Positions 1 through 64,000 of a DNA stretch of 64,000 nt are shown here, one piece after another (within the stretch, counting starts at the first letter, position 1; each line of letters begins with the position of its first letter). The notes under the pieces are model-generated. The model ran no database searches. It was not told the DNA's origin and worked only from the letters and a program-made list of their open reading frames with translations. The DNA comes from Devosia sp. Its GTDB lineage: Bacteria; Pseudomonadota; Alphaproteobacteria; Rhizobiales; Devosiaceae. The stretch is from contig NZ_JAGIAW010000014.1 of assembly GCF_017744655.1 (NCBI RefSeq), positions 186,001-250,000 of the forward strand. Reading direction: 5' to 3'. The position numbers and the translations under genes are program-made.

Positions 1-396
1 GGTGGAAATAGCGCGGATAACCTCTCCAGTGCCCGGATCGATCTGAACGATTTGGCGATCGCGATATTGCCCGACCCAAAGGTAACCATCTGACCAGGCT
101 AGGCCGGAATCCCTCCCGCGTCCGGGCGCAGGAATTGTGGAAACGACGTTGCCGGTCGCAGGGTCGATCTTTTGGATCAGATCATCGGCAATCTGGAAAA
201 GGTGACAACCATCAAATGCAGTGCCCGCGTGAGCCGCGACGGGCAGTGCTCGCACTTCCGTTCCGTCTTCAGGGTCGAATGCCCGAACATGCGTGCCGGT
301 AGCAGCCCATACGAGCCGACCGTCGTAACTGACACCGTGAACGGGTCCATCGGCATTCGCAGTGAATTGGCCGATTACCTGGGCGTGCTGTTTCAT
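1..396 (-). CDS. Beta-propeller (glutamine-cyclotransferase/YncE-like) protein, partial
   Basis: Read on the minus strand from the ATG at 396, this frame is open to the window edge (132 residues) and continues outside it. The protein shows recurring short strands with Asp-Pro turns (AFDPEDG, KIDPATG, QIDPGTG) and aromatic positions such as DGYLWVGQYRDRQIVQ, which is the repeat style of glutamine-cyclotransferase-like and YncE-like beta-propellers. No signal peptide is seen at the N-terminus, so it is probably cytosolic. The substrate is unknown. The frame, the start and the propeller character are clear; the family name is an inference from the repeat pattern, and the missing C-terminal part could change it. 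Confidence 0.6.
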   Translation of the reverse strand, partial: MKQHAQVIGQFTANADGPVHGVSYDGRLVWAATGTHVRAFDPEDGTEVRALPVAAHAGTAFDGCHLFQIADDLIQKIDPATGNVVSTIPAPGRGRDSGLAWSDGYLWVGQYRDRQIVQIDPGTGEVIRAIST

Positions 397-675
397 CACT
401 TGTCTCCGGCTATGGATATGCTTCGTGCTGGGCAGTCCCCGGCGAAGGTAACAGATGCAGCGGCCCATACTGGAGTTACATACCTGTCGGTTGAGCCCTT
501 ATTTCGGTTGGCCGATCCGCTGGCGACGCCCAGAGGAGCAGCCATCGACGGTAAGCTCAGGCGTGATAGGTCCTGTTGAACGGCCGCCTTTCCGCGCTCC
601 CAGCGATCGGGCACGCCCACTTGGTTCGAGTCTTGCTTTGCAAAGCACCTCACCATGAGGGCTGCTGGGAGGGCT

Positions 676-1410
676 TCAGACCCCGTCCAAAATCCGCTTG
701 TGATCGAGATCGAGGCATGTGACGAGGGCGTTGCGTGCCTCTTCTCCTTTGCCGGTTTCGATGGCGAGAACGACTTTTTCCAGCCCCGCCACTGTGGCTT
801 CGCAATAGGCCATGACCGTGTCGCTGCGCCGCGTCAGAGCGACGGCGAGCAACAGCTCTACGACGCCCACGACGGCGCGCAAAAGGGTGTTCTGCGAGCT
901 TTCGGCGATAAGGCTGTGGACTTCCAAGCAAGCTAGGCCGAACTGTTCGAGGCTGTCGCCTGAGGTCGCGGCCTGATGCAGCCAGTATTTCATCAGGCGG
1001 ACATGTTCAGCCGTCCGATGACGCGCGGCACCTTCCACGGCGGGCAGTTCCAACGCGGCGCGGACTTCGAAGAGGTTTTCGTAAAAGCGCCGGTCCGGCG
1101 GGGCGTGAAAGTGCCAGGCGAGGACCTGAGAGTCGAAAAAGTTCCAGCGGCTTTTGTGGGAGACGCGGGTGCCCACCTTGGGGCGGGCTTCGACGAGACC
1201 CTTGGCTTCGAGCGTCTTCACCGCCTCGCGCAGCACTGTGCGGGAGACGCCATAGGTTTCCATCATGACGGCATCGCTGGCCAAAACGGAGCCGACCGGG
1301 AACTCACCGCTGACGATGGCCCGGCCGATTTCGTTGATCACGAAAGTATGGAAATTGCGCGCAGCGTGCCGGCCCGAAAGCGACCGGATAAGGCTGCCAG
1401 CTTCGATCAT
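676..1410 (-). CDS. GntR family regulator, FadR/FCD subgroup, of the ytf operon
   Basis: A 244-residue repressor-type protein. Residues about 18-85 form the winged helix-turn-helix of the GntR family (recognition helix region SRTVLREAVKTLEAKGLV), and the rest is an all-helical FCD ligand domain with the acidic and histidine residues usual for metal/ligand binding (RAALELPAVEGAARHR, LEVHSLI). It lies 12 nt after the last transporter gene yjfF on the same strand, so it is probably the last gene of the ytfQRT-yjfF operon and controls it in response to the imported sugar or its breakdown product. A GTAC-centred AT-rich site in front of ytfQ (6126-6146) is a possible operator. The effector is unknown. 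Confidence 0.85.
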   Translation of the reverse strand: MIEAGSLIRSLSGRHAARNFHTFVINEIGRAIVSGEFPVGSVLASDAVMMETYGVSRTVLREAVKTLEAKGLVEARPKVGTRVSHKSRWNFFDSQVLAWHFHAPPDRRFYENLFEVRAALELPAVEGAARHRTAEHVRLMKYWLHQAATSGDSLEQFGLACLEVHSLIAESSQNTLLRAVVGVVELLLAVALTRRSDTVMAYCEATVAGLEKVVLAIETGKGEEARNALVTCLDLDHKRILDGV

Positions 1411-1422
1411 GACGTCTTCGCC

Positions 1423-2397
1423 TTAGGCCTTCTGGGCTTTTTCTCCGGGTGCGGACGCAACGAATATCAGGCGCTGCAGCACGATGAACAGGAACAATAG
1501 AATGCCGATGACGATTTTCGTCCACCAGCTCGATAGCGTGCCATCGAAGATGATGTAGGTCTGCACGAGACCCAGCAGCATCACGCCGATGAAGGTGCCG
1601 AGGACGAAGCCATAGCCCCCTGTGAGGATTGTGCCGCCGATGACCACGGCACTGATGGCGTCAAGCTCGACGCCGACCGCGGCCAGCGGATAGCCGGCCG
1701 AGGTATAGAGGGAAAAGACGATTCCCGAAATGGCGGCGAGGACGGAAGAGAGCGTGTAGATGGCAACGGTCGTGCGCGCCACCGGCACGCCCATCAGCGA
1801 GGCCGAAACCGGATTGCCGCCGAGGGCATAGACATAGGAGCCGAATTTCGTGCGGTGCGCGATGAGCGCGCCGACGATGAAGATGGCGACCATGGTGAGC
1901 CCGATGAAACTCAGACGGCCGCCACCGGGGAGGCGAATGGTTAGGTCGGAAATCCAGGCATAGAATTCGTGATAGATGGGCACGGAATCGCGCGTGATGA
2001 CCGAGGCGCCGCCGCGGGCGAGGAACATGCCGGCGAGTGTGACAATGAAGGCGGGCACCTGGAGATAGTGTATCGCGAGGCCCATGGTGGCGCCGAAAGT
2101 GCCGGCCACGATGATGGCGATGGCGAAGGCGAAGAGCGGGTGCATGCCAGCCCAGGTGATCAGCACCGCCACGAGCACGCCGGTAAAGCCGATGACCGCG
2201 CCGACCGAGAGATCAATACCGCCCGAGAGAATGACAAAGGTCATGCCGACGGCGGCAATGCCGAGGAAGGCGTTGTCGGTTAGGAAATTGCCCAGCACCC
2301 GGGTCGAGAACATGGACGGAAACTGCATGACTGCCAGGGCATAGGCGATGGCAAAGATCAGCGCTGTAGCGAGAAGGGGGCGAAGGGAGCGGTTCAT
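1423..2397 (-). CDS. yjfF: Galactofuranose-type ABC importer, inner-membrane permease YjfF
   Basis: A 324-residue membrane protein of the carbohydrate-uptake transporter 2 (RbsC/AraH-like) permease family, about nine to ten hydrophobic helices. The family signature is seen as GGIDLSVGAVIGF near residue 60 and the conserved VVIGGTILTGGYGFVLGT segment near residue 250. Its length and its place as last transport gene after ytfQ, ytfR and ytfT match E. coli YjfF. It overlaps the upstream permease gene by 4 nt (ATGA), so translation is probably coupled. It would form the heterodimeric channel with the YtfT-like permease. Confidence 0.85.
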   Translation of the reverse strand: MNRSLRPLLATALIFAIAYALAVMQFPSMFSTRVLGNFLTDNAFLGIAAVGMTFVILSGGIDLSVGAVIGFTGVLVAVLITWAGMHPLFAFAIAIIVAGTFGATMGLAIHYLQVPAFIVTLAGMFLARGGASVITRDSVPIYHEFYAWISDLTIRLPGGGRLSFIGLTMVAIFIVGALIAHRTKFGSYVYALGGNPVSASLMGVPVARTTVAIYTLSSVLAAISGIVFSLYTSAGYPLAAVGVELDAISAVVIGGTILTGGYGFVLGTFIGVMLLGLVQTYIIFDGTLSSWWTKIVIGILLFLFIVLQRLIFVASAPGEKAQKA

Positions 2398-3398
2398 TTC
2401 GCAGCGACCTTGGCGGCTGGCTTCAGACGGGGCGGAGCGAGGCGGCTCGCCAAGGGCGACTGGATGACAAGGACGATGAAGATCAGTCCGGCTTTGACGA
2501 TCAGGTTGAATTCGGGCGGGAAGCCCGAGACCAGAATGCCGGTATTCATCGCCTGGATGATGAGGGCGCCGACGACGGCCAGCGGCACGGAGAAGCGGCC
2601 GCCGAGGAGCGAGGTGCCGCCGATGACCACGGCAAGGATCGCGTCGAGTTCGAGCCAGAGGCCGGCATTGTTGGCATCGGCGCCGCGGATGTCGCCCGCC
2701 ACGATGATGCCGGCAATGGCGGCGCAGAGGCCGGAGAGGCTGTAGACGAGCAGCAGCAGCATGCGACTACGGATGCCGGCAAGGCTTGCCGCGGCGCGAT
2801 TGACGCCGACGGCTTCGATGAAGAGGCCGATGGCGGTGCGGCGGACGACGAGGGTGACGATGATGGTCAGCACCAGGGCGATGACGGCGGCCATGGGGAA
2901 GCCGAGGAAGGAGCCGGTGCCGATATAGATCAGCAGGGGATCGTTGAAGGTGACAATAAACCCTTCGGTGATCAGCTGGGCGATGCCGCGACCGGCGACC
3001 ATGAGGACGAGGGTGGCGATGATCGGCTGGATATCGAGCACGGCAACGAGGATGCCGTTCCAGAGGCCGCAGAGGAGGCCGACGACGAGGGCGGCGACAA
3101 CGGCGATGGGCGCGGGATAGCCGGCGACGACCATGGTGGCGGCGACGGCGCCGGCCACGGCCATGACGGCGCCGACGGAGAGATCGACGCCCTTGGTGGC
3201 GATGACGCCGACCATGCCGACAGCGAGAATGGCGACCGGGGCGCCGCGATTGAGCACGTCAATCAGCGAGCCAAAGAAGCGGCCATCCTGCCAGGTGACG
3301 CGGAAGAAATTGGGGAACAGAAGCCAGTTGATCAGCAGTACGCCGACAAGGGCGAGGAGCTGTGGATTGGCGAGTTTGAGGAGCGAACGACGGATCAT
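2394..3398 (-). CDS. ytfT: Galactofuranose-type ABC importer, inner-membrane permease YtfT
   Basis: A 334-residue permease of the same RbsC-like family as its neighbour, with the hallmark TKGVDLSVGAVMAVAGAVAA near residue 70 and AVVIGGTSLLGGRFSVPLA near residue 260. Hydrophobic helices run through most of the chain. It follows the ATPase gene with a 4-nt overlap and is followed by yjfF with another 4-nt overlap, the gene order of the E. coli ytfQRT-yjfF operon. Having two different permeases is typical of this transporter, whereas the ribose-type systems use one. The assignment to YtfT and not YjfF rests mainly on order and length. Confidence 0.85.
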   Translation of the reverse strand: MIRRSLLKLANPQLLALVGVLLINWLLFPNFFRVTWQDGRFFGSLIDVLNRGAPVAILAVGMVGVIATKGVDLSVGAVMAVAGAVAATMVVAGYPAPIAVVAALVVGLLCGLWNGILVAVLDIQPIIATLVLMVAGRGIAQLITEGFIVTFNDPLLIYIGTGSFLGFPMAAVIALVLTIIVTLVVRRTAIGLFIEAVGVNRAAASLAGIRSRMLLLLVYSLSGLCAAIAGIIVAGDIRGADANNAGLWLELDAILAVVIGGTSLLGGRFSVPLAVVGALIIQAMNTGILVSGFPPEFNLIVKAGLIFIVLVIQSPLASRLAPPRLKPAAKVAAK

Positions 3399-4912
3399 GC
3401 AGAAACTCCGTCTTTATGATTGGCGATGGCCTGCACGATGACCCCGGGATTGATGTTTTCGCCATTGAGCTCGGCGACCAGCTCGCGATCACGCATGACG
3501 ACGATGCGCGAGGAATAGGCGACGACCTCGTCGAGCTCGGAGGAGATGACGACCAGCGCCAGACCTTCATCGCGCAGGCGATTGATGGTGCGGACGATTT
3601 CGGCATGGGCGCCGACATCGATGCCGCGCGTCGGTTCGTCGAGAATGAGGAAGGCAGGATCGGTGGCGAGCCAGCGCGAGAGGATGACCTTTTGCTGATT
3701 GCCGCCCGAAAGCAGTTTTACCGGCATATCAAGCGAGGCGGCGCGGATATCCATGGCTTCGCCGAAACGGCCGGCGATTTCGAGCTGTTCGTCGCGATTG
3801 AGGGCGCTGAACCAGCCCAGCTTTCCTTGCAGCGCAATGACGATGTTTTCGCGCACCGAGAGATCGCCAAAGATGCCTTCGGCTTTTCGATCCTCGGGGC
3901 AAAAGCCGAAGCCGTGGGCGATGGCGTCGGTAGGGCGGGCGATGGAAGTTTGGATGCCGGCAACGGCGACGGTGCCTTCGTCGGCCGCGTCGGCGCCGAA
4001 CATGATGCGGGCCATTTCGGTGCGGCCGGAACCAAGGAGACCGGCGACGCCGACGACTTCGCCTTTGTGAATGGTGAGATTGAACGGCTGGACGCTGCGC
4101 TTGCGGCCGTAATTCTTGAAATCAAGCAGCACTTCGCCGAGGGGGCGGTTCTCTTCGAGTTTTGTGGCGCCGGAAAACGCAATATCCTTGCCGAGCATGA
4201 GGCGAACGACGTCGGTGCGCGTCAGGTTGTCGAGGGCTTTTGTGTCGATCAGCTTGCCATTGCGCAGGATGGTCACGCGGTCGGCAATGGCAAAGACCTG
4301 GTCGAGGAAATGGGTGATGAAGACGACGGCGAGGCCGGATTTTTTCAGGTCGGCGATGATCTCGAAGAGGCGCTCCACCTCATTGCGGTCGAGGGATGCG
4401 GTTGGCTCGTCAAGGATTAAAACCTTGCCGGAGAGTTCGACGGCGCGGGCGATGGCGACGATCTGCTGCACGGCGACGGAATGGGCGCCGAGTTCGCTCG
4501 AGGGATCGATGTCGAGACCGTAACGAGCGAGGACTGTCCTTGAGTCTCGCTCCATCTTTCGGCGATCCACAAAGCCGAAGCGGGTGGGCTGGTGGCCGAG
4601 ATAGAGGTTTTCGGCAACGGACCGGTTGGGCAGGAGATTGACCTCCTGATAGACCGTGCCGATGCCATAGGTCTGCGCATGCTGGGGATTATTGAGGCTG
4701 ACCGGGAAACCATCGACAAGTACTTCGCCCAAAGTGGGCTGATAGGCGCCGGTGAGAATTTTGATCAGTGTCGATTTTCCGGCGCCGTTTTCGCCGAGGA
4801 GCGCATGGACCTCGCCCGGTTTCAGGCCGAAGTCGACCTTATCGAGCGCTACGTGATTACCAAAGATCTTGACGATCCCGCGCGCTTCAAGCGCGTAGCC
4901 GGTCTCCGCCAT
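3395..4912 (-). CDS. ytfR: Galactofuranose-type ABC importer, double ATPase YtfR
   Basis: A 505-residue sugar-importer ATPase made of two ABC domains in tandem, as in RbsA/MglA/YtfR. The first domain has a full Walker A (GENGAGKSTL, near residue 40), and Walker B LILDEPTAS. The second has the usual degenerate Walker A (GLLGSGRTE), a clear signature LSGGNQQKV and Walker B LILDEPTRGID. It sits between ytfQ and ytfT. The start at 4912 gives MAETGYALEARGIVKIFG, the normal N-terminus. A 77-nt palindrome separates it from ytfQ. It powers uptake of the sugar delivered by the YtfQ-like protein. Confidence 0.9.
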   Translation of the reverse strand: MAETGYALEARGIVKIFGNHVALDKVDFGLKPGEVHALLGENGAGKSTLIKILTGAYQPTLGEVLVDGFPVSLNNPQHAQTYGIGTVYQEVNLLPNRSVAENLYLGHQPTRFGFVDRRKMERDSRTVLARYGLDIDPSSELGAHSVAVQQIVAIARAVELSGKVLILDEPTASLDRNEVERLFEIIADLKKSGLAVVFITHFLDQVFAIADRVTILRNGKLIDTKALDNLTRTDVVRLMLGKDIAFSGATKLEENRPLGEVLLDFKNYGRKRSVQPFNLTIHKGEVVGVAGLLGSGRTEMARIMFGADAADEGTVAVAGIQTSIARPTDAIAHGFGFCPEDRKAEGIFGDLSVRENIVIALQGKLGWFSALNRDEQLEIAGRFGEAMDIRAASLDMPVKLLSGGNQQKVILSRWLATDPAFLILDEPTRGIDVGAHAEIVRTINRLRDEGLALVVISSELDEVVAYSSRIVVMRDRELVAELNGENINPGVIVQAIANHKDGVSA

Positions 4913-4971
4913 TGCCTCTCCCCCGCCGCCCTTTGGAGCGGTCTAGTCCATTCAGTGTCGCCCGTTCCGCT

Positions 4972-5048
4972 CACTGTGTCATCCCCCGCGAAAGCGGGGA
5001 CCTCCGTTTCGAAACAGGGGTTCCCGCTTTCGCGGGAATGACACAGTG
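4972..5048. repeat. 77-nt palindromic intergenic repeat in the ytf operon
   Basis: A nearly perfect inverted repeat centred on GTTTCGAAAC. The outer arms are CACTGTGTCAT and ATGACACAGTG, and inside them CCCGCGAAAGCGGG is paired with CCCGCTTTCGCGGG. It lies inside the operon, between ytfQ and ytfR. Repeats with the CCCGC-GAAA-GCGGG core are common dispersed palindromes in alphaproteobacterial intergenic DNA. As RNA it would fold into one long hairpin that could protect the ytfQ message or reduce read-through into ytfR. No second copy is seen in this window. Confidence 0.85.
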
Positions 5049-5098
5049 GAAAGGTGGGCAGCGGCGGCGTGCGCCGCTGCCCGGACAGGATGCCTAAC

Positions 5099-6070
5099 TT
5101 AGTACCCAAGACCCTTGCGGCGTTCGTATTCGCCGGCCGGATCGTCAGCCGACGTATAGAGCTTGGACTCGGTGATGATGAACTTTTCCGGCTCGGTGCC
5201 GTCTGCGAGATATGCAGCAAGAGCGTCGAAGGCTGGGCCGGCCATGTTCGGGGTCAGTTCGACGGTGGCATTGGCTTCGCCAGCCGCGATGGCGGTGAAG
5301 ATATCGGGCACGGCGTCGATGGACACGACGAGAATGTCGGTGCCAGGCTTGAGACCAGCATCCTTGATGGCCTGGATGGCGCCGACGGCCATGTCGTCAT
5401 TGTGGGCATAGACCGCGCAGATATCGGCGCCGCCATTGGAAGACTTCAGGAAGGCTTCCATGACTTCCTTGCCCTTGGAGCGGGTGAAGTCACCGGTCTG
5501 GCTCTGGGTGATCTTGATGTTGGCAGCGCTGGCTATGCCTTCCTCAAAACCCTGCTTGCGATTGATGGCCGGGCTCGAACCCACAGTGCCCTGCAGTTCG
5601 ACGACATTGCAGTCCTTGCCAGCAACCTGATTGACTAGCCATTCGCCGGCCACGCGGCCTTCGAGGACCTGGTCGGACGCAACGGAGGTCAGGTACAGGT
5701 CTTCCGGCGCATCGACGCCGCGATCGAGCAGGACGACCGGAATTTCCGCCTCCTGGGCTTCCTTGAGCACATCTTCCCAACCGGTGGCGACAACGGGGGC
5801 GATGAGGATGGCATCAACGCCCTGGGCGATGAAGCCGCGCAGGGCTTTGATCTGGTTTTCCTGCTTCTGCTGGGCGTCGGCAAACTTCAGATCGACGCCA
5901 CGGGCTTCCGCTTCCTGCTTGGTCACGGACGTTTCGGCCGCGCGCCAGCCCGATTCCGAGCCGATCTGCGAAAAGCCGATAACCTTGCCGGTCAGGTCCT
6001 GCGCAAAGGCAGCAGTGGACAAGGCAGTAGCGAGGCCGGCCGCGATGGCCAGCTTGGTAATGATGCTCAC
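5099..6070 (-). CDS. ytfQ: Galactofuranose-type ABC importer, periplasmic binding protein YtfQ
   Basis: A 323-residue periplasmic sugar-binding protein with an N-terminal signal peptide (cleavage probably after AAFAQ). The mature part is strikingly close to E. coli YtfQ in stretches such as GFSQIGSESGWRAAET, QKQENQIKALRGFIAQGVDA, APVVATGWE, CNVVELQGTVG and QTGDFTRSKGKEVMEAF, which carry ligand contacts for furanose sugars. I chose the GTG at 6070 because GGGAGGA lies just upstream; the TTG at 6085 would put this ribosome-binding site inside the gene. It is the first gene of the ytfQRT-yjfF-gntR operon. Galactofuranose as the ligand is inferred from the E. coli protein. Confidence 0.92.
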   Translation of the reverse strand: MSIITKLAIAAGLATALSTAAFAQDLTGKVIGFSQIGSESGWRAAETSVTKQEAEARGVDLKFADAQQKQENQIKALRGFIAQGVDAILIAPVVATGWEDVLKEAQEAEIPVVLLDRGVDAPEDLYLTSVASDQVLEGRVAGEWLVNQVAGKDCNVVELQGTVGSSPAINRKQGFEEGIASAANIKITQSQTGDFTRSKGKEVMEAFLKSSNGGADICAVYAHNDDMAVGAIQAIKDAGLKPGTDILVVSIDAVPDIFTAIAAGEANATVELTPNMAGPAFDALAAYLADGTEPEKFIITESKLYTSADDPAGEYERRKGLGY

Positions 6071-6125
6071 GATGGATCCTCCCAAAAAACCGCCCGGCGT
6101 TTCGCTTCGGGCAGTGAGGGGACGC

Positions 6126-6146
6126 TATATAAAGTACTATTATATG
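6126..6146. promoter_or_regulatory. Possible operator/promoter core of the ytf operon
   Basis: An AT-rich stretch in otherwise GC-rich DNA 56 nt in front of ytfQ, centred on AGTACT with A/T-rich flanks that are similar but not exactly symmetric. On the minus strand it contains TATAAT, a good -10 hexamer. GntR regulators of the FadR group often bind sites built on GT...AC, so this could be the target of the regulator encoded at 676-1410. The evidence is base composition, position and the GTAC core only. Confidence 0.3.
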
Positions 6147-6330
6147 TAAAGAGGGTTCGGAACGGGAACGAAACACGGCGGCCCAAGGGCCGCCGTATCG
6201 ACATCGCGACACCTCGCGAAGGACGCCAATTGAACGTTGCATATGCCGACCGCACATCGCTGCCAAAGCTTCATCCTGGCCCGCTCAGCTCTGGCATGGT
6301 CATCCTATCGCAAGTTTTCGATCAATGCGG

Positions 6331-6821
6331 AGTGATCCTTGTCACCGAGGCCGTCGGCCACCGCCTTGGCAGCCGAGTGCTGCGCGGTCGCATGGAACGC
6401 CTGTTCGGCCTGCGCGAGGCGCTGCTGAGCGTTGACGAGGCAAGCGTCGTCGAACTGCAATTTGGCGAGGAGGGCTTGCCAATGCCTTCCTGGCGCTCAA
6501 GACCGAGGGGGAACTGCCGACGGCGCTGTTCTGCGCCCATGGCAGCCTCGGGGTCCATGTCGTTTCCGAACTCCACCGCATGGGACTAAGGGGCCCGACG
6601 ACATTTTCGGCGGTCGGCTATGGCGACTTCGCTGCGGCGACGCAGATTTCGCCGCCACTGACCACGGCGCGCCTGCCCGGCGCCGATATGGGCATTGCGG
6701 CCTTCCGGCTCCTGCTCGAACGCATGAACAGCAACCACCCCTGCCGCCACGGCGGTTGATGCTGGTGCCGCAACTGGTCGAGCGCGCTTCGGTCAGAGCC
6801 GTGTCCAAAGGTCTAGACTGA
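6331..6821 (+). pseudogene. Decayed LacI/GalR family regulator (C-terminal effector domain remnant)
   Basis: Three frames together spell the ligand domain of a LacI-type repressor. First SRVLRGRMERLFGLREAL to VVELQFGEEG (about 6370-6478), then after a one-base shift near 6480 NAFLALKTEGELPTALFCAH through SAVGYGDFAAATQISPPLTT and IAAFRLLLERMN to a stop near 6757, then after a second shift RRLMLVPQLVERASV (to 6821), the usual C-terminal strand of the family. No helix-turn-helix is left. It lies divergent from ytfQ, the usual place for a repressor, so it may be the former regulator of that operon, which now has a GntR gene at its other end. Confidence 0.75.
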
Positions 6822-6903
6822 CACGGCGCATGCACGGATTTGATCCCATGCACCTTTTGACCAATACCAAATGCACTTCGCCGGTTGGCCGACGGGTGTG
6901 CGC

Positions 6904-8973
6904 CTAATATTTTAATTGCCGTTCGAAAAAGGCGGCGAGTTTGCCGTAAGCGAAGCGGGTGAGGGTGCGGTCCTGTTTCGCCCAGGCGTGGCCGGTGCCT
7001 GGCAGTGAGACCAATTCGAACGTTTTGCCCTGACGGATGAGCTTTTCGACGAGCGCCATCGTGTCGGCATAAAGAACCACTTCGTCCTTGGTGCCATGGA
7101 GGATAGTAAGTGCATCTTCGAGACCGGCGCTGTGGAACAAAGCCGACTGGGCGCGGTAGCGCTCGATATAGTCTTCACCCTCGGTGAGGCCCATGATCCA
7201 GCCTTGTTCCGGGTAGGCGTGCCAGACATTCGTGGCCGGCGCCCCGGCAAAGCCGGCGGCGTAGAAGCCCGGCTTCTTGAACAGCGACATCAGCGTCATC
7301 AGGCCGCCATAGCTGGAACCCCAGATGCCGACGCGCTTGGCATCGGCATAGCCAAGCGCGCAGAGCGTCGTGACGCAATCAGCGATGTCGTCGATATCCT
7401 GTGTGCCATAGCTGTTCAGCATTGCCCGGTTCCAGTCGCGGCCGCGGCCGAAACTGCCGCGGATTTCCGGGCTGACCACGACGAAGCCGCGCGAGGCGAG
7501 ATATTGATCGATGCCCCAGCTCGGATGCGCGGCGCGGCCGCCCCACTGGTTGAGCAGACCGTCTGAATAGACCGAACCGACCACCATGGGGTTGGTGCCA
7601 TTGGGCTCGAAGCCGGGCGGCAGCATAACGCGCGCCATCAGCTCGGCGCCGTCGACATGGCTCTTGAAGGTGACATAGCGCACCTCACCCCAGCGTCTTT
7701 CCGCAAAAGCAGGCGGCGGCGAGTGAGTGACTTTTTCCGGTGTACTACTGCCCGGCAGTGTCTGCACGAACAGTTCAGGCGGCGTCATGTCATCGCTGAA
7801 CAGATCGGCGAAGGCACTGAAATCCGGCGCAAAAGTCGGGACATGGATGCCGGCCGGGCCAGTCAGGCGCGACACGTCACCGCCGGCCATCGGCACAGAA
7901 TAGACATGGCGCTCGGCCGGATGGGCTTCATTGCTGATGAAATAGATCGTGCCGCTCGCGGCATTGAGGGTGAACTCGGCGATCTCCCAGGGACCCGAAG
8001 TGATCGGTTCAAGCGCCGCGCCCTGCCCCGGCAAGCGATGCAGATGATTGAAACCATCGCGATCGGTAAGGACGATCAGGCCCCTTCCGTCGGGCGCGAA
8101 GGCTACCTGCCAGTCGGGTCGGATTTTGACCGGATCATGCGCGGCATAATGGATGCCGCGGGCCCCGCTCGACGTATCGAACATGAAGATGGTGTGGTGC
8201 TTGATCGACAGGTCGCTGCTGCTGATGAACAGCGATTTTCCATCGCCCGAGACCCCAAAACCCCAGATCGCATCCTCGGCATCCGGCCGCTCGAACCAGG
8301 CCAAATCGCCGCCATCGACGCCAACCAGGCCAACGCGGCGACGGGTGAGCAGGTCACCGGGAAAGGCGCGCACAAAGCGATCCTTCCGTGCCTCGCCCTG
8401 TGAGTCATAGGAGATTTCGATCTTTCGCGTATTGGTGTCGTCGGCCTCGACGAAGACGAGACGTCCATCCGCGGTCCAATGGAAAGACTCAACGCCGACA
8501 AAGCGCGACCCGGCCACAGCTACATTTGGCCGCGCTGCCATGTCGGCCGCGACCGTCATCAAAGAATTGCCGGCGAGAAATGCCAAAGTGGCGCCATCCG
8601 CCGAGGCGGCAATGGCGCTAACGCCACCGGTGCCGATGGCCAGCGGCTGCACCTTGCCGTCGAGGGAAACCATGTAGAGTTGCCCCAGCAGCACGAAGGC
8701 CAGCCGACCCTCGCTCAGCCAGGCGAGCTCCGAAATTCCGCCCGGCTCGCCGCTCGTCCTGCCAACGCCGAGCTGGGTCAGGCGACGCCGCGACTTGCCG
8801 GCGACATCCCAGATCCAGATATCGCGAAACGTATGACCCGCATCGTTCCAGAGGAAGACGAGGCGCTGGCCGTCCCCCGACCAGGCGGCAGCCGTCGGCA
8901 GCGTGCCGATAATGCTGGGCTCGCTATAGAGCGTTTCGAAGGTCAGCGGGGCGGCAGCGGTCTCGGTGGTCAT
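6904..8973 (-). CDS. S9 family serine peptidase (prolyl oligopeptidase / acylaminoacyl peptidase type)
   Basis: A 689-residue peptidase with an N-terminal WD40-like/PD40 beta-propeller (about 1-420) and a C-terminal alpha/beta hydrolase domain. The nucleophile is Ser554 in GSSYGG; the acid is in LHGTKDEVV and the histidine in LPGTGHAW. No signal peptide is seen, so it acts in the cytosol on short or N-modified peptides. It follows the amidohydrolase gene with a 33-nt gap and is probably in one operon with it, divergent from the peptide importer at 10573. This context says it cleaves imported peptides. Dipeptidyl aminopeptidase and acyl-peptide hydrolase activities cannot be told apart from sequence alone. 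Confidence 0.85.
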   Translation of the reverse strand: MTTETAAAPLTFETLYSEPSIIGTLPTAAAWSGDGQRLVFLWNDAGHTFRDIWIWDVAGKSRRRLTQLGVGRTSGEPGGISELAWLSEGRLAFVLLGQLYMVSLDGKVQPLAIGTGGVSAIAASADGATLAFLAGNSLMTVAADMAARPNVAVAGSRFVGVESFHWTADGRLVFVEADDTNTRKIEISYDSQGEARKDRFVRAFPGDLLTRRRVGLVGVDGGDLAWFERPDAEDAIWGFGVSGDGKSLFISSSDLSIKHHTIFMFDTSSGARGIHYAAHDPVKIRPDWQVAFAPDGRGLIVLTDRDGFNHLHRLPGQGAALEPITSGPWEIAEFTLNAASGTIYFISNEAHPAERHVYSVPMAGGDVSRLTGPAGIHVPTFAPDFSAFADLFSDDMTPPELFVQTLPGSSTPEKVTHSPPPAFAERRWGEVRYVTFKSHVDGAELMARVMLPPGFEPNGTNPMVVGSVYSDGLLNQWGGRAAHPSWGIDQYLASRGFVVVSPEIRGSFGRGRDWNRAMLNSYGTQDIDDIADCVTTLCALGYADAKRVGIWGSSYGGLMTLMSLFKKPGFYAAGFAGAPATNVWHAYPEQGWIMGLTEGEDYIERYRAQSALFHSAGLEDALTILHGTKDEVVLYADTMALVEKLIRQGKTFELVSLPGTGHAWAKQDRTLTRFAYGKLAAFFERQLKY

Positions 8974-9006
8974 TAAAATCTCTTGGCGAAACGGGCAGGA
9001 TAAAAC

Positions 9007-10251
9007 TCAGACCCTGGGGCTGAGGTCGGTCTTGTAGATTTCGCCTTCCTTCATGATCAGGCGCAGGTTCTTTTCCGGCTCGGTGAGTACCGAAATATCC
9101 TTGAGCGGATCACCATCGACCACCAGGATATCGGCGGTGGCGCCCGGGGCGATGACGCCCAGGTCGGGCCGCTGCACGATTTCGGCATTGATCGAGGTTG
9201 CCGACTTCAGCACATCCACCGGTCGCTGCACGCGGGCGCGGATAGTCAGCTCCTGCAACTGGGCAAATTCCATGTCGCCCATCAGATCGGTGCCAAAACC
9301 GAGCTTTACGCCGGCATCCTCGCAAAGGCCGAGCATCACGATGCCGGCATCGTTGACCATGTTGAGCTTCTGCATGACATAGCGCGAGAGGCCCAGGCGC
9401 TCGCCATGCTGCGCGGTGACTTCATAGGCAACCAGCGTCGGCACGACATAGGCATTGGCCGCGGCGACCATGGCTGCGGTTTCTCTGTTGATCAGGTTGG
9501 CATGCTCGATGGTGCGCACGCCGGCGCGGATCGAATGGGCGATCGCTGCGCTTTCATAGGCATGGGCGCAGACATATTTGCCGCGCACCGCTGCCTCACG
9601 CACCACGGTGCGGAGCTCTTCTTCGCTATATTGCGGGATCTCTATGGCATCGTTGGGAGAACCGACGCCGCCCGAAGCCAACACCTTGATATGGTCGGCG
9701 CCCTTGCGCAGTTCGTTCCGCACAACGCTGCGGAGATTGTCGACACCCTCAACGATGCGGCAGGTAAAATAGAAGGCGCTCGAATTGAGATCGATATCGA
9801 GGCTTTCGTCGGTCGTGCTGCGATGGTCGCCATGGCCGCCGATCTGGCTCAGCGCCGGGCCCCCGACAAACAGCCGCGGGCCCGGAATATAGCCCTGAGC
9901 GATGGCATTGCGGATGCCAACATCGCCGCCGGCCACGTCGCGCACGCTGGTGAAGCCGCGATCGAGCATCTTGCGGATGCGCGGCACGGCCCGCGCCGTC
10001 ATCTCGGTCAGCGCGATATTGCGGTCATGCTCGGCGACGAGGTTGATGGCGAAGACGTGCGCGTGCGCATCGATCAGGCCGGGCATCAGCGTGCGTCCGC
10101 CAACGTCATATTCGGTGACGCCCGCGCCGGAAACCGAGTTCTCGGTGACGGCCTCTATACGCCCATCGACCACGAGAACGTTCATGCCCGGAATGGCGTC
10201 GTCACTGCGCCCGTCAAAGAGCGTGGCATTGGTAAAAGCATAGGCTGCCAT
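9007..10251 (-). CDS. Amidohydrolase superfamily protein (imidazolonepropionase/prolidase-like)
   Basis: A 414-residue metal-dependent hydrolase of the COG1228 type. The metal-binding HxH is His63/His65 in LIDAHAHVF; further conserved parts are DHIKVLASGG, the histidine-bearing VCAHAYESAA and RTIEHANLI, and GFGTDLMGD with the catalytic aspartate. No signal peptide, so cytosolic. Members of this group split N-acyl amino acids, Xaa-Pro or Xaa-Arg/Lys dipeptides, or cyclic amides. It heads a two-gene operon with the S9 peptidase and is transcribed away from the peptide ABC importer across a 321-nt region, which supports a role in breaking down the imported compound. The exact substrate is not readable. 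Confidence 0.82.
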   Translation of the reverse strand: MAAYAFTNATLFDGRSDDAIPGMNVLVVDGRIEAVTENSVSGAGVTEYDVGGRTLMPGLIDAHAHVFAINLVAEHDRNIALTEMTARAVPRIRKMLDRGFTSVRDVAGGDVGIRNAIAQGYIPGPRLFVGGPALSQIGGHGDHRSTTDESLDIDLNSSAFYFTCRIVEGVDNLRSVVRNELRKGADHIKVLASGGVGSPNDAIEIPQYSEEELRTVVREAAVRGKYVCAHAYESAAIAHSIRAGVRTIEHANLINRETAAMVAAANAYVVPTLVAYEVTAQHGERLGLSRYVMQKLNMVNDAGIVMLGLCEDAGVKLGFGTDLMGDMEFAQLQELTIRARVQRPVDVLKSATSINAEIVQRPDLGVIAPGATADILVVDGDPLKDISVLTEPEKNLRLIMKEGEIYKTDLSPRV

Positions 10252-10343
10252 GGTAATTCCTCCGGCCGGACACGTGCATACCGGCCGCGATCAGCCGATG
10301 GTCGGCCACTAATGTGTCGGCATCATCGGTGGCTGTAAAGCCA

Positions 10344-10353
10344 TTTGATCAAA
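10344..10353. promoter_or_regulatory. TTTGATCAAA palindrome, distal site
   Basis: A perfect 10-bp palindrome identical to the one at 10457. It lies 93 nt in front of the amidohydrolase start, where it could serve the minus-strand operon, and 113 nt from the second copy. A likely binder is the GntR/FCD regulator at 18700, whose own upstream region carries the related TTGATCA near 18647. Confidence 0.5.
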
Positions 10354-10419
10354 AAATCACAAACACCTGCTGTGCACCGGCTGCCCGCCTCTGAATGGCG
10401 TTTTGCACAGCCGGGGTCG

Positions 10420-10449
10420 TTGACAGCGCCGCAAACCGCCCACTACTAT
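10420..10449 (+). promoter_or_regulatory. Promoter of the peptide importer operon
   Basis: TTGACA at 10420-10425 and TACTAT at 10444-10449, separated by 18 nt, fit a sigma-70-type promoter. Transcription would begin near 10456, immediately at the TTTGATCAAA palindrome, giving an untranslated leader of about 115 nt before the substrate-binding protein gene. Confidence 0.6.
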
Positions 10450-10456
10450 CGCCGCG

Positions 10457-10466
10457 TTTGATCAAA
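10457..10466. promoter_or_regulatory. TTTGATCAAA palindrome at the presumed transcription start
   Basis: Second perfect copy of the palindrome, starting 7 nt after the -10 hexamer TACTAT. A protein bound here would block transcription of the importer operon. Two exact copies within 115 bp of one control region are unlikely by chance. Confidence 0.6.
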
Positions 10467-10572
10467 TGCTCAGACATGAATTTTCAGGCCAGAGGGGAAG
10501 CATGGCCCGACTTTTTGCGAGCGTGATCGTCGAGGTTTGAAGGGAACTGCCGGATTGGCAGAAAGGGAAAAA

Positions 10573-12312
10573 ATGACACATCGGACATCTGCGAGGATCG
10601 CCCTCGCCGGGCTGACGCTCGCGCTGATGAGTTCTGTGGGCGCTATCGCACAGGACGCCCAGACGGGCGGCACGCTGCGGATTCTGGGAACGGCTGAGGT
10701 TGATCGTTTCGACACGGTGCCGCCGGCCACCGCTGATACCGGCAGCTTCTTCCGCGCCGTGACGCGGCAGCTGATCAATTTCGCCGCTTCGGAAGATCCG
10801 GACGAACAGATCGCGCCACAGGCCGACCTTGCAGACAGCGTGCCCGTGCCGACCGACGAGGGCCTGACCTATACGTTCAAGCTGCGTCAGGGCGCCAATT
10901 GGGATGCGCCGGATGGCGCGCGCCAGATCGTTGCGGCCGACGTGGAACGCGGCTTCATGCGCCTCTGCAACCCATCCCTTCCGGCCCCGGCTGTTTCGTA
11001 CTTTGAAGACCTCATCGTCGGCTTTGCTGACTTCTGCGCCGGCTTTGCCGATGTCGAGCCGACCGCCGAGGCAATGAAGGCTTATATCGAGGCCAATGAC
11101 GTCGCCGGCATCGAGACGCCGTCGGACGACACCGTCATCTTCCGCCTCAAGTATGCGGCCAATGACTTCATTTACCTCCTCACCCTGCCGGTCACGACGC
11201 CTGCACCGGTGGAAGTACTCGACTACCTACCGGACAGCCCGGAATATCGCGAGAACTTCATTTCGAGCGGCCCCTACACCATCGAGTCCTATGTGCCCGA
11301 CACGCAGGTCACGCTGGTGCGCAACCCCGCCTGGCAGGCCGAGAGCGACCCGCTGCGCAAGGCTTATGTCGACACGATCGAAGTCATCGCCGGAGTGCAG
11401 CCCGATGCTGCCATGCAGCAACTGCAGTCCGGCGACGGCGACATGCTCTATGACATCAACGTTCCGCCCGTAACGGTGCAGATGCTGAGCATGCAGGGCG
11501 ACGAGAAGATCTCGACGCTGGCCGAGGGTTCCTCGCGCATGATCTGGATCAACACCGTCTCGGAGAACAATGACGGCGCCCTACGCAATCCGCTGGTGCG
11601 CCAGGCGCTGAACTATGCTGTCAACAAGGCGGCCATCGTGCAGCAGCTGGGCGGGCCGGAATTCGCCACCCCGCTCAACGGCATCTTCCCGCTCGGCATC
11701 CTGGGCCACCACGATTTCGCGCCCTATCCGAGCAACAACAGCGAAGGCGATGTCGCCAAGGCCAAGGAACTGCTGGCCGAAGCCGGCTACCCCGATGGCC
11801 TGTCGCTGAAAATGCCGTTCCGGAATGCCGGAAATGGCGCTGCCGAAGCCCAGGTGCTGCAGGCAAGTCTCGAAGCCGCCGGCTTCAAGATCGAGCTGGT
11901 ACCGACCCCGGCCTCCGACTTCTATCCGCGCCTGATAACCAATTTCGACAATGCCCTCAATGGCGTGTGGGACCTGGTGCCATCGGGCTGGTCGCCGGAT
12001 TGGCCGGGCGGGGCCGCGCGCTCCATTTTCCAGCCGCAATATACCTATGACGGCACCCACGGCACCTTCAACTTCTCGGACTACAACAACGAGGCTGCCA
12101 ACGAAGTCGCCGCCCGCGCGCTGGCCACCTCCGACCTGGCCGAGGCGGCGAAGCTCTGGAACGAGGTCGACGAGATCGTCATGGCCGATCCCCCGACCGT
12201 GCCGCTGATCTCTCAGACCACGGTTCTCTACCATGGCATCGCCGTCCAGAACTTCCTGCCCTATGCCGCTGGCGGCAATGGCGACTGGACCAATGTCTGG
12301 CTGAGCCGCTGA
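10573..12312 (+). CDS. Peptide ABC importer, periplasmic substrate-binding protein (SBP family 5)
   Basis: A 579-residue DppA/OppA-type binding protein. The start chosen is the ATG at 10573, preceded by GAAAGGGA and followed by a signal peptide (MTHRTSARIALAG... ending SVGAIAQ); the upstream TTG at 10537 would add an unlikely leader. Family features are GGTLRILGTAEVDRFD at the mature N-terminus, YTFKLRQGANW, NYAVNKAAIVQQ and a C-terminal WNEVDEIVMADPP. It is long for the family. It opens the operon of fused ATPase, two permeases, FAD oxidoreductase, aminotransferase, GntR regulator and RidA. A 9-bp hairpin follows it. The ligand is probably a peptide or modified amino acid. Confidence 0.88.
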   Translation: MTHRTSARIALAGLTLALMSSVGAIAQDAQTGGTLRILGTAEVDRFDTVPPATADTGSFFRAVTRQLINFAASEDPDEQIAPQADLADSVPVPTDEGLTYTFKLRQGANWDAPDGARQIVAADVERGFMRLCNPSLPAPAVSYFEDLIVGFADFCAGFADVEPTAEAMKAYIEANDVAGIETPSDDTVIFRLKYAANDFIYLLTLPVTTPAPVEVLDYLPDSPEYRENFISSGPYTIESYVPDTQVTLVRNPAWQAESDPLRKAYVDTIEVIAGVQPDAAMQQLQSGDGDMLYDINVPPVTVQMLSMQGDEKISTLAEGSSRMIWINTVSENNDGALRNPLVRQALNYAVNKAAIVQQLGGPEFATPLNGIFPLGILGHHDFAPYPSNNSEGDVAKAKELLAEAGYPDGLSLKMPFRNAGNGAAEAQVLQASLEAAGFKIELVPTPASDFYPRLITNFDNALNGVWDLVPSGWSPDWPGGAARSIFQPQYTYDGTHGTFNFSDYNNEAANEVAARALATSDLAEAAKLWNEVDEIVMADPPTVPLISQTTVLYHGIAVQNFLPYAAGGNGDWTNVWLSR

Positions 12313-12328
12313 GCTCTATGAATTCGAC

Positions 12329-12351
12329 GGAGGCCGGCATGTCCGGCCTCC
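12329..12351 (+). other. Intra-operon hairpin after the substrate-binding-protein gene
   Basis: A perfect 9-bp stem (GGAGGCCGG with CCGGCCTCC) closing a 5-nt loop, 17 nt after the stop codon of the binding-protein gene and 32 nt before the ATPase gene. There is no T-run after it, so it is more likely an mRNA-stabilising or partial attenuation hairpin than a full terminator. Confidence 0.7.
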
Positions 12352-12382
12352 TCATACCGGCCCCATGGCGACATAGTTCTTT

Positions 12383-14226
<1,844 letters not shown>

Positions 14227-14230
<4 letters not shown>

Positions 14231-15168
14231 GCTCCGAGATCAAACAGCGCGGCTCGCTGGAGCTGACCCTGCGTCGCCTACTCGCCGACCGCGCCGGCCT
14301 TGTGGCCATGCTCTTCATAATAGCCCTCGTGGCCGCAGCTATCGGTGCCGACGGCATCGCGGCGCTAACCGGACACGGCCCAACTGCACAATTCCTCGAT
14401 GTGGGCCTCACCCCCACCGGCCTGCCCGTGCCGCCTAGTGGCGAGTTCCTTTTCGGCACCGATCAGTTAGGCCGCGACGTGCTCGTCCGTCTCGCCCATG
14501 GCGCCCGTATCTCGCTATCCATCGGCGTCGTCGCTTCGCTGCTGGCCGCGATGATCGGCGTCACCATCGGCCTTGTTGCTGGCTATTTCGGCGGCTGGGT
14601 TGACGTCGTACTGGGCCGGCTGATGGACCTTGTCATGAGCATCCCCGTGCTGCTCTGCATGCTCTCGCTGGTTGCCGTCTTCGGCCCCAGCCTGCCGCTC
14701 AGCCTCTCGGTGATCGTCTTCTTCTCCTGGACCACGATGGGGCGCGTCATCCGCGGCCAGGTCCTCTCGCTCAAGGAGCGCGAATTCGTCCTCGCCTCCC
14801 GCTCGATGGGCGCCGGCCATCTCTCGATCATGTTCACCGACATCCTGCCCAATCTGGGTGCCCCGATCATCATCTACACGACGATGATGGTGCCCACCTC
14901 GATCATCTTCGAGGCGACGCTTTCCTTCCTCGGCCTCGGCATCGTGCCGCCAGCCCCGAGCTGGGGCGGCATGCTGGCCGAGGCGGCCAATAACTCGATC
15001 TACATGTTCGCCTGGTGGCTGGTGCTGTTCCCGGGCCTGGCGCTGCTGTTTACCACCCTGTCCTTCAATATCCTGGGCGATGCCCTGCGCGACGCGCTCG
15101 ATCCGGCCAGCATGCGCAACAAGCTGCAGAAGAAGAAAAAGAAGCCCTCCGTGGGGACCGCGTCATGA
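14227..15168 (+). CDS. Peptide ABC importer, DppC-type permease
   Basis: A 313-residue inner-membrane protein with an N-terminal membrane segment, a periplasmic stretch ending in the family hallmark LFGTDQLGRDVLVRLAHGAR (about residues 75-95), and five further helices. The EAA loop is seen as LASRSMGAGHLSIMFTDILP. It overlaps the ATPase gene and the next permease gene by 4 nt each. The order here is ATPase, C-type, B-type, the reverse of the usual B before C. The C-terminus ends in a lysine-rich tail (KLQKKKKKPS) in the cytosol. Confidence 0.9.
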
Positions 15169-16121
15169 TCCGCTTCATCGCCAGCCGCATCGGCTTTGCC
15201 GCGCTCGTCCTCGTCATGCTCAGCGGCTTCGTCTTCACCCTGTTCTTCGTCGCGCCCGGCGATCCCGCGCGCATCGTCGCCGGCGAACGCGCGACCGAGG
15301 CCCAAGTGGCCCAGGTGCGCGAAAACCTCGGCCTCGACCGCCCGATCATTGAGCAATATTTCAGCTTTGTCGGTCGCAGCCTCAGCGGCGATCTCGGCTA
15401 TTCCTACCGCAATCAGCAGCCGGTGCTGGAGCTGATCAAGAACCGCATGCCCGCAACCATTTCGCTCTGCGTCGGCGCCGTCGTGCTCTGGCTTCTCATG
15501 GGCATTCCCATCGGCATCATGTCGGCGCGACGGCCGGGTAGCCTTGTCGACCGGCTGGGCCAGGGTTTCGTGCTGATCGGCGTCAGCTTCCCGTCTTTCG
15601 TGCTGGGCATGGCCGCGCTCTATTTCCTCTATTTCGTGCCGCGCCAGGCCGGCTTCACCCTCTTCCCGCCCGGCGGCTTCCGCCCCTTCCTGCCCAATCC
15701 CGGCCTCTGGGCCTGGCATCTGATGCTACCCTGGTTCACCCTGGCGCTGACCTCCGCCGCCATCTATGCCCGCCTGACCCGCGGCCAGTTGCTCGAAGTG
15801 CTGGGCGAGGACTATATCCGCACCGCCCGCGCCAAGGGCCTTTCCGAGCGCAAGGTGGTCTACAAGCACGGCGTTCGCTCGATCTTTTCGCCCCTCACCA
15901 CCCAGCTCGGTGCCGATATCGCAGCGCTCCTGGGCGGAGCGCTGGTCACCGAGCAGGTATTCGGCCTCCAGGGCATCGGCTCGCTGGCCGTGCAATCGGT
16001 CCAGACGCAGGACCGGCCGGTGATCATCGGCGTGGTCATGCTCGCCGGCTTCTTCATCGTCATCGCCAACCTGATTGTGGATTTCCTCTACATCCTGCTC
16101 GATCCACGGATCCGGACCTGA
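15165..16121 (+). CDS. Peptide ABC importer, DppB-type permease
   Basis: A 318-residue permease. The ATG at 15165 is chosen because it overlaps the previous stop (ATGA) and gives the standard N-terminus MIRFIASRIGFAALVLVMLS; longer reading to 15015 is only an overlapping open frame inside the C-type permease. Hallmarks are FFVAPGDPARIVAG, the alpha-helical NLGLDRPIIEQY, GDLGYSYRNQQPV and the EAA loop YIRTARAKGLSERKVVYKHG. It pairs with the DppC-type permease and is followed 2 nt later by the oxidoreductase gene, which ties import to catabolism. Confidence 0.9.
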   Translation: MIRFIASRIGFAALVLVMLSGFVFTLFFVAPGDPARIVAGERATEAQVAQVRENLGLDRPIIEQYFSFVGRSLSGDLGYSYRNQQPVLELIKNRMPATISLCVGAVVLWLLMGIPIGIMSARRPGSLVDRLGQGFVLIGVSFPSFVLGMAALYFLYFVPRQAGFTLFPPGGFRPFLPNPGLWAWHLMLPWFTLALTSAAIYARLTRGQLLEVLGEDYIRTARAKGLSERKVVYKHGVRSIFSPLTTQLGADIAALLGGALVTEQVFGLQGIGSLAVQSVQTQDRPVIIGVVMLAGFFIVIANLIVDFLYILLDPRIRT

Positions 16122-16123
16122 CC

Positions 16124-17407
16124 ATGCCTCTTCCCACCCCGGACACGCTCTGGACACGCACGGCACGGCTGCCGGCAGAAACCGACGCCACGCTGCCTCA
16201 ATCCGTTGATGTCGCCGTGATCGGCGGCGGCTTCACCGGCCTCACCGCAGCCCGCGAACTGCTCATCGCCGGACGCTCCGTCGCCGTGCTGGAAGCGGGC
16301 CGCATCGGCACCGGCGCCAGCGGCATGAATGCCGGCTTTGTCGTCCCCAATTTCGCCAAGGCCGATCCCAACGCGGTACGCGCCAAACTCGGCACCGAAC
16401 GCGGCAATGCCCTGCTGCGCCTCGTCGGTGACGGTGCCAATGCGGTGTTTCGCACCATAGAGGAAGAGGGCATCGCCTGCGATGCGCGCCAGACCGGCTG
16501 GCTGAACCCAGCCTTCGGCGCCGCCAGCGCCGAAATGCTCAAAGCCCGCGCTGCCCTCTGGCGCGATCTCGGGCGTCCCGTCTCATTTCTCGACGCTGAT
16601 GAAATCCGCGAACAGACCGGCATGGACATCTATTCCGGCGCCCTGCTCGACGCCGAAGGCGGCACCATCCATCCGCTCGATTATCTGCGTGGCCTCGTGC
16701 AATCCGTGCGCCGCCGCGGCGGTGCCGTGCTTGAGGGGCAAACTGTCGACAAGGTGACGCGCGACGGCACCAGCTGGCGCCTCACCATGCGCTCCGGCGC
16801 AACCCTCATTGCCAGCAAGGTGCTGCTCTGCACCAACGCCTTCACGACTGGCGCTGCCGCGCGCATGGGCCGTTCGACCGTGCCTCTGCGCGTCTATCAA
16901 ATCGCCACCTCCCCGGCCGATCCCGAAACGGTTCGGCGCATCGCCCCCGACGGGCGCCCCGTCGGCGACACGCGCCAGAACCTCTTCACCTATCGGCTCG
17001 ATCGCGACAATCGCCTGATCAGCGGCGGCATGGCGGCCATTCCCTTTGGCGCTTTCGAACGCCTCGGTCGCGCCGTTGCCGAACGGCTCAGCAGTGAGCT
17101 CGGCCTGCCCCAGGCCGTGACGCCCGAAGTGGTGTGGACCGGCGTCGCCGCCATGACGCCCGATTTCATGCCGCGCATTCATAAACTGGGCGAGGGCTGG
17201 TTCGGCGGCATTGGCTGCAATGGTCGCGGCATCGCCATGGCGGCGCAGCTCGGGCGCGTGCTGGCCCGCGCCGCCCTGGGTGAAGACCCCAAGCAATTGC
17301 CTATTCCGCTGCGGCCTCTGCGCCCGCTGCCCTTCCACCGCTTTACGCCAATCGTGGCCTCGGCTGCCCTCCTCCAGGCCCGCCTCAAGGACACATTGGC
17401 CCGATGA
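16124..17407 (+). CDS. DAO-type FAD-dependent oxidoreductase (glycine/D-amino acid oxidase-like)
   Basis: A 427-residue flavoprotein. The dinucleotide-binding fold is at residues about 26-60: VAVIGGGFTGLTAARELL and the acidic residue in VLEAGRIGTGASG. The C-terminal FAD-contacting part is WFGGIGCNGRGIAMAAQLGR. This is the DAO fold shared by D-amino acid oxidases, sarcosine oxidases and gamma-glutamylputrescine oxidase (PuuB), to which the layout is closest. It would oxidise an amine or amino acid to an imine, with release of ammonia after hydrolysis. It starts 2 nt after the permease gene. The RidA protein at the end of the locus fits an imine-producing enzyme. The substrate is unknown. Confidence 0.83.
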   Translation: MPLPTPDTLWTRTARLPAETDATLPQSVDVAVIGGGFTGLTAARELLIAGRSVAVLEAGRIGTGASGMNAGFVVPNFAKADPNAVRAKLGTERGNALLRLVGDGANAVFRTIEEEGIACDARQTGWLNPAFGAASAEMLKARAALWRDLGRPVSFLDADEIREQTGMDIYSGALLDAEGGTIHPLDYLRGLVQSVRRRGGAVLEGQTVDKVTRDGTSWRLTMRSGATLIASKVLLCTNAFTTGAAARMGRSTVPLRVYQIATSPADPETVRRIAPDGRPVGDTRQNLFTYRLDRDNRLISGGMAAIPFGAFERLGRAVAERLSSELGLPQAVTPEVVWTGVAAMTPDFMPRIHKLGEGWFGGIGCNGRGIAMAAQLGRVLARAALGEDPKQLPIPLRPLRPLPFHRFTPIVASAALLQARLKDTLAR

Positions 17408-17450
17408 TCGCACAACAAGCGACCATGAACGCCGTCAGGATATCAGTGAC

Positions 17451-18617
17451 ATGAAGCAACTCGCCCGCCGCATCACCGGCACTTCGAAAAAATCCTTCGG
17501 CATGTATGCACGCGCCGCAGCCAGCGGCCGCGACGACCTGATCCACATGGAGCTTGGCAAGCCCTTTGCCGACACGCCTCAGCACATCAAGGACGCCACC
17601 ATTGCCGCGATCCAGGACGGCAAGGTGCACTATTCAGACTTGCCAGGCATTCTGCCACTGCGTGAAGCCGCCGCTGCAAAGCTCGCCCGACAGAACGGCA
17701 TGGACGTCTCGCCCGACCAGATCGTCGTGACCAATGGCCTGACCCACGGCTCCTATGCCGCGCTCATGGCTTTTATCGACGATGGCGACGAAGTCATCCT
17801 GCTCGAACCCTACTACCCCCAGCATATCGGCAAGATCGAGCTGGCCGGGGGCATAGCGGTGCCGGTGCCACTCGACGCCGCCAGGGATTACGCTATCGAT
17901 GCGGCGCGTATCGAGGCCAGCGTCACCCCGCGCACCAAGATGATCGTACTGATCAATCCGTGCAATCCGACCGGCCGCGTCTATTCACGCGCGGAATTGC
18001 TGGCTTTGGCGGACATCGCCATCCGCCACGACCTGATCGTGGTCTCGGACGAGGTCTACGAAGAGATCGTCTATGACGAGGCCAGGCACATCTCCATCGC
18101 CTCCCTGCCCGGCATGGCCGAGCGCACGGTGACGCTCTTCGCTTTCACCAAGAGCTATGCCATGGACGGTTGGCGCATCGGCTACTTGGCAGCCCCCAAG
18201 GCGGCGGTCGGCGCGATCCTCAAAATCACCGCCAATGACGTGACCCACGTCAATACCTTCATCCAGGAAGGCGCCCTGGCCGCGCTCACCGGCGATCCCG
18301 CTGTCCTGTCCGAACTGATCGCTGACGACCGTGCCAAGCGCGACCGCGTCGTCACCCGCCTCAACCAGATTTCCGGCATCACCTGCCCCTGGCCTCAGGG
18401 CACCATCTATGCCTTCCCCGACATTTCCGCCCTCGGCCTACCGGCCCAGACCCTGGCCGAGCGGCTGATGGACGAGACCGGCGTCGTCACCGAGGCCGGC
18501 AGCTTCTATGGTGCCGCGGGCGAAGGCCGCTTGCGCGTCTGTTTCGGATCACTGTCCTTGGAAGAGATCGATACGGCACTCGACCGGGTCGCCGCCTTTG
18601 TCAGGCAACTGGGCTAG
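17451..18617 (+). CDS. Class I/II PLP-dependent aminotransferase
   Basis: A 388-residue fold-type I aminotransferase. The start is the ATG at 17451; the longer open frame from 17211 overlaps the oxidoreductase gene. Family marks are VTNGLTHGSYAALM for the phosphate site region, LINPCNPTGRVYSRAEL with the Asn-Pro-Thr-Gly of cofactor binding, VVSDEVYEEIVYD, and the Schiff-base lysine Lys234 in FAFTKSYAMDGWRIGY with the carboxylate-binding arginine in GRLRVCFG near the end. It belongs with aspartate/methionine-type aminotransferases. In this operon it probably handles the amino acid set free from the imported compound. Confidence 0.88.
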   Translation: MKQLARRITGTSKKSFGMYARAAASGRDDLIHMELGKPFADTPQHIKDATIAAIQDGKVHYSDLPGILPLREAAAAKLARQNGMDVSPDQIVVTNGLTHGSYAALMAFIDDGDEVILLEPYYPQHIGKIELAGGIAVPVPLDAARDYAIDAARIEASVTPRTKMIVLINPCNPTGRVYSRAELLALADIAIRHDLIVVSDEVYEEIVYDEARHISIASLPGMAERTVTLFAFTKSYAMDGWRIGYLAAPKAAVGAILKITANDVTHVNTFIQEGALAALTGDPAVLSELIADDRAKRDRVVTRLNQISGITCPWPQGTIYAFPDISALGLPAQTLAERLMDETGVVTEAGSFYGAAGEGRLRVCFGSLSLEEIDTALDRVAAFVRQLG

Positions 18618-18699
18618 CGGTATTTCCGAGTTGCGATGGGTGGCGGTTGATCATACTAGCAAAGAATAGGGATCGCGGCCGATAGGAAAGGGTATTGGA

Positions 18700-19425
18700 T
18701 TGCTCGAAAGCAAATTCTCGACCGGCGAGCTGAAGCCTGTCTCCTCCCGCAAGACGGTGCACGATCTCGTCTATGAGCAATTGCGCGACGCCCTAATGTC
18801 AGGCGCCTTCGAAGCCCGCAAAGCCTTTACTATCGCGTCGCTTTCCGAGCGCTTCCACACCTCGCATATGCCAGTGCGCGAAGCGCTGCGCCGCCTCGCC
18901 TCAGAAAACGCTCTCAGCATTTCAGCCTCCGGCACGGCCTATGTTCCCGCCATCACTGCGCCGGAACTGCGCGACATCACCCTGGCGCGCATGATCGTCG
19001 AAGGCGCCACCGCCCGCATTGCTGGTCCGCTGCTCACCGAGCCGGACATCGCCACGCTCGAGCAGATCCTCGCCCATCACCGGGCCAGCGCCAGCGCCGG
19101 CAATAATACCGAAATGACCGCGGCCAATCGCGCGTTCCACTTCCACATCTACCAGGCCGCCGGCAGCCGCGTGCTGCTCAGCCAGATCGAAAACCTCTGG
19201 CTGCGCTCCGGCCCCTATGTCCGCTTCCTCTCCGACCGGATGAGTGACCTGCTTAAAACCGAGCACCGTTCCGGCTTCACTGACCAGCACGAAGCCATGA
19301 TCCAGGCCATTCGCGGGCGCGACTGGATCGCGCTGGGCATGGCCTGTGAAGCCGACATTAAAGGCTCGCAAGACCTGCTGCTCGATATTCTGGCGGCAGA
19401 AGAAGAAACCTCCGACACAGCCTGA
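18700..19425 (+). CDS. GntR family regulator, FCD subgroup, of the peptide/amino-acid locus
   Basis: A 241-residue regulator with the winged helix at about residues 20-85 (TSHMPVREALRRLASENAL is the recognition part) and a helical FCD domain with metal-ligand type residues (DITLARMIVEGATARIAG, RAFHFHIYQAAGS). It starts with TTG at 18700, supported by AGGAAAGG at 18683-18690. It lies 82 nt after the aminotransferase gene. The sequence TTGATCA about 50 nt upstream resembles the two TTTGATCAAA sites at 10344 and 10457, so this protein is the best candidate for their binder and probably also controls itself. Confidence 0.85.
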   Translation: MLESKFSTGELKPVSSRKTVHDLVYEQLRDALMSGAFEARKAFTIASLSERFHTSHMPVREALRRLASENALSISASGTAYVPAITAPELRDITLARMIVEGATARIAGPLLTEPDIATLEQILAHHRASASAGNNTEMTAANRAFHFHIYQAAGSRVLLSQIENLWLRSGPYVRFLSDRMSDLLKTEHRSGFTDQHEAMIQAIRGRDWIALGMACEADIKGSQDLLLDILAAEEETSDTA

Positions 19426-19493
19426 GCCGAGAAGCCAGGCCATTTCCGCGCATGACGCCCTGCGCATTCCCTCCCAACATCGAGACCGCCCCC

Positions 19494-19883
19494 ATGTCCA
19501 CTGACCGCCGCGCCATTTCCTTCGGCTCGAAATTCGAAAAGCTGGCCGGCTATTCCCGCGCCTTGGTTGACGGCGAATGGGTCTTCGTCTCCGGCACGGC
19601 TGGGCACAACGAGGATGGCACCATCTCGCCCGATCCCGACGAGCAGACCCGCCAGTCGCTTCGGACCATTGCCCGCGCGCTGGAGCAGGCCGATGCTGGC
19701 CTCAGCGACATCGTCCGCCTCAACGTCTATATCGCCGACCGGCAGGACGTGATGACAGTATCAAAGGTGCTTGGCGAAACCTTTTCCGATCCCCGCCCCA
19801 CCAATACAACCATCATCTGCGGCTTCCCGGTGGAAGAGATAAAAGTCGAGATCGAGGTAACCGCTCGAAAGCGCGTCGATTGA
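19494..19883 (+). CDS. RidA/YjgF/YER057c/UK114 family imine deaminase
   Basis: A 129-residue RidA-type protein. The ATG at 19494 gives the usual length and N-terminus; an upstream ATG at 19452 would add 14 residues without a better ribosome-binding site. Typical parts are VFVSGTAGHNEDG, QTRQSLRTIARALEQAGA-like QADAGLSDIVRLNVYI, and the C-terminal EIKVEIEVTA. RidA proteins hydrolyse reactive imines and enamines set free by PLP enzymes and flavin amine oxidases. Both types of enzyme are encoded just upstream, so it is probably a dedicated partner. The catalytic arginine near position 105 of classic RidA is not obvious here (PTNTTIICGF), so its activity may differ from archetypal RidA. Confidence 0.85.
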   Translation: MSTDRRAISFGSKFEKLAGYSRALVDGEWVFVSGTAGHNEDGTISPDPDEQTRQSLRTIARALEQADAGLSDIVRLNVYIADRQDVMTVSKVLGETFSDPRPTNTTIICGFPVEEIKVEIEVTARKRVD

Positions 19884-20044
19884 CGTAGCCCCGCCTACGG
19901 TAGCAAACCTCGAACCCCGCGGTCTACGCAACACCAGCTAGCATCTGCTATTCGCAATACATAGAAGCCTGGCGAGGAGCCGATGCCACCTGTGAGCCGC
20001 TGCCGGTTCGGCGGACACGAGCGCGAAGCGGCCAAGCGCTGCCG

Positions 20045-20725
20045 CTAGACCACCAGGGCCTTGTCCAACCACAGCGCGAAGCCGCCCTTGAAGGCATTTG
20101 CATTATCGCCGCGCCGGGCCTTGGGTGGCAAATGGTCGAGCCTCACGGCATTGCCGCCGCCGATCACCACATAGTCGGGCTCCATGGCCGCCGTGAGCTG
20201 TTCGACAGCATCGAAGACATGCTTTTGCCATTTGTCATGGCCGCGTTTCTCAAGGCTCGCTTCGCCAAGATAGTCCTCGAACGTGCGGCCCTTCCGATAG
20301 GGCAGATGCGCCAGTTCCATGGGCTGCGCGATGTTCTCAACGATCATGGCGGCGCCGAGGCCGGTGCCAAGGCCGAGAAAAAGCATGCGGCCGCCCTGAT
20401 AGCTGCCGATGGCCTGCATCAGCGCGTCGTTGACGATCCGCACCGGCTTGCCGAAACGCTTGGCGAAGTCGAAACCAACCCAGCCGGGGGCGAGGTTGTG
20501 TGGATCGCTGAGTACCTTGTCGTGCACGACCGGGCCGGGATAGCCCATGGCGATGACATCGTAGTCGATCCCATCAGCCAGCTTTTCGACGATGTCAGCC
20601 ATCGTCGCCGCATTCATCGTGGGGCCGGAAACGGCCTTTCGCTCGTCGCCGCCGGCGCTCGACAAGATCTTGACGTGCGAACCGCCGATATCGATGGCGA
20701 GGACGACGGGCTCCTTATTTTCCAT
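20045..20725 (-). CDS. ROK family glucokinase (polyphosphate glucokinase-like)
   Basis: A 226-residue sugar kinase. The phosphate loop is [13 protein letters not shown] near the N-terminus, the catalytic aspartate is in [17 protein letters not shown], and the adenosine-side loop is [14 protein letters not shown]. The zinc-binding histidine/cysteine cluster of classic ROK proteins is absent, and the chain is short, both as in polyphosphate-dependent glucokinases. It would turn glucose into glucose-6-phosphate. It overlaps the end of zwf (by 11 nt) and is last in an operon with glucoamylase, gnd and zwf, so it probably phosphorylates the glucose released there. ATP or polyphosphate as phosphate donor cannot be decided. 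Confidence 0.8.
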
Positions 20726-22130
20726 GGAGGATCACTCCATCCTTGCCCGGATCCACCCAACCTCCGGGCGGCTCGAAACCCTGCATCGCGGCGTGTGGCC
20801 CCCAACTCCCGGGAGCATAGGAAGCCGGGGCGGATTTGCGGGCGAGGACGGGATCCACAACGCGCCAGGCGAGTTCGGACGCATCCTGGCGCGTGAAAAG
20901 CTGACGCTTTCCGTCCATGGCGTCGCCGATCAGGCGCTCATAGGGCATCATGTCGTCGGTAGTGTCATCGACGGCATCGAGTTCGACGGGCTCGCCGACC
21001 ATGTCGCTGCCCGCTGCCTTACGCCGCGCCCCTATGCCAATCGTCACCTGCGGGCCGACGCGGAAGCGGACGTAGTTGGCAGCAGCGTCCTCCACGTCAT
21101 CGAAGAGGGCAACCGGCGGCTTGCGGAAACGAACCACGACTTCGGTGGCGCGAACCGGCAATTGCTTGCCGGCGCGGATATAAAAGGGCACGCCTTTCCA
21201 ACGCCAGGTATCGACGAAGAGCCGCACTGCAGCAAAGGTTTCAGCCTTGGAGTCCGCCGCGACACCGGGCTCGTCGCGATAACCGTCGAACTGGCCACGG
21301 ATCACATCGGCTTCGGTCAGCGGGCGCATCGCCTTGAGAATCTGTACCTTTTCGTCGCTGAGATCGTCTGACGCACTGGTGACCGGTGGCTCCATGGCGA
21401 GAAGCAAAAGCACGTTGACCAGATGGTTCTGGATCACGTCGCGAATGCAGCCGACTTCGTCATAAAACTTGCCGCGACCGGCAATGCCAAAGTCCTCGGC
21501 CATGGTGATCTGCACGCTTTCGACATAGGTGCGATTCCAGACCGGCTCGAGAAAGGCATTGGCGAAGCGGAAATATAAGAGGTTCTGCACCGCTTCCTTG
21601 CCGAGGAAATGGTCGATGCGGAAGACCGCTTCTTCAGGGAAGGCGCGATGCAGCACCGCGTTGAGCGCCTTTGCAGTCGCAAGATCATGTCCAAAGGGTT
21701 TTTCAACCATCAGTCGCGACTTCTTGGCGATACCTGCGGCCTTCAACGCATCAATGACAGTGCCAAAGAGCGAGGGAGGAATGGCGAGATAATAGAGCGG
21801 GTGGGTAGCGCCGCCGAGCGCGGTGCGCAGCTTCTCGAAGGTCTCGGCATTTTTGTAGTCGCCGCTGACATAGCGCAGTTGCGACTTGAACCGGGCAAAC
21901 ACGGCTTCATCCACGCTACCAAATTGCCTAGTGATGCCGTCCCGAGCCCGCTCGGCCAATTTTTCGACATCCCAATCGTCGAAGGCGACGCCGACGATGG
22001 GCTCGCTGAGATTACCGCGGCGCACCATCTGGTAGAGCGATGGCAGGATCATCTTATAGGCCAGATCGCCCGTAGCGCCGAAAACCACGAGCGCGTCGGA
22101 GCGATCGTCCGGGGGTCTGGTTGTGCTCAT
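20715..22130 (-). CDS. zwf: Glucose-6-phosphate 1-dehydrogenase
   Basis: A 471-residue enzyme oxidising glucose-6-phosphate to 6-phosphogluconolactone with NAD(P)+. The N-terminal Rossmann fold begins [19 protein letters not shown], the [11 protein letters not shown] segment and the active-site signature [15 protein letters not shown] are intact, and the C-terminal part YIRAGKQLP binds substrate phosphate. It starts within a 4-nt overlap with gnd and its end overlaps the glucokinase gene. The order gnd, zwf, glucokinase is compact. No 6-phosphogluconolactonase gene is present in this cluster. Confidence 0.95.
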
Positions 22131-23125
22131 TTCTCTTCGTGCCCGCCAAAAGAGTAGCGCATTGCCGAAAGCAGCTTGTTGGCGAATTCGTCGTTATCGC
22201 GCGAGGCGAAACGGTTGAAGAGGGCAGAGGAGAGGACCGGCGCCGGAACCCCGGTTTCGATGGCGGCCTGCAGGGTCCAGCGGCCTTCGCCGGAGTCCGA
22301 AACCTTCCCGCCAAAGCGCGAGAGGGTCGCGTCGTCCTTGAGGGTCTGCGCGGTCAGGTCGAGCAGCCAGGAACCGATGACGCTGCCGTGACGCCAGACT
22401 TCGGTGACGGCGGCGAGATCGATGTCGAAGCGGTAGTATTCGGGATTGTGGAGGGGCGCTGTCTCGGCGTCGGCGGCGCGTTTTTCGTTGCCCGCATCGG
22501 CAGCCTTGAGAATGTTAAGGCCTTCGGCATAGGCGGCCATGATGCCGTATTCGATGCCGTTGTGCACCATCTTGACGAAGTGCCCGGCGCCCGGCGGGCC
22601 ACAATGGAGATAGCCCTGGCTTGCCGTGTCCGCCGTGCCGGGTGTGGCGCCGGAGCCATCCTGGCCCGGGGCGAGTGCGGCGAGGATGGGGTCGAGCGTT
22701 TTCACCGCCTCGACCGAAGCGCCCACCATCAGGCTATAGCCGCGTTGCAGGCCCCAGACGCCGCCGCTCGTGCCGATATCGACATAGGAAATGCCCCTCG
22801 CGGCAAATTCCGCGGCGAGGTCCACCGCGTCGCGATAGTTGGAATTGCCGCCATCGATGAGAATGTCGCCCAGTTCCATCTGGCTGGCGATCTCTCGGGC
22901 AACGCGACCGGTGATCGCCGCGGGGAGCATCAGCCAGACGGCGCGGGGTTTTGCGAGCTTGGCCAAGAGATCGGCAATATCAGAGGCTCCGATGGCACCC
23001 TCGGCGACCAGCGCCGCAACGCTTTGCGGGTTGAGGTCCTGTACCACGCATTGATGGCCCGCCTGCATCAGTCGCCTGACCATGTTGGCCCCCATGCGAC
23101 CCAGACCAATCATTCCCAGCTGCAT
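22127..23125 (-). CDS. gnd: 6-phosphogluconate dehydrogenase, decarboxylating, short form
   Basis: A 332-residue enzyme that converts 6-phosphogluconate to ribulose-5-phosphate. The N-terminal nucleotide fold is [19 protein letters not shown], the substrate-binding signature is [22 protein letters not shown], and the catalytic part follows in [23 protein letters not shown]. At about 330 residues it is the short (type III) form common in alphaproteobacteria and Gram-positive bacteria, which often prefers NAD+; that preference is inferred. It follows the glucoamylase gene by 22 nt and overlaps zwf by 4 nt. Confidence 0.93.
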
Positions 23126-23147
23126 ATGCCTAGCTCCTGTTTGACGC

Positions 23148-25550
23148 TTATTCGCCGACCACCTGGACCCTATATTCAGATGGGTCCCAGCGCTCGCCGT
23201 CGAGCCAGAAGAAGGTGAAGACCACCGCCCTTCCCGGCTCTAGTTTGGATATGTCGAGATCGGCCACGTAGGTTCCAAGACCACTTTCGCGCGTTTTCGT
23301 GTCAGTTGCTGACTGCCAATCGTCGAGTCCCCAATGCACAAGGGCGGGCTCAGTCAGTTCGAGCCGCAGCGTTTTACCGGGCGGCACGCGGGTGATGGCG
23401 TTATTGAGCCGCCAGATACGCAGGTGTGATGGCGTCTTCCTGGCGATATAGCGCGCATACGTCTGCGGCGGCATATCGAACACAGCGCCGTCGGCGAGCG
23501 AGCGCAGAAGCTTGATGTGCTCGGCATGGGCCCAAACAAGCGGCATGGCACTACCCGACGGCCGCCCAAGGAATAGCTCGCGATCGGGAATGTCGGCTGC
23601 GTCCCAGCTTTGCTCTGGAAGGAGGCCTTCGACGCTCGCCGACGCTTCGAGGGTCTCCAGGAGCCGTTCGGCCTCTTCGGGCCGCCCGGCGCAAAGCTCA
23701 TAATGCGCGCGTTCGCCTGCGAGCAAGGGCCAGGCACGACCCTGCCCCGTGCCGTTGAAGGAGGAGCCATCGACGTGCTCGCCATAGCCATCGCCGGTAT
23801 AGCGATACCAGAGCGGGCCTTGCGGCAGCTCCACCTTGAGGGTGGCGTCGATCATCCTGATAGTATCGAGAATGCGCGGATCGTCTGCAGCGCGCAGGCC
23901 GAAACGCACAAGGGCCAGTGCGTCGGGGCTAACGACATTCCGGGTCGGCAGTTCGGATTTGCCGGTGATCTGGTTGCGGATAACGGTCACGCCGGAACCG
24001 GCATCGGCGATATCGGTGGTCCGGTCATTGCCCATGCGAACATAGTAGCCGCCAACGCCGAGACCGGGGTCGGGATCGCCGACATAGGTCCAATTTTCGA
24101 TCTGCTCGTTCCAACAATCCGCCGTCTCGCGCAGGTGTTTTCCGGCCCCTTCGTCTCCGAGAAGGTCGGCCGCGGCGAGGAGAGCGGCGATCTCGACCGA
24201 AAGCGTAAAGGGGCTGTAGCCGCCGTCCTCCTCCCAACGATCCTGGCGACTGGCCGGACCATTGGCGATGATATAGCCGGCGGCGGCCCGGACCATGGGC
24301 AGATAACGCTGCAATGCCTCGCCCTTGAGAACGCCCTCGCGCCGCAACAGGTCGGCCAGGAGGATAGGGAAAGCGCATTCATCCATCTGGACGCCGCGCC
24401 AATAAGGCCTGCCATCGAGCCACATGTTCTGAGCCCAATGGCCGGAGGACAATTGCACCTCGCGCAGATATTCAAGGATGCTCCAGGCCTCGCGATGATC
24501 GCCGGCCGCCAGAAAACCGCCTGCGGTTTCGACGAGATCACGCGGCCACACCAGGTGGTAGCCGCCCATATCGTCGTCGCCTTTGCTTGTGCCCCAGGGG
24601 ACGGAGAGGCTTGCGACCACCGCTCCCGGTCGATCGACGGCTCGGTGGCTGGCGAGGACCGCAGTCGACACCCGATAGGCATTGATCTTGCCAGGCACAG
24701 ATCTGTCAAGATTGTTCAAGCCAGCCTGCCAGCCACGCCAGTTTTTGCAGTAATCGGCAACGGCTTTGTCCCAGCCACCGCGCAGGCTTTCGAGCACATT
24801 GGCCCCGGCTTCGGTCTCGGACTGGCCAAAACCGAGGACCAGATCGACGCGGTTCTGCTCACCAAAGCCGATCTCGGCAGTGATGGCGACATTGCCGTCG
24901 TCGGCGCGCTGATATTGCGGATCGAGCAGGCCGGTCTTGCTCAATTGCTGGAACCCATCGGACTGTCCGACGAATCCAACGGAGCGGCTACGCCAGGGCA
25001 GTGAACCTCCGAGCGCCAGATAGCGCGAGCGCCCGCTGGCATAGAGCAGCGTCACATCGCGTTGCGCGCTGATCCATGCGGAATTGCCCATTCCGGCATT
25101 GACGAGATGCGGGGCAAGCAGCGCATAGATGCGATAGTCGGCCAGGGTTCCAACGAGCGGGATAAAGCTGATCCGCTGGATGAGGGCGGGACGATCAGGA
25201 TCAGTGATGATCTGCTTTTCAATCCGATATCGACCATCTCTCGCCGTGTTGACGATGTGGAACGCCGGCACGCCATCTTCGAGATGGGTCGTCGTGCTTT
25301 GGCAATCGCGCTTCTCTTCGGAGAAATAGCCGTCCGGCCCGGTGATCAGGAGTTCGAAGTCGCGCGTGCAGGCACTGTCGACGCGCGGGTAGTAGACTTC
25401 GTTCAGAACGCCGTGGCTAAGGGTGAACCAGACCGGGGATTTTCGGGATAGGGCCGTGCCTACACCACTCTTGGCACTGGACGTCCATCTGGGCGTGATG
25501 CCAGGCGCGCCGGGAGCAAAGTCAAGCAAATCGGCTTTCGAAAGTACCAT
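23148..25550 (-). CDS. GH15 glucoamylase (glucan 1,4-alpha-glucosidase)
   Basis: An 800-residue glycoside hydrolase of family 15. It has an N-terminal bacterial beta-sandwich domain (residues 1-270; APGAPGITPRWTSSAKSGVG is typical) and the (alpha/alpha)6 barrel, with YHLVWPRDLVETAGGFLA, the general-acid region WEEDGGYSPFTLSVEIAALL and the late GQGRAWPLLAGERAHYEL. A C-terminal beta domain ends the chain. The ATG at 25550 is chosen; the frame is open to 25640 but the longer N-terminus is not needed and does not look like a convincing export signal. It would release glucose from the ends of alpha-glucans inside the cell and heads the gnd-zwf-glucokinase operon. Confidence 0.88.
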   Translation of the reverse strand: MVLSKADLLDFAPGAPGITPRWTSSAKSGVGTALSRKSPVWFTLSHGVLNEVYYPRVDSACTRDFELLITGPDGYFSEEKRDCQSTTTHLEDGVPAFHIVNTARDGRYRIEKQIITDPDRPALIQRISFIPLVGTLADYRIYALLAPHLVNAGMGNSAWISAQRDVTLLYASGRSRYLALGGSLPWRSRSVGFVGQSDGFQQLSKTGLLDPQYQRADDGNVAITAEIGFGEQNRVDLVLGFGQSETEAGANVLESLRGGWDKAVADYCKNWRGWQAGLNNLDRSVPGKINAYRVSTAVLASHRAVDRPGAVVASLSVPWGTSKGDDDMGGYHLVWPRDLVETAGGFLAAGDHREAWSILEYLREVQLSSGHWAQNMWLDGRPYWRGVQMDECAFPILLADLLRREGVLKGEALQRYLPMVRAAAGYIIANGPASRQDRWEEDGGYSPFTLSVEIAALLAAADLLGDEGAGKHLRETADCWNEQIENWTYVGDPDPGLGVGGYYVRMGNDRTTDIADAGSGVTVIRNQITGKSELPTRNVVSPDALALVRFGLRAADDPRILDTIRMIDATLKVELPQGPLWYRYTGDGYGEHVDGSSFNGTGQGRAWPLLAGERAHYELCAGRPEEAERLLETLEASASVEGLLPEQSWDAADIPDRELFLGRPSGSAMPLVWAHAEHIKLLRSLADGAVFDMPPQTYARYIARKTPSHLRIWRLNNAITRVPPGKTLRLELTEPALVHWGLDDWQSATDTKTRESGLGTYVADLDISKLEPGRAVVFTFFWLDGERWDPSEYRVQVVGE

Positions 25551-25876
25551 GGCATAGCCTCGCAAGCCACGACAACTGCCCCCAGGAGCGAGCCCAAAAA
25601 GCGTAGCCAATAAGCAACTTATGGCTCCAATGGGCCGCACCGCAAGGCCCCGATGACGCGCGAGATTGGGTGCTGTCGCTTACCCCGATCTCCGTGCTGG
25701 ACCAAGCACGGACGAAGCGTCCCCCCTTGTATGGGATGCCAACTGCCTTACGGCAGGCTATCGTCGGCAAACCTCGCCGGCGAGAGCCTTTGAGCATCGA
25801 TCTGGTCGGTCCCTTCTATCACGGACTGAGACTTCGCCTGGTCCAATATGGCTTGAGTGCCGACGGTAAGGCGTGC
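25551..25876. other. Intergenic region without a gene
   Basis: In this 326-nt stretch I see no credible gene. It contains an 8-bp hairpin (TCCGTGCT at 25691-25698 paired with AGCACGGA at 25705-25712) and a 5-bp one at 25743-25756. Neither is followed by a T-run on the minus strand, so a Rho-independent end of the ProXWV-type operon is possible but not supported. The promoter of the glucoamylase operon must lie in the upper part. Confidence 0.5.
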
Positions 25877-26950
25877 CTAGTTCAGGCCAGGAGTATGACG
25901 CGCAATGGCCTTGATGACCTGCTTGGCTGTAACTCGACCTATTTGGCGACCGTCACTGTCCTGCACGCCAACCCATTGATGTTCGGCAAACAATGGCAGG
26001 ACATCCTCACACCGTGCGTCTTGGGAAACGGACGCCTGGCAATGCTCGTGCTCGCCCCTTTCCATGATCGATCGAACATGGATGGCTCGGGCCTTGTTCA
26101 CCTCGCGGACGAATTCCTCGATGTGCTCGTTTGCAGGTCGCAGCACGATATCTTCGGGTTTGCCGACCTGCTGCACTGCGCCATCCTTCAGCACCGCAAT
26201 GCGATCGCCGATCTTGAGGGCTTCATCGAAGTCATGGGTGATGAACAAGATGGTCTTGCCCAGCGTCTTTTGCAGTTCGATCAATTGGTCCTGCATGCCC
26301 GAGCGGATCAGCGGATCGAGCGCTGAGAAAGCCTCGTCCATGAGGATGATCTCCGTATCGAGCGCGAGAGCGCGAGCAAGGCCCACGCGCTGCTGCTGCC
26401 CGCCGGAAAGCTGGCGGGGGCGCGACTGTTCGTAGCCGGAAAGGCCGACGATCTCGATCCATTTGGCCGCTTCCTTGAGCCGTTCGGCCTTCGGCACGCC
26501 TCGCACTTCGAGGCCATAGGCGACATTGTCGATGACCGATCGGTGCGGCATGAGGCCGAACTTTTGGAAAACCATCGCCACCTGGGTTCGCCGATAGGTG
26601 CGAAGCTGATTGAGGCTCATCTTGAGCACGTCCGTGCCGTTGACAACGATCTCACCTGCCGTCGGCTCGATCAGACGGTTGACGTGGCGGATGAGGGTCG
26701 ACTTGCCGGAACCGGAAAGGCCCATGACCACGAAAATCTGGCCACGCGCGATGTCGAGCGAGACATTGTCGAGACCAACGACGTGATTGGTCTCTGCCTG
26801 CACCTCGGCCTTGGATTTTCCGGACTGCAACAGGGCCAGGGCCTCCTGCGGCTTGTCGCCGAAAATCTTGGTGACGCCGCGCATGGCGATGGCGATGGCG
26901 AGGTCAGTCATGTCTGTCGGGTCAGTCTTGATATCTGTCATGGCGTTCAT
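25877..26950 (-). CDS. proV: Glycine betaine/proline-type ABC importer ATPase
   Basis: A 357-residue ATPase of the ProV/OpuAA group. The ATG at 26950 is chosen; it lies 1 nt after the end of the permease gene's stop and follows GGAGG, whereas the longer frame to 27109 overlaps the permease. Walker A is GLSGSGKSTLIRHVNRL, the signature LSGGQQQRVGLARAL and Walker B IILMDEAFSALDP. A C-terminal regulatory part follows, from about residue 280, resembling CBS domains, which in OpuA sense ionic strength. The N-terminal helix QEALALLQSGKSKAEVQ is typical for this family. It is last in a proX-proW-proV operon. Confidence 0.88.
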   Translation of the reverse strand: MNAMTDIKTDPTDMTDLAIAIAMRGVTKIFGDKPQEALALLQSGKSKAEVQAETNHVVGLDNVSLDIARGQIFVVMGLSGSGKSTLIRHVNRLIEPTAGEIVVNGTDVLKMSLNQLRTYRRTQVAMVFQKFGLMPHRSVIDNVAYGLEVRGVPKAERLKEAAKWIEIVGLSGYEQSRPRQLSGGQQQRVGLARALALDTEIILMDEAFSALDPLIRSGMQDQLIELQKTLGKTILFITHDFDEALKIGDRIAVLKDGAVQQVGKPEDIVLRPANEHIEEFVREVNKARAIHVRSIMERGEHEHCQASVSQDARCEDVLPLFAEHQWVGVQDSDGRQIGRVTAKQVIKAIARHTPGLN

Positions 26951-26951
26951 G

Positions 26952-27821
26952 TCAGCGTGCCTCCGCGAGGCCGATGCGCCCTTGCAATTGTTTGCCGAAG
27001 GATTGGGTGACGCGATCGAAGATGATCGCGAGAGCGACGATGCCGAGGCCGGCAAAAAGGCCGCGGCTGACCTCGAGGCGGCCGATGCCCTGCAGCACCT
27101 GATAGCCAAGCCCCCCTGCGCCGATCATCGAGGCGATAACGACCATGGCGAGGGCCATCATCGTGGTCTGGTTGATGCCGGCCAGAATGGTCGGCAACGC
27201 CAGCGGAATCTGCACGCCGAAAAGGCGTTGGCGCGGATTGGTGCCGAAGGCGCGGCTTGCTTCCATGACGGCCGGGTCGACGGAGCGCAGGCCGAGATCA
27301 GTGAGACGCACCAGCGGCGGCGCGGCATAGACGATAGTGGCGATCAGCGCCGGAATCTTGCCTGGCCCAAAGATCATCACCGTGGGAATGAGATAGACGA
27401 AACTCGGCAGCGTCTGCATCAGGTCGAGCACGGGCGTAACGACGTTGCGGACGTTAAGCGAGCGGCTCATCCAGACTCCGACCGGGATGGAAACGAGGAT
27501 GGCCGTGATGGTCGCAGCGATCATCAGTGCCATGGTCGTCATGGCATCCTTCCAGAGGTCCATGACGCCCAGGAAGAGAAGCGAAAGGAGCACGATTACC
27601 GGCAGCTTCCAACTGCGGGTGGCGAGCCAGGCGACCCCCACGAGAATGGCCATGATGAGCCACCAGGGTGTCGCGACCAGCAGGTCTTCGATGGCCTTGA
27701 GCAGCATGAGCAACGGATAGGCAGCCGCTTCAAATTCGTCGCCCCAATTGCGCACGACCCAATTGAGGCCGTCATCGATGGCGCGGCGCAGGGGCTTTGT
27801 GTCGATCAGTTCAGGAAACAC
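26952..27821 (-). CDS. proW: Glycine betaine/proline-type ABC importer permease
   Basis: A 289-residue inner-membrane protein of the ProW family, starting with GTG at 27821. After a cytosolic N-terminus (WVVRNWGDEFEAAAYPLL) come about six to seven helices; the permease signature is LDLMQTLPSFVYLIPTVMIFGPGKIPALIATIVYA and the EAA loop is VMEASRAFGTNPRQRLFGVQIPLALPTILAGINQTTMMALAMV, both strongly conserved. It is separated from the ATPase gene by one base and from proX by 119 nt holding a hairpin. Confidence 0.88.
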   Translation of the reverse strand: MFPELIDTKPLRRAIDDGLNWVVRNWGDEFEAAAYPLLMLLKAIEDLLVATPWWLIMAILVGVAWLATRSWKLPVIVLLSLLFLGVMDLWKDAMTTMALMIAATITAILVSIPVGVWMSRSLNVRNVVTPVLDLMQTLPSFVYLIPTVMIFGPGKIPALIATIVYAAPPLVRLTDLGLRSVDPAVMEASRAFGTNPRQRLFGVQIPLALPTILAGINQTTMMALAMVVIASMIGAGGLGYQVLQGIGRLEVSRGLFAGLGIVALAIIFDRVTQSFGKQLQGRIGLAEAR

Positions 27822-27892
27822 GTCTTCTTCTTTCGCAAAGGACGCGCGATGCTGAAACGCGTTCCCTGGCGCATTCGGGCATCACGCGAAGG

Positions 27893-27915
27893 TGGCCGGG
27901 CTTGCAGCCCAGCCA
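27893..27915 (-). other. Intra-operon hairpin between proX and proW
   Basis: TGGCCGGGCT and AGCCCAGCCA pair over ten positions with one mismatch around a TGC loop, 26 nt after the proX stop. There is no T-run in the minus direction, so it is probably a 3' stability hairpin for the proX part of the message. The T-run that follows on the plus strand has no gene to terminate. Confidence 0.55.
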
Positions 27916-27940
27916 CTTCGATTTTTGTCTCTAGCAAGAG

Positions 27941-28969
27941 CTAGTTGAGGGTCGCCTTGACCTTGTCGGCCACATCGGCGGAGACCCAGGTGCTCCAGAG
28001 ATCTTCCTTGGTCTTGAGGAAGTTCTGGGCGGTTGCGGCGGCATCAGCCTGGTTCTCATCGCCATAGACCAGCAGTTCGCTGATTTCGGCATTGGTGAGA
28101 CCGACCTTGGTGAAATATTCGGCGACGGCGGGCGCGTCTTCCTGTAGCCAGGCAGCAGCGCCGACGACGGCAGGCGAGGACGGATAGGCGGTTACGCCCG
28201 CAGGTTCGTCGCAATCAGGATCGGTGTTGCAGGCATAGACGTCGGGCTTGGTTTCACCGAGGTCGAGCTGCACGGCGTCGTACTTGCCGAGGATGGCCGT
28301 TGGCCCCCAATAATAGAATAGGATTGGCTCTTCACGCGTGAAGGCGCGGGCAATCGAGGCATCCAGCGCACCACCCGACCCGGGCGAGAACAGGTTCCAG
28401 GCGCCTTCCATGTCATAGGCTGCAAAGAGCGCCGTTGTCGAAAGTTCGCAAGCCCAGCCCGGCGGGCAGGAATAAAGGCGCCCCTGGCTGGGTTCCTCGG
28501 GATCGGCGAAAAGATCTGGGCGCGCAATCACAGCTTCCGCCGTCGTCAGCTCGGGATGCGCTTCCTGCACATAGCGCGGAATGAACCAGCCCTCGACCGT
28601 GCCATCGGTAATGGCGTCGGAAAGCTGAACCACATCCCCGGCGGCAATGCCTTCGGCCCATGGTTCTTCGATCGTGCTGGTCCAAAGCTCGGGAGCGACG
28701 GCCGGCGTGCCGCGCGTCAACATGGACGAGGAAGTGGGAACTGTGTCGCCGGTGACAATCTCGACGCTACAGTCAAAACCGGCTTCGAGAATGGTGGCGT
28801 GGATATGGGCCAACGCAGCGGCGGATGGCCAGGTCATTTCGGCAATATCGATAGTCTTGTCTGTGCCGCAGGCCGATCCGGCGCTGTCCTGCGCCAAGGC
28901 ACCTGGAATAGTGGTCGAAAAAAGGGCGAGCGTCATCGCGGCGGCAATGCCACCGGATTTCAAAATCAT
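27941..28969 (-). CDS. proX: Glycine betaine/choline-type ABC importer, periplasmic binding protein
   Basis: A 342-residue binding protein with a signal peptide (MILKSGGIAAAMTLALF..., cleavage after GALAQ). The mature chain has the OpuAC/ProX layout: IDIAEMTWPSAAALAHIHATILEAG near the start, then ELWTSTIEEPWAEG, aromatic residues in GWFIPRYVQEAHPEL and EEPILFYYWGPTAILGKYD which could form the cage for a quaternary amine, and C-terminal helices. Cysteine pairs (CPPGWAC, CNTDPDC) suggest disulfides. First gene of the importer operon. Betaine, choline or a related osmolyte are all possible ligands. Confidence 0.85.
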   Translation of the reverse strand: MILKSGGIAAAMTLALFSTTIPGALAQDSAGSACGTDKTIDIAEMTWPSAAALAHIHATILEAGFDCSVEIVTGDTVPTSSSMLTRGTPAVAPELWTSTIEEPWAEGIAAGDVVQLSDAITDGTVEGWFIPRYVQEAHPELTTAEAVIARPDLFADPEEPSQGRLYSCPPGWACELSTTALFAAYDMEGAWNLFSPGSGGALDASIARAFTREEPILFYYWGPTAILGKYDAVQLDLGETKPDVYACNTDPDCDEPAGVTAYPSSPAVVGAAAWLQEDAPAVAEYFTKVGLTNAEISELLVYGDENQADAAATAQNFLKTKEDLWSTWVSADVADKVKATLN

Positions 28970-29001
28970 CAGGTCTTCTCCTGCAGTTTTCGGATGCCCA
29001 G

Positions 29002-29030
29002 ACCGTAGAAACTCAAAGCGCCCATGTCAA
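29002..29030 (-). promoter_or_regulatory. Candidate promoter of proX
   Basis: On the minus strand TTGACA (29025-29030) and TACGGT (29002-29007) are 17 nt apart, about 30 nt in front of the proX start. A second, perfect -10 hexamer TATAAT lies farther upstream at 29080-29085 with a weak -35. Either could be used. Confidence 0.4.
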
Positions 29031-29323
29031 ATTTCGCATTACTTCGGGCAGTAAACTAAATATGTCTGATTTTTTCCTCATTATACCTCCGCTCAAATTG
29101 CTCAATTAAGTTCTGTCACCAATAATTTCTTCAGAAGAACCCTGAATTATAATTGCGAGTAGAGCGCCGTCGTAATACAAAATATTTCTCACAGTGAGTT
29201 CAATATCAGAAACACCCGGTTTCTGGCGCATTTTCGCCGCAAAGCGACCATTCGGGCTCGACGACGATTTCTTAGCCAACCTCCTGCTGTCGACGCCACC
29301 CTCCAATCTCCCATCGGGCGGGA

Positions 29324-29353
29324 TTGACTCACAAAACGCCTGATGCGTATATG
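29324..29353 (+). promoter_or_regulatory. Promoter of the LacI-sugar importer operon
   Basis: TTGACT at 29324-29329 and TATATG at 29348-29353 with 18 nt between them. The -10 hexamer runs directly into the 28-bp dyad operator at 29352, so binding of a repressor there would exclude RNA polymerase. Confidence 0.65.
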
Positions 29354-29379
29354 ACACCGATGTCATGACATCGGTGTCA
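29352..29379. promoter_or_regulatory. 28-bp perfect dyad operator of the LacI regulator
   Basis: TGACACCGATGTCA is followed directly by its exact reverse complement TGACATCGGTGTCA. Each half is itself a near-palindrome TGACA-N4-TGTCA, the form of operators known for alphaproteobacterial LacI proteins of the alpha-glucoside/trehalose type (TGACACCGGTGTCA). It therefore looks like two abutting LacI operators, placed just after the -10 hexamer and 88 nt before the LacI gene. Confidence 0.8.
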
Positions 29380-29466
29380 CTATCACCGGGAAGACATCGC
29401 GGTAGATCTGATTGCAAGGATGCGAGAGACGCATCGTGTCAAACAGACCCACCGAGGGAGGATCGC

Positions 29467-30543
29467 ATGGCCACAATTTATGACGTTGCGAAAGCTGCGG
29501 GCGTATCGCCCAAGACCGTCAGCCGCGTGATGAACGGGGACGCGCCCGTCAATGAAAAGACGCGCGAAGCCGTCGAAGCAGCTATGGCCTCGTTGAATTA
29601 CTCGCCCTCGAGCGCCGCTCGTGCCATGCGCTCGCAGCGTTCGGGCCTGATCGGCATGATTACCGGCGCCATCAGCACCACGCACCAGTTCGAAGACACC
29701 GGCCTGCCGGAAATCTACCTCGTGCAGGGCGCACAGCGCGTCATTGCCCAAAGCAATCGTACGCTGCTGATTGCCGATAGCGGCGGTCAGGCTGATCGCA
29801 TCCCTGCCCTCCTTCAAACGTTCCGCGAGCATCGCGTCGAAGGGGTGCTTTACGTTGCCGAATATCACCGTGAGGTGGGCCTCCCGGCCAATCTGCGTGA
29901 CCGTCCCATCGTCCTCGTCAACTGCTTCGATACCGATGACACACCGGCAGTTCTGCCGGATGACGAAGGCGGGCAGTTCGCCTTGGTAGACGGCCTCATC
30001 AAGCGCGGCCATCGCCGCATCGGCTTCCTCACCCTGCCCGAGCAACAGATCGCCCACGGCCTGCGCGCCGAAGGGTATGTTCGCGCGCTCAAGACCAACG
30101 GCATCGAATTCGACGAGCGACTTATGCAGGTCGGCGCACTGCCCATTCCGGCCAATGAGTTTGACCTGCTCTGGGACGCGCTCGACCGCGTCCTGCGCGC
30201 CGAACCGACCGTGATCTGTTGTGCCAACGACAAAATGGCAATGCGTGTCTATGGCCTGCTGCGCGAGCGCGGCCTAGCCATTCCCCGCGACATTTCGGTG
30301 GCCGGCTATGACGACTACCGCATGATCGCCGAACATCTGCATCCCGGGCTCACCAGCGCTCAGCTTCCCTATGCCGCCATGGGGGCACGCGCCGCCGACA
30401 AGCTTCTGCGTCTCATCGCCGGCACGCAACGCCCGGACGAACCGGCCCATGAGCTGGTGTCAGGCCCTGTCGTTTGGCGCGACAGCGTCCAGCCGCGCGA
30501 CAACACCATCACCCATCTATCTACCAGGAGGAAAGACACGTGA
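29467..30543 (+). CDS. LacI family regulator of the fructoside/sugar importer operon
   Basis: A 358-residue repressor. The ATG at 29467 follows GAGGGAGG and gives the standard helix-turn-helix and hinge: ATIYDVAKAAGVSPKTVSRV and LNYSPSSAARAMRSQRS. The periplasmic-binding-protein-like ligand domain follows, with DGLIKRGHRRIGFLTLP, VICCANDKMAMRVYGLLRERG and SVAGYDDYRMIAEHLHPGLT. Its last codons overlap the GTG start of the binding-protein gene by 4 nt, so regulator and transporter share one message. The dyad at 29352 indicates autoregulation. The inducer is probably the sugar handled by the GH32-like enzyme of this operon. Confidence 0.92.
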   Translation: MATIYDVAKAAGVSPKTVSRVMNGDAPVNEKTREAVEAAMASLNYSPSSAARAMRSQRSGLIGMITGAISTTHQFEDTGLPEIYLVQGAQRVIAQSNRTLLIADSGGQADRIPALLQTFREHRVEGVLYVAEYHREVGLPANLRDRPIVLVNCFDTDDTPAVLPDDEGGQFALVDGLIKRGHRRIGFLTLPEQQIAHGLRAEGYVRALKTNGIEFDERLMQVGALPIPANEFDLLWDALDRVLRAEPTVICCANDKMAMRVYGLLRERGLAIPRDISVAGYDDYRMIAEHLHPGLTSAQLPYAAMGARAADKLLRLIAGTQRPDEPAHELVSGPVVWRDSVQPRDNTITHLSTRRKDT

Positions 30544-31808
30544 AATCCCTAAGCATTCTGGCCGCAACGCTGGCCTTCAGCACTGCCCTTGGCGGCGCCG
30601 CTTTTGCCCAGACGAACCTGACCATGTGGTATCACGGCGCCGGCAGCACGGTGGAACGTGACCTGATCAACGGCATCATCACCGATTTCAACGGCTCGCA
30701 GACCGATTGGAAAGTCTCGCTGCAGGAATTCCCGCAGGCCGCCTACAATGACTCTGTCGTTGCCGCAGCCGTTGCCGGCAACCTGCCCGATATCATCGAC
30801 GTCGATGGTCCCGTCATGCCCAACTGGGCCTGGGCCGGCTATATGCAGCCGCTCCAGCTTTCCGAAGGCGCGCTCGATGGCTTCCTGCCCGGCGCCATCG
30901 GCAAATACAACGACCAGGTCTACTCGGTCGGCCTCTGGGACGCTGCGGTGGCCATGTATGCGCGCAAGTCGACGCTTGAAAAGTTCGACATCCGCGTGCC
31001 GACCCTCGAAGAACCTTGGACGCGCGAAGAGTTCGACGGCATTCTTGAAACTCTCAAGGCCTCAGGCGAATTCGACTATCCGCTGAACCTCGGCATGGCC
31101 GACCAGGGCGAATGGTATCCCTACGCCTTCGCACCATTCCTTTGGAGCTTTGGTGGCGATCTGGTTGACCGCACATCCTATGAGACCGCCGAAGGCGCGC
31201 TCAATGGCGACGCAGCGGTCGAGTTCGGCGAATGGTGGCAGAGCCTTTTCACCAACAACTATGTGCCCGGCACCAGCCAGGACATGGCAAGCCACGAAAC
31301 CGGCTTCATCGATGGCGATTATGCGCTGCAGTGGAACGGCAATTGGGTAGCGGTGAAAACGCTCGAAGCCCTCGGCGACGACGTGCTCTTCCTCCCCGCA
31401 CCTGACTTCGGCAACGGTCCCAAGATCGGCGGCGCATCCTGGCAGTTCGGCGTGTCGTCGACCTCGGCCCATCCCGATGGCGCCAGCGCCTTTATCGAAT
31501 TCGCCCTGCAGCCAAAATATCTGGCCGCCTTCTCCGATGGCATAGGCCTGATCCCGGCCACGGCTGAGGCTGCGGCCTTGACCAAGAACTATGCCCCCGG
31601 CGGCGCGCTCGAGAGCTTCTACGCCCTCTCGGAGAAGCAGGCCATGCTGCGTCCGGTGACCCCGGGCTATGTGTTCGAGGCGCTCGAATTCCGCAAGGCC
31701 CTGTCGGACATCGCCAATGGCGCCGACGTCGTCGATGCCCTTGATGCGGCAACCGACGCCATCAACGCCGATATCGCGCGCAACAACAACTACGCCGCCG
31801 CGCAGTAA
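30540..31808 (+). CDS. Sugar ABC importer, periplasmic binding protein (family 1)
   Basis: A 422-residue extracellular solute-binding protein. The GTG at 30540 is preceded by AGGAGGAAAG and overlaps the LacI stop; signal peptide VKSLSILAATLAFSTALGG, cleaved after AAFAQ. The fold of the MalE/UgpB group shows in LTMWYHGAGSTVERDLI, AAAVAGNLPDIIDVDGP, FIDGDYALQWNGNWV and IGGASWQFGVSSTSAHPDGASAFIEFAL. It delivers a di- or oligosaccharide to the two permeases downstream. A hairpin lies between it and the first permease gene. Confidence 0.9.
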   Translation: MKSLSILAATLAFSTALGGAAFAQTNLTMWYHGAGSTVERDLINGIITDFNGSQTDWKVSLQEFPQAAYNDSVVAAAVAGNLPDIIDVDGPVMPNWAWAGYMQPLQLSEGALDGFLPGAIGKYNDQVYSVGLWDAAVAMYARKSTLEKFDIRVPTLEEPWTREEFDGILETLKASGEFDYPLNLGMADQGEWYPYAFAPFLWSFGGDLVDRTSYETAEGALNGDAAVEFGEWWQSLFTNNYVPGTSQDMASHETGFIDGDYALQWNGNWVAVKTLEALGDDVLFLPAPDFGNGPKIGGASWQFGVSSTSAHPDGASAFIEFALQPKYLAAFSDGIGLIPATAEAAALTKNYAPGGALESFYALSEKQAMLRPVTPGYVFEALEFRKALSDIANGADVVDALDAATDAINADIARNNNYAAAQ

Positions 31809-31829
31809 CCTCTCCCTCCCGAGCACGGT

Positions 31830-31851
31830 CGGCCCGGATCATTCTGGGCCG
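31830..31851 (+). other. Intra-operon hairpin after the sugar-binding-protein gene
   Basis: CGGCCCGGA and TCTGGGCCG pair (one G-T) around a TCAT loop, 21 nt after the stop of the binding-protein gene and 31 nt before the permease gene. No T-run follows, so it is probably a stability or attenuation hairpin. Confidence 0.55.
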
Positions 31852-31882
31852 GCCTCCCGGCACGTCTTCAAGGCAGTCGCAC

Positions 31883-32965
31883 ATGCGCCCCAACCAGACC
31901 AAATCGCTGCAGTCCAATACGCTCGCCGGATGGCTGATGAGCGGCCCTGCTTTGCTCTTGATCACGCTTTTCCTGATCGTGCCATTTCTCCTTGCCTTCT
32001 GGTTTTCCTTCACTAACCAGCGGCTGATCTCGCCCAATCCGACCCAATTCGTCGGCACCTCGAACTTCGAGCAGTTGCTCGGTGTCGGCACCCTGGTGCT
32101 GGAGCCAGAAACGGCCGAAGACGGCAGCCTTGTCGTCAGCGACAAAGGCGAACTGAGCTATCCGCGCGTGCGCGATTTCACACGCAACAATCCCGACTTT
32201 CAGCATCTCAACGGCATGCGCGAATGGTTCGGCTGGGACTGGGGCAATACCAGGGTTCTGGTGCTGGCCCGCGACCTCGTCTTCATGAAGGCGCTGACCA
32301 ATACGCTCTTCTTCGTCGCCGTCGTCGCGCCGCTGCAATCGCTGATTGCGCTTCTTTTGGCGCTGATGATCAATCAGAAGCTGCGCGGCATAAACGTCTT
32401 CCGTACCGTCTATTTTATGCCGGTCGTCGTCTCGATCGTCGTCGTCTCGCTCCTCTGGCGCTTCATCTATGACGGGCGCAGCGGGCTTCTGAACAACCTC
32501 TTGCAGTTTCTCTCCTTCGGGCATTTCAGGCCGGTCGATTGGCTCGGCAATCCTGACACGGCCATGTGGGCGATCATCGTCATGTCGATCTGGCAGGCGG
32601 TTGGCTTTCATATGGTGATCTGGCTGGCGGGGCTGCAGAACATTCCGCTCACGCTTTACGAAGCCGCCGATATCGAGGGCGCGTCAAGCTGGCAGAAATT
32701 CCGCTTCGTCACCTGGCCGGGCCTGCGCAACACCGCCGTCCTGATCCTCGTCGTCATCACCATGCAGGCCTTTGCGCTCTTCTCGCAAATCGACGTCATG
32801 ACCAATGGCGGGCCGCTCGATTCCACCCAGACGCTGGTCTTCCAGGCCGTGCAGCGCGGTTATGAGCAACAGAACATTGCCGGTGGCTCCGCCATCTCAG
32901 TGCTCCTGTTCCTCATGGTGCTGGCGATCTCGCTGGTCCAGCGCTACCTAACCCGGGAGCGCTAG
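31883..32965 (+). CDS. Sugar ABC importer, MalF-type permease
   Basis: A 360-residue inner-membrane permease of the binding-protein-dependent sugar group. Six main helices; the first (LLLITLFLIVPFLLAFWFSF) is followed by an unusually long periplasmic segment of about 80 residues (VLEPETAEDGS to WFGWDWGN), rare in the short MalF-like permeases. The EAA loop is EAADIEGASSWQKFRFVTWPGLR. It is separated from the MalG-type gene by 3 nt. The long segment may contact the binding protein, as the P2 loop of E. coli MalF does. Confidence 0.9.
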   Translation: MRPNQTKSLQSNTLAGWLMSGPALLLITLFLIVPFLLAFWFSFTNQRLISPNPTQFVGTSNFEQLLGVGTLVLEPETAEDGSLVVSDKGELSYPRVRDFTRNNPDFQHLNGMREWFGWDWGNTRVLVLARDLVFMKALTNTLFFVAVVAPLQSLIALLLALMINQKLRGINVFRTVYFMPVVVSIVVVSLLWRFIYDGRSGLLNNLLQFLSFGHFRPVDWLGNPDTAMWAIIVMSIWQAVGFHMVIWLAGLQNIPLTLYEAADIEGASSWQKFRFVTWPGLRNTAVLILVVITMQAFALFSQIDVMTNGGPLDSTQTLVFQAVQRGYEQQNIAGGSAISVLLFLMVLAISLVQRYLTRER

Positions 32966-32968
32966 GAA

Positions 32969-33847
32969 ATGGCCGCTGTCACTTCCCCCAACCAACGCCT
33001 CAAGATCAGCCTCAAATATCTGCTGCTGATCCTCGTCGCCCTGGTTTTTGTCTTCCCCATCGTCTTCATGGTGGTGAGCTCGTTCAAGCCGGACCTGCAA
33101 TTGCTGCGCGATACGTCCTCATTCGCCGCTTTCCTGCCGGTCGGGGATATCTCCCTCGACAATTACTTCGCGGCATTCCGGCGCGCGCCGGTGGGCCTGT
33201 TCGTCTTCAATTCCATCTTCGTGACGACACTGACCGTCCTGGGCTCGCTGTTCCTCTGCTCGATGGCCGCCTTCGCCTTCGTCTTCCTGGAATTTCGCGG
33301 CAAGGAGATTGTCCTCTCGATCATCATCGCAACGCTGATCGTGCCCTTCGAGACCATCGCAGTGCCGATGCTGATGGTGGTCAATTCCCTGCCCTGGATC
33401 GGCGGCAGCGGCATTACCTGGGGCTGGCTCAACACCTATCACGTCCAGATCGTGCCGTTCCTCGCCGATGCGCTGACCATCTTCCTCTTCGTGCAGTTCT
33501 TCCGTGATTTGCCGAAAGAGCTGATCGAAGCCGCTCGTCTCGATGGCGCCAGCTGGTTCCAGATCTATTCCATGGTCATCGTGCCGATCGCCGGCCCGGT
33601 CTTTGCGACCGCCGCGATCCTAAAATTCCTCGCCATGTACAACCAGTATCTCTGGCCGCTCATGGTCACGCAGTCCGAGCAGTTCCGGCCTGTCATGGTC
33701 GGTCTCCAATACTTCTTCCAGCTCAACACCGCCTGGGGCGAAGTCATGGCTTACCTCTCCATGATCACCCTGCCGGTCCTCGCCTTCTACCTCTTCCTGC
33801 AACGCGCCTTCATCACCTCGATCGCCTCTACCGGCATCAAGGGCTGA
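32969..33847 (+). CDS. Sugar ABC importer, MalG-type permease
   Basis: A 292-residue permease with six helices. The N-terminal helix KYLLLILVALVFVFPIVFMV is followed by SSFKP, the mark of MalG-type permeases; the EAA loop is ELIEAARLDGASWFQIYSMVIVPIAGPVFA. The C-terminal end FITSIASTGIKG is the typical MalG tail that contacts the ATPase. It sits between the MalF-type permease and the GH32-like gene in the operon. Confidence 0.9.
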   Translation: MAAVTSPNQRLKISLKYLLLILVALVFVFPIVFMVVSSFKPDLQLLRDTSSFAAFLPVGDISLDNYFAAFRRAPVGLFVFNSIFVTTLTVLGSLFLCSMAAFAFVFLEFRGKEIVLSIIIATLIVPFETIAVPMLMVVNSLPWIGGSGITWGWLNTYHVQIVPFLADALTIFLFVQFFRDLPKELIEAARLDGASWFQIYSMVIVPIAGPVFATAAILKFLAMYNQYLWPLMVTQSEQFRPVMVGLQYFFQLNTAWGEVMAYLSMITLPVLAFYLFLQRAFITSIASTGIKG

Positions 33848-33874
33848 CCCTCCCAGACTTAGAAAGACACGACA

Positions 33875-34867
33875 TTGGTTCTCGCACTTAAAGACAAATG
33901 GATCTGGGACTTCTGGACCTATCGCGACGGCGACGACTACCACATCTATTTTCTCCAGGCCGACAACACCCTCGCCCATCCCGACATGCGCCACCGCAAT
34001 GTCACCCAGGGCCATGCGGTCTCGAAGGACCTGATCAACTGGACGCACCTCGGCACCACCTTCGCCCCTGCCGCACCGACCGCCTGGGACGACTGGACCA
34101 CCTGGACCGGCTCGACCCTGCGTGATGACGCTGGCCTTTGGCATCTCTTCTACACCGGCACCGAGCACGCCGAAGAAGGCATGAAGCAGCGCATCGGCCA
34201 TGCCACCTCGACCGACGGGCACAACTGGACCCGCGTCGGCAATGGCCTGGCGCTCGACATTTCCGGCCCCGATTACGAAGAATATGCCCCCGGCCACTGG
34301 CACGACCGCGCCTTCCGCGACCCATGGGTGATGAAGAACCCCAAGGGCGATGGCTGGATCATGTATATGGTCGCTCGCCAGCCCGACATTGCCGAACCCA
34401 ATGCCGGTGGCACGATTGGCTTTGCCACCTCGCCCGATCTCAACACCTGGACGCTGCAGCCCCCCGTTTATAAGGGCGGCATGTTCGGCCAGATGGAAGT
34501 GCCGCAGGTCTTCGAGGTCAATGGCAAGTGGTACATGCTGTTTTGCACCGATGGCTCTCACTGGTCAGAGGCCTACAAGAAGTTCAACCCTGAAAAGCCG
34601 GTTCGCGGCTCGCACTATCTCATGGCCGATGATCCGCATGGCCCCTGGGAAGTAGCCCCCGGTCCATTCTTCGATGGCGCCCAGGGCAGCCGCTATGCCG
34701 GCAAGATCGTCGAAACCGACAATGGCCTTGTCTTCATGGGCTTCCTGCACGATGCCGCCGATGGCTCCTTCATCGGTCAGGTTTCCGACCCAATCCCCGT
34801 GCGCGTGGATGCCGATGGCCTCTTGCACACCGAACTCGACAAGCTGCCCCCGGGCGCCAAGGTCTAA
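33875..34867 (+). CDS. GH32/GH43-like five-bladed-propeller glycoside hydrolase (probable beta-fructosidase)
   Basis: A 330-residue protein of the GH32/43/62/68 five-bladed-propeller group, start TTG at 33875. Blades with W-G and D-G turns run along the chain. Candidate catalytic residues in the classic places: aspartate in [12 protein letters not shown] near residue 10, the transition-state aspartate in FRDPWVM (around 150), and the acid/base glutamate in [11 protein letters not shown] (around 208), which takes the place of the WEC motif of invertases. No signal peptide, so it works in the cytosol on imported sugar. Shorter than full GH32 enzymes because the C-terminal beta-sandwich is missing. 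Sucrose or a fructo-oligosaccharide is likely, but not proven. Confidence 0.75.
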
Positions 34868-34887
34868 GCGAAAACGGAGAGAACATC

Positions 34888-35973
<1,086 letters not shown>

Positions 35974-36024
35974 CAGCGGGTCGCAATAGAGACTGACATC
36001 ACACCAATCCGCAGAGGCTCTTTG

Positions 36025-36666
36025 TCAGCGCCGCGGCACCGACGAGAAGAAATCATGGTACTCGCCGGTCCCCGCCTGGCTCATCAGATGGCTCAATTCT
36101 TCTACCGGCTGCGCGGACAGGTCGATCCGAAGATCGAACTCGGCAAATGCTTGGGAACCATGGACGCGTAGGGCAGCCGATCCAAGCCCTCGCTTGTCTC
36201 CCCCCGCTGCTGCACCGGCCCGGAGCGCCTCAAGCAGCGTATCGGCAAAGGTGGATTTGCCGAGATGCCGATGATAGCAGGCCATCATGTCGGACAAGAC
36301 GGCCTCGCCGGTGAGCAGGTTACCAGCAACGGCCACACCGACATCGACCAGGTGACCTGCAAACCCGATGCACTGGCCGCCGGTCCATCCGTCCGCAATC
36401 CCATTCCGATCCACAATGATGACCTGCCGCAGGTCAGGCTGATCATCGTTGGCCAGTGCGGTAGCCAGAGCATCGCTCGCACTCAGTTCGCCTAAGACCG
36501 CGAAAGCATCGAACGCCAGGTAGGGATTGGTCATCGCCTGCGTGGCCACCGCGCCCAGGCCGCTGCGCGTATGCGGCACCAGTGCCCCCACCATCGGCCC
36601 GGCCGTTGCCGTCGCAACGCCGAAGGCGCCGGTTTTTGGATCGCGGGCAACGATGGAAAAGGTCAT
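36025..36666 (-). CDS. DUF1028 family protein
   Basis: A 213-residue member of DUF1028 (Ntn-hydrolase-like fold), recognised from the N-terminal MTFSIVARDPKTGAFGVATAT, the VPHTRSGLGAVATQAMTNPYL segment and GIADGWTGGQCIGFAGHL. The ATG at 36666, after GAGGAT, gives the conserved N-terminus; seven extra residues upstream are not needed. The biochemical role of the family is not established, though it often occurs with peptide importers and amidohydrolases. Here it is divergent from a Dpp-type operon and shares with it a 129-nt region containing a 16-bp inverted repeat, so both are probably regulated together. An N-terminal nucleophile hydrolase activity on a peptide or amide is a guess. Confidence 0.8.
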   Translation of the reverse strand: MTFSIVARDPKTGAFGVATATAGPMVGALVPHTRSGLGAVATQAMTNPYLAFDAFAVLGELSASDALATALANDDQPDLRQVIIVDRNGIADGWTGGQCIGFAGHLVDVGVAVAGNLLTGEAVLSDMMACYHRHLGKSTFADTLLEALRAGAAAGGDKRGLGSAALRVHGSQAFAEFDLRIDLSAQPVEELSHLMSQAGTGEYHDFFSSVPRR

Positions 36667-36686
36667 GCAACATCCTCTTTGCGTCA

Positions 36687-36729
36687 TTTATCATCATAAA
36701 TTGACAGGCAGCAAATTTATGATGATAAA
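36687..36729. promoter_or_regulatory. Long inverted-repeat operator between DUF1028 and the Dpp operon
   Basis: TTTATCATCATAAATT (36687-36702) and its exact reverse complement AATTTATGATGATAAA (36714-36729) are 11 nt apart. Each arm also has internal symmetry TTTAT-N4-ATAAA. The whole lies in an AT-rich island between two divergent genes. The probable binder is the GntR/FCD regulator at 42072-42866 at the end of the operon. Confidence 0.75.
36701..36728 (+). promoter_or_regulatory. Promoter of the second peptide importer operon
   Basis: TTGACA at 36701-36706 and GATAAA with 17 nt between them; the -10 falls inside the right arm of the inverted repeat. By symmetry a similar arrangement on the minus strand (TTGCTG and a GATAAA in the left arm) could serve the DUF1028 gene. 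A repressor on the arms would cover both -10 hexamers. Confidence 0.55.
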
Positions 36730-36795
36730 TTACCAAGCCCTTCTCACATGGTCCCCACCGCGAGGCAAGGGCGAGGGAACGCAAGGAGGTTATCA

Positions 36796-38364
36796 ATGAT
36801 CCGCACCTGGAAAGGGCTAGCGCCGCTTTTGCTCGCCGCCACCGCCCTGGCCCTGGTCTCGCCGGCCATGGCGCAGACGCCACCCAATGTGCTTGTCGTC
36901 GGCCAGATTGCCGAACCGGCATCGCTCGACCCAAATGTGTCGACCGCCGCCAACGATTTCCGCATCGCCGTCAATATCTACGATGGGCTCGTGCGCAACA
37001 CGCCCGGCACGCTCGAGATCGAGCCGGCTCTCGCCACCGACTGGACCATTTCCGAGGACGGCCTCGAATACACCTTCAACCTGCGCGAGGGCGTTGCCTT
37101 CCACGATGGCACCCCGTTCAACGCCGAAGCGGTGAAATTCAACTTCGACCGCATGTTGAAGGAAGACCACCCCTTCGCCTCGACCGGTCCCTTCCCGCTC
37201 GCCTTCTTCTTCTCCTCGGTCAAGGATGTGGAAGTGGTGGATGACCTGACGGTCAAATTCACCCTCAACGAGCCATTTGCCCCCTTCATGAGCAACCTGG
37301 CCTCCCCCACCGGCCTCATCGTCTCGCCCGCGGCGGTCGAGCAATATGGCGCCGATTACGGTCGCCATCCGGTCGGCACCGGCCCCTTCAAATTCGAGGA
37401 ATGGCAGTCCAATACCAGCGTCGTCGCCTCGCGCAACGATGCCTATTGGGATGGCGCGCCATCGCTCGAAGCAGTCATCTTCCGCCCGATCACCGACGCC
37501 AATACCCGCGTTGCCGAAATGCTCTCGGGCGGCATCGACGTGCTGCTCGAAACCCCGCCCGACAATGTGGCCCAGTTCCGCAACGACGCTAATTATCAGG
37601 TCGTGGAGGCCGTCGGCCCCCATGTCTGGTATGTCATGCTCAATGCCAAGGACGGCCCCTTTGCCGACAAGCGCGTCCGTCAGGCGGTGAATTACGCGGT
37701 CAACAAGGAAAGCCTCGTCAACGACGTGCTTCAGGGCACGGCCGACGTTTCCGCCGGCCCCATCCCGCCCGCCTTCAACTGGGCCTATAACGAGGACGTC
37801 GCGCCCTATCCCTATGATCCGGAAAAGGCCAAGGCGCTCCTCGCCGAAGCCGGCGCGGAAGGCGCGAAATTGACCTTCCTCGTCACCGAGGGCGGCTCGG
37901 GCATGCTCGATCCGGTCCCCATGGGCACCGCCATCCAGGCCGATCTCGCCGCCGTCGGCCTTGATGTCGAGATCAAGACCTATGAATGGAACACCTTCCT
38001 TTCCGAAGTGAACCCCGGCCTCGAAGGCAAGGGGGATATGGCCGAAATGGCCTGGATGACTTCGGACCCCGACACCCTGCCCTTCCTCACCCTGCGCACT
38101 GCGGCCTTCCCCGCCGAGGGCGGATTTAACTCGTCCTATTATTCCAATCCGGAAGTCGACGCCCTCCTCGACAAGGCGCGCCTGTCGACCGACCCGGCCG
38201 AGCGCGGCGAACTCTACAAGGAAGTCCAGGCCATCACCCACGAAGACGCTCCCTGGCTCTTCGTCGCCAACTGGAAGCAGAACGCGGTCGTTACCAGTGC
38301 CGTAGGCGATTTCGAACTGCAGCCCGACTTCTCGCTGGTTCTGCGGGACGTGACCAAGCAGTAG
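36796..38364 (+). CDS. Peptide ABC importer, periplasmic binding protein (SBP family 5), second system
   Basis: A 522-residue DppA-type binding protein. The ATG at 36796 has AAGGAGGT just upstream. Signal peptide MIRTWKGLAPLLLAATALAL, cleaved after PAMAQ. Family features are LVVGQIAEPASLDP, YDGLVRNTPGTLEIEPALA, YTFNLREGVAFHDGTPFNAEAVKFNFDR, GTGPFKFEEW and VRQAVNYAVNKESLV. This is close to glutathione/dipeptide-binding relatives such as GsiB. First gene of an operon with permease, permease-ATPase fusion, ATPase, GntR and M42 peptidase. A palindromic repeat separates it from the first permease gene. Confidence 0.9.
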   Translation: MIRTWKGLAPLLLAATALALVSPAMAQTPPNVLVVGQIAEPASLDPNVSTAANDFRIAVNIYDGLVRNTPGTLEIEPALATDWTISEDGLEYTFNLREGVAFHDGTPFNAEAVKFNFDRMLKEDHPFASTGPFPLAFFFSSVKDVEVVDDLTVKFTLNEPFAPFMSNLASPTGLIVSPAAVEQYGADYGRHPVGTGPFKFEEWQSNTSVVASRNDAYWDGAPSLEAVIFRPITDANTRVAEMLSGGIDVLLETPPDNVAQFRNDANYQVVEAVGPHVWYVMLNAKDGPFADKRVRQAVNYAVNKESLVNDVLQGTADVSAGPIPPAFNWAYNEDVAPYPYDPEKAKALLAEAGAEGAKLTFLVTEGGSGMLDPVPMGTAIQADLAAVGLDVEIKTYEWNTFLSEVNPGLEGKGDMAEMAWMTSDPDTLPFLTLRTAAFPAEGGFNSSYYSNPEVDALLDKARLSTDPAERGELYKEVQAITHEDAPWLFVANWKQNAVVTSAVGDFELQPDFSLVLRDVTKQ

Positions 38365-38377
38365 AACCCAGGGCATA

Positions 38378-38507
38378 CCCCTCACCCGTCTCGGCCTTCG
38401 ACCGATCCGCCCTCTCCCACAAGGGGCGAGGGAGCTCCGGGATAGCCCGGAGCTCGGTGTCCCCTTCTCCCCTTGTGGGAGAAGGTGCCCGAAGGGCGGA
38501 TGAGGGG
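38378..38507. repeat. 130-nt mosaic palindromic repeat (RIME-like) in the operon
   Basis: Outer arms CCCCTCACCCG and CGGATGAGGGG, middle arms TCTCCCACAAGGGG and CCCCTTGTGGGAGA, and a central perfect 10-bp hairpin GAGCTCCGGG-ATAG-CCCGGAGCTC. This architecture of large palindromes and the wording CTCCCACAAGGGGAGAAGG are typical of dispersed intergenic mosaic elements of rhizobia and relatives. It lies between the binding-protein gene and the permease gene, starting 14 nt after the stop codon. It probably shapes mRNA stability there. Only one copy in this window. Confidence 0.85.
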
Positions 38508-38543
38508 TCGCCCCCGCCGACACCGCAGCAGGAGGACCGCCCC

Positions 38544-39491
38544 GTGCCCACCTACATCGCCAAACGCCTCCTCGCCGCCATCCCGGTCATCCTCGGCCTC
38601 TCCATCATCGTCTTCCTCGTGATGAAGCTGATCCCTGGCGATCCCGCCCAGGCCCTCCTCGGCTCCTATGCAACCCCCGACAATGTCGCCCGCATCAATC
38701 GCGCCCTTGGGCTCGATCGTTCCTGGCCCGAACAATATGTCATCTGGATCGGCAATCTCCTCCAAGGCGATTTCGGCCGCTCCTACATTCTCAATCGCCC
38801 CGTGATCGACGAAGTGCTCGAACGCTTCGGCGCCACGCTGATCCTTGCCGGTGCCTCTCTCGTCATCTGTTCGGTCCTCGGAATTCTCGCCGGCATCGTC
38901 TCGGCCGTGCGCCAGTTCGGCTGGACCGACCGCATCGTCACCTTCTTCGTCCTCATCGGCATCTCCATGCCGGCCTTCTTCCTCGGCCTTGTCTTCATTC
39001 TGTTCTTCGCCGTGCAGTGGCGCCTGCTCCCCGCTTCGGGCATGTATGCCGTCTATGGCGGCGGCGATCTGCCCGATCTCCTCCGCCACCTGATCCTGCC
39101 CGCCTCGACCCTCGCAATCGTTGCCACCGGCGTTGTCGCCCGCCTCACCCGCGCCGCCATGCTCGAAGTCCTGCGCCAGGATTTCATCCGTACCGCCCGC
39201 GCCAAGGGCCTCAGCGAAAACAAGGTCATCTACCGCCACGCCTTCCGCGCCGCTTTGGTCTCCATCATTCCCGTGCTCGGCATTCAGGCCGGCTTCGTGC
39301 TCGGCGGCGCCGTCTATATCGAAACCGTCTTCCAGTGGCCGGGCCTGGGGCAGATGCTGGTCAAAGCCGTCTCCACCCGAGACCTGCTCCTCGTGCAGGG
39401 CGGCGTCCTCGTTGCCGCCACCGTCTATGTTCTCGTCAACCTTCTGGCCGACGTCGCTCAGGCCCTGCTCGATCCGAGGCTCAAGGCATGA
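38544..39491 (+). CDS. Peptide ABC importer, DppB-type permease, second system
   Basis: A 315-residue permease. I take the GTG at 38544 with GGAGGA 8 nt upstream, giving VPTYIAKRLLAAIPVILGLS; the longer frame would read through the palindromic repeat. Hallmarks are MKLIPGDPAQALLG, ALGLDRSWPEQYVIWIGNLLQGDFGRS and the EAA loop FIRTARAKGLSENKVIYRHAFR. It overlaps the following permease-ATPase fusion gene by 4 nt. Confidence 0.9.
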   Translation: MPTYIAKRLLAAIPVILGLSIIVFLVMKLIPGDPAQALLGSYATPDNVARINRALGLDRSWPEQYVIWIGNLLQGDFGRSYILNRPVIDEVLERFGATLILAGASLVICSVLGILAGIVSAVRQFGWTDRIVTFFVLIGISMPAFFLGLVFILFFAVQWRLLPASGMYAVYGGGDLPDLLRHLILPASTLAIVATGVVARLTRAAMLEVLRQDFIRTARAKGLSENKVIYRHAFRAALVSIIPVLGIQAGFVLGGAVYIETVFQWPGLGQMLVKAVSTRDLLLVQGGVLVAATVYVLVNLLADVAQALLDPRLKA

Positions 39492-41269
39492 CCGATCTCA
39501 CGACCCCCGCCCCGGCCCGCAAACGCCGCAGCAATCTCCAATTGCTGCTCGCCAATCGCCTTGCGGCCGCAGGCCTCTTCATCTTCGGCTTCATCGTCAT
39601 CCTGGCGCTGCTCGCGCCGATCCTGCCGATCCCGAACCCAGACATTACCGATCAGCCCAATCGGCTCCTGCCGCCGCTGAGCGAAGGACATCTCCTCGGC
39701 ACAGATCACCTCGGCCGCGACATTCTTTCGCGTCTCATCTGGGGCACCCAGGTTTCCCTGCTGGTCGGGGTCAGCGCCACCGCGCTCGCCGCCTTCTTCG
39801 GCTCCCTCATCGGCCTCGTCGCCGGCTATGCCCGTGGCGCCACCGACAGCGTGCTCATGCGCTTTGTCGATATGCTCATGGCCTTCCCCTATATTCTGCT
39901 GGCCATCGCCATCGTCGCCGCGCTGGGCCCCGGCCTTCTCAACGCGCTCTACGCCATTGCGCTGGTCAATATCCCCTTCTTTGCCCGCAACATCCGCGGC
40001 GTCACCGTCTCGATCCGCAATCGCGAATTCGTCGATGCCGCCCGGCTTTCGGGCAAGAGCCACGCTGCCGTCCTGTTCACCGAAGTCCTCCCCAACGTCC
40101 TGCCAGTCATCGTCATCACCATGTCGACCACCGTCGGCTGGATGATCCTTGAAACGGCCGGCCTCTCCTTCCTGGGCCTCGGCGCCCAGCCGCCCACCTC
40201 CGATCTCGGCTCCATGCTCGGTCAGGCCCGCGCCCAGCTTTTTACCGCGCCTCATGCCTCCATCATTCCGGGTATAATGATCTTCGTGCTGGTGATGAGC
40301 ATTAACCTGCTTGGCGATGGTGTTCGCGACGTGCTCGATCCCCGCCTCCGCTCCGGCACACTGGGCCGTCCCATGCCGGTAACGCGGATCAAGCGCTCGG
40401 CCAAGCCCAGCCTGACCCTTCCAGAGCCACCTGCCCTCGTCGTTGAAAACCTCTCGACCGGCTTCGATACCGGTGGCTCGATCACGCCCGCCGTAAACAA
40501 TATCGGCTTCCGCCTCGACAAAGGCGAATGCCTGGGGCTGATCGGGGAAAGCGGCTCAGGCAAATCGGTGACCGCCCTCTCCCTTATGGGCCTCGTCGCC
40601 TCCCCACCCGGTGTCATCACTAATGGCGGCGTTTATATCGGGGGTAAGGACGTACTGTCCCTGCGCGAACAGGAGCTTATCGCTCTCCGCGGCGCCCGCG
40701 TCGCCTACGTCTTCCAGGACCCGCTGACGACGCTCCATCCGCTGTTTTCGGTTGGAGACCAGATCGCCGAAGCCGTTCTCACGCACAATCCGATTGGCAA
40801 GCGGCGGGCCCGCCAGCGCGCCATCGAACTGATGGATACCGTCGGCATCCGCGATGCATCAGGAAGGGCCAGCGCCTATCCGCACGAACTCTCGGGTGGC
40901 CAGCGGCAGCGCATCGGCATCGCAATGGCGCTCGCCAATGATCCCGACATCATCATCGCCGACGAGCCGACCACCGCGCTCGACGTCACCGTGCAGGCCC
41001 GCATTCTCGAGCTTCTGCAAAATCTGCGGCGCGAACGCGGCCTCGCACTCCTCCTCATCACCCACGATTTCGGTGTCGTGGCTGAGGTCTGCGATCGCGT
41101 CGCGGTGATGAAAAATGGCGAAATCGTCGAACAGGGCGAAACCCAGACTGTGCTGCGCGATCCCCAGCACGACTATACCAAACGCCTCATCGCCTGCGTG
41201 CCGGAGCTGGGGGAAGGCCGAAACTTCCTCGATCGCGTCCGCCCGCTCTTTCCGGAGGCAAAGGCATGA
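39488..41269 (+). CDS. Peptide ABC importer, fused DppC-type permease and DppD-type ATPase
   Basis: A 593-residue fusion. Residues about 1-295 are a complete DppC permease (LLGTDHLGRDILSRLIWGTQ near 80; EAA loop RLSGKSHAAVLFTEVLPNV; late GDGVRDVLDPRLR). After a short linker, residues about 315-593 form an ABC ATPase with Walker A GESGSGKSV near 352, signature [15 protein letters not shown] and Walker B IIIADEPTTALD. The start is the ATG at 39488, overlapping the previous stop. The frame is open without interruption over the junction. Such fusions occur in some Hyphomicrobiales; they fix one permease to one ATPase. Confidence 0.93.
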   Translation: MTDLTTPAPARKRRSNLQLLLANRLAAAGLFIFGFIVILALLAPILPIPNPDITDQPNRLLPPLSEGHLLGTDHLGRDILSRLIWGTQVSLLVGVSATALAAFFGSLIGLVAGYARGATDSVLMRFVDMLMAFPYILLAIAIVAALGPGLLNALYAIALVNIPFFARNIRGVTVSIRNREFVDAARLSGKSHAAVLFTEVLPNVLPVIVITMSTTVGWMILETAGLSFLGLGAQPPTSDLGSMLGQARAQLFTAPHASIIPGIMIFVLVMSINLLGDGVRDVLDPRLRSGTLGRPMPVTRIKRSAKPSLTLPEPPALVVENLSTGFDTGGSITPAVNNIGFRLDKGECLGLIGESGSGKSVTALSLMGLVASPPGVITNGGVYIGGKDVLSLREQELIALRGARVAYVFQDPLTTLHPLFSVGDQIAEAVLTHNPIGKRRARQRAIELMDTVGIRDASGRASAYPHELSGGQRQRIGIAMALANDPDIIIADEPTTALDVTVQARILELLQNLRRERGLALLLITHDFGVVAEVCDRVAVMKNGEIVEQGETQTVLRDPQHDYTKRLIACVPELGEGRNFLDRVRPLFPEAKA

Positions 41270-42075
41270 GCCAGAACGCCCTTCAAATCCGCGATCTGGT
41301 CAAAACCTTCGGCGGCGGCCGCAGTCTCTTCGGACGACAGGCGAACGAAGTGCAGGCCGTGAAAGGCATTTCGCTCGACCTCACGCGCGGAGAAACCCTC
41401 GGCATTGTCGGTGAAAGCGGTTCGGGAAAATCCACGCTCGCCCGCATGCTGGTCGGCCTCGAGCATCCCACCTCCGGCACCATGCTCATCGACAACAAGC
41501 CTTGGGCGGAGCTTGCCGCCTCGGGTCCGCGCGCCTTTGGCCGCACCATTCAATATGTCTTTCAAGATCCAGTCGCCTCGCTCAACCCGCGCAAGACCAT
41601 CGGCGACATTCTCGATGTCCCCCTGCGTCTGCTCTGCGCCTATGACGGCACCCGCCGCGCCATTCGCAAGCGTGAACTGATCGACGCCGTGCAGATGCCG
41701 CTCGACACCCTTGAGCGCTATCCGCACGAATTTTCCGGCGGCCAGGCCCAGCGCATTGCCATTGCCCGCGCCCTTGCGGCCGAGGCCAGCATTCTGGTTC
41801 TCGATGAACCGGTCAGCGCACTCGATGTCTCCGTTCAGGCGCAGGTCCTCTTGCTGCTCCAGCAATTGCGTAATGACCTCGGCCTCTCCTACCTCTTCAT
41901 CAGCCACGACCTGGCTGTCGTAGAATCCATTTCCGATCGTGTCGCCGTCATGTATCTCGGAGAGGTGGTGGAGGTGGGTCCCGCGGCCCAGCTCTTTGCC
42001 AAACCTGAACACGACTATACGCGGTCGCTCATTGCCAGCGCGCCGCGCCTTTCCGCACCGGATAGCGCCGCATGA
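41266..42075 (+). CDS. Peptide ABC importer, DppF-type ATPase, second system
   Basis: A 269-residue ATPase with Walker A GESGSGKSTLARMLVGLE, Q-loop YVFQDPVASLNPRKT, signature FSGGQAQRIAIARAL and Walker B ILVLDEPVSALDVSVQAQ. It overlaps the fusion gene before it and the GntR gene after it by 4 nt each. It lacks the cysteine-rich C-terminal extension of longer DppF proteins. Together with the ATPase half of the preceding fusion it makes the heterodimeric engine of the importer. Confidence 0.92.
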   Translation: MSQNALQIRDLVKTFGGGRSLFGRQANEVQAVKGISLDLTRGETLGIVGESGSGKSTLARMLVGLEHPTSGTMLIDNKPWAELAASGPRAFGRTIQYVFQDPVASLNPRKTIGDILDVPLRLLCAYDGTRRAIRKRELIDAVQMPLDTLERYPHEFSGGQAQRIAIARALAAEASILVLDEPVSALDVSVQAQVLLLLQQLRNDLGLSYLFISHDLAVVESISDRVAVMYLGEVVEVGPAAQLFAKPEHDYTRSLIASAPRLSAPDSAA

Positions 42076-42866
42076 GCGAAATTACCCCCCTTGATCCGCC
42101 ACGCCGCAAGCGCACCGACGAAATCGTCGATGCCATCAAGCGCATGATCGTCGAACATGGCCTCGGCCCCGGCGACCGCCTACCGCAGGAACGCGACCTC
42201 ATCTCCCAGTTTTCGGCCAGCAAGGGCACCGTGCGCGAAGCGCTCAAGTCTCTTGAAGTTCAGGGCCTGATATCGGTCCGCACCGGCCCCGGCGGCGGCG
42301 CTTTCATCGAGCGCATGTCCGAAGGCCGGGCCATGAGCCTTCTCTCCAATTTCCTCTTCGCCAAGAACCTGACGATCGCCAATATCTACGAGATGCGAAA
42401 GGTCCTCGAACCGCAACTGGCGGCGAGCGCTACCCCCCACATCGATGAGGCCGGCCTCAAACGCCTCGAAGCCATCATCGGGATCTACGACCACGAGCCG
42501 GCAGACCAGAACGAGCGCTGGACCCAGCGCATGGCCGAGCTCGATTTCCATGGCGTCGTCGCGGAATATTCCGACAATCCTATTCTCGCGTTCACCTGCC
42601 GCTTTCTCCAGCGCCTCCTCAAGGATCTCACCGTTGCGCAGGACATTTACGTGCAGCCCGAGCCGGTTTCGCGCGCCAGCGGCATCCAGCACCAGCGCGA
42701 CCTGATCGCCGCTATGCATCGCCGTGACGCCACCGCTGCCGCCGCCATCCTCACCGAACATATGCATGAGGCCGAAAAGCATATGCTCGACCTTGAGGCC
42801 AGGCTCGAAGACCGCTTCCTCGAAGAGGTATCCCCGGTTCGAACGAGAAAGCGCCGCACCGCATGA
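42072..42866 (+). CDS. GntR family regulator, FCD subgroup, of the second peptide operon
   Basis: A 264-residue regulator. The winged helix is at residues about 12-80 (IKRMIVEHGLGPGDRLPQER and SASKGTVREALKSLEVQGLI), followed by GGGAFIE and the helical FCD domain (YEMRKVLEPQLAASATPHI, QHQRDLIAAMHRRDATAAAAILTEHM). It overlaps genes on both sides by 4 nt, so it is part of the operon it presumably controls. The 16-bp inverted repeat at 36687-36729 is its most likely operator. The ligand may be the imported peptide or a product of the M42 peptidase. Confidence 0.88.
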   Translation: MSEITPLDPPRRKRTDEIVDAIKRMIVEHGLGPGDRLPQERDLISQFSASKGTVREALKSLEVQGLISVRTGPGGGAFIERMSEGRAMSLLSNFLFAKNLTIANIYEMRKVLEPQLAASATPHIDEAGLKRLEAIIGIYDHEPADQNERWTQRMAELDFHGVVAEYSDNPILAFTCRFLQRLLKDLTVAQDIYVQPEPVSRASGIQHQRDLIAAMHRRDATAAAAILTEHMHEAEKHMLDLEARLEDRFLEEVSPVRTRKRRTA

Positions 42867-43897
42867 TCGACAAAGATTACCTCCTCGACCGGCTGCTGCA
42901 ACTGGTCAAGACGCCGAGCCCCGTCGGCATGACCGAGCGCGCCTCGGCCCTTGTCGATACCTGGCTGCGCGATCTCGGCTATCATCCGAAATATACCCGC
43001 CGCGGCGTCCTTTACGTCGAAGTCGGCGATGGTCCGCCCCGCCGCGCCCTCGCCGCCCATCTCGACACCCTCGGCGCCATGGTGACCGAACTCAAGCCCA
43101 ATGGCCGCCTTGCCCTCCGCAACACCGGCACCTGGGCTGCCCGCTTCGCCGAAGGCGCCCGCGTCACCATCTTTTCCGACCATGCCGAGCACCGCGGCAC
43201 TATCCTGCCGCTCAAAGCCTCAGGCCACCGCTTCAACACCGAGGTCGATACCCAGTCCTCCGATTGGGACAACCTCGAAATCCGTGTCGATGCCACCCTG
43301 CCCGACCGTGACGCCCTCCTCGCCGCCGGCTTCAATGTCGGCGACATGGTCGCCATCGACGCGCAGCCCGAAGTGGTCGACGGTTTCATCATCTCACGCC
43401 ATCTCGACGACAAGGCCGGCTGCGCCACCCTCCTCGCCGTCCTCAAGGCGATTGCCGAAGGCAAAGTGAACGTCGCGGTGCCCTTCCAGGCCATGTTCAC
43501 CATCGCCGAAGAAATCGGCATCGGCGGCACGCACGGCTTCGGCCCCGAGGTCGAAGAACTGCTCGCCATCGACAACGCCGTCACCGCTCCCAACCAGACC
43601 TCGCGCGACGACGCCGTCACCATCGCCATGCGTGACCGCCAGGGTCCCTTTGACGCCCGGATGACGCGCCAAATGTTAACAGTCTGTCAGCAGAACCATA
43701 TCCCATTCGTGCGCGATACCTTCCGCCACTACCGCTCCGACAGCGCCGCCGCCGTCGAAGCCGGCTGGGATATCCGCGTTGGCCTTATCTGCTTTTCCCT
43801 CGACAGCTCCCACGGCTGGGAACGCACCCACATGGCCTCGCTCACCGCGCTGGCACGCGCCATTGTAGGCTATCTGGCGACCCCTCTTCCAAGCTAA
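42863..43897 (+). CDS. M42 family metallo-aminopeptidase
   Basis: A 344-residue peptidase of the M42/M20 fold. Metal ligands and catalytic residues are seen in order: histidine in AAHLDTLGAMV near residue 59, the bridging aspartate in ISRHLDDKAG, the Glu-Glu pair in FTIAEEIGIGGTHG, aspartate in the QTSRDDAVT region, and the last histidine in SSHGWERTHMAS. It resembles the M42 peptidase that accompanies N-acetylglutaminylglutamine amide osmolyte genes, but those genes are not here. Last gene of the Dpp-type operon, overlapping GntR by 4 nt. No signal peptide: it would cut imported peptides in the cytosol. Confidence 0.85.
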   Translation: MIDKDYLLDRLLQLVKTPSPVGMTERASALVDTWLRDLGYHPKYTRRGVLYVEVGDGPPRRALAAHLDTLGAMVTELKPNGRLALRNTGTWAARFAEGARVTIFSDHAEHRGTILPLKASGHRFNTEVDTQSSDWDNLEIRVDATLPDRDALLAAGFNVGDMVAIDAQPEVVDGFIISRHLDDKAGCATLLAVLKAIAEGKVNVAVPFQAMFTIAEEIGIGGTHGFGPEVEELLAIDNAVTAPNQTSRDDAVTIAMRDRQGPFDARMTRQMLTVCQQNHIPFVRDTFRHYRSDSAAAVEAGWDIRVGLICFSLDSSHGWERTHMASLTALARAIVGYLATPLPS

Positions 43898-44400
43898 AAT
43901 ACCAGGCACCGGCGTCGATCTCGGCCTATAGGTTATCAAGCCCGCGCCCGGAAACCGAGGGGTTGTGAACTCGGGCGGAAGCGGCATTAGGCATTAGCCG
44001 ACCTTCATCGATGGCTTCATCCCCGCTTCGGTCTTCAAGCTCAACCGCAATAGTATGGCTGCGCCTGATCCCGCGATCTGGTCGCAAATCCGTGCGGCTT
44101 GTCGGCAATTACGATGATGGCAAGGCTTGTTCGACCGACCTCGTTCCCTATGGCGGCGATCGCACCGGAGATGAACGCCGAGTAGACGATGATCATGATG
44201 GATCGGCAGTCCAGGGTCTGTGCCCCTGGCGAATGGCAGCCGATGGAATTTGCCGACCAGCGAAGGAGCAATTGGCCGACGATACGCGATACCGAGATCT
44301 TTGGCTCCATATCGGGGATCGATGAGTGGGCATTGTCGAGAACTAGACGACGCCGGCTCCGTGGTCACCTCGAATAGAATGGTCCTTCCACCGGGTGTGT
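43898..44400. other. Intergenic region with a possible broken gene
   Basis: This 503-nt stretch lies between the convergent peptide operon and the DUF2270 gene. On the minus strand a frame from 44310 to 44041 (89 residues) contains a hydrophobic part (IMIIVYSAFISGAIAAIG) and GRTSLAIIVIADKPHGFATR; a second frame continues with SHTIAVELEDRSGDEAIDEG to 43926. Together they could be a frameshifted gene, but I do not recognise a family and no ribosome-binding site stands out. I see no RNA gene or clear terminator here. Confidence 0.35.
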
Positions 44401-45090
44401 TCACACTCGGACTTCGTCGCCCCCGCGCTCGCGCGTTGAATAGGTTGCATAGAGCAGGCACGCATAAACTGCTGCAACGATCGCGACCATCAGCCAACCC
44501 GGCACTGGCCCGGTGGACGCCTGTTCGACGAGAACAGCGAGTGGCCGATCTGGGTCGAGGTGGACGCCCGCCTGCAAGTCCGGCGACGCGATCTTGAGCA
44601 GCCATGCCATAAGCAGGATGAGGAACATCCAGATATAATTCCGCCGTAGCCGCCGGCCCATCGCTCGCCAGAACGAGATGCGGAACTTGGGATGTCGCAG
44701 ATCCCGGGCCAACATCAGGAGCCACGGCTCGGGGCCGCTTTGCGTTTCCGGCCCGAACAACTGCCCGAAATAGTGGCGCTCGAACTGGCGCACCCTCATC
44801 CGGTAGACATCAAAGAAACGATAGCGCCGCGCCTCGACCCCGAGGAGCAGCATCACGATGACCATGGCGAAAAGCACGAGGCCATGGTGTGCCGTGGGGG
44901 TCGACAGGGTCACCGAGAGCATGGCAGCAACAACGGTGATGGCCCAGTTGGTCGTCAAATCGAGCCGGGATCGCCAGGTGTTCATCCGGCCCATCTCGGC
45001 GCGATAGTAGTGGATCATGGCATTTGTCGCCTCTGCCGATGTCGTTGGCAGGGAAGCCACCGCAGAAGGCGGGTTTTCCGGTCTGTTCAT
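44401..45090 (-). CDS. DUF2270 family membrane protein
   Basis: A 229-residue protein recognised as DUF2270 from NAMIHYYRAEMGRMNTWRSRLDLTTNWAI, the RRYRFFDVYRMRVRQFERHYF segment and the RDLRHPKFRISFWRAMGRRLRRNYIWMFLILL part. Four hydrophobic helices (two near 50-85, one near 160, one at about 200-220) place it in the inner membrane with the charged middle part in the cytosol. Its function is not known. It lies 31 nt downstream of the SLC13-type transporter gene and probably shares its message. Confidence 0.8.
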   Translation of the reverse strand: MNRPENPPSAVASLPTTSAEATNAMIHYYRAEMGRMNTWRSRLDLTTNWAITVVAAMLSVTLSTPTAHHGLVLFAMVIVMLLLGVEARRYRFFDVYRMRVRQFERHYFGQLFGPETQSGPEPWLLMLARDLRHPKFRISFWRAMGRRLRRNYIWMFLILLMAWLLKIASPDLQAGVHLDPDRPLAVLVEQASTGPVPGWLMVAIVAAVYACLLYATYSTRERGGDEVRV

Positions 45091-45121
45091 GTCGATCTCC
45101 TTCCCACTTTCATTTTCGGGT

Positions 45122-46888
45122 CTAGAGCGCCCAAACCAGCAACAGCATGGGTACGGAAACCAGGATCACGAGTAGGGATAGAGGCAGTCCGAGACGCCAG
45201 TAGTCACCGAAGCGGTACCCACCGGGCCCCATCACCAGCGTGTTGCACTGGTGGCCGATGGGGGTGAGGAAGTCGGACCCCGCGCCAATGGCGACCGCCA
45301 TCAGAAAAGCCTCCGGCTGGTAGCCGAGATCGGCGGCGAAGGTTGCCGCAATAGGCGCCATGACCAGCACGGTGGCGGCATTGTTGAGAAAAGGCGTCAC
45401 GGCCATTGCGACGACGAGAATGAGCGCTAGGGCGCCATAGGCGGGCAAGACCGATGCTGTCGAGGAGAGCCAGTTGGCAATCAGGTCGGTTGCGCCAGTC
45501 GTTCTCAGCGAGTCGCTGACGGGAATGAGGGCCGCCAACATGATCAGGATGGGGGCGTCGACATGCGAATAGACATCGCGGATCGGCACAGTGCGCGTCA
45601 CAACCATCAGTACCGCCGCGGTGAAAAATGCGATCGGCACCGAAACGAGCCCCAGTGCCGTGCTGCCCATCGCCAGGACGAGAATGACAACGGGAATGAT
45701 ACCGTTTCTAAAACTGCCGATCGTCAGGTTGCGCTCTACCAGCGGCAGACAGTTCCAATCACGCAGTCTTTCGGGAAGCGTGTCGAGATCACCCTGCAGC
45801 ACAAGCACATCGCCAACCTGGAAGCGGATTTCGCCGAGACGATCCGTGAGACGCTTTTCCCGCCGGCTGACTGCCAATAGATTGAGGCCGGCAGCATCGA
45901 AAAGGGCCAGTTCCTTCGCATTGCGGCCGACGAGCGAAGAACTGTCGCCGACCACCGCTTCGACGACGCCAACCTCCCGGGAGGACACTGCCTGGTCCCG
46001 CCTTTCAGAAAAGGCGAGCTTTCCCTGGGACACGATCCTATCGAGTGCCTCGGGCTCGCCTTCGACGATAAGCAGTTCCCCGGCCTGAACCAGCGAGTCA
46101 GGCAGAGGCAGACGGCGCTTGCCGTTCGGGGCAATGATACCAGTGATCATCGCCTGTCCCCCACCGAGGCGCTGCACGGCGCCCACGGTCTCTCCGACAC
46201 TTGGAGACTCCGCCGGCACGCGAACTTCGGTCGTGTAGTTCTTGATTGCAATCGCCTGGTCGAGCGAGCCTTTTACCTGCGTACGCTCCGGGAGAAGGCG
46301 GTAGCAAAGACCTAAAAAGATCACGCCGACCAAAGCCAGCGTCGCGCCAACTGGCGTGAAATCGAACATGGTGAAGGGCGCACCCGTCAGCTCTTCGCGA
46401 ACCCGCGAGACGATGACGTTTGGCGAAGTGCCGATCTGGGTCATCAGGCCGCCCAGCAGCGCCCCAAAAGACATGGGCATCAGGAACAGCGAAGGGGAAA
46501 CACCTGACTTTCTCGCCATCTGGAACGCGATGGGGATCATGATGGCCAGGGCGCCGATATTCTTGATGAAGGCTGAGAGCAGCGTCACCGTCAAAACCAG
46601 AACAACGAGCTGCGCCCGTGGTGTCCGAAGATTGGGCGCGAAGCGCCGAACGGCAACTTCCATCACGCCGGACCGCGCCACCGCAGCGCTGACAATGAGA
46701 GCACTGCCAACGATGACGACGATATCATCAGAGAGACCTGAGAACGCGTCCTCGGGTGCTACAATGCCCACCGCGACCGCCGCCAAGAGCGCGCCAACGG
46801 CGACCAGATCGTAACGCCACCTCCCCCAGACAAATGCGACCATCATGAAAAAGATTGTGCCGAAGGCGAAAATCTGAGGGGTAGTCAT
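45122..46888 (-). CDS. SLC13/DASS-type anion transporter with two TrkA-C (RCK_C) domains
   Basis: A 588-residue inner-membrane protein. The ATG at 46888 follows GGAG; an upstream TTG at 46915 is less likely. About five helices, then a cytosolic insert at residues about 200-370 with two RCK_C/TrkA-C domains (RRLPLPDSLVQAGELLIVEG and EIRFQVGDVLVLQGDLD), then further helices. The SLC13-like repeats show in IKNIGALAIMIPIAFQMARKSGVSPSLFLMPMSFGALLGGLMTQIGTSPNVIVS and its counterpart FLNNAATVLVMAPIAATFAADLG. Relatives carry sulfate, dicarboxylates or other anions with sodium; the substrate cannot be deduced here. Followed by the DUF2270 gene. Confidence 0.87.
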   Translation of the reverse strand: MTTPQIFAFGTIFFMMVAFVWGRWRYDLVAVGALLAAVAVGIVAPEDAFSGLSDDIVVIVGSALIVSAAVARSGVMEVAVRRFAPNLRTPRAQLVVLVLTVTLLSAFIKNIGALAIMIPIAFQMARKSGVSPSLFLMPMSFGALLGGLMTQIGTSPNVIVSRVREELTGAPFTMFDFTPVGATLALVGVIFLGLCYRLLPERTQVKGSLDQAIAIKNYTTEVRVPAESPSVGETVGAVQRLGGGQAMITGIIAPNGKRRLPLPDSLVQAGELLIVEGEPEALDRIVSQGKLAFSERRDQAVSSREVGVVEAVVGDSSSLVGRNAKELALFDAAGLNLLAVSRREKRLTDRLGEIRFQVGDVLVLQGDLDTLPERLRDWNCLPLVERNLTIGSFRNGIIPVVILVLAMGSTALGLVSVPIAFFTAAVLMVVTRTVPIRDVYSHVDAPILIMLAALIPVSDSLRTTGATDLIANWLSSTASVLPAYGALALILVVAMAVTPFLNNAATVLVMAPIAATFAADLGYQPEAFLMAVAIGAGSDFLTPIGHQCNTLVMGPGGYRFGDYWRLGLPLSLLVILVSVPMLLLVWAL

Positions 46889-46989
46889 CGAATGAGCTCC
46901 ATCGGATTGGAGCAACGGCTGACACGGCGATTAGTCTATGATGCGGAGCAATTTTTCCGCATCAGCGGTGGCAAGGGTATCGCCCGACC

Positions 46990-49389
46990 TCAGGCAATGA
47001 ATACGCCAACAGGACCGTCACCATCTCCGGCAACGCATTTACCAAAACCCGACGTGTCGCCGAGGCCCGCAGAATGCCACCGCGACAGATCGGCTAATAC
47101 TGTCAGCGTCACTCCAGAATGCCGACGCCGAAATCCAAGGCGAGCCTGGCCAAGGTCGATCGGCTCGTAGCTACCCTTGGAAAACAGCACTGGGTGGCTC
47201 TGGCGCAGTTCTAGGAGTTGCTGGGTCATCACCAGCTTGTCGTCCCGGCCCGCTTCGGGTTTGGTTAGTCGTCTCCAGAGAGCTGCAAAGTCGAGAGGCC
47301 GGCGATTGTCCGGATCAACGAAGCTCTGCTCCCAGTCTTCTGCCCCGCGATAAATGTCGGGCACACCGGGGAGCGTGAATTTCAACGCGACATGGATCAG
47401 CGTTTTGCGCCGACCGATCGCTTCATAGCGCGTGCGCACTGAATGAAAGCTGTCACGGAAGCCCTCGTCGGCAAGCATGCCGTCGATTAGTGTCTCGACC
47501 TTCTTCTCGTAGCTAAGAACATTGACCCCCCAATCGCTGCGTTGCCGCGCCTCGCGCAGGGATTTGGTCATCGCGCCCTTGAGCCGATCGGCAAAATCCT
47601 GGGTGATCCCAACAATCGGCCAACCGCCGAGGAGGAGTTGAAACAGCAGATAGAGATCGTTGGGATGAATATCTTCCGCCTTGCTGCCCAGAAGGGAACG
47701 CCAGGTGATAACCGCTTCCGCCCAATGACTGGGATCATCGGCGATGGCCGAAGTCAGCAACCGAATGTCCTCGCCTCTTTTGGTGTCGTGCGTTGACGTT
47801 CCAATCAGGCAATGCGGATGCCGATCCAATCGCCGGATGTTTCTGTCGTGAAAGCTGGCGATCGACTGATTGAACCGGTCGGGATGGGCGCCGACCTCAT
47901 TGAGCGAGACCAGGCGATTGTAGCGATAAAGAGATGTGTCCTCGACGCCCTTGGCCATCACTGGACCCGTATATTGCTGAAAGCGGCCGACAACCTCTGC
48001 GGCTTGATGCGCGTCGTAGCTGCTGTTCAGAGTGCCGAAGAGAAGTGCCGCTATAAAGTCGAAGGTCGCTGGCTGAATTTGCGGCTGCGCGCGGGCGGCT
48101 CGCGCCAGAGCAAGGGAGAGCTCCCGGCGATCCATCGACCCGGGAACGCCATCGTGGGCATAGACGCGATAAACATCGAGTTGCGCAATCAGCTCGCGCC
48201 AGACACGCTTCAAGGCGTGCTCGGTGAGATCAGCCGACGCAGCAACGGACCAGGCCAGGCGAGCCGTGCGGCTTGCCAGATTACCCAACTCCGCTGCAAG
48301 CTCATTGTCCATCACCCGCAACTTGCAGCGATAGGCCTCGGCATGCGGAGCCGGCACCGCCCCGACGAACCCCGTGTACGCTTCGGTCAGGGCCTGCTCC
48401 CCTTCGGCTCGGGTCAGCACTCGGGTCAGATCGGCGCCCACTTCATAGCCAGTCGTACCCTCGACCGGCCAGTCGCGGCGAATATATTCGTGCGGCGCGA
48501 GGATCTTTTCGACCGCGAGATAGATAGGCCGCGGCGATTTGCGCCGGAGCATTTTCAAGTAGCCCAGCGGATCAAGAAGACCATCGATATGGTCGATCCG
48601 CAGACCGTCCACCAAACCCTCCGCAATGAGGGAAAAGATCAGCGCGTGTGCATGATCGAATACCTCAGGGCGATCGATCTGGATGCCAGCCAGTTCGCTG
48701 TTGATGAAGAAGCGCCGATAGTTGATCTCGTCAGCGGCCGTTGCGAAATGGGCGAGACGCCAATGCTGGCGCGATATGAGTTCTCGCAGGGCTTCGGGCT
48801 CAGCATGCGCCGCCACGACGGCATCGACCTCGCCATAACGGTTGATGAGAGCAACGCCATCGTCAGTACGGATGGGCAGTTTCTCCTTGTCATAGGCCCA
48901 GACTGCAAACCCTTCTGCATCCGCCTTGAGGCAAATGTCGCCGTCGGCCAAGACCTCGGCAAAGGACTTGCCGAGAAAAGGCAAGAGCACTTTGCCGTCC
49001 ATGCCCGGGCGCGACGGATGCCAATCGATGTCGAACCAGTCAGCATATCGGCTGTCGGGGCCATGCCTCAGGACATCGAGCCATAGAGCATTACTCGCCC
49101 CGCCGATGCCCATGTGGTTGGGCACGAAGTCGAGAATGATGCCCATGCCCCGCGCCTCTAGCGCAGCGGCCAGGGCCCGGAAATCATCGCGAGTACCAAT
49201 CTCGGGGTTGATCCGGGCATGGTCAACTGTGTCATACCCGTGCGTACTACCCGGCTGCGCCATGAGAATGGGCGAAAGATAGGCGTGGCTGACACCCAGT
49301 TCGTCGAGATAGGGCACCAGCCCCTTGGCATCGGAGAGGCTGAAATCCTTGTTGAGCTGCAGACGATAGGTAGCGCGAGGCGGCTTCAC
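46990..49389 (-). CDS. treY: Malto-oligosyltrehalose synthase
   Basis: A 799-residue GH13 enzyme that turns the reducing end of a maltodextrin into a trehalosyl unit. The N-terminus ATYRLQLNKDFSLSDAKGLVPYLDELGVSHAYLSPI is typical. Catalytic regions are LDFVPNHMG, GLRIDHIDGLLDP (nucleophile aspartate), YLAVEKIL (acid/base glutamate) and STHDTKRGEDIR. It is slightly shorter than many TreY proteins. It overlaps the end of treZ by 4 nt and is the downstream partner: TreZ then releases trehalose. No treX debranching gene is in the window. Confidence 0.93.
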   Translation of the reverse strand: MKPPRATYRLQLNKDFSLSDAKGLVPYLDELGVSHAYLSPILMAQPGSTHGYDTVDHARINPEIGTRDDFRALAAALEARGMGIILDFVPNHMGIGGASNALWLDVLRHGPDSRYADWFDIDWHPSRPGMDGKVLLPFLGKSFAEVLADGDICLKADAEGFAVWAYDKEKLPIRTDDGVALINRYGEVDAVVAAHAEPEALRELISRQHWRLAHFATAADEINYRRFFINSELAGIQIDRPEVFDHAHALIFSLIAEGLVDGLRIDHIDGLLDPLGYLKMLRRKSPRPIYLAVEKILAPHEYIRRDWPVEGTTGYEVGADLTRVLTRAEGEQALTEAYTGFVGAVPAPHAEAYRCKLRVMDNELAAELGNLASRTARLAWSVAASADLTEHALKRVWRELIAQLDVYRVYAHDGVPGSMDRRELSLALARAARAQPQIQPATFDFIAALLFGTLNSSYDAHQAAEVVGRFQQYTGPVMAKGVEDTSLYRYNRLVSLNEVGAHPDRFNQSIASFHDRNIRRLDRHPHCLIGTSTHDTKRGEDIRLLTSAIADDPSHWAEAVITWRSLLGSKAEDIHPNDLYLLFQLLLGGWPIVGITQDFADRLKGAMTKSLREARQRSDWGVNVLSYEKKVETLIDGMLADEGFRDSFHSVRTRYEAIGRRKTLIHVALKFTLPGVPDIYRGAEDWEQSFVDPDNRRPLDFAALWRRLTKPEAGRDDKLVMTQQLLELRQSHPVLFSKGSYEPIDLGQARLGFRRRHSGVTLTVLADLSRWHSAGLGDTSGFGKCVAGDGDGPVGVFIA

Positions 49390-51236
49390 TTGCGCGCCTC
49401 GCTGCGCAGCATCAGGGTGCAGTCGCTGGGCAGGATCCAGAAATGTTCGGGGTCGACCGGTCGGCGCCCCGCACCATCATAATCGGGATGCTCGCTGCTC
49501 CAGGTCAGCGACCAAACGCTCCCATCCGGCGGCGCTAATAGCGGTTCCGCGGTGACCGCCATGGGTAGGTCGCGACCGAGGTTGAAAAGGATGAGCCGGT
49601 GCCCCGCCGGGTCCGGCGTCATATAGCGCAGCAGCAGGGCGCCATCTCCGAGCACTGCCCCGTCGATCCGCCGCTCAGTCTCCTGCGAAAAAATCGGGTC
49701 TGTCCGGCGTAGCTTCAGCAGGTCACGATGGAGCGCAAGTAGCCCCTGATGCCGTTCCGCCTCGGCCCAATCGAGCTTGCTCTGCGCGAAGGTGGCCGGG
49801 TCCGCCGGATCGGCCAACCGCTCCAGCATGGCGGGATCAGCAACACCTGGGAAATTCTTCAAAGACGTCCTTCGTCCTGCGACCACCGCCTTGCCATGCT
49901 CACCCTCAATGCCAAAGAAATAATAGAATGGCCGGGTCGAGCCGAATTCCTGTCCTTGGAAAAGGCAAGGCGTCTGGGGGCCCAGCAGCAGTATGCCTGT
50001 GATAGCCCGCAGACGCGCCGGACTGAGCAGCGAACTCAACCGAAGACCACGCGGCGAATTGGCGACCTGATCGTGGTTTTCAAGGAAATGGACGAAATGC
50101 CGGGGCGGCGTCTCGAGATTATAGGTCCCATAGGCCTTGTCACGGGCATCCGAGCGCTGGCCCTGGTAGAGAAAACCATATTTCAGCGCCGAGACCAGTT
50201 CCTGCGGTGTGCCGCGATAATCGCGATAGTAGAAATCGTCGTGCCCGGTGGTGGCGACCCGCAGCGTGTGCTGAAAATCATCGCTATACATCGCATCGAC
50301 GCCGAAGCCGCCGATATCAGGGCTTTCGATCATCCGCCGTTCCTGCGGCTGGTTCTCGACCACGACATAGGCCGAGCGGGGCTTGGCGGCCTCTCTCACC
50401 GCTTCCGTCAATTCGGCGAGGATATGTCGCTCACTGCTGTCGAACATGGCCTGCACCGCATCGATCCGCAGCCCATCGAGATGAAAATCCCTGATCCAGT
50501 AGACGGCATTGTCGATGATGAAATCCCGCACAGCTCGCGCACCTTCACCATCAAAGTTAAAACTGGCGCCCCATTCGTTCTCGCAGCGGCTGGTGAAGTA
50601 GTAGTCTGAATATGCCCTGTAATGGTCCCCAAGCCCCACGTGATTGTAGACGACGTCGAGAATGACCCCCACGCCGACACTATGCGCCGCATCGATGAAA
50701 GCACGCATCTCGTCGATCGTTCCGTAAGGAGCAAAGGGCGCAAAAGGCAGCGTCGTGTCGTAGCCCCAGCCGAAAGCGCCGCTAAAGGTACCTACCGGCA
50801 TGAGCTGAATAACTGTGATGCCAAGGTTCTTTAAGTGTTCGAGCTTGGTCGCTGCCGCGAGCCAGGTCCCCTCATTTGTAAACGTACCGATGTGAAGCTC
50901 ATAGATCACTTGGTCACCGTTCGACACGCCAGCCCAATAGCGGTCAGTCCAGGCAAAACTGCTCGAAACGACCACTGATGGCCCGTCATTGCCGTCCGGC
51001 TGGAAGCGAGACGCCAAGTCCGGCACGGGATCTCCACCATCCAATCGGAAGGTGTAGCGCGCTCCGTTGCCAACACCACCTATAAGGCTACCAAAGTAGC
51101 CATCCCCTAAGTCGTCCAGTTTGAGCAGGCCCTTCCCCTCGATCTCGACTTCGGCGCGAGCCCGGCCCAGGGCCCAAAGAAGAAAATGGGTTCCCTGCTC
51201 ATTGGGAATTGCCCCGAAATTTCTACGAAGTGACAT
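49386..51236 (-). CDS. treZ: Malto-oligosyltrehalose trehalohydrolase
   Basis: A 616-residue GH13 enzyme that releases trehalose from the product of TreY. The ATG at 51236 starts MSLRRNFGAIPNEQGTHFLLW, the usual N-terminal beta domain; the frame is open a further 99 codons upstream, but without coding character. Catalytic regions are VILDVVYNHVG, GLRIDAVQAMFD, VVENQPQERRM and FLENHDQVAN; a C-terminal beta domain follows. No signal peptide. It heads a two-gene treZ-treY operon. Trehalose made this way from storage glucan would protect against osmotic or drying stress. Confidence 0.92.
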   Translation of the reverse strand: MSLRRNFGAIPNEQGTHFLLWALGRARAEVEIEGKGLLKLDDLGDGYFGSLIGGVGNGARYTFRLDGGDPVPDLASRFQPDGNDGPSVVVSSSFAWTDRYWAGVSNGDQVIYELHIGTFTNEGTWLAAATKLEHLKNLGITVIQLMPVGTFSGAFGWGYDTTLPFAPFAPYGTIDEMRAFIDAAHSVGVGVILDVVYNHVGLGDHYRAYSDYYFTSRCENEWGASFNFDGEGARAVRDFIIDNAVYWIRDFHLDGLRIDAVQAMFDSSERHILAELTEAVREAAKPRSAYVVVENQPQERRMIESPDIGGFGVDAMYSDDFQHTLRVATTGHDDFYYRDYRGTPQELVSALKYGFLYQGQRSDARDKAYGTYNLETPPRHFVHFLENHDQVANSPRGLRLSSLLSPARLRAITGILLLGPQTPCLFQGQEFGSTRPFYYFFGIEGEHGKAVVAGRRTSLKNFPGVADPAMLERLADPADPATFAQSKLDWAEAERHQGLLALHRDLLKLRRTDPIFSQETERRIDGAVLGDGALLLRYMTPDPAGHRLILFNLGRDLPMAVTAEPLLAPPDGSVWSLTWSSEHPDYDGAGRRPVDPEHFWILPSDCTLMLRSEARK

Positions 51237-51517
51237 GGAAAAGCTCGGGCGTACGGACAGAGGGCAAACGGCGGTGGCGGCCTGGGGTTCCTGTGCTGCC
51301 AACTGATTACGTCTCCCCGCCTCGCTCGTCCTTGTGAGGAGAACAAGGATCAAACTCCTATGTTTTGCCGTAGTGAGGCATGAACGGAGACTAATATCGG
51401 CGAGATGTATGACTACATCGGGATGCTCTACAACCCGACCCCAAGCACGTCCGCAATGGAATGCTATTGCCGGTCGAGTTCGAAAAACGATACCAAATCT
51501 AATCCCGAAGGGGCCTA

Positions 51518-52195
51518 TCAGAGGTCGCGCCAAACCTGCAGTGCTTGGGCCATGCTTCTGGGTGTCTCACCGGTAACGATCGCCCCCAGAAGTGGAGCCG
51601 CAAGTCCTACGGCCTTAAGCCGAAGGCCATCTTGTGGTGTGAGCTTAAGCTGGCTGGGAACGATCACCGGAACATCGACCGCTGCAGCGATCTCGGCATA
51701 GCGGGCGAGGTCGGCATCGGTCATCGACGTGCGATAGCGCCCGAATTCCATAATCGAGGCCTCGACGATGCAGCCGGGAACGGCCGCAATCTCGGCTATG
51801 TCGTCGGGCGTACTGGTCGAGGAGAGGGCCGGCATGGGGCGCAGGCGTGACTGCAGCAGGTGGGGCTGCATGTGGTCGATATAGACGTTGAAGCCTTCGA
51901 AGCCGAGATCGGCGAGGGCGTCCATCTCTTGGGCTGTGGGTACGGTTTCCTGGCCGGCCATGACGAGCAGCGGGCAGCCGAGTTTGGCGAGCTCTTCGAA
52001 GAAGGGGCGTTCTTGCTCGAAAGTGCCGAATGTTGTGCCGGTGGCGCGGTGGTAGGCGTTGAGATGAGTCTTGAGGGCGAAGGCGCCGCCGTCGAGGGCG
52101 GCCTTGGCGAGGTCGAGGTCGTGGCGGGCGAGGGAGACGATGACCGGAAATTCGCCGGAGGTCAGGGCGGTGTAGAGTTTGGTCGGGCGGTACAT
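51518..52195 (-). CDS. TIM-barrel protein of unknown function in a sugar operon
   Basis: A 225-residue protein whose alternating strands and helices (PVIVSLARHDLDLAKAALDGGAFALKTHLNA, GCPLLVMAGQ, FNVYIDHMQPHLLQ, CIVEASIMEFGRYR, VPVIVPSQLKLTPQDG and LLGAIVTGETP near the end) suggest a (beta/alpha)8 barrel with a phosphate-type loop at the C-terminus. I cannot name the family with confidence; aldolase-, epimerase- or NanE-like enzymes are possible. The gene starts on the last base of the stop codon of the upstream ATPase gene, so it belongs to the LacI-FAD-ABC operon and probably acts on the imported sugar or its oxidised product. Confidence 0.6.
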   Translation of the reverse strand: MYRPTKLYTALTSGEFPVIVSLARHDLDLAKAALDGGAFALKTHLNAYHRATGTTFGTFEQERPFFEELAKLGCPLLVMAGQETVPTAQEMDALADLGFEGFNVYIDHMQPHLLQSRLRPMPALSSTSTPDDIAEIAAVPGCIVEASIMEFGRYRTSMTDADLARYAEIAAAVDVPVIVPSQLKLTPQDGLRLKAVGLAAPLLGAIVTGETPRSMAQALQVWRDL

Positions 52196-53238
52196 CAGTC
52201 GATCCGGGTGCCGGTGGCGTCGAAGAGGTGGATGGCGTTGGCGTCGGGGCGGATGCGGATGGTCGTTCCCGGCTGGGCTTTGATGCGTTCGCGGAAGACG
52301 GCGCTGATGGACTGCTCGCCGAGGGACAGGGAAACCTGGGTTTCCGAACCCATGGGCTCGACGAGTTTGACCACGGCCTCGACGCCGTCGTCGGCCAGCA
52401 TCAGGTGTTCGGGTCGGACACCGTAGGTTGCCTTGCCGGATGTCGGCGCATTGGCCGGGAGCGGCAGGGTGATGTTGCCGGCCTTGAAGCCTGCAGGGGT
52501 CAATTCGCCTTCGATGAAGTTCATGGAGGGGGAGCCGATGAATCCGGCGACGAAGAGGTTTGCCGGGCGATCGTAGAGGTCGAGCGGAGCGCCGACCTGT
52601 TCCACCTTGCCGCCATTCATCACGACGATGCGGTCGGCCATAGTCATGGCTTCGACCTGGTCATGGGTGACGTAGACGGTGGTGACGCCGAGGCGCTGGT
52701 GGAGGCCCTTGATCTCGCCGCGCATGACGACGCGGAGTTTTGCGTCGAGGTTGGACAGAGGTTCGTCGAAGAGGAAGACCTGCGGGTTGCGGACGATGGC
52801 GCGGCCCATGGCGACGCGCTGGCGCTGGCCGCCGGAGAGCTGGCGGGGATAGCGATCGAGGAGATGGGTGAGGCCGAGAATGCCGGCGGCCCATTGGACG
52901 CGCTCGGCGATTTCGGCTTTCGAGCCACCGCGGTGTTCGAGCGAGAAGCCCATGTTTGTGGCGACGGTCATGTGCGGATAGAGCGCGTAGTTCTGGAAGA
53001 CCATGGCGATGTCGCGGTCTTTGGGCTCGAGGTCATTGACCACGCGGCCACCGATCTCGATGGCGCCGCCGGTGATGGTTTCGAGGCCGGCGATCATGCG
53101 CAGCAGGGTGGACTTGCCGCAGCCGGAGGGGCCGACGAGGACGACGAACTCGCCATCGGTAATGTCGATGTCGATGCCATGCAGCACGGATGTGGCGCCA
53201 TAGCTCTTGGTGACGGATTTGAGGGTAACGGGAGCCAT
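52195..53238 (-). CDS. Sugar ABC importer ATPase, MalK/UgpC type, third sugar system
   Basis: A 347-residue ATPase with Walker [21 protein letters not shown]-loop [13 protein letters not shown], signature [15 protein letters not shown], Walker [13 protein letters not shown] and switch VTHDQVEAM. The C-terminal TOBE domain begins near residue 240 ([18 protein letters not shown]) and ends HLFDATGTRID. It lies 4 nt after the MalG-type permease gene and directly before the TIM-barrel gene. Confidence 0.92.
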   Translation of the reverse strand: MAPVTLKSVTKSYGATSVLHGIDIDITDGEFVVLVGPSGCGKSTLLRMIAGLETITGGAIEIGGRVVNDLEPKDRDIAMVFQNYALYPHMTVATNMGFSLEHRGGSKAEIAERVQWAAGILGLTHLLDRYPRQLSGGQRQRVAMGRAIVRNPQVFLFDEPLSNLDAKLRVVMRGEIKGLHQRLGVTTVYVTHDQVEAMTMADRIVVMNGGKVEQVGAPLDLYDRPANLFVAGFIGSPSMNFIEGELTPAGFKAGNITLPLPANAPTSGKATYGVRPEHLMLADDGVEAVVKLVEPMGSETQVSLSLGEQSISAVFRERIKAQPGTTIRIRPDANAIHLFDATGTRID

Positions 53239-53242
53239 GGGG

Positions 53243-54085
53243 TCAGCCTTTCAGCCCGGTATGGGCGAGCCCTTCGACGAACTGCTTCTGCGCCACGATG
53301 AAGACCAGCAAGACGGGGATGGCGGTCATGGTGGCAGCGGCGAGCTGGATGTTCCACATGGCCCCGCCATAGGCGTCGGTGAACTGGGTCAGGGCCTGGG
53401 GCAGAGTGAACATCTGGGTCGAAGAGAGGAATACGATGGGTTCGAGATAGAGGTTCCACGAGTGGAGGAAGGTGAAGATCGCCACGGCGCCGAGGGCGGG
53501 TTTTGCGAGCGGCAGGGCGATGGTCCAGAAGATCTTGAAGCGGCCGAGGCCATCGACGCGGGCTGCTTCTTCCAGCTCGTTGGGGAGCGCGATGAAGAAC
53601 TGGCGCATGACGAAGGTGGCGAAAACCGAGGGCGCGCCGAAGATGGGCACGAGGATCAGCGGCCAATGGGTGTTGATCATGCCCCAGCCGAGGAAGATCT
53701 GGAACAGCGGCACGATGGTGACTTCGGAGGGGATCAGAAGGCCGAGCAGCACGACCATGAAGATGGCATTGCTGAACGGGAATTTTATGCGCGCGAAGGC
53801 GTAGCCGGCCATGGAGGAGATGACCATGGTGCCGACGGTGACCAGGGCGGCGATATAGGCCGAGTTCCAATACTGCCGGGCGAATGGCTGCAGCTCGAAG
53901 ACCTGGGCATAGGTCGAAAAATCGAAGCGGCGCGGCCAGAGGTCGGGCGGGAAGGCGAAGATGTCGCTGATCGGTTTGACCGACGAGGTGATCATCCACC
54001 AGGTGGGGAAGACGAAGGGGATGAGCAGGATGCACATCAGCCCGTAGAGGGCAGTCTTCATGCGGGGGCTGAGATCAGTTTTCAT
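53243..54085 (-). CDS. Sugar ABC importer, MalG-type permease, third sugar system
   Basis: A 280-residue permease with six helices. N-terminal helix YGLMCILLIPFVFPTWWMITSSVKP, the EAA loop ELEEAARVDGLGRFKIFWTIALPLAKPALG and the C-terminal tail FVEGLAHTGLKG are typical for MalG-type subunits. A long open frame in another register over the same stretch (53094-54035) is proline/arginine-rich and not a gene. It overlaps the MalF-type gene by 11 nt. Confidence 0.9.
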   Translation of the reverse strand: MKTDLSPRMKTALYGLMCILLIPFVFPTWWMITSSVKPISDIFAFPPDLWPRRFDFSTYAQVFELQPFARQYWNSAYIAALVTVGTMVISSMAGYAFARIKFPFSNAIFMVVLLGLLIPSEVTIVPLFQIFLGWGMINTHWPLILVPIFGAPSVFATFVMRQFFIALPNELEEAARVDGLGRFKIFWTIALPLAKPALGAVAIFTFLHSWNLYLEPIVFLSSTQMFTLPQALTQFTDAYGGAMWNIQLAAATMTAIPVLLVFIVAQKQFVEGLAHTGLKG

Positions 54086-54992
54086 AGAAGACGATCCGCT
54101 TGCGGAGCTGCCACTGAACGAAGGTCAGGACCGCGACGATGACGAAGAGCAGGATCGACAGGGTCGAGCCATAGCCGAAGAAGTGGAACTGGAAGGCCTG
54201 CTGATAGAGGTAGTAGACCAGAACCGTAGTGGTCATGCCTGGGCCGCCCTGGGTGAGAACGGCGATCTGGGCGAAGACCTGGAGGGAGCCGACGATGGTG
54301 ATGATCGAGGTGAGGAGGATCGTGGGCGAGATCATTGGCAGGGTGATGCGGCGGAATTGCTTGAAACCGCTGGCGCCATCGACCCGCGCGGCCTCGTAGA
54401 GTTCCTTGGGCACGCCCTGAAGGGCGGCGAGGAACAGGATCATGTTGAGGCCCACATTCTTGAAGACCTGCACGACGACAACGGAAATCATGGCCGTGGT
54501 GGGGGTGCGGAGCCAGTTGGGGCCTTCGATTCCGAGCATGGCCAGCATGCCGTTGATGCCGCCATTGTTCTGGAGGAGGAAGCTCCAGACGATGGTCCAG
54601 GCGACGAGGGAAACGACAACAGGCGAGAAGAACAGGGTGCGGAAGACCACCATGCCTTTGAGCTTCTGGTCGAGGAGGACGGCGAGAAGCAGAGCCAGCG
54701 ACATATTGAGGATGACGAGGCCGGCCGAGAAGATGGCGGATGCGATGAGCACCTGCGGCAGGTTCGGGTCGGCTAGCAGCATCTGGTAATTGGCGGCGCC
54801 GACGAAGTTGAAGCTCGCGGCCAGCACGTTCCATTCGTGGAGGGAATACCAGAAGACGAGGCCGAGCGGCACGAGCACGAAGGTGATGATGCCGATGAGC
54901 TGGGGCGCGATGAAGATATAGCCTGCCGCCGCGTCGCGCCGGGCGATGGTCCAGAAGGGCGGCTTGTGCGGCGCTTGTGTGGGCTGAGACAT
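54075..54992 (-). CDS. Sugar ABC importer, MalF-type permease, third sugar system
   Basis: A 305-residue permease. The ATG at 54992 gives MSQPTQAPHKPPFWTIARRDAAAGY, with CAGGAA upstream; the frame is open to 55058 but that part contains the hairpin and looks non-coding. Helix one is YIFIAPQLIGIITFVLVPLGLVFWYSL, the EAA loop ELYEAARVDGASGFKQFRRITLPMISPTIL. It forms the channel with the MalG-type permease. Confidence 0.9.
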   Translation of the reverse strand: MSQPTQAPHKPPFWTIARRDAAAGYIFIAPQLIGIITFVLVPLGLVFWYSLHEWNVLAASFNFVGAANYQMLLADPNLPQVLIASAIFSAGLVILNMSLALLLAVLLDQKLKGMVVFRTLFFSPVVVSLVAWTIVWSFLLQNNGGINGMLAMLGIEGPNWLRTPTTAMISVVVVQVFKNVGLNMILFLAALQGVPKELYEAARVDGASGFKQFRRITLPMISPTILLTSIITIVGSLQVFAQIAVLTQGGPGMTTTVLVYYLYQQAFQFHFFGYGSTLSILLFVIVAVLTFVQWQLRKRIVFYEN

Positions 54993-55039
54993 GGAGGTTC
55001 CTGCGGCGGCGGCCTGGTGCCGCGCGGTAGTGGGAGGAA

Positions 55040-55056
55040 GGGGCGGTGGCCGCCCC
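55040..55056 (-). other. Intra-operon hairpin after the third sugar-binding-protein gene
   Basis: GGGGCGG and CCGCCCC form a perfect 7-bp GC-only stem around a TGG loop, 20 nt after the stop of the binding-protein gene and before the MalF-type gene. No T-run follows. Confidence 0.6.
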
Positions 55057-55076
55057 ATCCCAAGGTCAGCTAGAGA

Positions 55077-56345
55077 TCAGCGTGCCAGCAGCGGGCTGAC
55101 GCTGGAACACACGTTTGCGAGCACGGCGGCGACGTCGGCTTCCGGGACCCAGAGGGAGTCGAGGCCAGCGCGGATGGTCTGCTGGATCTGGGCGAAATTG
55201 GTGTGGCCCGGCAGAACGGTGCCGTTGGCGATGCCTGATATCACGACGTTTTCGATCTGCTCGGGAGAGAGCAGCGGGTTGGTCGAGGCGAGGGTTTCGG
55301 CATTGAGGAGGCTGGCGCGGGCCGGCGGGAAGAATTGGGCCAGCTTCTTGGAATTTTCGGCATTGGTCATGTAGCCGAGGAATTCGACGGCGACGTCCTT
55401 GTTGGCCCCCTTGGCGAAGGCGCCGACACCGGCTTGGCCGACGACGGAATACTCACCGGCAGGGCCGGCCGGAAGCGGCACGAGGTCCCAATCGAAGGGA
55501 TTTTCCTTGGGCAGCAGCGAGGCACGGCTAATCTGGGTGATGGTCATGCCGGTTTCGCCAGCGAAGAAGTCGATGTCTTCGCCCGGGCCGGGCATGGCCT
55601 TGTCGGTGAAGATGGCCTTGTGGATAGCGGTCAGCGCATCGACCATGGCCGGCTCGGTGAAGGTGCAGGTCTTGCCATCCGCGCTCCAGGGGGCGGCGCC
55701 CCAGCCGTTCCAAATGGAGGCGAGGTTCTGCCAGGTCTGGAACTTGAAGTCGCGGACGACGAGGCCGGTTTTGCCGGACTGACCGACCGTGGCGGCCGAA
55801 GCGAAGGCATTGTCCCAGGTCCATTCGCCGGCGGCGATCAGTTCGGCCGGGGTTTTGGCGCCTGCGGCCTTCAGCACGTCGTTGTTCGCGAAAATGGCGA
55901 AGGGCGAGGTCGAGAAGGGATAGGCGTAGAGCTGGCCGTCCTTGGTCCAGAGGGCGGTGGCCTTTTCCGAGACGTCGGCGAGATCGTAGCCTTCGGTTGC
56001 GGCAAAGGCGTCGGTCAGCGGGGCAAGGGCGCCGGAATTGACGAAGTCGGCGGCGGTGGTTTCGAGAATCCAGGCCAGATCAGGCGGGTTGCCGCCGGCG
56101 ATCTGAGTGGTCAGGGTCGTGGTGTAGCTGTCGAAGGGCAGAGGTTCGAAGGTCACCGAGACATTGGGGTGGGTAGCTTTAAAACCCTCTGCGATCTCGT
56201 TGAACATGGCGAGATGGGCTTCGTTGGCGCTCCAGATGGTCATGCGTAGATTGACCGCGTCCTGGGCCCAGGCCGTGCCGGCGGCGGCAAGGCCCAGAAT
56301 GATGCCGGCCGTTGCGGCCGTGGTTTTCAGCAGATGTTTCGTCAT
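55077..56345 (-). CDS. Sugar ABC importer, periplasmic binding protein, third sugar system
   Basis: A 422-residue family-1 solute-binding protein. The ATG at 56345 follows GGAGGAAAC; longer readings to 56564 run into the oxidoreductase gene. Signal peptide MTKHLLKTTAATAGIILGLA, cleaved after GTAWAQ. Fold marks are LRMTIWSANEAHLAMFNEIAEGFKATHP, IAGGNPPDLAWI, and FAKGANKDVAVEFLGYMTNAENSKKLAQFF. It lies 28 nt after the FAD oxidoreductase gene. Ligand unknown. Confidence 0.9.
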   Translation of the reverse strand: MTKHLLKTTAATAGIILGLAAAGTAWAQDAVNLRMTIWSANEAHLAMFNEIAEGFKATHPNVSVTFEPLPFDSYTTTLTTQIAGGNPPDLAWILETTAADFVNSGALAPLTDAFAATEGYDLADVSEKATALWTKDGQLYAYPFSTSPFAIFANNDVLKAAGAKTPAELIAAGEWTWDNAFASAATVGQSGKTGLVVRDFKFQTWQNLASIWNGWGAAPWSADGKTCTFTEPAMVDALTAIHKAIFTDKAMPGPGEDIDFFAGETGMTITQISRASLLPKENPFDWDLVPLPAGPAGEYSVVGQAGVGAFAKGANKDVAVEFLGYMTNAENSKKLAQFFPPARASLLNAETLASTNPLLSPEQIENVVISGIANGTVLPGHTNFAQIQQTIRAGLDSLWVPEADVAAVLANVCSSVSPLLAR

Positions 56346-56373
56346 TGTTTCCTCCCTGGATGACATGAGTTGG

Positions 56374-57987
56374 TTAGTAGCCACGCACGTCGGGCCAGCG
56401 GATTTCGATGCCTTCCGCATGGAGACGTGACTGGAAATCGGTGAGCAGGGCGTCGTCGGCCTGCACCTGGTGCGGCGTGAGCCCGTGGTTGAGGCAGTGG
56501 GCGGCAAGGAGCCCGGCGACTTCGCCGACGTTCCACTCGACCGGATGCAGTCGGTAGCAGCCATTGGTGATGTGGGTGGTGCCCATGTTCTTGCCGCCGG
56601 CCAGCAGGTTTTTCACGCGGCGCGGCAGCAGCGAGCCGAGCGGGATTTCGAAGGGCGCGGATTCGACGTCGACATAGTTGTCGCCACCCGTGGAAGGGTG
56701 GAGGTCGATGCGGTACATGCCGATGCCGACGCTGTCGCGATACTGTTTTGACAGCGTGTTGCCGTGGATGGTCATCGAGACGTCCTGCTCGACGATGCGG
56801 GTGACGGGCAGGATGCGGCGGCTTTCGCGGATATAGGGGGCCATGGCGAGGCCATGGTCGGCGCCGGTGATGTCGCCGCGGAGGCGGAGGCCCGGAAAAC
56901 CCTGGCCGCCGTCGAGGCGGGGGGCTTCGGTCTGGAGCCAATAGAAGACGGAGTAGGAGAGGTCGGCGGCGGATTTGAGGTGCGCGGCCTTTTCTTCCTC
57001 GGAGACGTCGATGATGGAGCCGAGCATGTAGTCGATCATCGGCCAGTTCACGAGGCAGATGTCTGAGCCATAGGCACCGGGCACGAAATTGCGGCGAGCG
57101 GCGATGCGGCGGAAGGTCCAGAGATTGCCGTCGCCGGGATTGCGGCGCTGATCGGCGTCGACCAGCAGCGGATCGTCGTCCGGGTTCGGGGTGAAGCTGC
57201 GCTCGGTGATTTCGAGGGTGCGCGGGTGGGGAGCCTTGAAGCCGAGCAGCGGGCCGCCCCAGAAATCGGGCTGGTATTGGCGCCAGAAATCATAGTTCGC
57301 CGGCTTGTCGATGACCTGGTTGCCGTCGACGTGGTCGATGGCGAAACAGACGGAGACGGCCTGCACGTTTTCGGGCTGGGCGGTTTCGGGCGCGCTAGGT
57401 TCGCCGGTGTCGGACTGGGATTCGAAGCCCTTGGCGTATTCGGTGCCGGTGAGGGGCAGGAGATCGCCGAGTTCGGTGGCGTCGACGACGTAGGAGGCGG
57501 AGACGGTGATTTCTGCGCCGGTGTCGCGATGGCGGAGGGTGATGGCGCGGACCGCGTCGCCTTGCACGTCGGCGGCGATGGGCAAGTAGGGTTTTAGTAC
57601 GCGGAGCTGGCCGCCGCCGCGCCAGGGGGCGAGCATGGCTTCTATGACGGCGAGGCCGGTGCGGGGCTCGGCGCAGAGGCGGCTGACCCATCCCGCGCCG
57701 GGGTTGAGATCGCCCCAAGCGCGGCTCTCGGCGGTCAGCGGATAGTGGTCGCGATAGTATTGGCGGATGCCATTGCGGAGCTGGCGATAGGAGCGGGTGA
57801 TGCCGAACTGCTCGACCCAGGAATGCTCATCGGGCGGGACGGCCTGGCTCGTGAGCTGGCCGCCGAGCCAGTCGAATTCCTCGGTGAGAATGACTGTGCG
57901 GCCAGAACGAAGGGCGCCGAGAGCAGCGGCGACGCCACCGAGGCCACCACCGACGACGAGGAGATCAGCGGAAAGTTCTTTGGTCAT
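56374..57987 (-). CDS. FAD-dependent oxidoreductase (FAD_oxidored family)
   Basis: A 537-residue flavoprotein with the N-terminal nucleotide fold LLVVGGGLGGVAAALGALRSGRTVILTEEFDWLGGQLTSQ, a second conserved part YVVDATELGDLLPLTGTEYAKGFESQ, and a C-terminal RRVKNLLAGGKNMGTTHITNGCYRLHPVEWNVGEVAGLLAAHCL. This is the FAD_oxidored layout found in many sugar-utilisation clusters, whose reactions are mostly unknown. No signal peptide. Its start overlaps the LacI gene by 4 nt, and it comes before the sugar importer in the same operon, so it probably oxidises the imported sugar or a derivative. Confidence 0.85.
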   Translation of the reverse strand: MTKELSADLLVVGGGLGGVAAALGALRSGRTVILTEEFDWLGGQLTSQAVPPDEHSWVEQFGITRSYRQLRNGIRQYYRDHYPLTAESRAWGDLNPGAGWVSRLCAEPRTGLAVIEAMLAPWRGGGQLRVLKPYLPIAADVQGDAVRAITLRHRDTGAEITVSASYVVDATELGDLLPLTGTEYAKGFESQSDTGEPSAPETAQPENVQAVSVCFAIDHVDGNQVIDKPANYDFWRQYQPDFWGGPLLGFKAPHPRTLEITERSFTPNPDDDPLLVDADQRRNPGDGNLWTFRRIAARRNFVPGAYGSDICLVNWPMIDYMLGSIIDVSEEEKAAHLKSAADLSYSVFYWLQTEAPRLDGGQGFPGLRLRGDITGADHGLAMAPYIRESRRILPVTRIVEQDVSMTIHGNTLSKQYRDSVGIGMYRIDLHPSTGGDNYVDVESAPFEIPLGSLLPRRVKNLLAGGKNMGTTHITNGCYRLHPVEWNVGEVAGLLAAHCLNHGLTPHQVQADDALLTDFQSRLHAEGIEIRWPDVRGY

Positions 57988-59018
57988 TTGGTCTTCTTGG
58001 TTTTGGAGGAGGGAGCGCCGAGGGTGTCACCCTCGAGCGGCTCGCAATGGAGGAGGAGCTGTTCCACCGGGGCATCGTGCTCGACGCGGCGGACCAGCAT
58101 TTCGGTGGCAGCGCGGGCCATGGCCTCGCGCGGAATGGCGAATGAGGTGAAGCGGCGGCCGGGTTCTTCGGCGCGGATGTGATTGCCGAGGACGACGATG
58201 GACAGATCGTCGGGAATGGATAGGCCGCGCTCGCGGGCGGCGTGTTCGATGGCGATGGCGTCGGCGAGTTCGGTGACGAAGACGCAGGTGGCGCCGGCCG
58301 CGAACAGGATGTCGAGGATTTCGTTGGGCGGGCGGCCGACTTCGAAGATCGAGGTGACGAGTTCGGCTTCGCCGACGGAGCGAGAAAAACCGTACCAGCG
58401 GTCGACGGTGGATTCGGCGCCTTCATTGAGGCCGACATAGGCGATCCGGCGGTGGCCGAAGGATTTGGCGCGCTCGACGAGGGCGGAGGTGGCAGGGGCG
58501 TAGTCGCCACCGACATAGGGGACGGGACCGCCGGCGTCGTCGCGGCGGCCGACGGCGACGAAGGGGAAGTCGCCGGCAACGAGGCGGGCGAGTTCGGTAT
58601 TGTCGAATTTGCGGCCGAGGATGACGCAACCATCGGCGAGGCGGAGCCTGGCATTCTCGCCGAAAATCTTGCGCTCGCGCCCTGCCCCGGTCATCAGCAG
58701 CAGATCGTAACCCTTGTCCTGCGCCGCCTCTTCGATGCCGAAGAGGAAGGGGGTGAAGAAATCTGCCTGACCGGAGGGAAAGGCCGGCTCATACGTAAAG
58801 ACCCCCAGGATACGATTGAGTCCCTTGACCATGCGGCGAGCAACCGGGTCGGCGACATAGCCCGTATCTCGAATGACCTTTTCAACGCGTTCTCGCGTCT
58901 CCTGCGGGATGCGGGCCCGGGAAGACGGTGCGCCGTTGAGCACAAATGACACCGTCGCCTGGCTGACTCCGGCCAACTGAGCAATATCCTTCTGCGTCAG
59001 TCGCCTGTTTGCAGCCAA
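57984..59018 (-). CDS. LacI family regulator of the FAD-oxidoreductase/sugar importer operon
   Basis: A 344-residue repressor starting with TTG at 59018 after a strong GGGGAGGGG. The helix-turn-helix is RLTQKDIAQLAGVSQATVSFV and the hinge DTGYVADPVARRMVKGLNR. The ligand domain includes DGCVILGRKFDNTELARL, ERAKSFGHRRIAYVGLNEG, ATCVFVTELADAIAIEHAARERGLSIPDDLSIVVLG and a lysine-rich C-terminus. It is the first gene of its operon. Two TAATnCGTATTA sites and a promoter lie just upstream, so it very probably represses itself and the whole operon. Confidence 0.9.
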   Translation of the reverse strand: MAANRRLTQKDIAQLAGVSQATVSFVLNGAPSSRARIPQETRERVEKVIRDTGYVADPVARRMVKGLNRILGVFTYEPAFPSGQADFFTPFLFGIEEAAQDKGYDLLLMTGAGRERKIFGENARLRLADGCVILGRKFDNTELARLVAGDFPFVAVGRRDDAGGPVPYVGGDYAPATSALVERAKSFGHRRIAYVGLNEGAESTVDRWYGFSRSVGEAELVTSIFEVGRPPNEILDILFAAGATCVFVTELADAIAIEHAARERGLSIPDDLSIVVLGNHIRAEEPGRRFTSFAIPREAMARAATEMLVRRVEHDAPVEQLLLHCEPLEGDTLGAPSSKTKKTK

Positions 59019-59035
59019 TCGCCCCTCCCCAGTTT

Positions 59036-59051
59036 GCTAATACGTATTATC
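59036..59051. promoter_or_regulatory. LacI-type operator, proximal site
   Basis: GCTAATACGTATTATC contains a perfect 12-bp palindrome TAATACGTATTA with the central CG typical of LacI-family operators. It lies between the -10 hexamer and the start codon of the LacI gene, 17 bp centre to centre from a second site. Confidence 0.75.
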
Positions 59052-59052
59052 T

Positions 59053-59068
59053 GCTAATGCGTATTAGC
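59053..59068. promoter_or_regulatory. LacI-type operator, distal site
   Basis: GCTAATGCGTATTAGC is a 16-bp near-palindrome (one mismatched pair) and shares the TAAT-CG-ATTA core with the site at 59036. It covers the -10 hexamer TAATAC of the minus-strand promoter. Confidence 0.75.
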
Positions 59069-59089
59069 AACTCAACTGACGCAGGTCAA
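59061..59089 (-). promoter_or_regulatory. Promoter of the LacI/FAD-oxidoreductase/sugar importer operon
   Basis: On the minus strand TTGACC (59084-59089) and TAATAC (59061-59066) are exactly 17 nt apart, a good sigma-70-type promoter whose -10 lies in the distal LacI operator. Confidence 0.7.
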
Positions 59090-59197
59090 TGGTGTCTTGG
59101 GCGAAGCAACGTCTTGGCGCCGTGTGTCTCTGACAAACGCTCGGTGCAACCAAAACCTATGCGGCGCCGTTAATGCGCGACTGCATAAGGGGCGATT

Positions 59198-62014
59198 GTG
59201 CGTAGCGAAATCGATGGCTTAGCCGACATTTTTCCTGGCGAAAGCATCATGGCACAGGCCATGCGAGAGCGGGACTGGACTGAGACCTCGCTTGGCGATC
59301 CCCGCGACTGGCCGGACGCTCTCAAAATACCGTTGCGCATGTTGCTGACCTCCCGCTTCGAGATGTGGCTCGGCTGGGGTCCGGATCTCATTTTCTTTTA
59401 CAACGACGCGTATATTCCAACGCTTGGCATCAAGCATCCCAATATGCTTGGCCGCCCGTTTCGAGAGGTGTGGTCGGAGGTCTACGAGGACGTCGCCAAT
59501 CAGGTCGAACTGGTAAAGGCGGGGACGGCCACCTGGAACAAAGCCCTGCTTTTGCTGTTGGAGCGCAGCGGATTTCCAGAGGAAACCTATCACAGTTTTT
59601 CCTATAGCCCGCTGTTCCAAGGCGATGGAAGCGTAGGAGGACTGCTCTGCGTCGTCACCGAGGAAACGGCGCGCATCATCAGCGAGCGTCGCCTTGAAAC
59701 ATTGCGGCAGCTTGGAAGCGGGCTTACGGCCGTCAGGGACAAGCCAGGCCTTCATGCCGCCGTTCAGTCGGCATTCTCTACAAACCGCCGAGACTTTCCC
59801 TTCGTGGAAATGCGCCTCGCTGACCAAGTGGCGGGCGCGGATGGTGTACCTGTCTTCGAGGGCGTGGTCGGGACGTCTCTTCGGGATGCCGAAGTCGCCG
59901 GCAAATACCTCGCTCTTCCGCCGGATCGCTCCTGGCCGACAGGCGACTGGGATCGACCACCGACCGAGGCGATTGCGATCGCCATTCCGGAATTAGGCAC
60001 GGACAAGACCGCGGGCCTGCTGGTCTTGGGCCTGAATCCCTATCGGGCCCTCAACGATGACGTGCTGAATGTTGTTCGGCTTGCTGCTGCCCAGATCGCT
60101 GGCGCGCTTGCCAACGTCGTCACACTTGGCAATGAAAAGCGCCGGGCAGATCGCATCTGGAGCGTGTCGCGGGATTTGATCGTCGTCGTGGATTCCGAGG
60201 GTGTCTTTCGTTCCGTCAGTCCCTCCTGGACCCGCATCCTTGGTCATGCGCCACAACATATCGTCGGGCGCCACTTTAGCGACTTCATGCACCCTGAGGA
60301 TATCGAGAGCAGCCTGGCAGCGCTGGCCAGGGCCGTCGGCGACGAGGAACTCGACAATTATGAGAACCGGTTTCGTGCCGTCGATGGCACCTATCATCGG
60401 ATAGAGTGGCACACGACGCAGGAGGAAGGTCTGGTCTATGCCTATGGGCGAGACGTGACTGAGCGGCGGGCGGTCGAACAAGCGCTGAACGACAGCGAAA
60501 AGCAGTTCCGCCACCTTGTGCAGGGGGTCACCGACTACGCGATCTATATGATCGATCTGGAGGGCCGCGTTTCCAGCTGGAACGAAGGTGCTCGCAGGAT
60601 CAAGGGCTACGAGCCCGAAGAAATCATCGGCAAGCACTTCTCGCGCTTCTATCGGGAAGAAGACCGGAACAATGGCGAACCGGCGAGGGCTCTCGAGACG
60701 GCACGCAGGGAAGGCCGGTTTAGCGCGGAAGGCTGGCGGGTACGGAAGGACGGCGACCTCTTCCGCGCCAGCGTGGTGATCGACGCCATCCGCGACGACG
60801 AGGGCCGGCCCATCGGCTTTGCCAAGATTACGCGCGACATTACGGAACGCGAGGCGACCCAGCGCGAACTGGAAGCTGCGCGCGAAGCTCTGTTCCAATC
60901 TCAAAAGATGGAGGCCATTGGCCAGCTCACCGGGGGCGTTGCCCATGACTTCAACAACCTGCTGATGGCAGTCATGAGCAGCCTTGAATTGCTGCAAAAG
61001 CATTTGCCGCCGGATCAGATGTCGCGAAGGCTGCTCGACAATGCGATTGAAGGCGCCAAGCGCGGCGCCACGTTGACCCAGCGCATGTTGGCTTTTGCGC
61101 GACGCCAGGACTTGCATCTCGATCAGGTCGACGTTGCCGGCCTTTTGGCCGGAATGAACGATCTGGTGCAAAGATCGATCGGACCGGAATGGCCGATCAC
61201 CACCAACTTCCCGCTGAAATTGCCGGCAGTTCGGGTCGATGCCAATCAGCTCGAGATGTCCCTCCTCAATCTGATCGTCAACGCCCGCGACGCAACGCCG
61301 AATGGCGGACCCATCGTGATTTCCGCGGACCGCCGCCGGATCGAGAACGGGATGGGCGCGACCTTGGCCAGGGGCGACTACATTCGCCTGGCGGTTGAGG
61401 ACAAGGGCAGTGGCATGGACGCCGAGACCTTGCGGCGCGCAACCGAGCCTTTCTTCACGACCAAGGGGGTCGGAAAGGGAACGGGTCTGGGTCTACCGAT
61501 GGTGCATGGCATGGCGAAGCAATTAGGCGGAGACTTCGAGATCGAGAGCAAGCCGGGCCAAGGCACGAAGGCCATTCTTTGGCTGCCGATCGCCGAAGGC
61601 GAGGTTTCTCGTCCGGCGCCAACCGAGAACGATGCCGTCCAACCGCCGGTGCCACGGCTCACCGTGTTGGTGGCCGACGACGACGCTCTGGTGTTGATGA
61701 ATACAACTGCCTTGCTGGAAGACCTCGGCCATGAGGTCGTCGAAGCCTATTCGGGCGGCGACGCGCTGAAGAAGTTCCGCGCCCGCAACGACATCGACCT
61801 CATTATTACCGATCAGGCAATGCCCAATATGACGGGCACACAGTTGATCAAAGCCATCGACGAGGACCGTCCGGGCATTCCGGCCATTATCGCCAGCGGA
61901 TATGGCGAAGGCGTGGATTTACCCGGTAGGCGTGTAGAGCGGTTGGGCAAGCCGTTCGATCAGGTGCACCTTGCCAGATCCATTGCGCGGGCAATGGATC
62001 GCAGCCCGGCTTAG
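59198..62014 (+). CDS. Hybrid sensor histidine kinase with PAS domains and receiver
   Basis: A 938-residue signalling protein starting with GTG at 59198 after AAGGGG. Order: N-terminal PAS-like sensor (residues about 10-170, [20 protein letters not shown]), a GAF-like part (about 180-315), PAS domains at about 325-430 and 445-565 (each ending in DVTERR or DITERE), the phospho-acceptor domain with His583 in [15 protein letters not shown], the ATPase with N box [16 protein letters not shown] and [12 protein letters not shown], and a C-terminal receiver with the acceptor Asp872 in [10 protein letters not shown]. No membrane helices, so a cytosolic sensor of light, redox state or a small ligand. 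No separate response regulator lies beside it. Confidence 0.9.
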
Positions 62015-62027
62015 TGACAACGGGGTG

Positions 62028-62732
62028 TCAAAGCGCCTGCTTGAGCAGCAGGTCGCGCGCCTGGTTGATTTTGGCGGCAAGGTAGCTGGAGCCGCCGTGG
62101 TCGGGATGGACTGCCTTCATCAGATCGCGATGAGCGGCCCGGATTTCCTCATGGCCGGCGCCAGGCTTCAGGCCAAGCACGTCATAGGCCTCGGCGACGG
62201 GATCAGCCGCCGTGCCAGCGCTCGATTTTTCGCCCGCGTCCTGGCTGGCGAAATACTCCCGCCAACCGCTCCGATTGGCGTCAAGCCAGCTCTCGAGAAG
62301 CGTCAGGCTATCTGTGTCTTCTTCCACTTCGGCCAAGAGGAGCCGGGTATCCATCTCGCCGAGGTCCATCAGATCCATGCCGGCAAATTGGCCATTGAGC
62401 ACCCGGCCGGAGACTGCACCGGTGTCGTGATCCAGTTCCATGGCGAAGCTGTGACTTTGCACCTTCGAGGTATTGCCTGCGCCCGTCGCCGGCCCGTCGA
62501 AGGAAAATGCCCCCAATCGGCCCGTGCGCAACACTGCAAAGGCGCCCGCACCGACAAAGAGAGCAAGATCAAATCGTCTGGCGAAGAGTAGACCCGCGGC
62601 GGCCAGAATGCCGAGCCCCCCAATCGCCCAGCGCAGGCCACGCCTTAATATCCGTCGATCCATCCGAAGCAGATAATTGCCGAGGGCGAGAGCGCCCAAA
62701 AGAGCCAGTGCCCCTAGAAAAATATAGGTCAT
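62028..62732 (-). CDS. Membrane-anchored J-domain protein
   Basis: A 234-residue protein with one or two hydrophobic helices near the N-terminus ([30 protein letters not shown]) and a C-terminal J-domain-like part (residues about 168-232) with [24 protein letters not shown] and the HPD motif in [11 protein letters not shown], needed to stimulate DnaK. The middle part ([24 protein letters not shown]) is the typical companion segment of alphaproteobacterial proteins of this type. Its start overlaps the end of the VWA gene by 4 nt. Its function is not well known. Confidence 0.85.
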
Positions 62733-63448
62733 GGCGGCAACTGAGCCAGCAATGCCTTGGCCTGGTAGCTGTCCTGCAGCTTCAGCATGTTCCTGCCGCC
62801 GCTGGCATAGACTGCGACCGCCTTGAGCAAAGCCGCTAATTCCTGTGGCGCTGAAGCATCAAAGCGGGCGTAGGCGCCCTTGCTTAACTTGGCAAAGCCG
62901 CGAAAGGCGGCCTCGACCGCGGCATCACGGCCTTCCTGGAAGACAAAAATGGGTAGACCGAGGAGCCCCAATTGCCCCGCTTGCTCAGACAGCAGATCGA
63001 CATTTTCCTCCATCGCATCGCCAACATAGATCACCGCATTGATCCGCCGCTTCGCATGCTCTGCTCGCGCGTGAGAGAAGACTTTGGAAATCTGCGTATT
63101 CCCGCCACGGCAATCGATGCCGCCCATAAGCCTAGCCAAGGCATCGCCATCGATGACCCATTTGCTGGCCCTGCATTCGCCGAACCCACGGAAATAGAGC
63201 AATTGCACCTGCAAAGCGCTCTGTTTGGGGATGGCACGAAACATTTCCACCTGCAGCGAACAGGCAAGGTCCCATGTGGGCTGGCGGCTCATCGTCGCGT
63301 CAAGGGCAAACAACAGCCGCCCACCCTGCGCAGCATTGGCGCGAGCCAGCACGCCAACCCTTTTGACGAAAGCAGCGATATCGCCGCTCACCCTGCCCTT
63401 CTCGGGCAAGCCAGATGTTTCCCGCGCGTCGAGGTCTTTTTTCGCCAT
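62729..63448 (-). CDS. VWA-domain-like protein paired with J-domain protein
   Basis: A 239-residue protein with a von Willebrand factor A-like fold. The metal site is degenerate to canonical form [15 protein letters not shown] (D-x-T-x-S), with the threonine region GGNTQIS and aspartate in [11 protein letters not shown]. No signal peptide or membrane helix is visible. Overlap by 4 nt with the J-domain gene points to a joint function, perhaps in assembling or remodelling a protein complex. Function unknown. Confidence 0.8.
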
Positions 63449-63547
63449 TGCTTCAATATGTGAGGCAAGGACAACGGCTGCAAGACCCGAGCCACCCAGG
63501 CAACGAACCTGTTTACGTCCGAGCAGCTCTATTCTGAATTGGATATT

Positions 63548-63592
63548 TGGCGCACCCGGCGAGATTCGAACTCACGACCTCTGCCTTCGGAG
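63548..63592 (-). tRNA. Orphan 3' half of tRNA-Arg(CCG), probable attachment-site copy
   Basis: On the minus strand these 45 nt read as anticodon loop CTCCGAA (anticodon CCG), the 3' anticodon stem GGCAG, variable loop, T-stem GTGAG, T-loop TTCGAAT, acceptor strand CGGGTGC, discriminator G and CCA. The matching 5' half (GCACCCG acceptor, D-arm and the CTGCC stem strand) is missing: from 63593 on the sequence is AT-rich and unrelated. It cannot make a functional tRNA. Such a fragment is the footprint of an element that integrated into the tRNA gene, with the element on the side of higher coordinates. Confidence 0.85.
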
Positions 63593-63700
63593 CGCAAAAA
63601 GACGTTATTTTACCACTTGGTTATATTTTTTAACATCATGAAATATAATGTATGTTATTATATAACGAAAGACGGTTTTGCCTCTCTTGGTACACTGTTT

Positions 63701-63721
63701 TGTCCCAAAATTGTCCCAAAA
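63701..63721. repeat. Tandem TGTCCCAAAA repeats next to the attachment site
   Basis: Two 10-nt direct repeats 11 nt apart start to start, about 110 nt from the tRNA fragment inside the AT-rich flank. Spacing of one helical turn and position fit arm-type binding sites of a tyrosine recombinase, but this is inferred from position only. Confidence 0.55.
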
Positions 63722-63914
63722 CGTGACCTCTGCCTTTCCGGCAGTGGTTTTTTGAACGGGTTGGAAATCGCTATGTGCGAAGATGCGTGGCCTGTTCGTC
63801 AGCAGTACTTAGCAGTCGGCACGACCAATTAAGCGCAGGGACATTCCATGAGACATCCTGAACGGATTTCATCACGCGAGCTCGGAAACGGTGCATGTTG
63901 AGCCCAGAGCCGTT

Positions 63915-63950
63915 ATCGCACATTCCCCGGCGAAGGGGCCATTGTGCGAT
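63915..63950. other. Hairpin near the right window edge
   Basis: ATCGCACA and TGTGCGAT form an 8-bp outer stem and CCCC/GGGG an inner one around GGCGAA. No T-run follows on either strand and no gene end is visible next to it, so its role is open. Confidence 0.45.
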
Positions 63951-64000
63951 CGATATGAGCCATTAACGCATAGAGGTGCCCGGGGAAACCTGTAGGGCTA

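Follow-up and report, generated by a model that had tools for sequence, protein, structure and literature searches.

Ten genes in two divergent operons occupy positions 6904–19883 of the window, the whole stretch of 64,000 nucleotides from a Devosia genome that was analyzed, and all of the genes named in an earlier note on this DNA were found where it had placed them. The minus strand encodes an S9 peptidase and an amidohydrolase, and the plus strand encodes a solute-binding protein (SBP), a fused ATPase, two permeases, a DAO-type oxidase (OX), a class I aminotransferase (AT), an FCD/GntR regulator and a Rid-family protein (Table 1). The parts of a Dpp/Opp-type importer are all present, i.e., SBP_bac_5, two permeases and two ATPase domains, with a signal peptide of the SBP that was judged by eye only. 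The host is a soil bacterium.

Table 1. Genes and predicted regulatory elements of the Devosia locus (window coordinates).
Feature	Position	Strand	Basis or remark
S9 family serine peptidase, 689 aa	6904..8973	-	Pfam Peptidase_S9 + DPPIV_N
cog1228 prolidase-type amidohydrolase, 414 aa	9007..10251	-	PDB and NCBIfam matches
Operator copy 1, TTTGATCAAA, predicted	10344..10353		~92 bp upstream of amidohydrolase start
Sigma-70-like promoter, importer operon, TTGACA-18-TACTAT	10420..10449	+	Motif search vs shuffles
Operator copy 2, TTTGATCAAA, predicted	10457..10466		7 bp past -10 box
Peptide-type solute-binding protein (SBP), SBP_bac_5	10573..12312	+	Pfam; refined start ATG 10573
Fused DppD/DppF-type ATPase, two ABC_tran domains	12383..14230	+	Pfam/NCBIfam
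Permease, DppC/OppC type	14227..15168	+	Pfam/NCBIfam
Permease, DppB/OppB type	15165..16121	+	Pfam/NCBIfam
FAD-dependent DAO-type amine oxidase/dehydrogenase (OX), 427 aa	16124..17407	+	Pfam DAO
Class I PLP aminotransferase (AT)	17451..18617	+	Pfam/NCBIfam, PDB matches; refined start ATG 17451
FCD-type GntR regulator, start codon uncertain	18700..19425	+	Pfam
Rid-family protein, Asn for catalytic Arg	19494..19883	+	Pfam Ribonuc_L-PSP; refined start ATG 19494

Joint inheritance and a predicted shared operator

A scan with OX identified 184 relatives, and the best 80 of these 184 loci were kept for all counts out of 80 given below. The S9 peptidase, amidohydrolase, SBP, ATPase, both permeases, OX and AT are found together in seven of the 80. 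Five other Devosia share the enzyme-importer core; one of them (D. limi, among the seven) has a 60% identical AT in an adjacent cluster. One further Devosia locus is truncated where its contig ends. In rearranged form the core is also found in Mesorhizobium loti LU and Aestuariivirga; these two non-Devosia loci have a different gene order and 54–76% identity, and neither has a GntR or Rid gene within its stretch. The amidohydrolase occurs in only 8/80 OX loci, while 58/80 carry a LIV-type binding protein instead and 40/80 an aldo/keto reductase. Within the genus, a close OX ortholog is present in two of 36 genomes, and the same two harbor orthologs of the amidohydrolase (88–94%) and AT (85–92%). 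The search of 385 genomes used a strict limit with at most four candidates scored per genome. Judging by identical coordinates, genomes G022 and G023 are apparently the same as those of loci L035 and L032. In the earlier note, a lack of co-conservation in relatives was to refute its reading; when checked, this outcome did not arise. Its picture of one locus joining import with hydrolysis and oxidation is supported by this co-conservation and co-inheritance, and the cluster is a genuine unit, beyond chance.

A palindrome that the earlier note did not mention, TTTGATCAAA, has two copies in the promoter region between the divergent operons and three in the 4.4 Mb genome; the third copy, in a frame that looks methylase-like by eye, seems unrelated to the cluster. 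Operator copy 1 is invariant in the window and the five other Devosia, and so is the GTTGACA of the importer promoter in the same six rows. One such sigma-70-like promoter was found, against 0.1 expected from shuffles, and operator copy 2 follows its -10 box so closely that it would lie over the likely transcription start. The palindrome also marks related operons, being present in 28/80 loci with 43 copies, whereas 160 matched palindromes averaged 0.73; the Fisher test of this enrichment ignores phylogeny, the loci being related and not independent. Ten of the 43 sites are supplied by the five Devosia at this cluster and one by the AT of D. limi. Four are located over 60 bp deep in a called frame, and several others overlap the first part of one, the calls coming from a simple script that sets some starts wrongly. 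Across the genus, TTTGATCAAA occurs 38 times in 36 genomes and is present in 21 of them, with four copies each in G025, G026 and G030, none of which has the peptide cluster. Single sites therefore mean little.

Two genomes have no regulator at the locus itself; in these, the genes for GntR and Rid adjoin elsewhere, beside TTTGATCAAA or one-mismatch forms of it. A conserved palindrome is found at the promoters of both the regulator and its presumed target genes, as for FCD-type GntR proteins with their own operator. We infer that the GntR protein binds TTTGATCAAA and would repress both operons via the two sites, one of which covers the likely transcription start of the importer operon. Another palindrome, ATATCGATAT, with 24 copies spread over 22 loci, was rejected as regulatory since it lies mostly in LIV ATPase frames: with overlaps counted, 21 of 25 start positions fall in these frames, one in another frame and three in a single tandem run. 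This palindrome was used as a control.

S9 peptidases, Dpp importers and class I aminotransferases are broad families, so that the locus could serve general oligopeptide scavenging, with broad peptidases and amino acid enzymes that share a regulator and have no dedicated substrate. However, the own regulator, the rare operator, the patchy joint inheritance and the oxidase inherited along with the other genes point to a dedicated pathway, and we consider scavenging the least probable of the readings weighed here.

Predicted activities and candidate substrates

The amidohydrolase has its best PDB matches in 3mkv (351.6 bits) and 3feq (303.6 bits), followed by a next match of only 163.9 bits. Its binuclear-metal motifs HxH, Lys, His, His and Asp start at residues 61, 188, 228, 248 and 320, align with those of 3mkv and 3feq, and presumably bind the metals. 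GGH and AHAY motifs align as well, and appear to hold the oxyanion His and the Tyr binding the substrate carboxylate that are described for the prolidase group (PMC10699109), both of which would then be conserved. Substrates described for the two solved prolidases are Xaa-Pro and N-acyl-proline, and an L-pipecolic acid acylase is among their homologs (PMC11511702). Relatives of the amidohydrolase (45–48%) are encoded on plasmids; in the four of 123 records whose contexts were examined, one is found with 4-hydroxyproline epimerase, one with PutA, and the remaining two only with dihydrodipicolinate-synthase-family genes.

The best solved relative of the S9 peptidase is the Stenotrophomonas dipeptidyl peptidase (DPP) IV, 2ecf. 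We take the motifs GSSYGG (552), GTKDEV (627) and GTGHAW (659) of the Devosia enzyme to be the Ser/Asp/His triad. In DPP IV a Glu-Glu pair binds the N-terminal amine; judged from the alignment to 2ecf alone, at most one Glu of this pair is kept and the following residues are dropped, which would weaken a simple pairing of a DPP IV with a prolidase. Both hydrolases are apparently cytoplasmic.

OX best matches the L-pipecolate oxidase AmaA among NCBIfam models (residues 8–406), with 246.3 bits far below the cut-off of 600. Its AlphaFold model (pLDDT 90.6) has an FAD-binding DAO/sarcosine oxidase-type fold, and its fold neighbors include sarcosine oxidases and L-proline dehydrogenase, N-methyltryptophan and iminodiacetate oxidases and a flavin opine dehydrogenase. 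Among the top neighbors are also two enzymes that take primary amines, glycine oxidase and L-amino acid deaminase. The plasmid contexts of AT and OX relatives (one OX context being unannotated) settled no substrate.

Because the amidohydrolase best matches prolidases and OX is nearest to AmaA, amide-bound secondary (imino) amino acids are the likeliest substrate class, and we propose, with a probability of roughly 45%, that the locus is a GntR-controlled, patchily inherited catabolic unit for their import, cleavage and oxidation. The Dpp-type importer would take up short peptides or N-acylated amino acids, and the amidohydrolase and S9 peptidase would split amide bonds whose nitrogen comes from a secondary amino acid, a cyclic one resembling proline or pipecolate. 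Once freed, this amino acid could be turned into an imine by the DAO-type flavoenzyme, and the aminotransferase could act on an amino acid product, with oxidation presumably preceding transamination. Classical proline use as the sole role was rejected: a proline dehydrogenase match lies in a 1131-residue PutA-like frame of the same genome, so that plain L-proline needs no OX. Also counting against the proposal are the scarcity of the amidohydrolase at OX loci, the AmaA score far below its cut-off, the primary-amine enzymes among the top fold neighbors, the missing racemase/epimerase, the two plasmid contexts with only dihydrodipicolinate-synthase-family genes, and the TTTGATCAAA sites at TDO-like and kynureninase-like genes elsewhere. 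The earlier note's description of the locus as complete stands unproven, since a dehydrogenase consuming the oxidation product is not among the ten genes.

The sarcosine, N-methyltryptophan and iminodiacetate oxidases and the flavin opine dehydrogenase among the fold neighbors of OX would also fit an N-alkyl or opine-type substrate (N-methyl, N-carboxyalkyl), with OX splitting the C–N bond and AT transaminating the freed primary amino acid, a step order that provides a natural role for AT. However, a common fold does not show function, a formaldehyde-handling gene is not among the ten, and the amidohydrolase and S9 peptidase stay unexplained unless the compound is also amide-bound, which makes this alternative improbable, if less so than scavenging.

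Somewhat ahead of it, yet still unlikely, is a unit for an aromatic amino acid of the tryptophan or kynurenine type in peptide-bound or N-acylated form, with AT as an aromatic aminotransferase and OX as an N-alkyl aromatic amino acid oxidase. OX relatives occur together with TDO-like (4/80), kynureninase-like class V (9/80), PF04199 cyclase (4/80) and indolepyruvate oxidoreductase-like (5/80) genes. In locus L073, TTTGATCAAA marks the start of a TDO-like gene, and in L077 and L086 it separates kynureninase-like genes from AT or Rid genes. Moreover, the second PDB match of AT is an archaeal aromatic aminotransferase, and a Sulfitobacter plasmid carries an AT relative (64%) next to another member of this kynureninase-like family. 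In contrast, the Devosia cluster contains none of these genes. The TDO-like protein reaches a score of 124 where the cut-off is 391, and kynureninase is a weak match of the class V protein (E 6e-14), followed by cysteine desulfurases. The Sulfitobacter AT stretches have no exact TTTGATCAAA, and the amidohydrolase groups with prolidases.

A Rid protein without the catalytic arginine

The earlier note had assigned imine clean-up to RidA as the last step, which is unsupported since the catalytic Arg (Arg105/107) aligns with Asn in comparisons with 5yu2 and 2dyy, and the related Rid proteins encoded in the collected loci have Asn there as well (26/26). This Arg is a criterion for RidA, and the subfamilies lacking it (Rid4 to Rid7) are described as having no known function, with Rid genes clustering with FAD amine oxidases (PMC4433059). 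The Arg-less protein is linked by operon or operator to the oxidase, aminotransferase and regulator in several genera, in two of which the Rid gene lies apart from the enzyme genes. It belongs to the unit, but is probably no imine hydrolase of the classical kind.

Building on the proposed imino acid pathway, a more tentative and on balance doubtful reading is an undescribed alphaproteobacterial TTTGATCAAA-marked regulon devoted to secondary amino acids in amide linkage, where the Arg-less Rid would carry out a new reaction on the oxidase's imine, for instance as a cyclic-imine isomerase or ring-opening hydrolase. If true, this would be the first pathway for this type of Rid, whose role is directly testable through its ties to the oxidase, aminotransferase and regulator. 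The operator offers a route to mapping the whole regulon and finding the inducer, and the cluster provides candidate enzymes for hydrolyzing and oxidizing N-acylated or peptide-bound imino acids.

Comparison with known systems

Among the literature matches listed, we recognized no published description of this gene set. Bacterial hydroxyproline catabolic operons combine import with oxidation of an imino acid, and the epimerase gene beside one plasmid-borne amidohydrolase relative recalls them. In contrast to these operons, the Devosia genome has no match to the proline racemase/epimerase family PF05544, so that a hydroxyproline operon was rejected, and the locus has an aminotransferase and an S9 peptidase instead. 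OX shares the DAO family with AmaA, its best match although below the cut-off, but no aldehyde dehydrogenase is among the ten genes. The Rid protein shares the Pfam domain Ribonuc_L-PSP with RidA and differs in the Asn for Arg exchange. The S9 peptidase is similar over its full length to the S9B enzymes 2ecf and 5yp1, with GSSYGG in place of the GWSNGG of 2ecf. The closest solved relatives of the amidohydrolase are the cog1228 prolidases Sgx9260b/c (3MKV, 3FEQ/3N2C) and the M38 L-pipecolic acid acylase. Although it scores 259 bits against the NCBIfam Xaa-Pro dipeptidase model NF051886, below the cut-off of 500, the metal-ligand motifs of Sgx9260b/c, their oxyanion His and the Tyr for the substrate carboxylate all appear to be conserved in this putative Devosia prolidase.

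Gene content and inheritance of the cluster

The ten genes in two divergent operons that the earlier note placed at window positions 6904–19883 of this 4.41-Mb genome were confirmed. The DAO-type FAD oxidase (OX) is 96% identical to that of D. riboflavina (L031) in the genome scan. Minus-strand frames adjoining the cluster at 20045–23125 are, judged by eye, presumably glucokinase-, glucose-6-phosphate dehydrogenase- and 6-phosphogluconate dehydrogenase-like.

Features of the cluster and its divergent promoter region, in window coordinates
Feature	Position	Strand or location
S9 peptidase and amidohydrolase	within 6904–19883	minus
Solute-binding protein, fused ATPase, two permeases, OX, class I aminotransferase (AT), FCD/GntR regulator (GntR), Rid-family protein	within 6904–19883	plus
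OX	16124–17407	plus
AT	17451–18617	plus
TTTGATCAAA, first copy	10344–10353	intergenic region
Promoter-like TTGACA-18-TACTAT	ends at 10449	
TTTGATCAAA, second copy	10457–10466	intergenic region

After alignment of 18 OX relatives, named genomes were scanned, and the best 80 of 184 relative-bearing stretches were kept. Seven of these 80 loci encode the S9 peptidase, amidohydrolase, solute-binding protein, ATPase, both permeases, OX and AT: five from Devosia, one from Mesorhizobium loti LU and one from Aestuariivirga. In the latter two, whose cluster proteins are 54–76% identical to those of the window, the importer is encoded on one strand and the amidohydrolase, AT, OX and S9 peptidase on the other. 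D. limi completes the set through a 60% AT relative encoded in an adjoining cluster. One more Devosia locus is truncated where its contig ends. A Maritimibacter locus combines OX and an Opp-type importer with GntR and an amidohydrolase (54%), and a proteobacterial locus reads OX-AT-S9. Among 36 same-genus genomes, close OX orthologs (82–87%) occur in two, to which close orthologs of the amidohydrolase (88–94%) and AT (85–92%) are also confined; nine others have more distant amidohydrolase relatives (37–41%), and one other has a 60% AT. Under a strict limit, 385 genomes of the class yielded the amidohydrolase only in the own genome, plus one 48% relative. Thus, this is a rare, jointly inherited gene set that is acquired or lost in one piece.

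The amidohydrolase is absent from 72 of the 80 OX loci. Of all 80, a LIV-type binding protein is encoded in 58, an aldo/keto reductase in 40 and a DUF3830 protein in 14. Rhizobium-type loci (for example L039, L046 and L054; OX relatives of 64–66%) show conserved neighbourhoods with a LIV importer, an aldo/keto reductase and, variously, a DUF3830 or TIGR04076-like gene. At eight further loci (L079–L082, L087, L088, L092, L099), OX relatives lie near an ornithine-cyclodeaminase-family gene closest to pyrroline/piperideine-2-carboxylate reductases, seven of them with a BisC-type S/N-oxide reductase gene. In Azospirillum (L133:5461–13994), an OX relative (39%) follows an M20 aminoacylase, with a LIV importer and two nearby genes annotated as L-2-amino-thiazoline-4-carboxylic acid hydrolase.

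A candidate operator and an arginine-less Rid protein

Both copies of the palindrome TTTGATCAAA are unchanged between the window and five other Devosia, and the whole genome holds three exact copies. Since the promoter-like element ends just before it, the second site overlaps the likely transcription start, as expected of a repressor site. The best 80 OX loci contain 43 copies in 28 loci, whereas 160 palindromes of equal composition average 0.73. These sites lie at AT, OX, Rid, GntR, importer and amidohydrolase genes, and 39 of the 43 are outside called frames or at most 60 bp inside. AT (at least 55% identity) is present in 26 of the 28 site-bearing loci and in 14 of the other 52, a comparison that ignores kinship of the loci. 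The background is 38 occurrences in the 36 same-genus genomes, including genomes lacking the cluster. The next most frequent palindrome, mostly found within an ATPase reading frame, was rejected as a coding artefact.

The M. loti and Aestuariivirga OX loci carry TTTGATCAAA and have no GntR or Rid gene within the stretch, so that GntR, if it is the binder, would be expected near the site elsewhere. The best Aestuariivirga GntR homologue (45%) lies directly in front of a Rid gene that shares 73% identity with that of the window, and has TTTGATCAAA 466 bp upstream, where the preceding glyoxalase-fold gene starts; for a second homologue (33%), a copy lies about 150 bp upstream. The best M. loti homologue (44%) likewise precedes a Rid gene (66%); one-mismatch sites stand before Rid and before the glyoxalase-fold gene ahead of the homologue, with no exact copy there, and another homologue (43%) has an exact copy 140 bp upstream. 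One Devosia genome has AT (60%) and GntR (47%) and no OX match; there, TTTGATCAAA immediately precedes AT. These unlinked GntR-Rid-site and AT-site neighbourhoods suggest that regulator, Rid, AT and candidate operator belong together, apparently linked even where the enzymes lie apart.

Consecutive genes for a glyoxalase-fold protein, GntR, an arginine-less Rid and a second glyoxalase-fold protein, with exact or one-mismatch sites, occur in two genera (L166:7640–9587, near a sugar-type solute-binding protein, and L169:5915–8133). The second D. limi cluster (L036:12653–20960), which directly adjoins the peptide cluster, comprises Rid, a LIV importer, a lipase-like hydrolase, the 60% AT and GntR, and carries the candidate operator where AT begins.

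According to PMC4433059, imine hydrolysis by RidA requires an arginine, and the arginine-less subfamilies Rid4 to Rid7 apparently do not hydrolyse imines. In HMMER alignments the window Rid has asparagine at this position, where all 26 related Rid proteins encoded in the loci, as well as the two unlinked Rid copies, read P(T/A)NTT. The imine clean-up by RidA assumed in the earlier note is therefore doubtful. Of the 11 Rid-family matches in the own genome, at least one carries the arginine.

Enzymes, proposed route and known systems

The amidohydrolase is nearest to 3mkv (351.6 bits) and 3feq (303.6), with a large gap to other amidohydrolases (163.9). These are the prolidases Sgx9260b/c, described in PMC11511702 as cleaving Xaa-Pro and N-acyl-prolines and as homologous to an L-pipecolic acid acylase. 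In this prolidase group, a tyrosine binds the substrate carboxylate and a histidine serves the oxyanion (PMC10699109); the AHAY and GGH motifs align with 3mkv and 3feq and are taken here, by our own assignment, to hold these two residues. Among four plasmid contexts inspected, an amidohydrolase relative adjoins 4-hydroxyproline epimerase in one and PutA in one, and dihydrodipicolinate-synthase-family genes occur in three, including the epimerase one. OX best matches an L-pipecolate oxidase model, far under its cut-off. Its AlphaFold model (mean pLDDT 90.6) matches glycine and sarcosine oxidases, L-amino acid deaminase, L-proline dehydrogenase and opine dehydrogenase, and the fold is therefore compatible with a primary or secondary amine alike.

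Most likely, short peptides or N-acylated amino acids would be imported and cleaved intracellularly at the bond to a secondary amino acid, the freed imino acid would be oxidised, and AT and Rid would act on the products. The PutA-like frame in the genome makes plain L-proline an improbable main substrate, and a hydroxyproline epimerase route is absent from the own genome; a better fit would be modified imino acids, whether pipecolate-like, hydroxylated or of another kind. The lack of the amidohydrolase in most of the 80 OX loci speaks against this route. An aromatic substrate is a credible alternative to such imino acids, given the tryptophan-2,3-dioxygenase (TDO)-like and kynureninase-like genes in some operator-bearing loci, and the substrate may also be an N-alkyl compound or opine.

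In L050, L077, L086, L073 and Sulfitobacter L111, some of which carry TTTGATCAAA, OX or AT relatives occur in differing combinations with genes for a divergent TDO-like protein, a PF04199 cyclase, indolepyruvate oxidoreductase-like proteins and a class V PLP enzyme of kynureninase-like type, possibly representing an undescribed kynurenine-like pathway.

The S9 peptidase resembles DPP IV over its full length, but in the alignment the glutamate pair of DPP IV is not kept as a pair. Newly noticed here are the candidate operator and the unexpected Rid type; the cluster itself is real and co-inherited, and is a variation on a known type of catabolic cluster.
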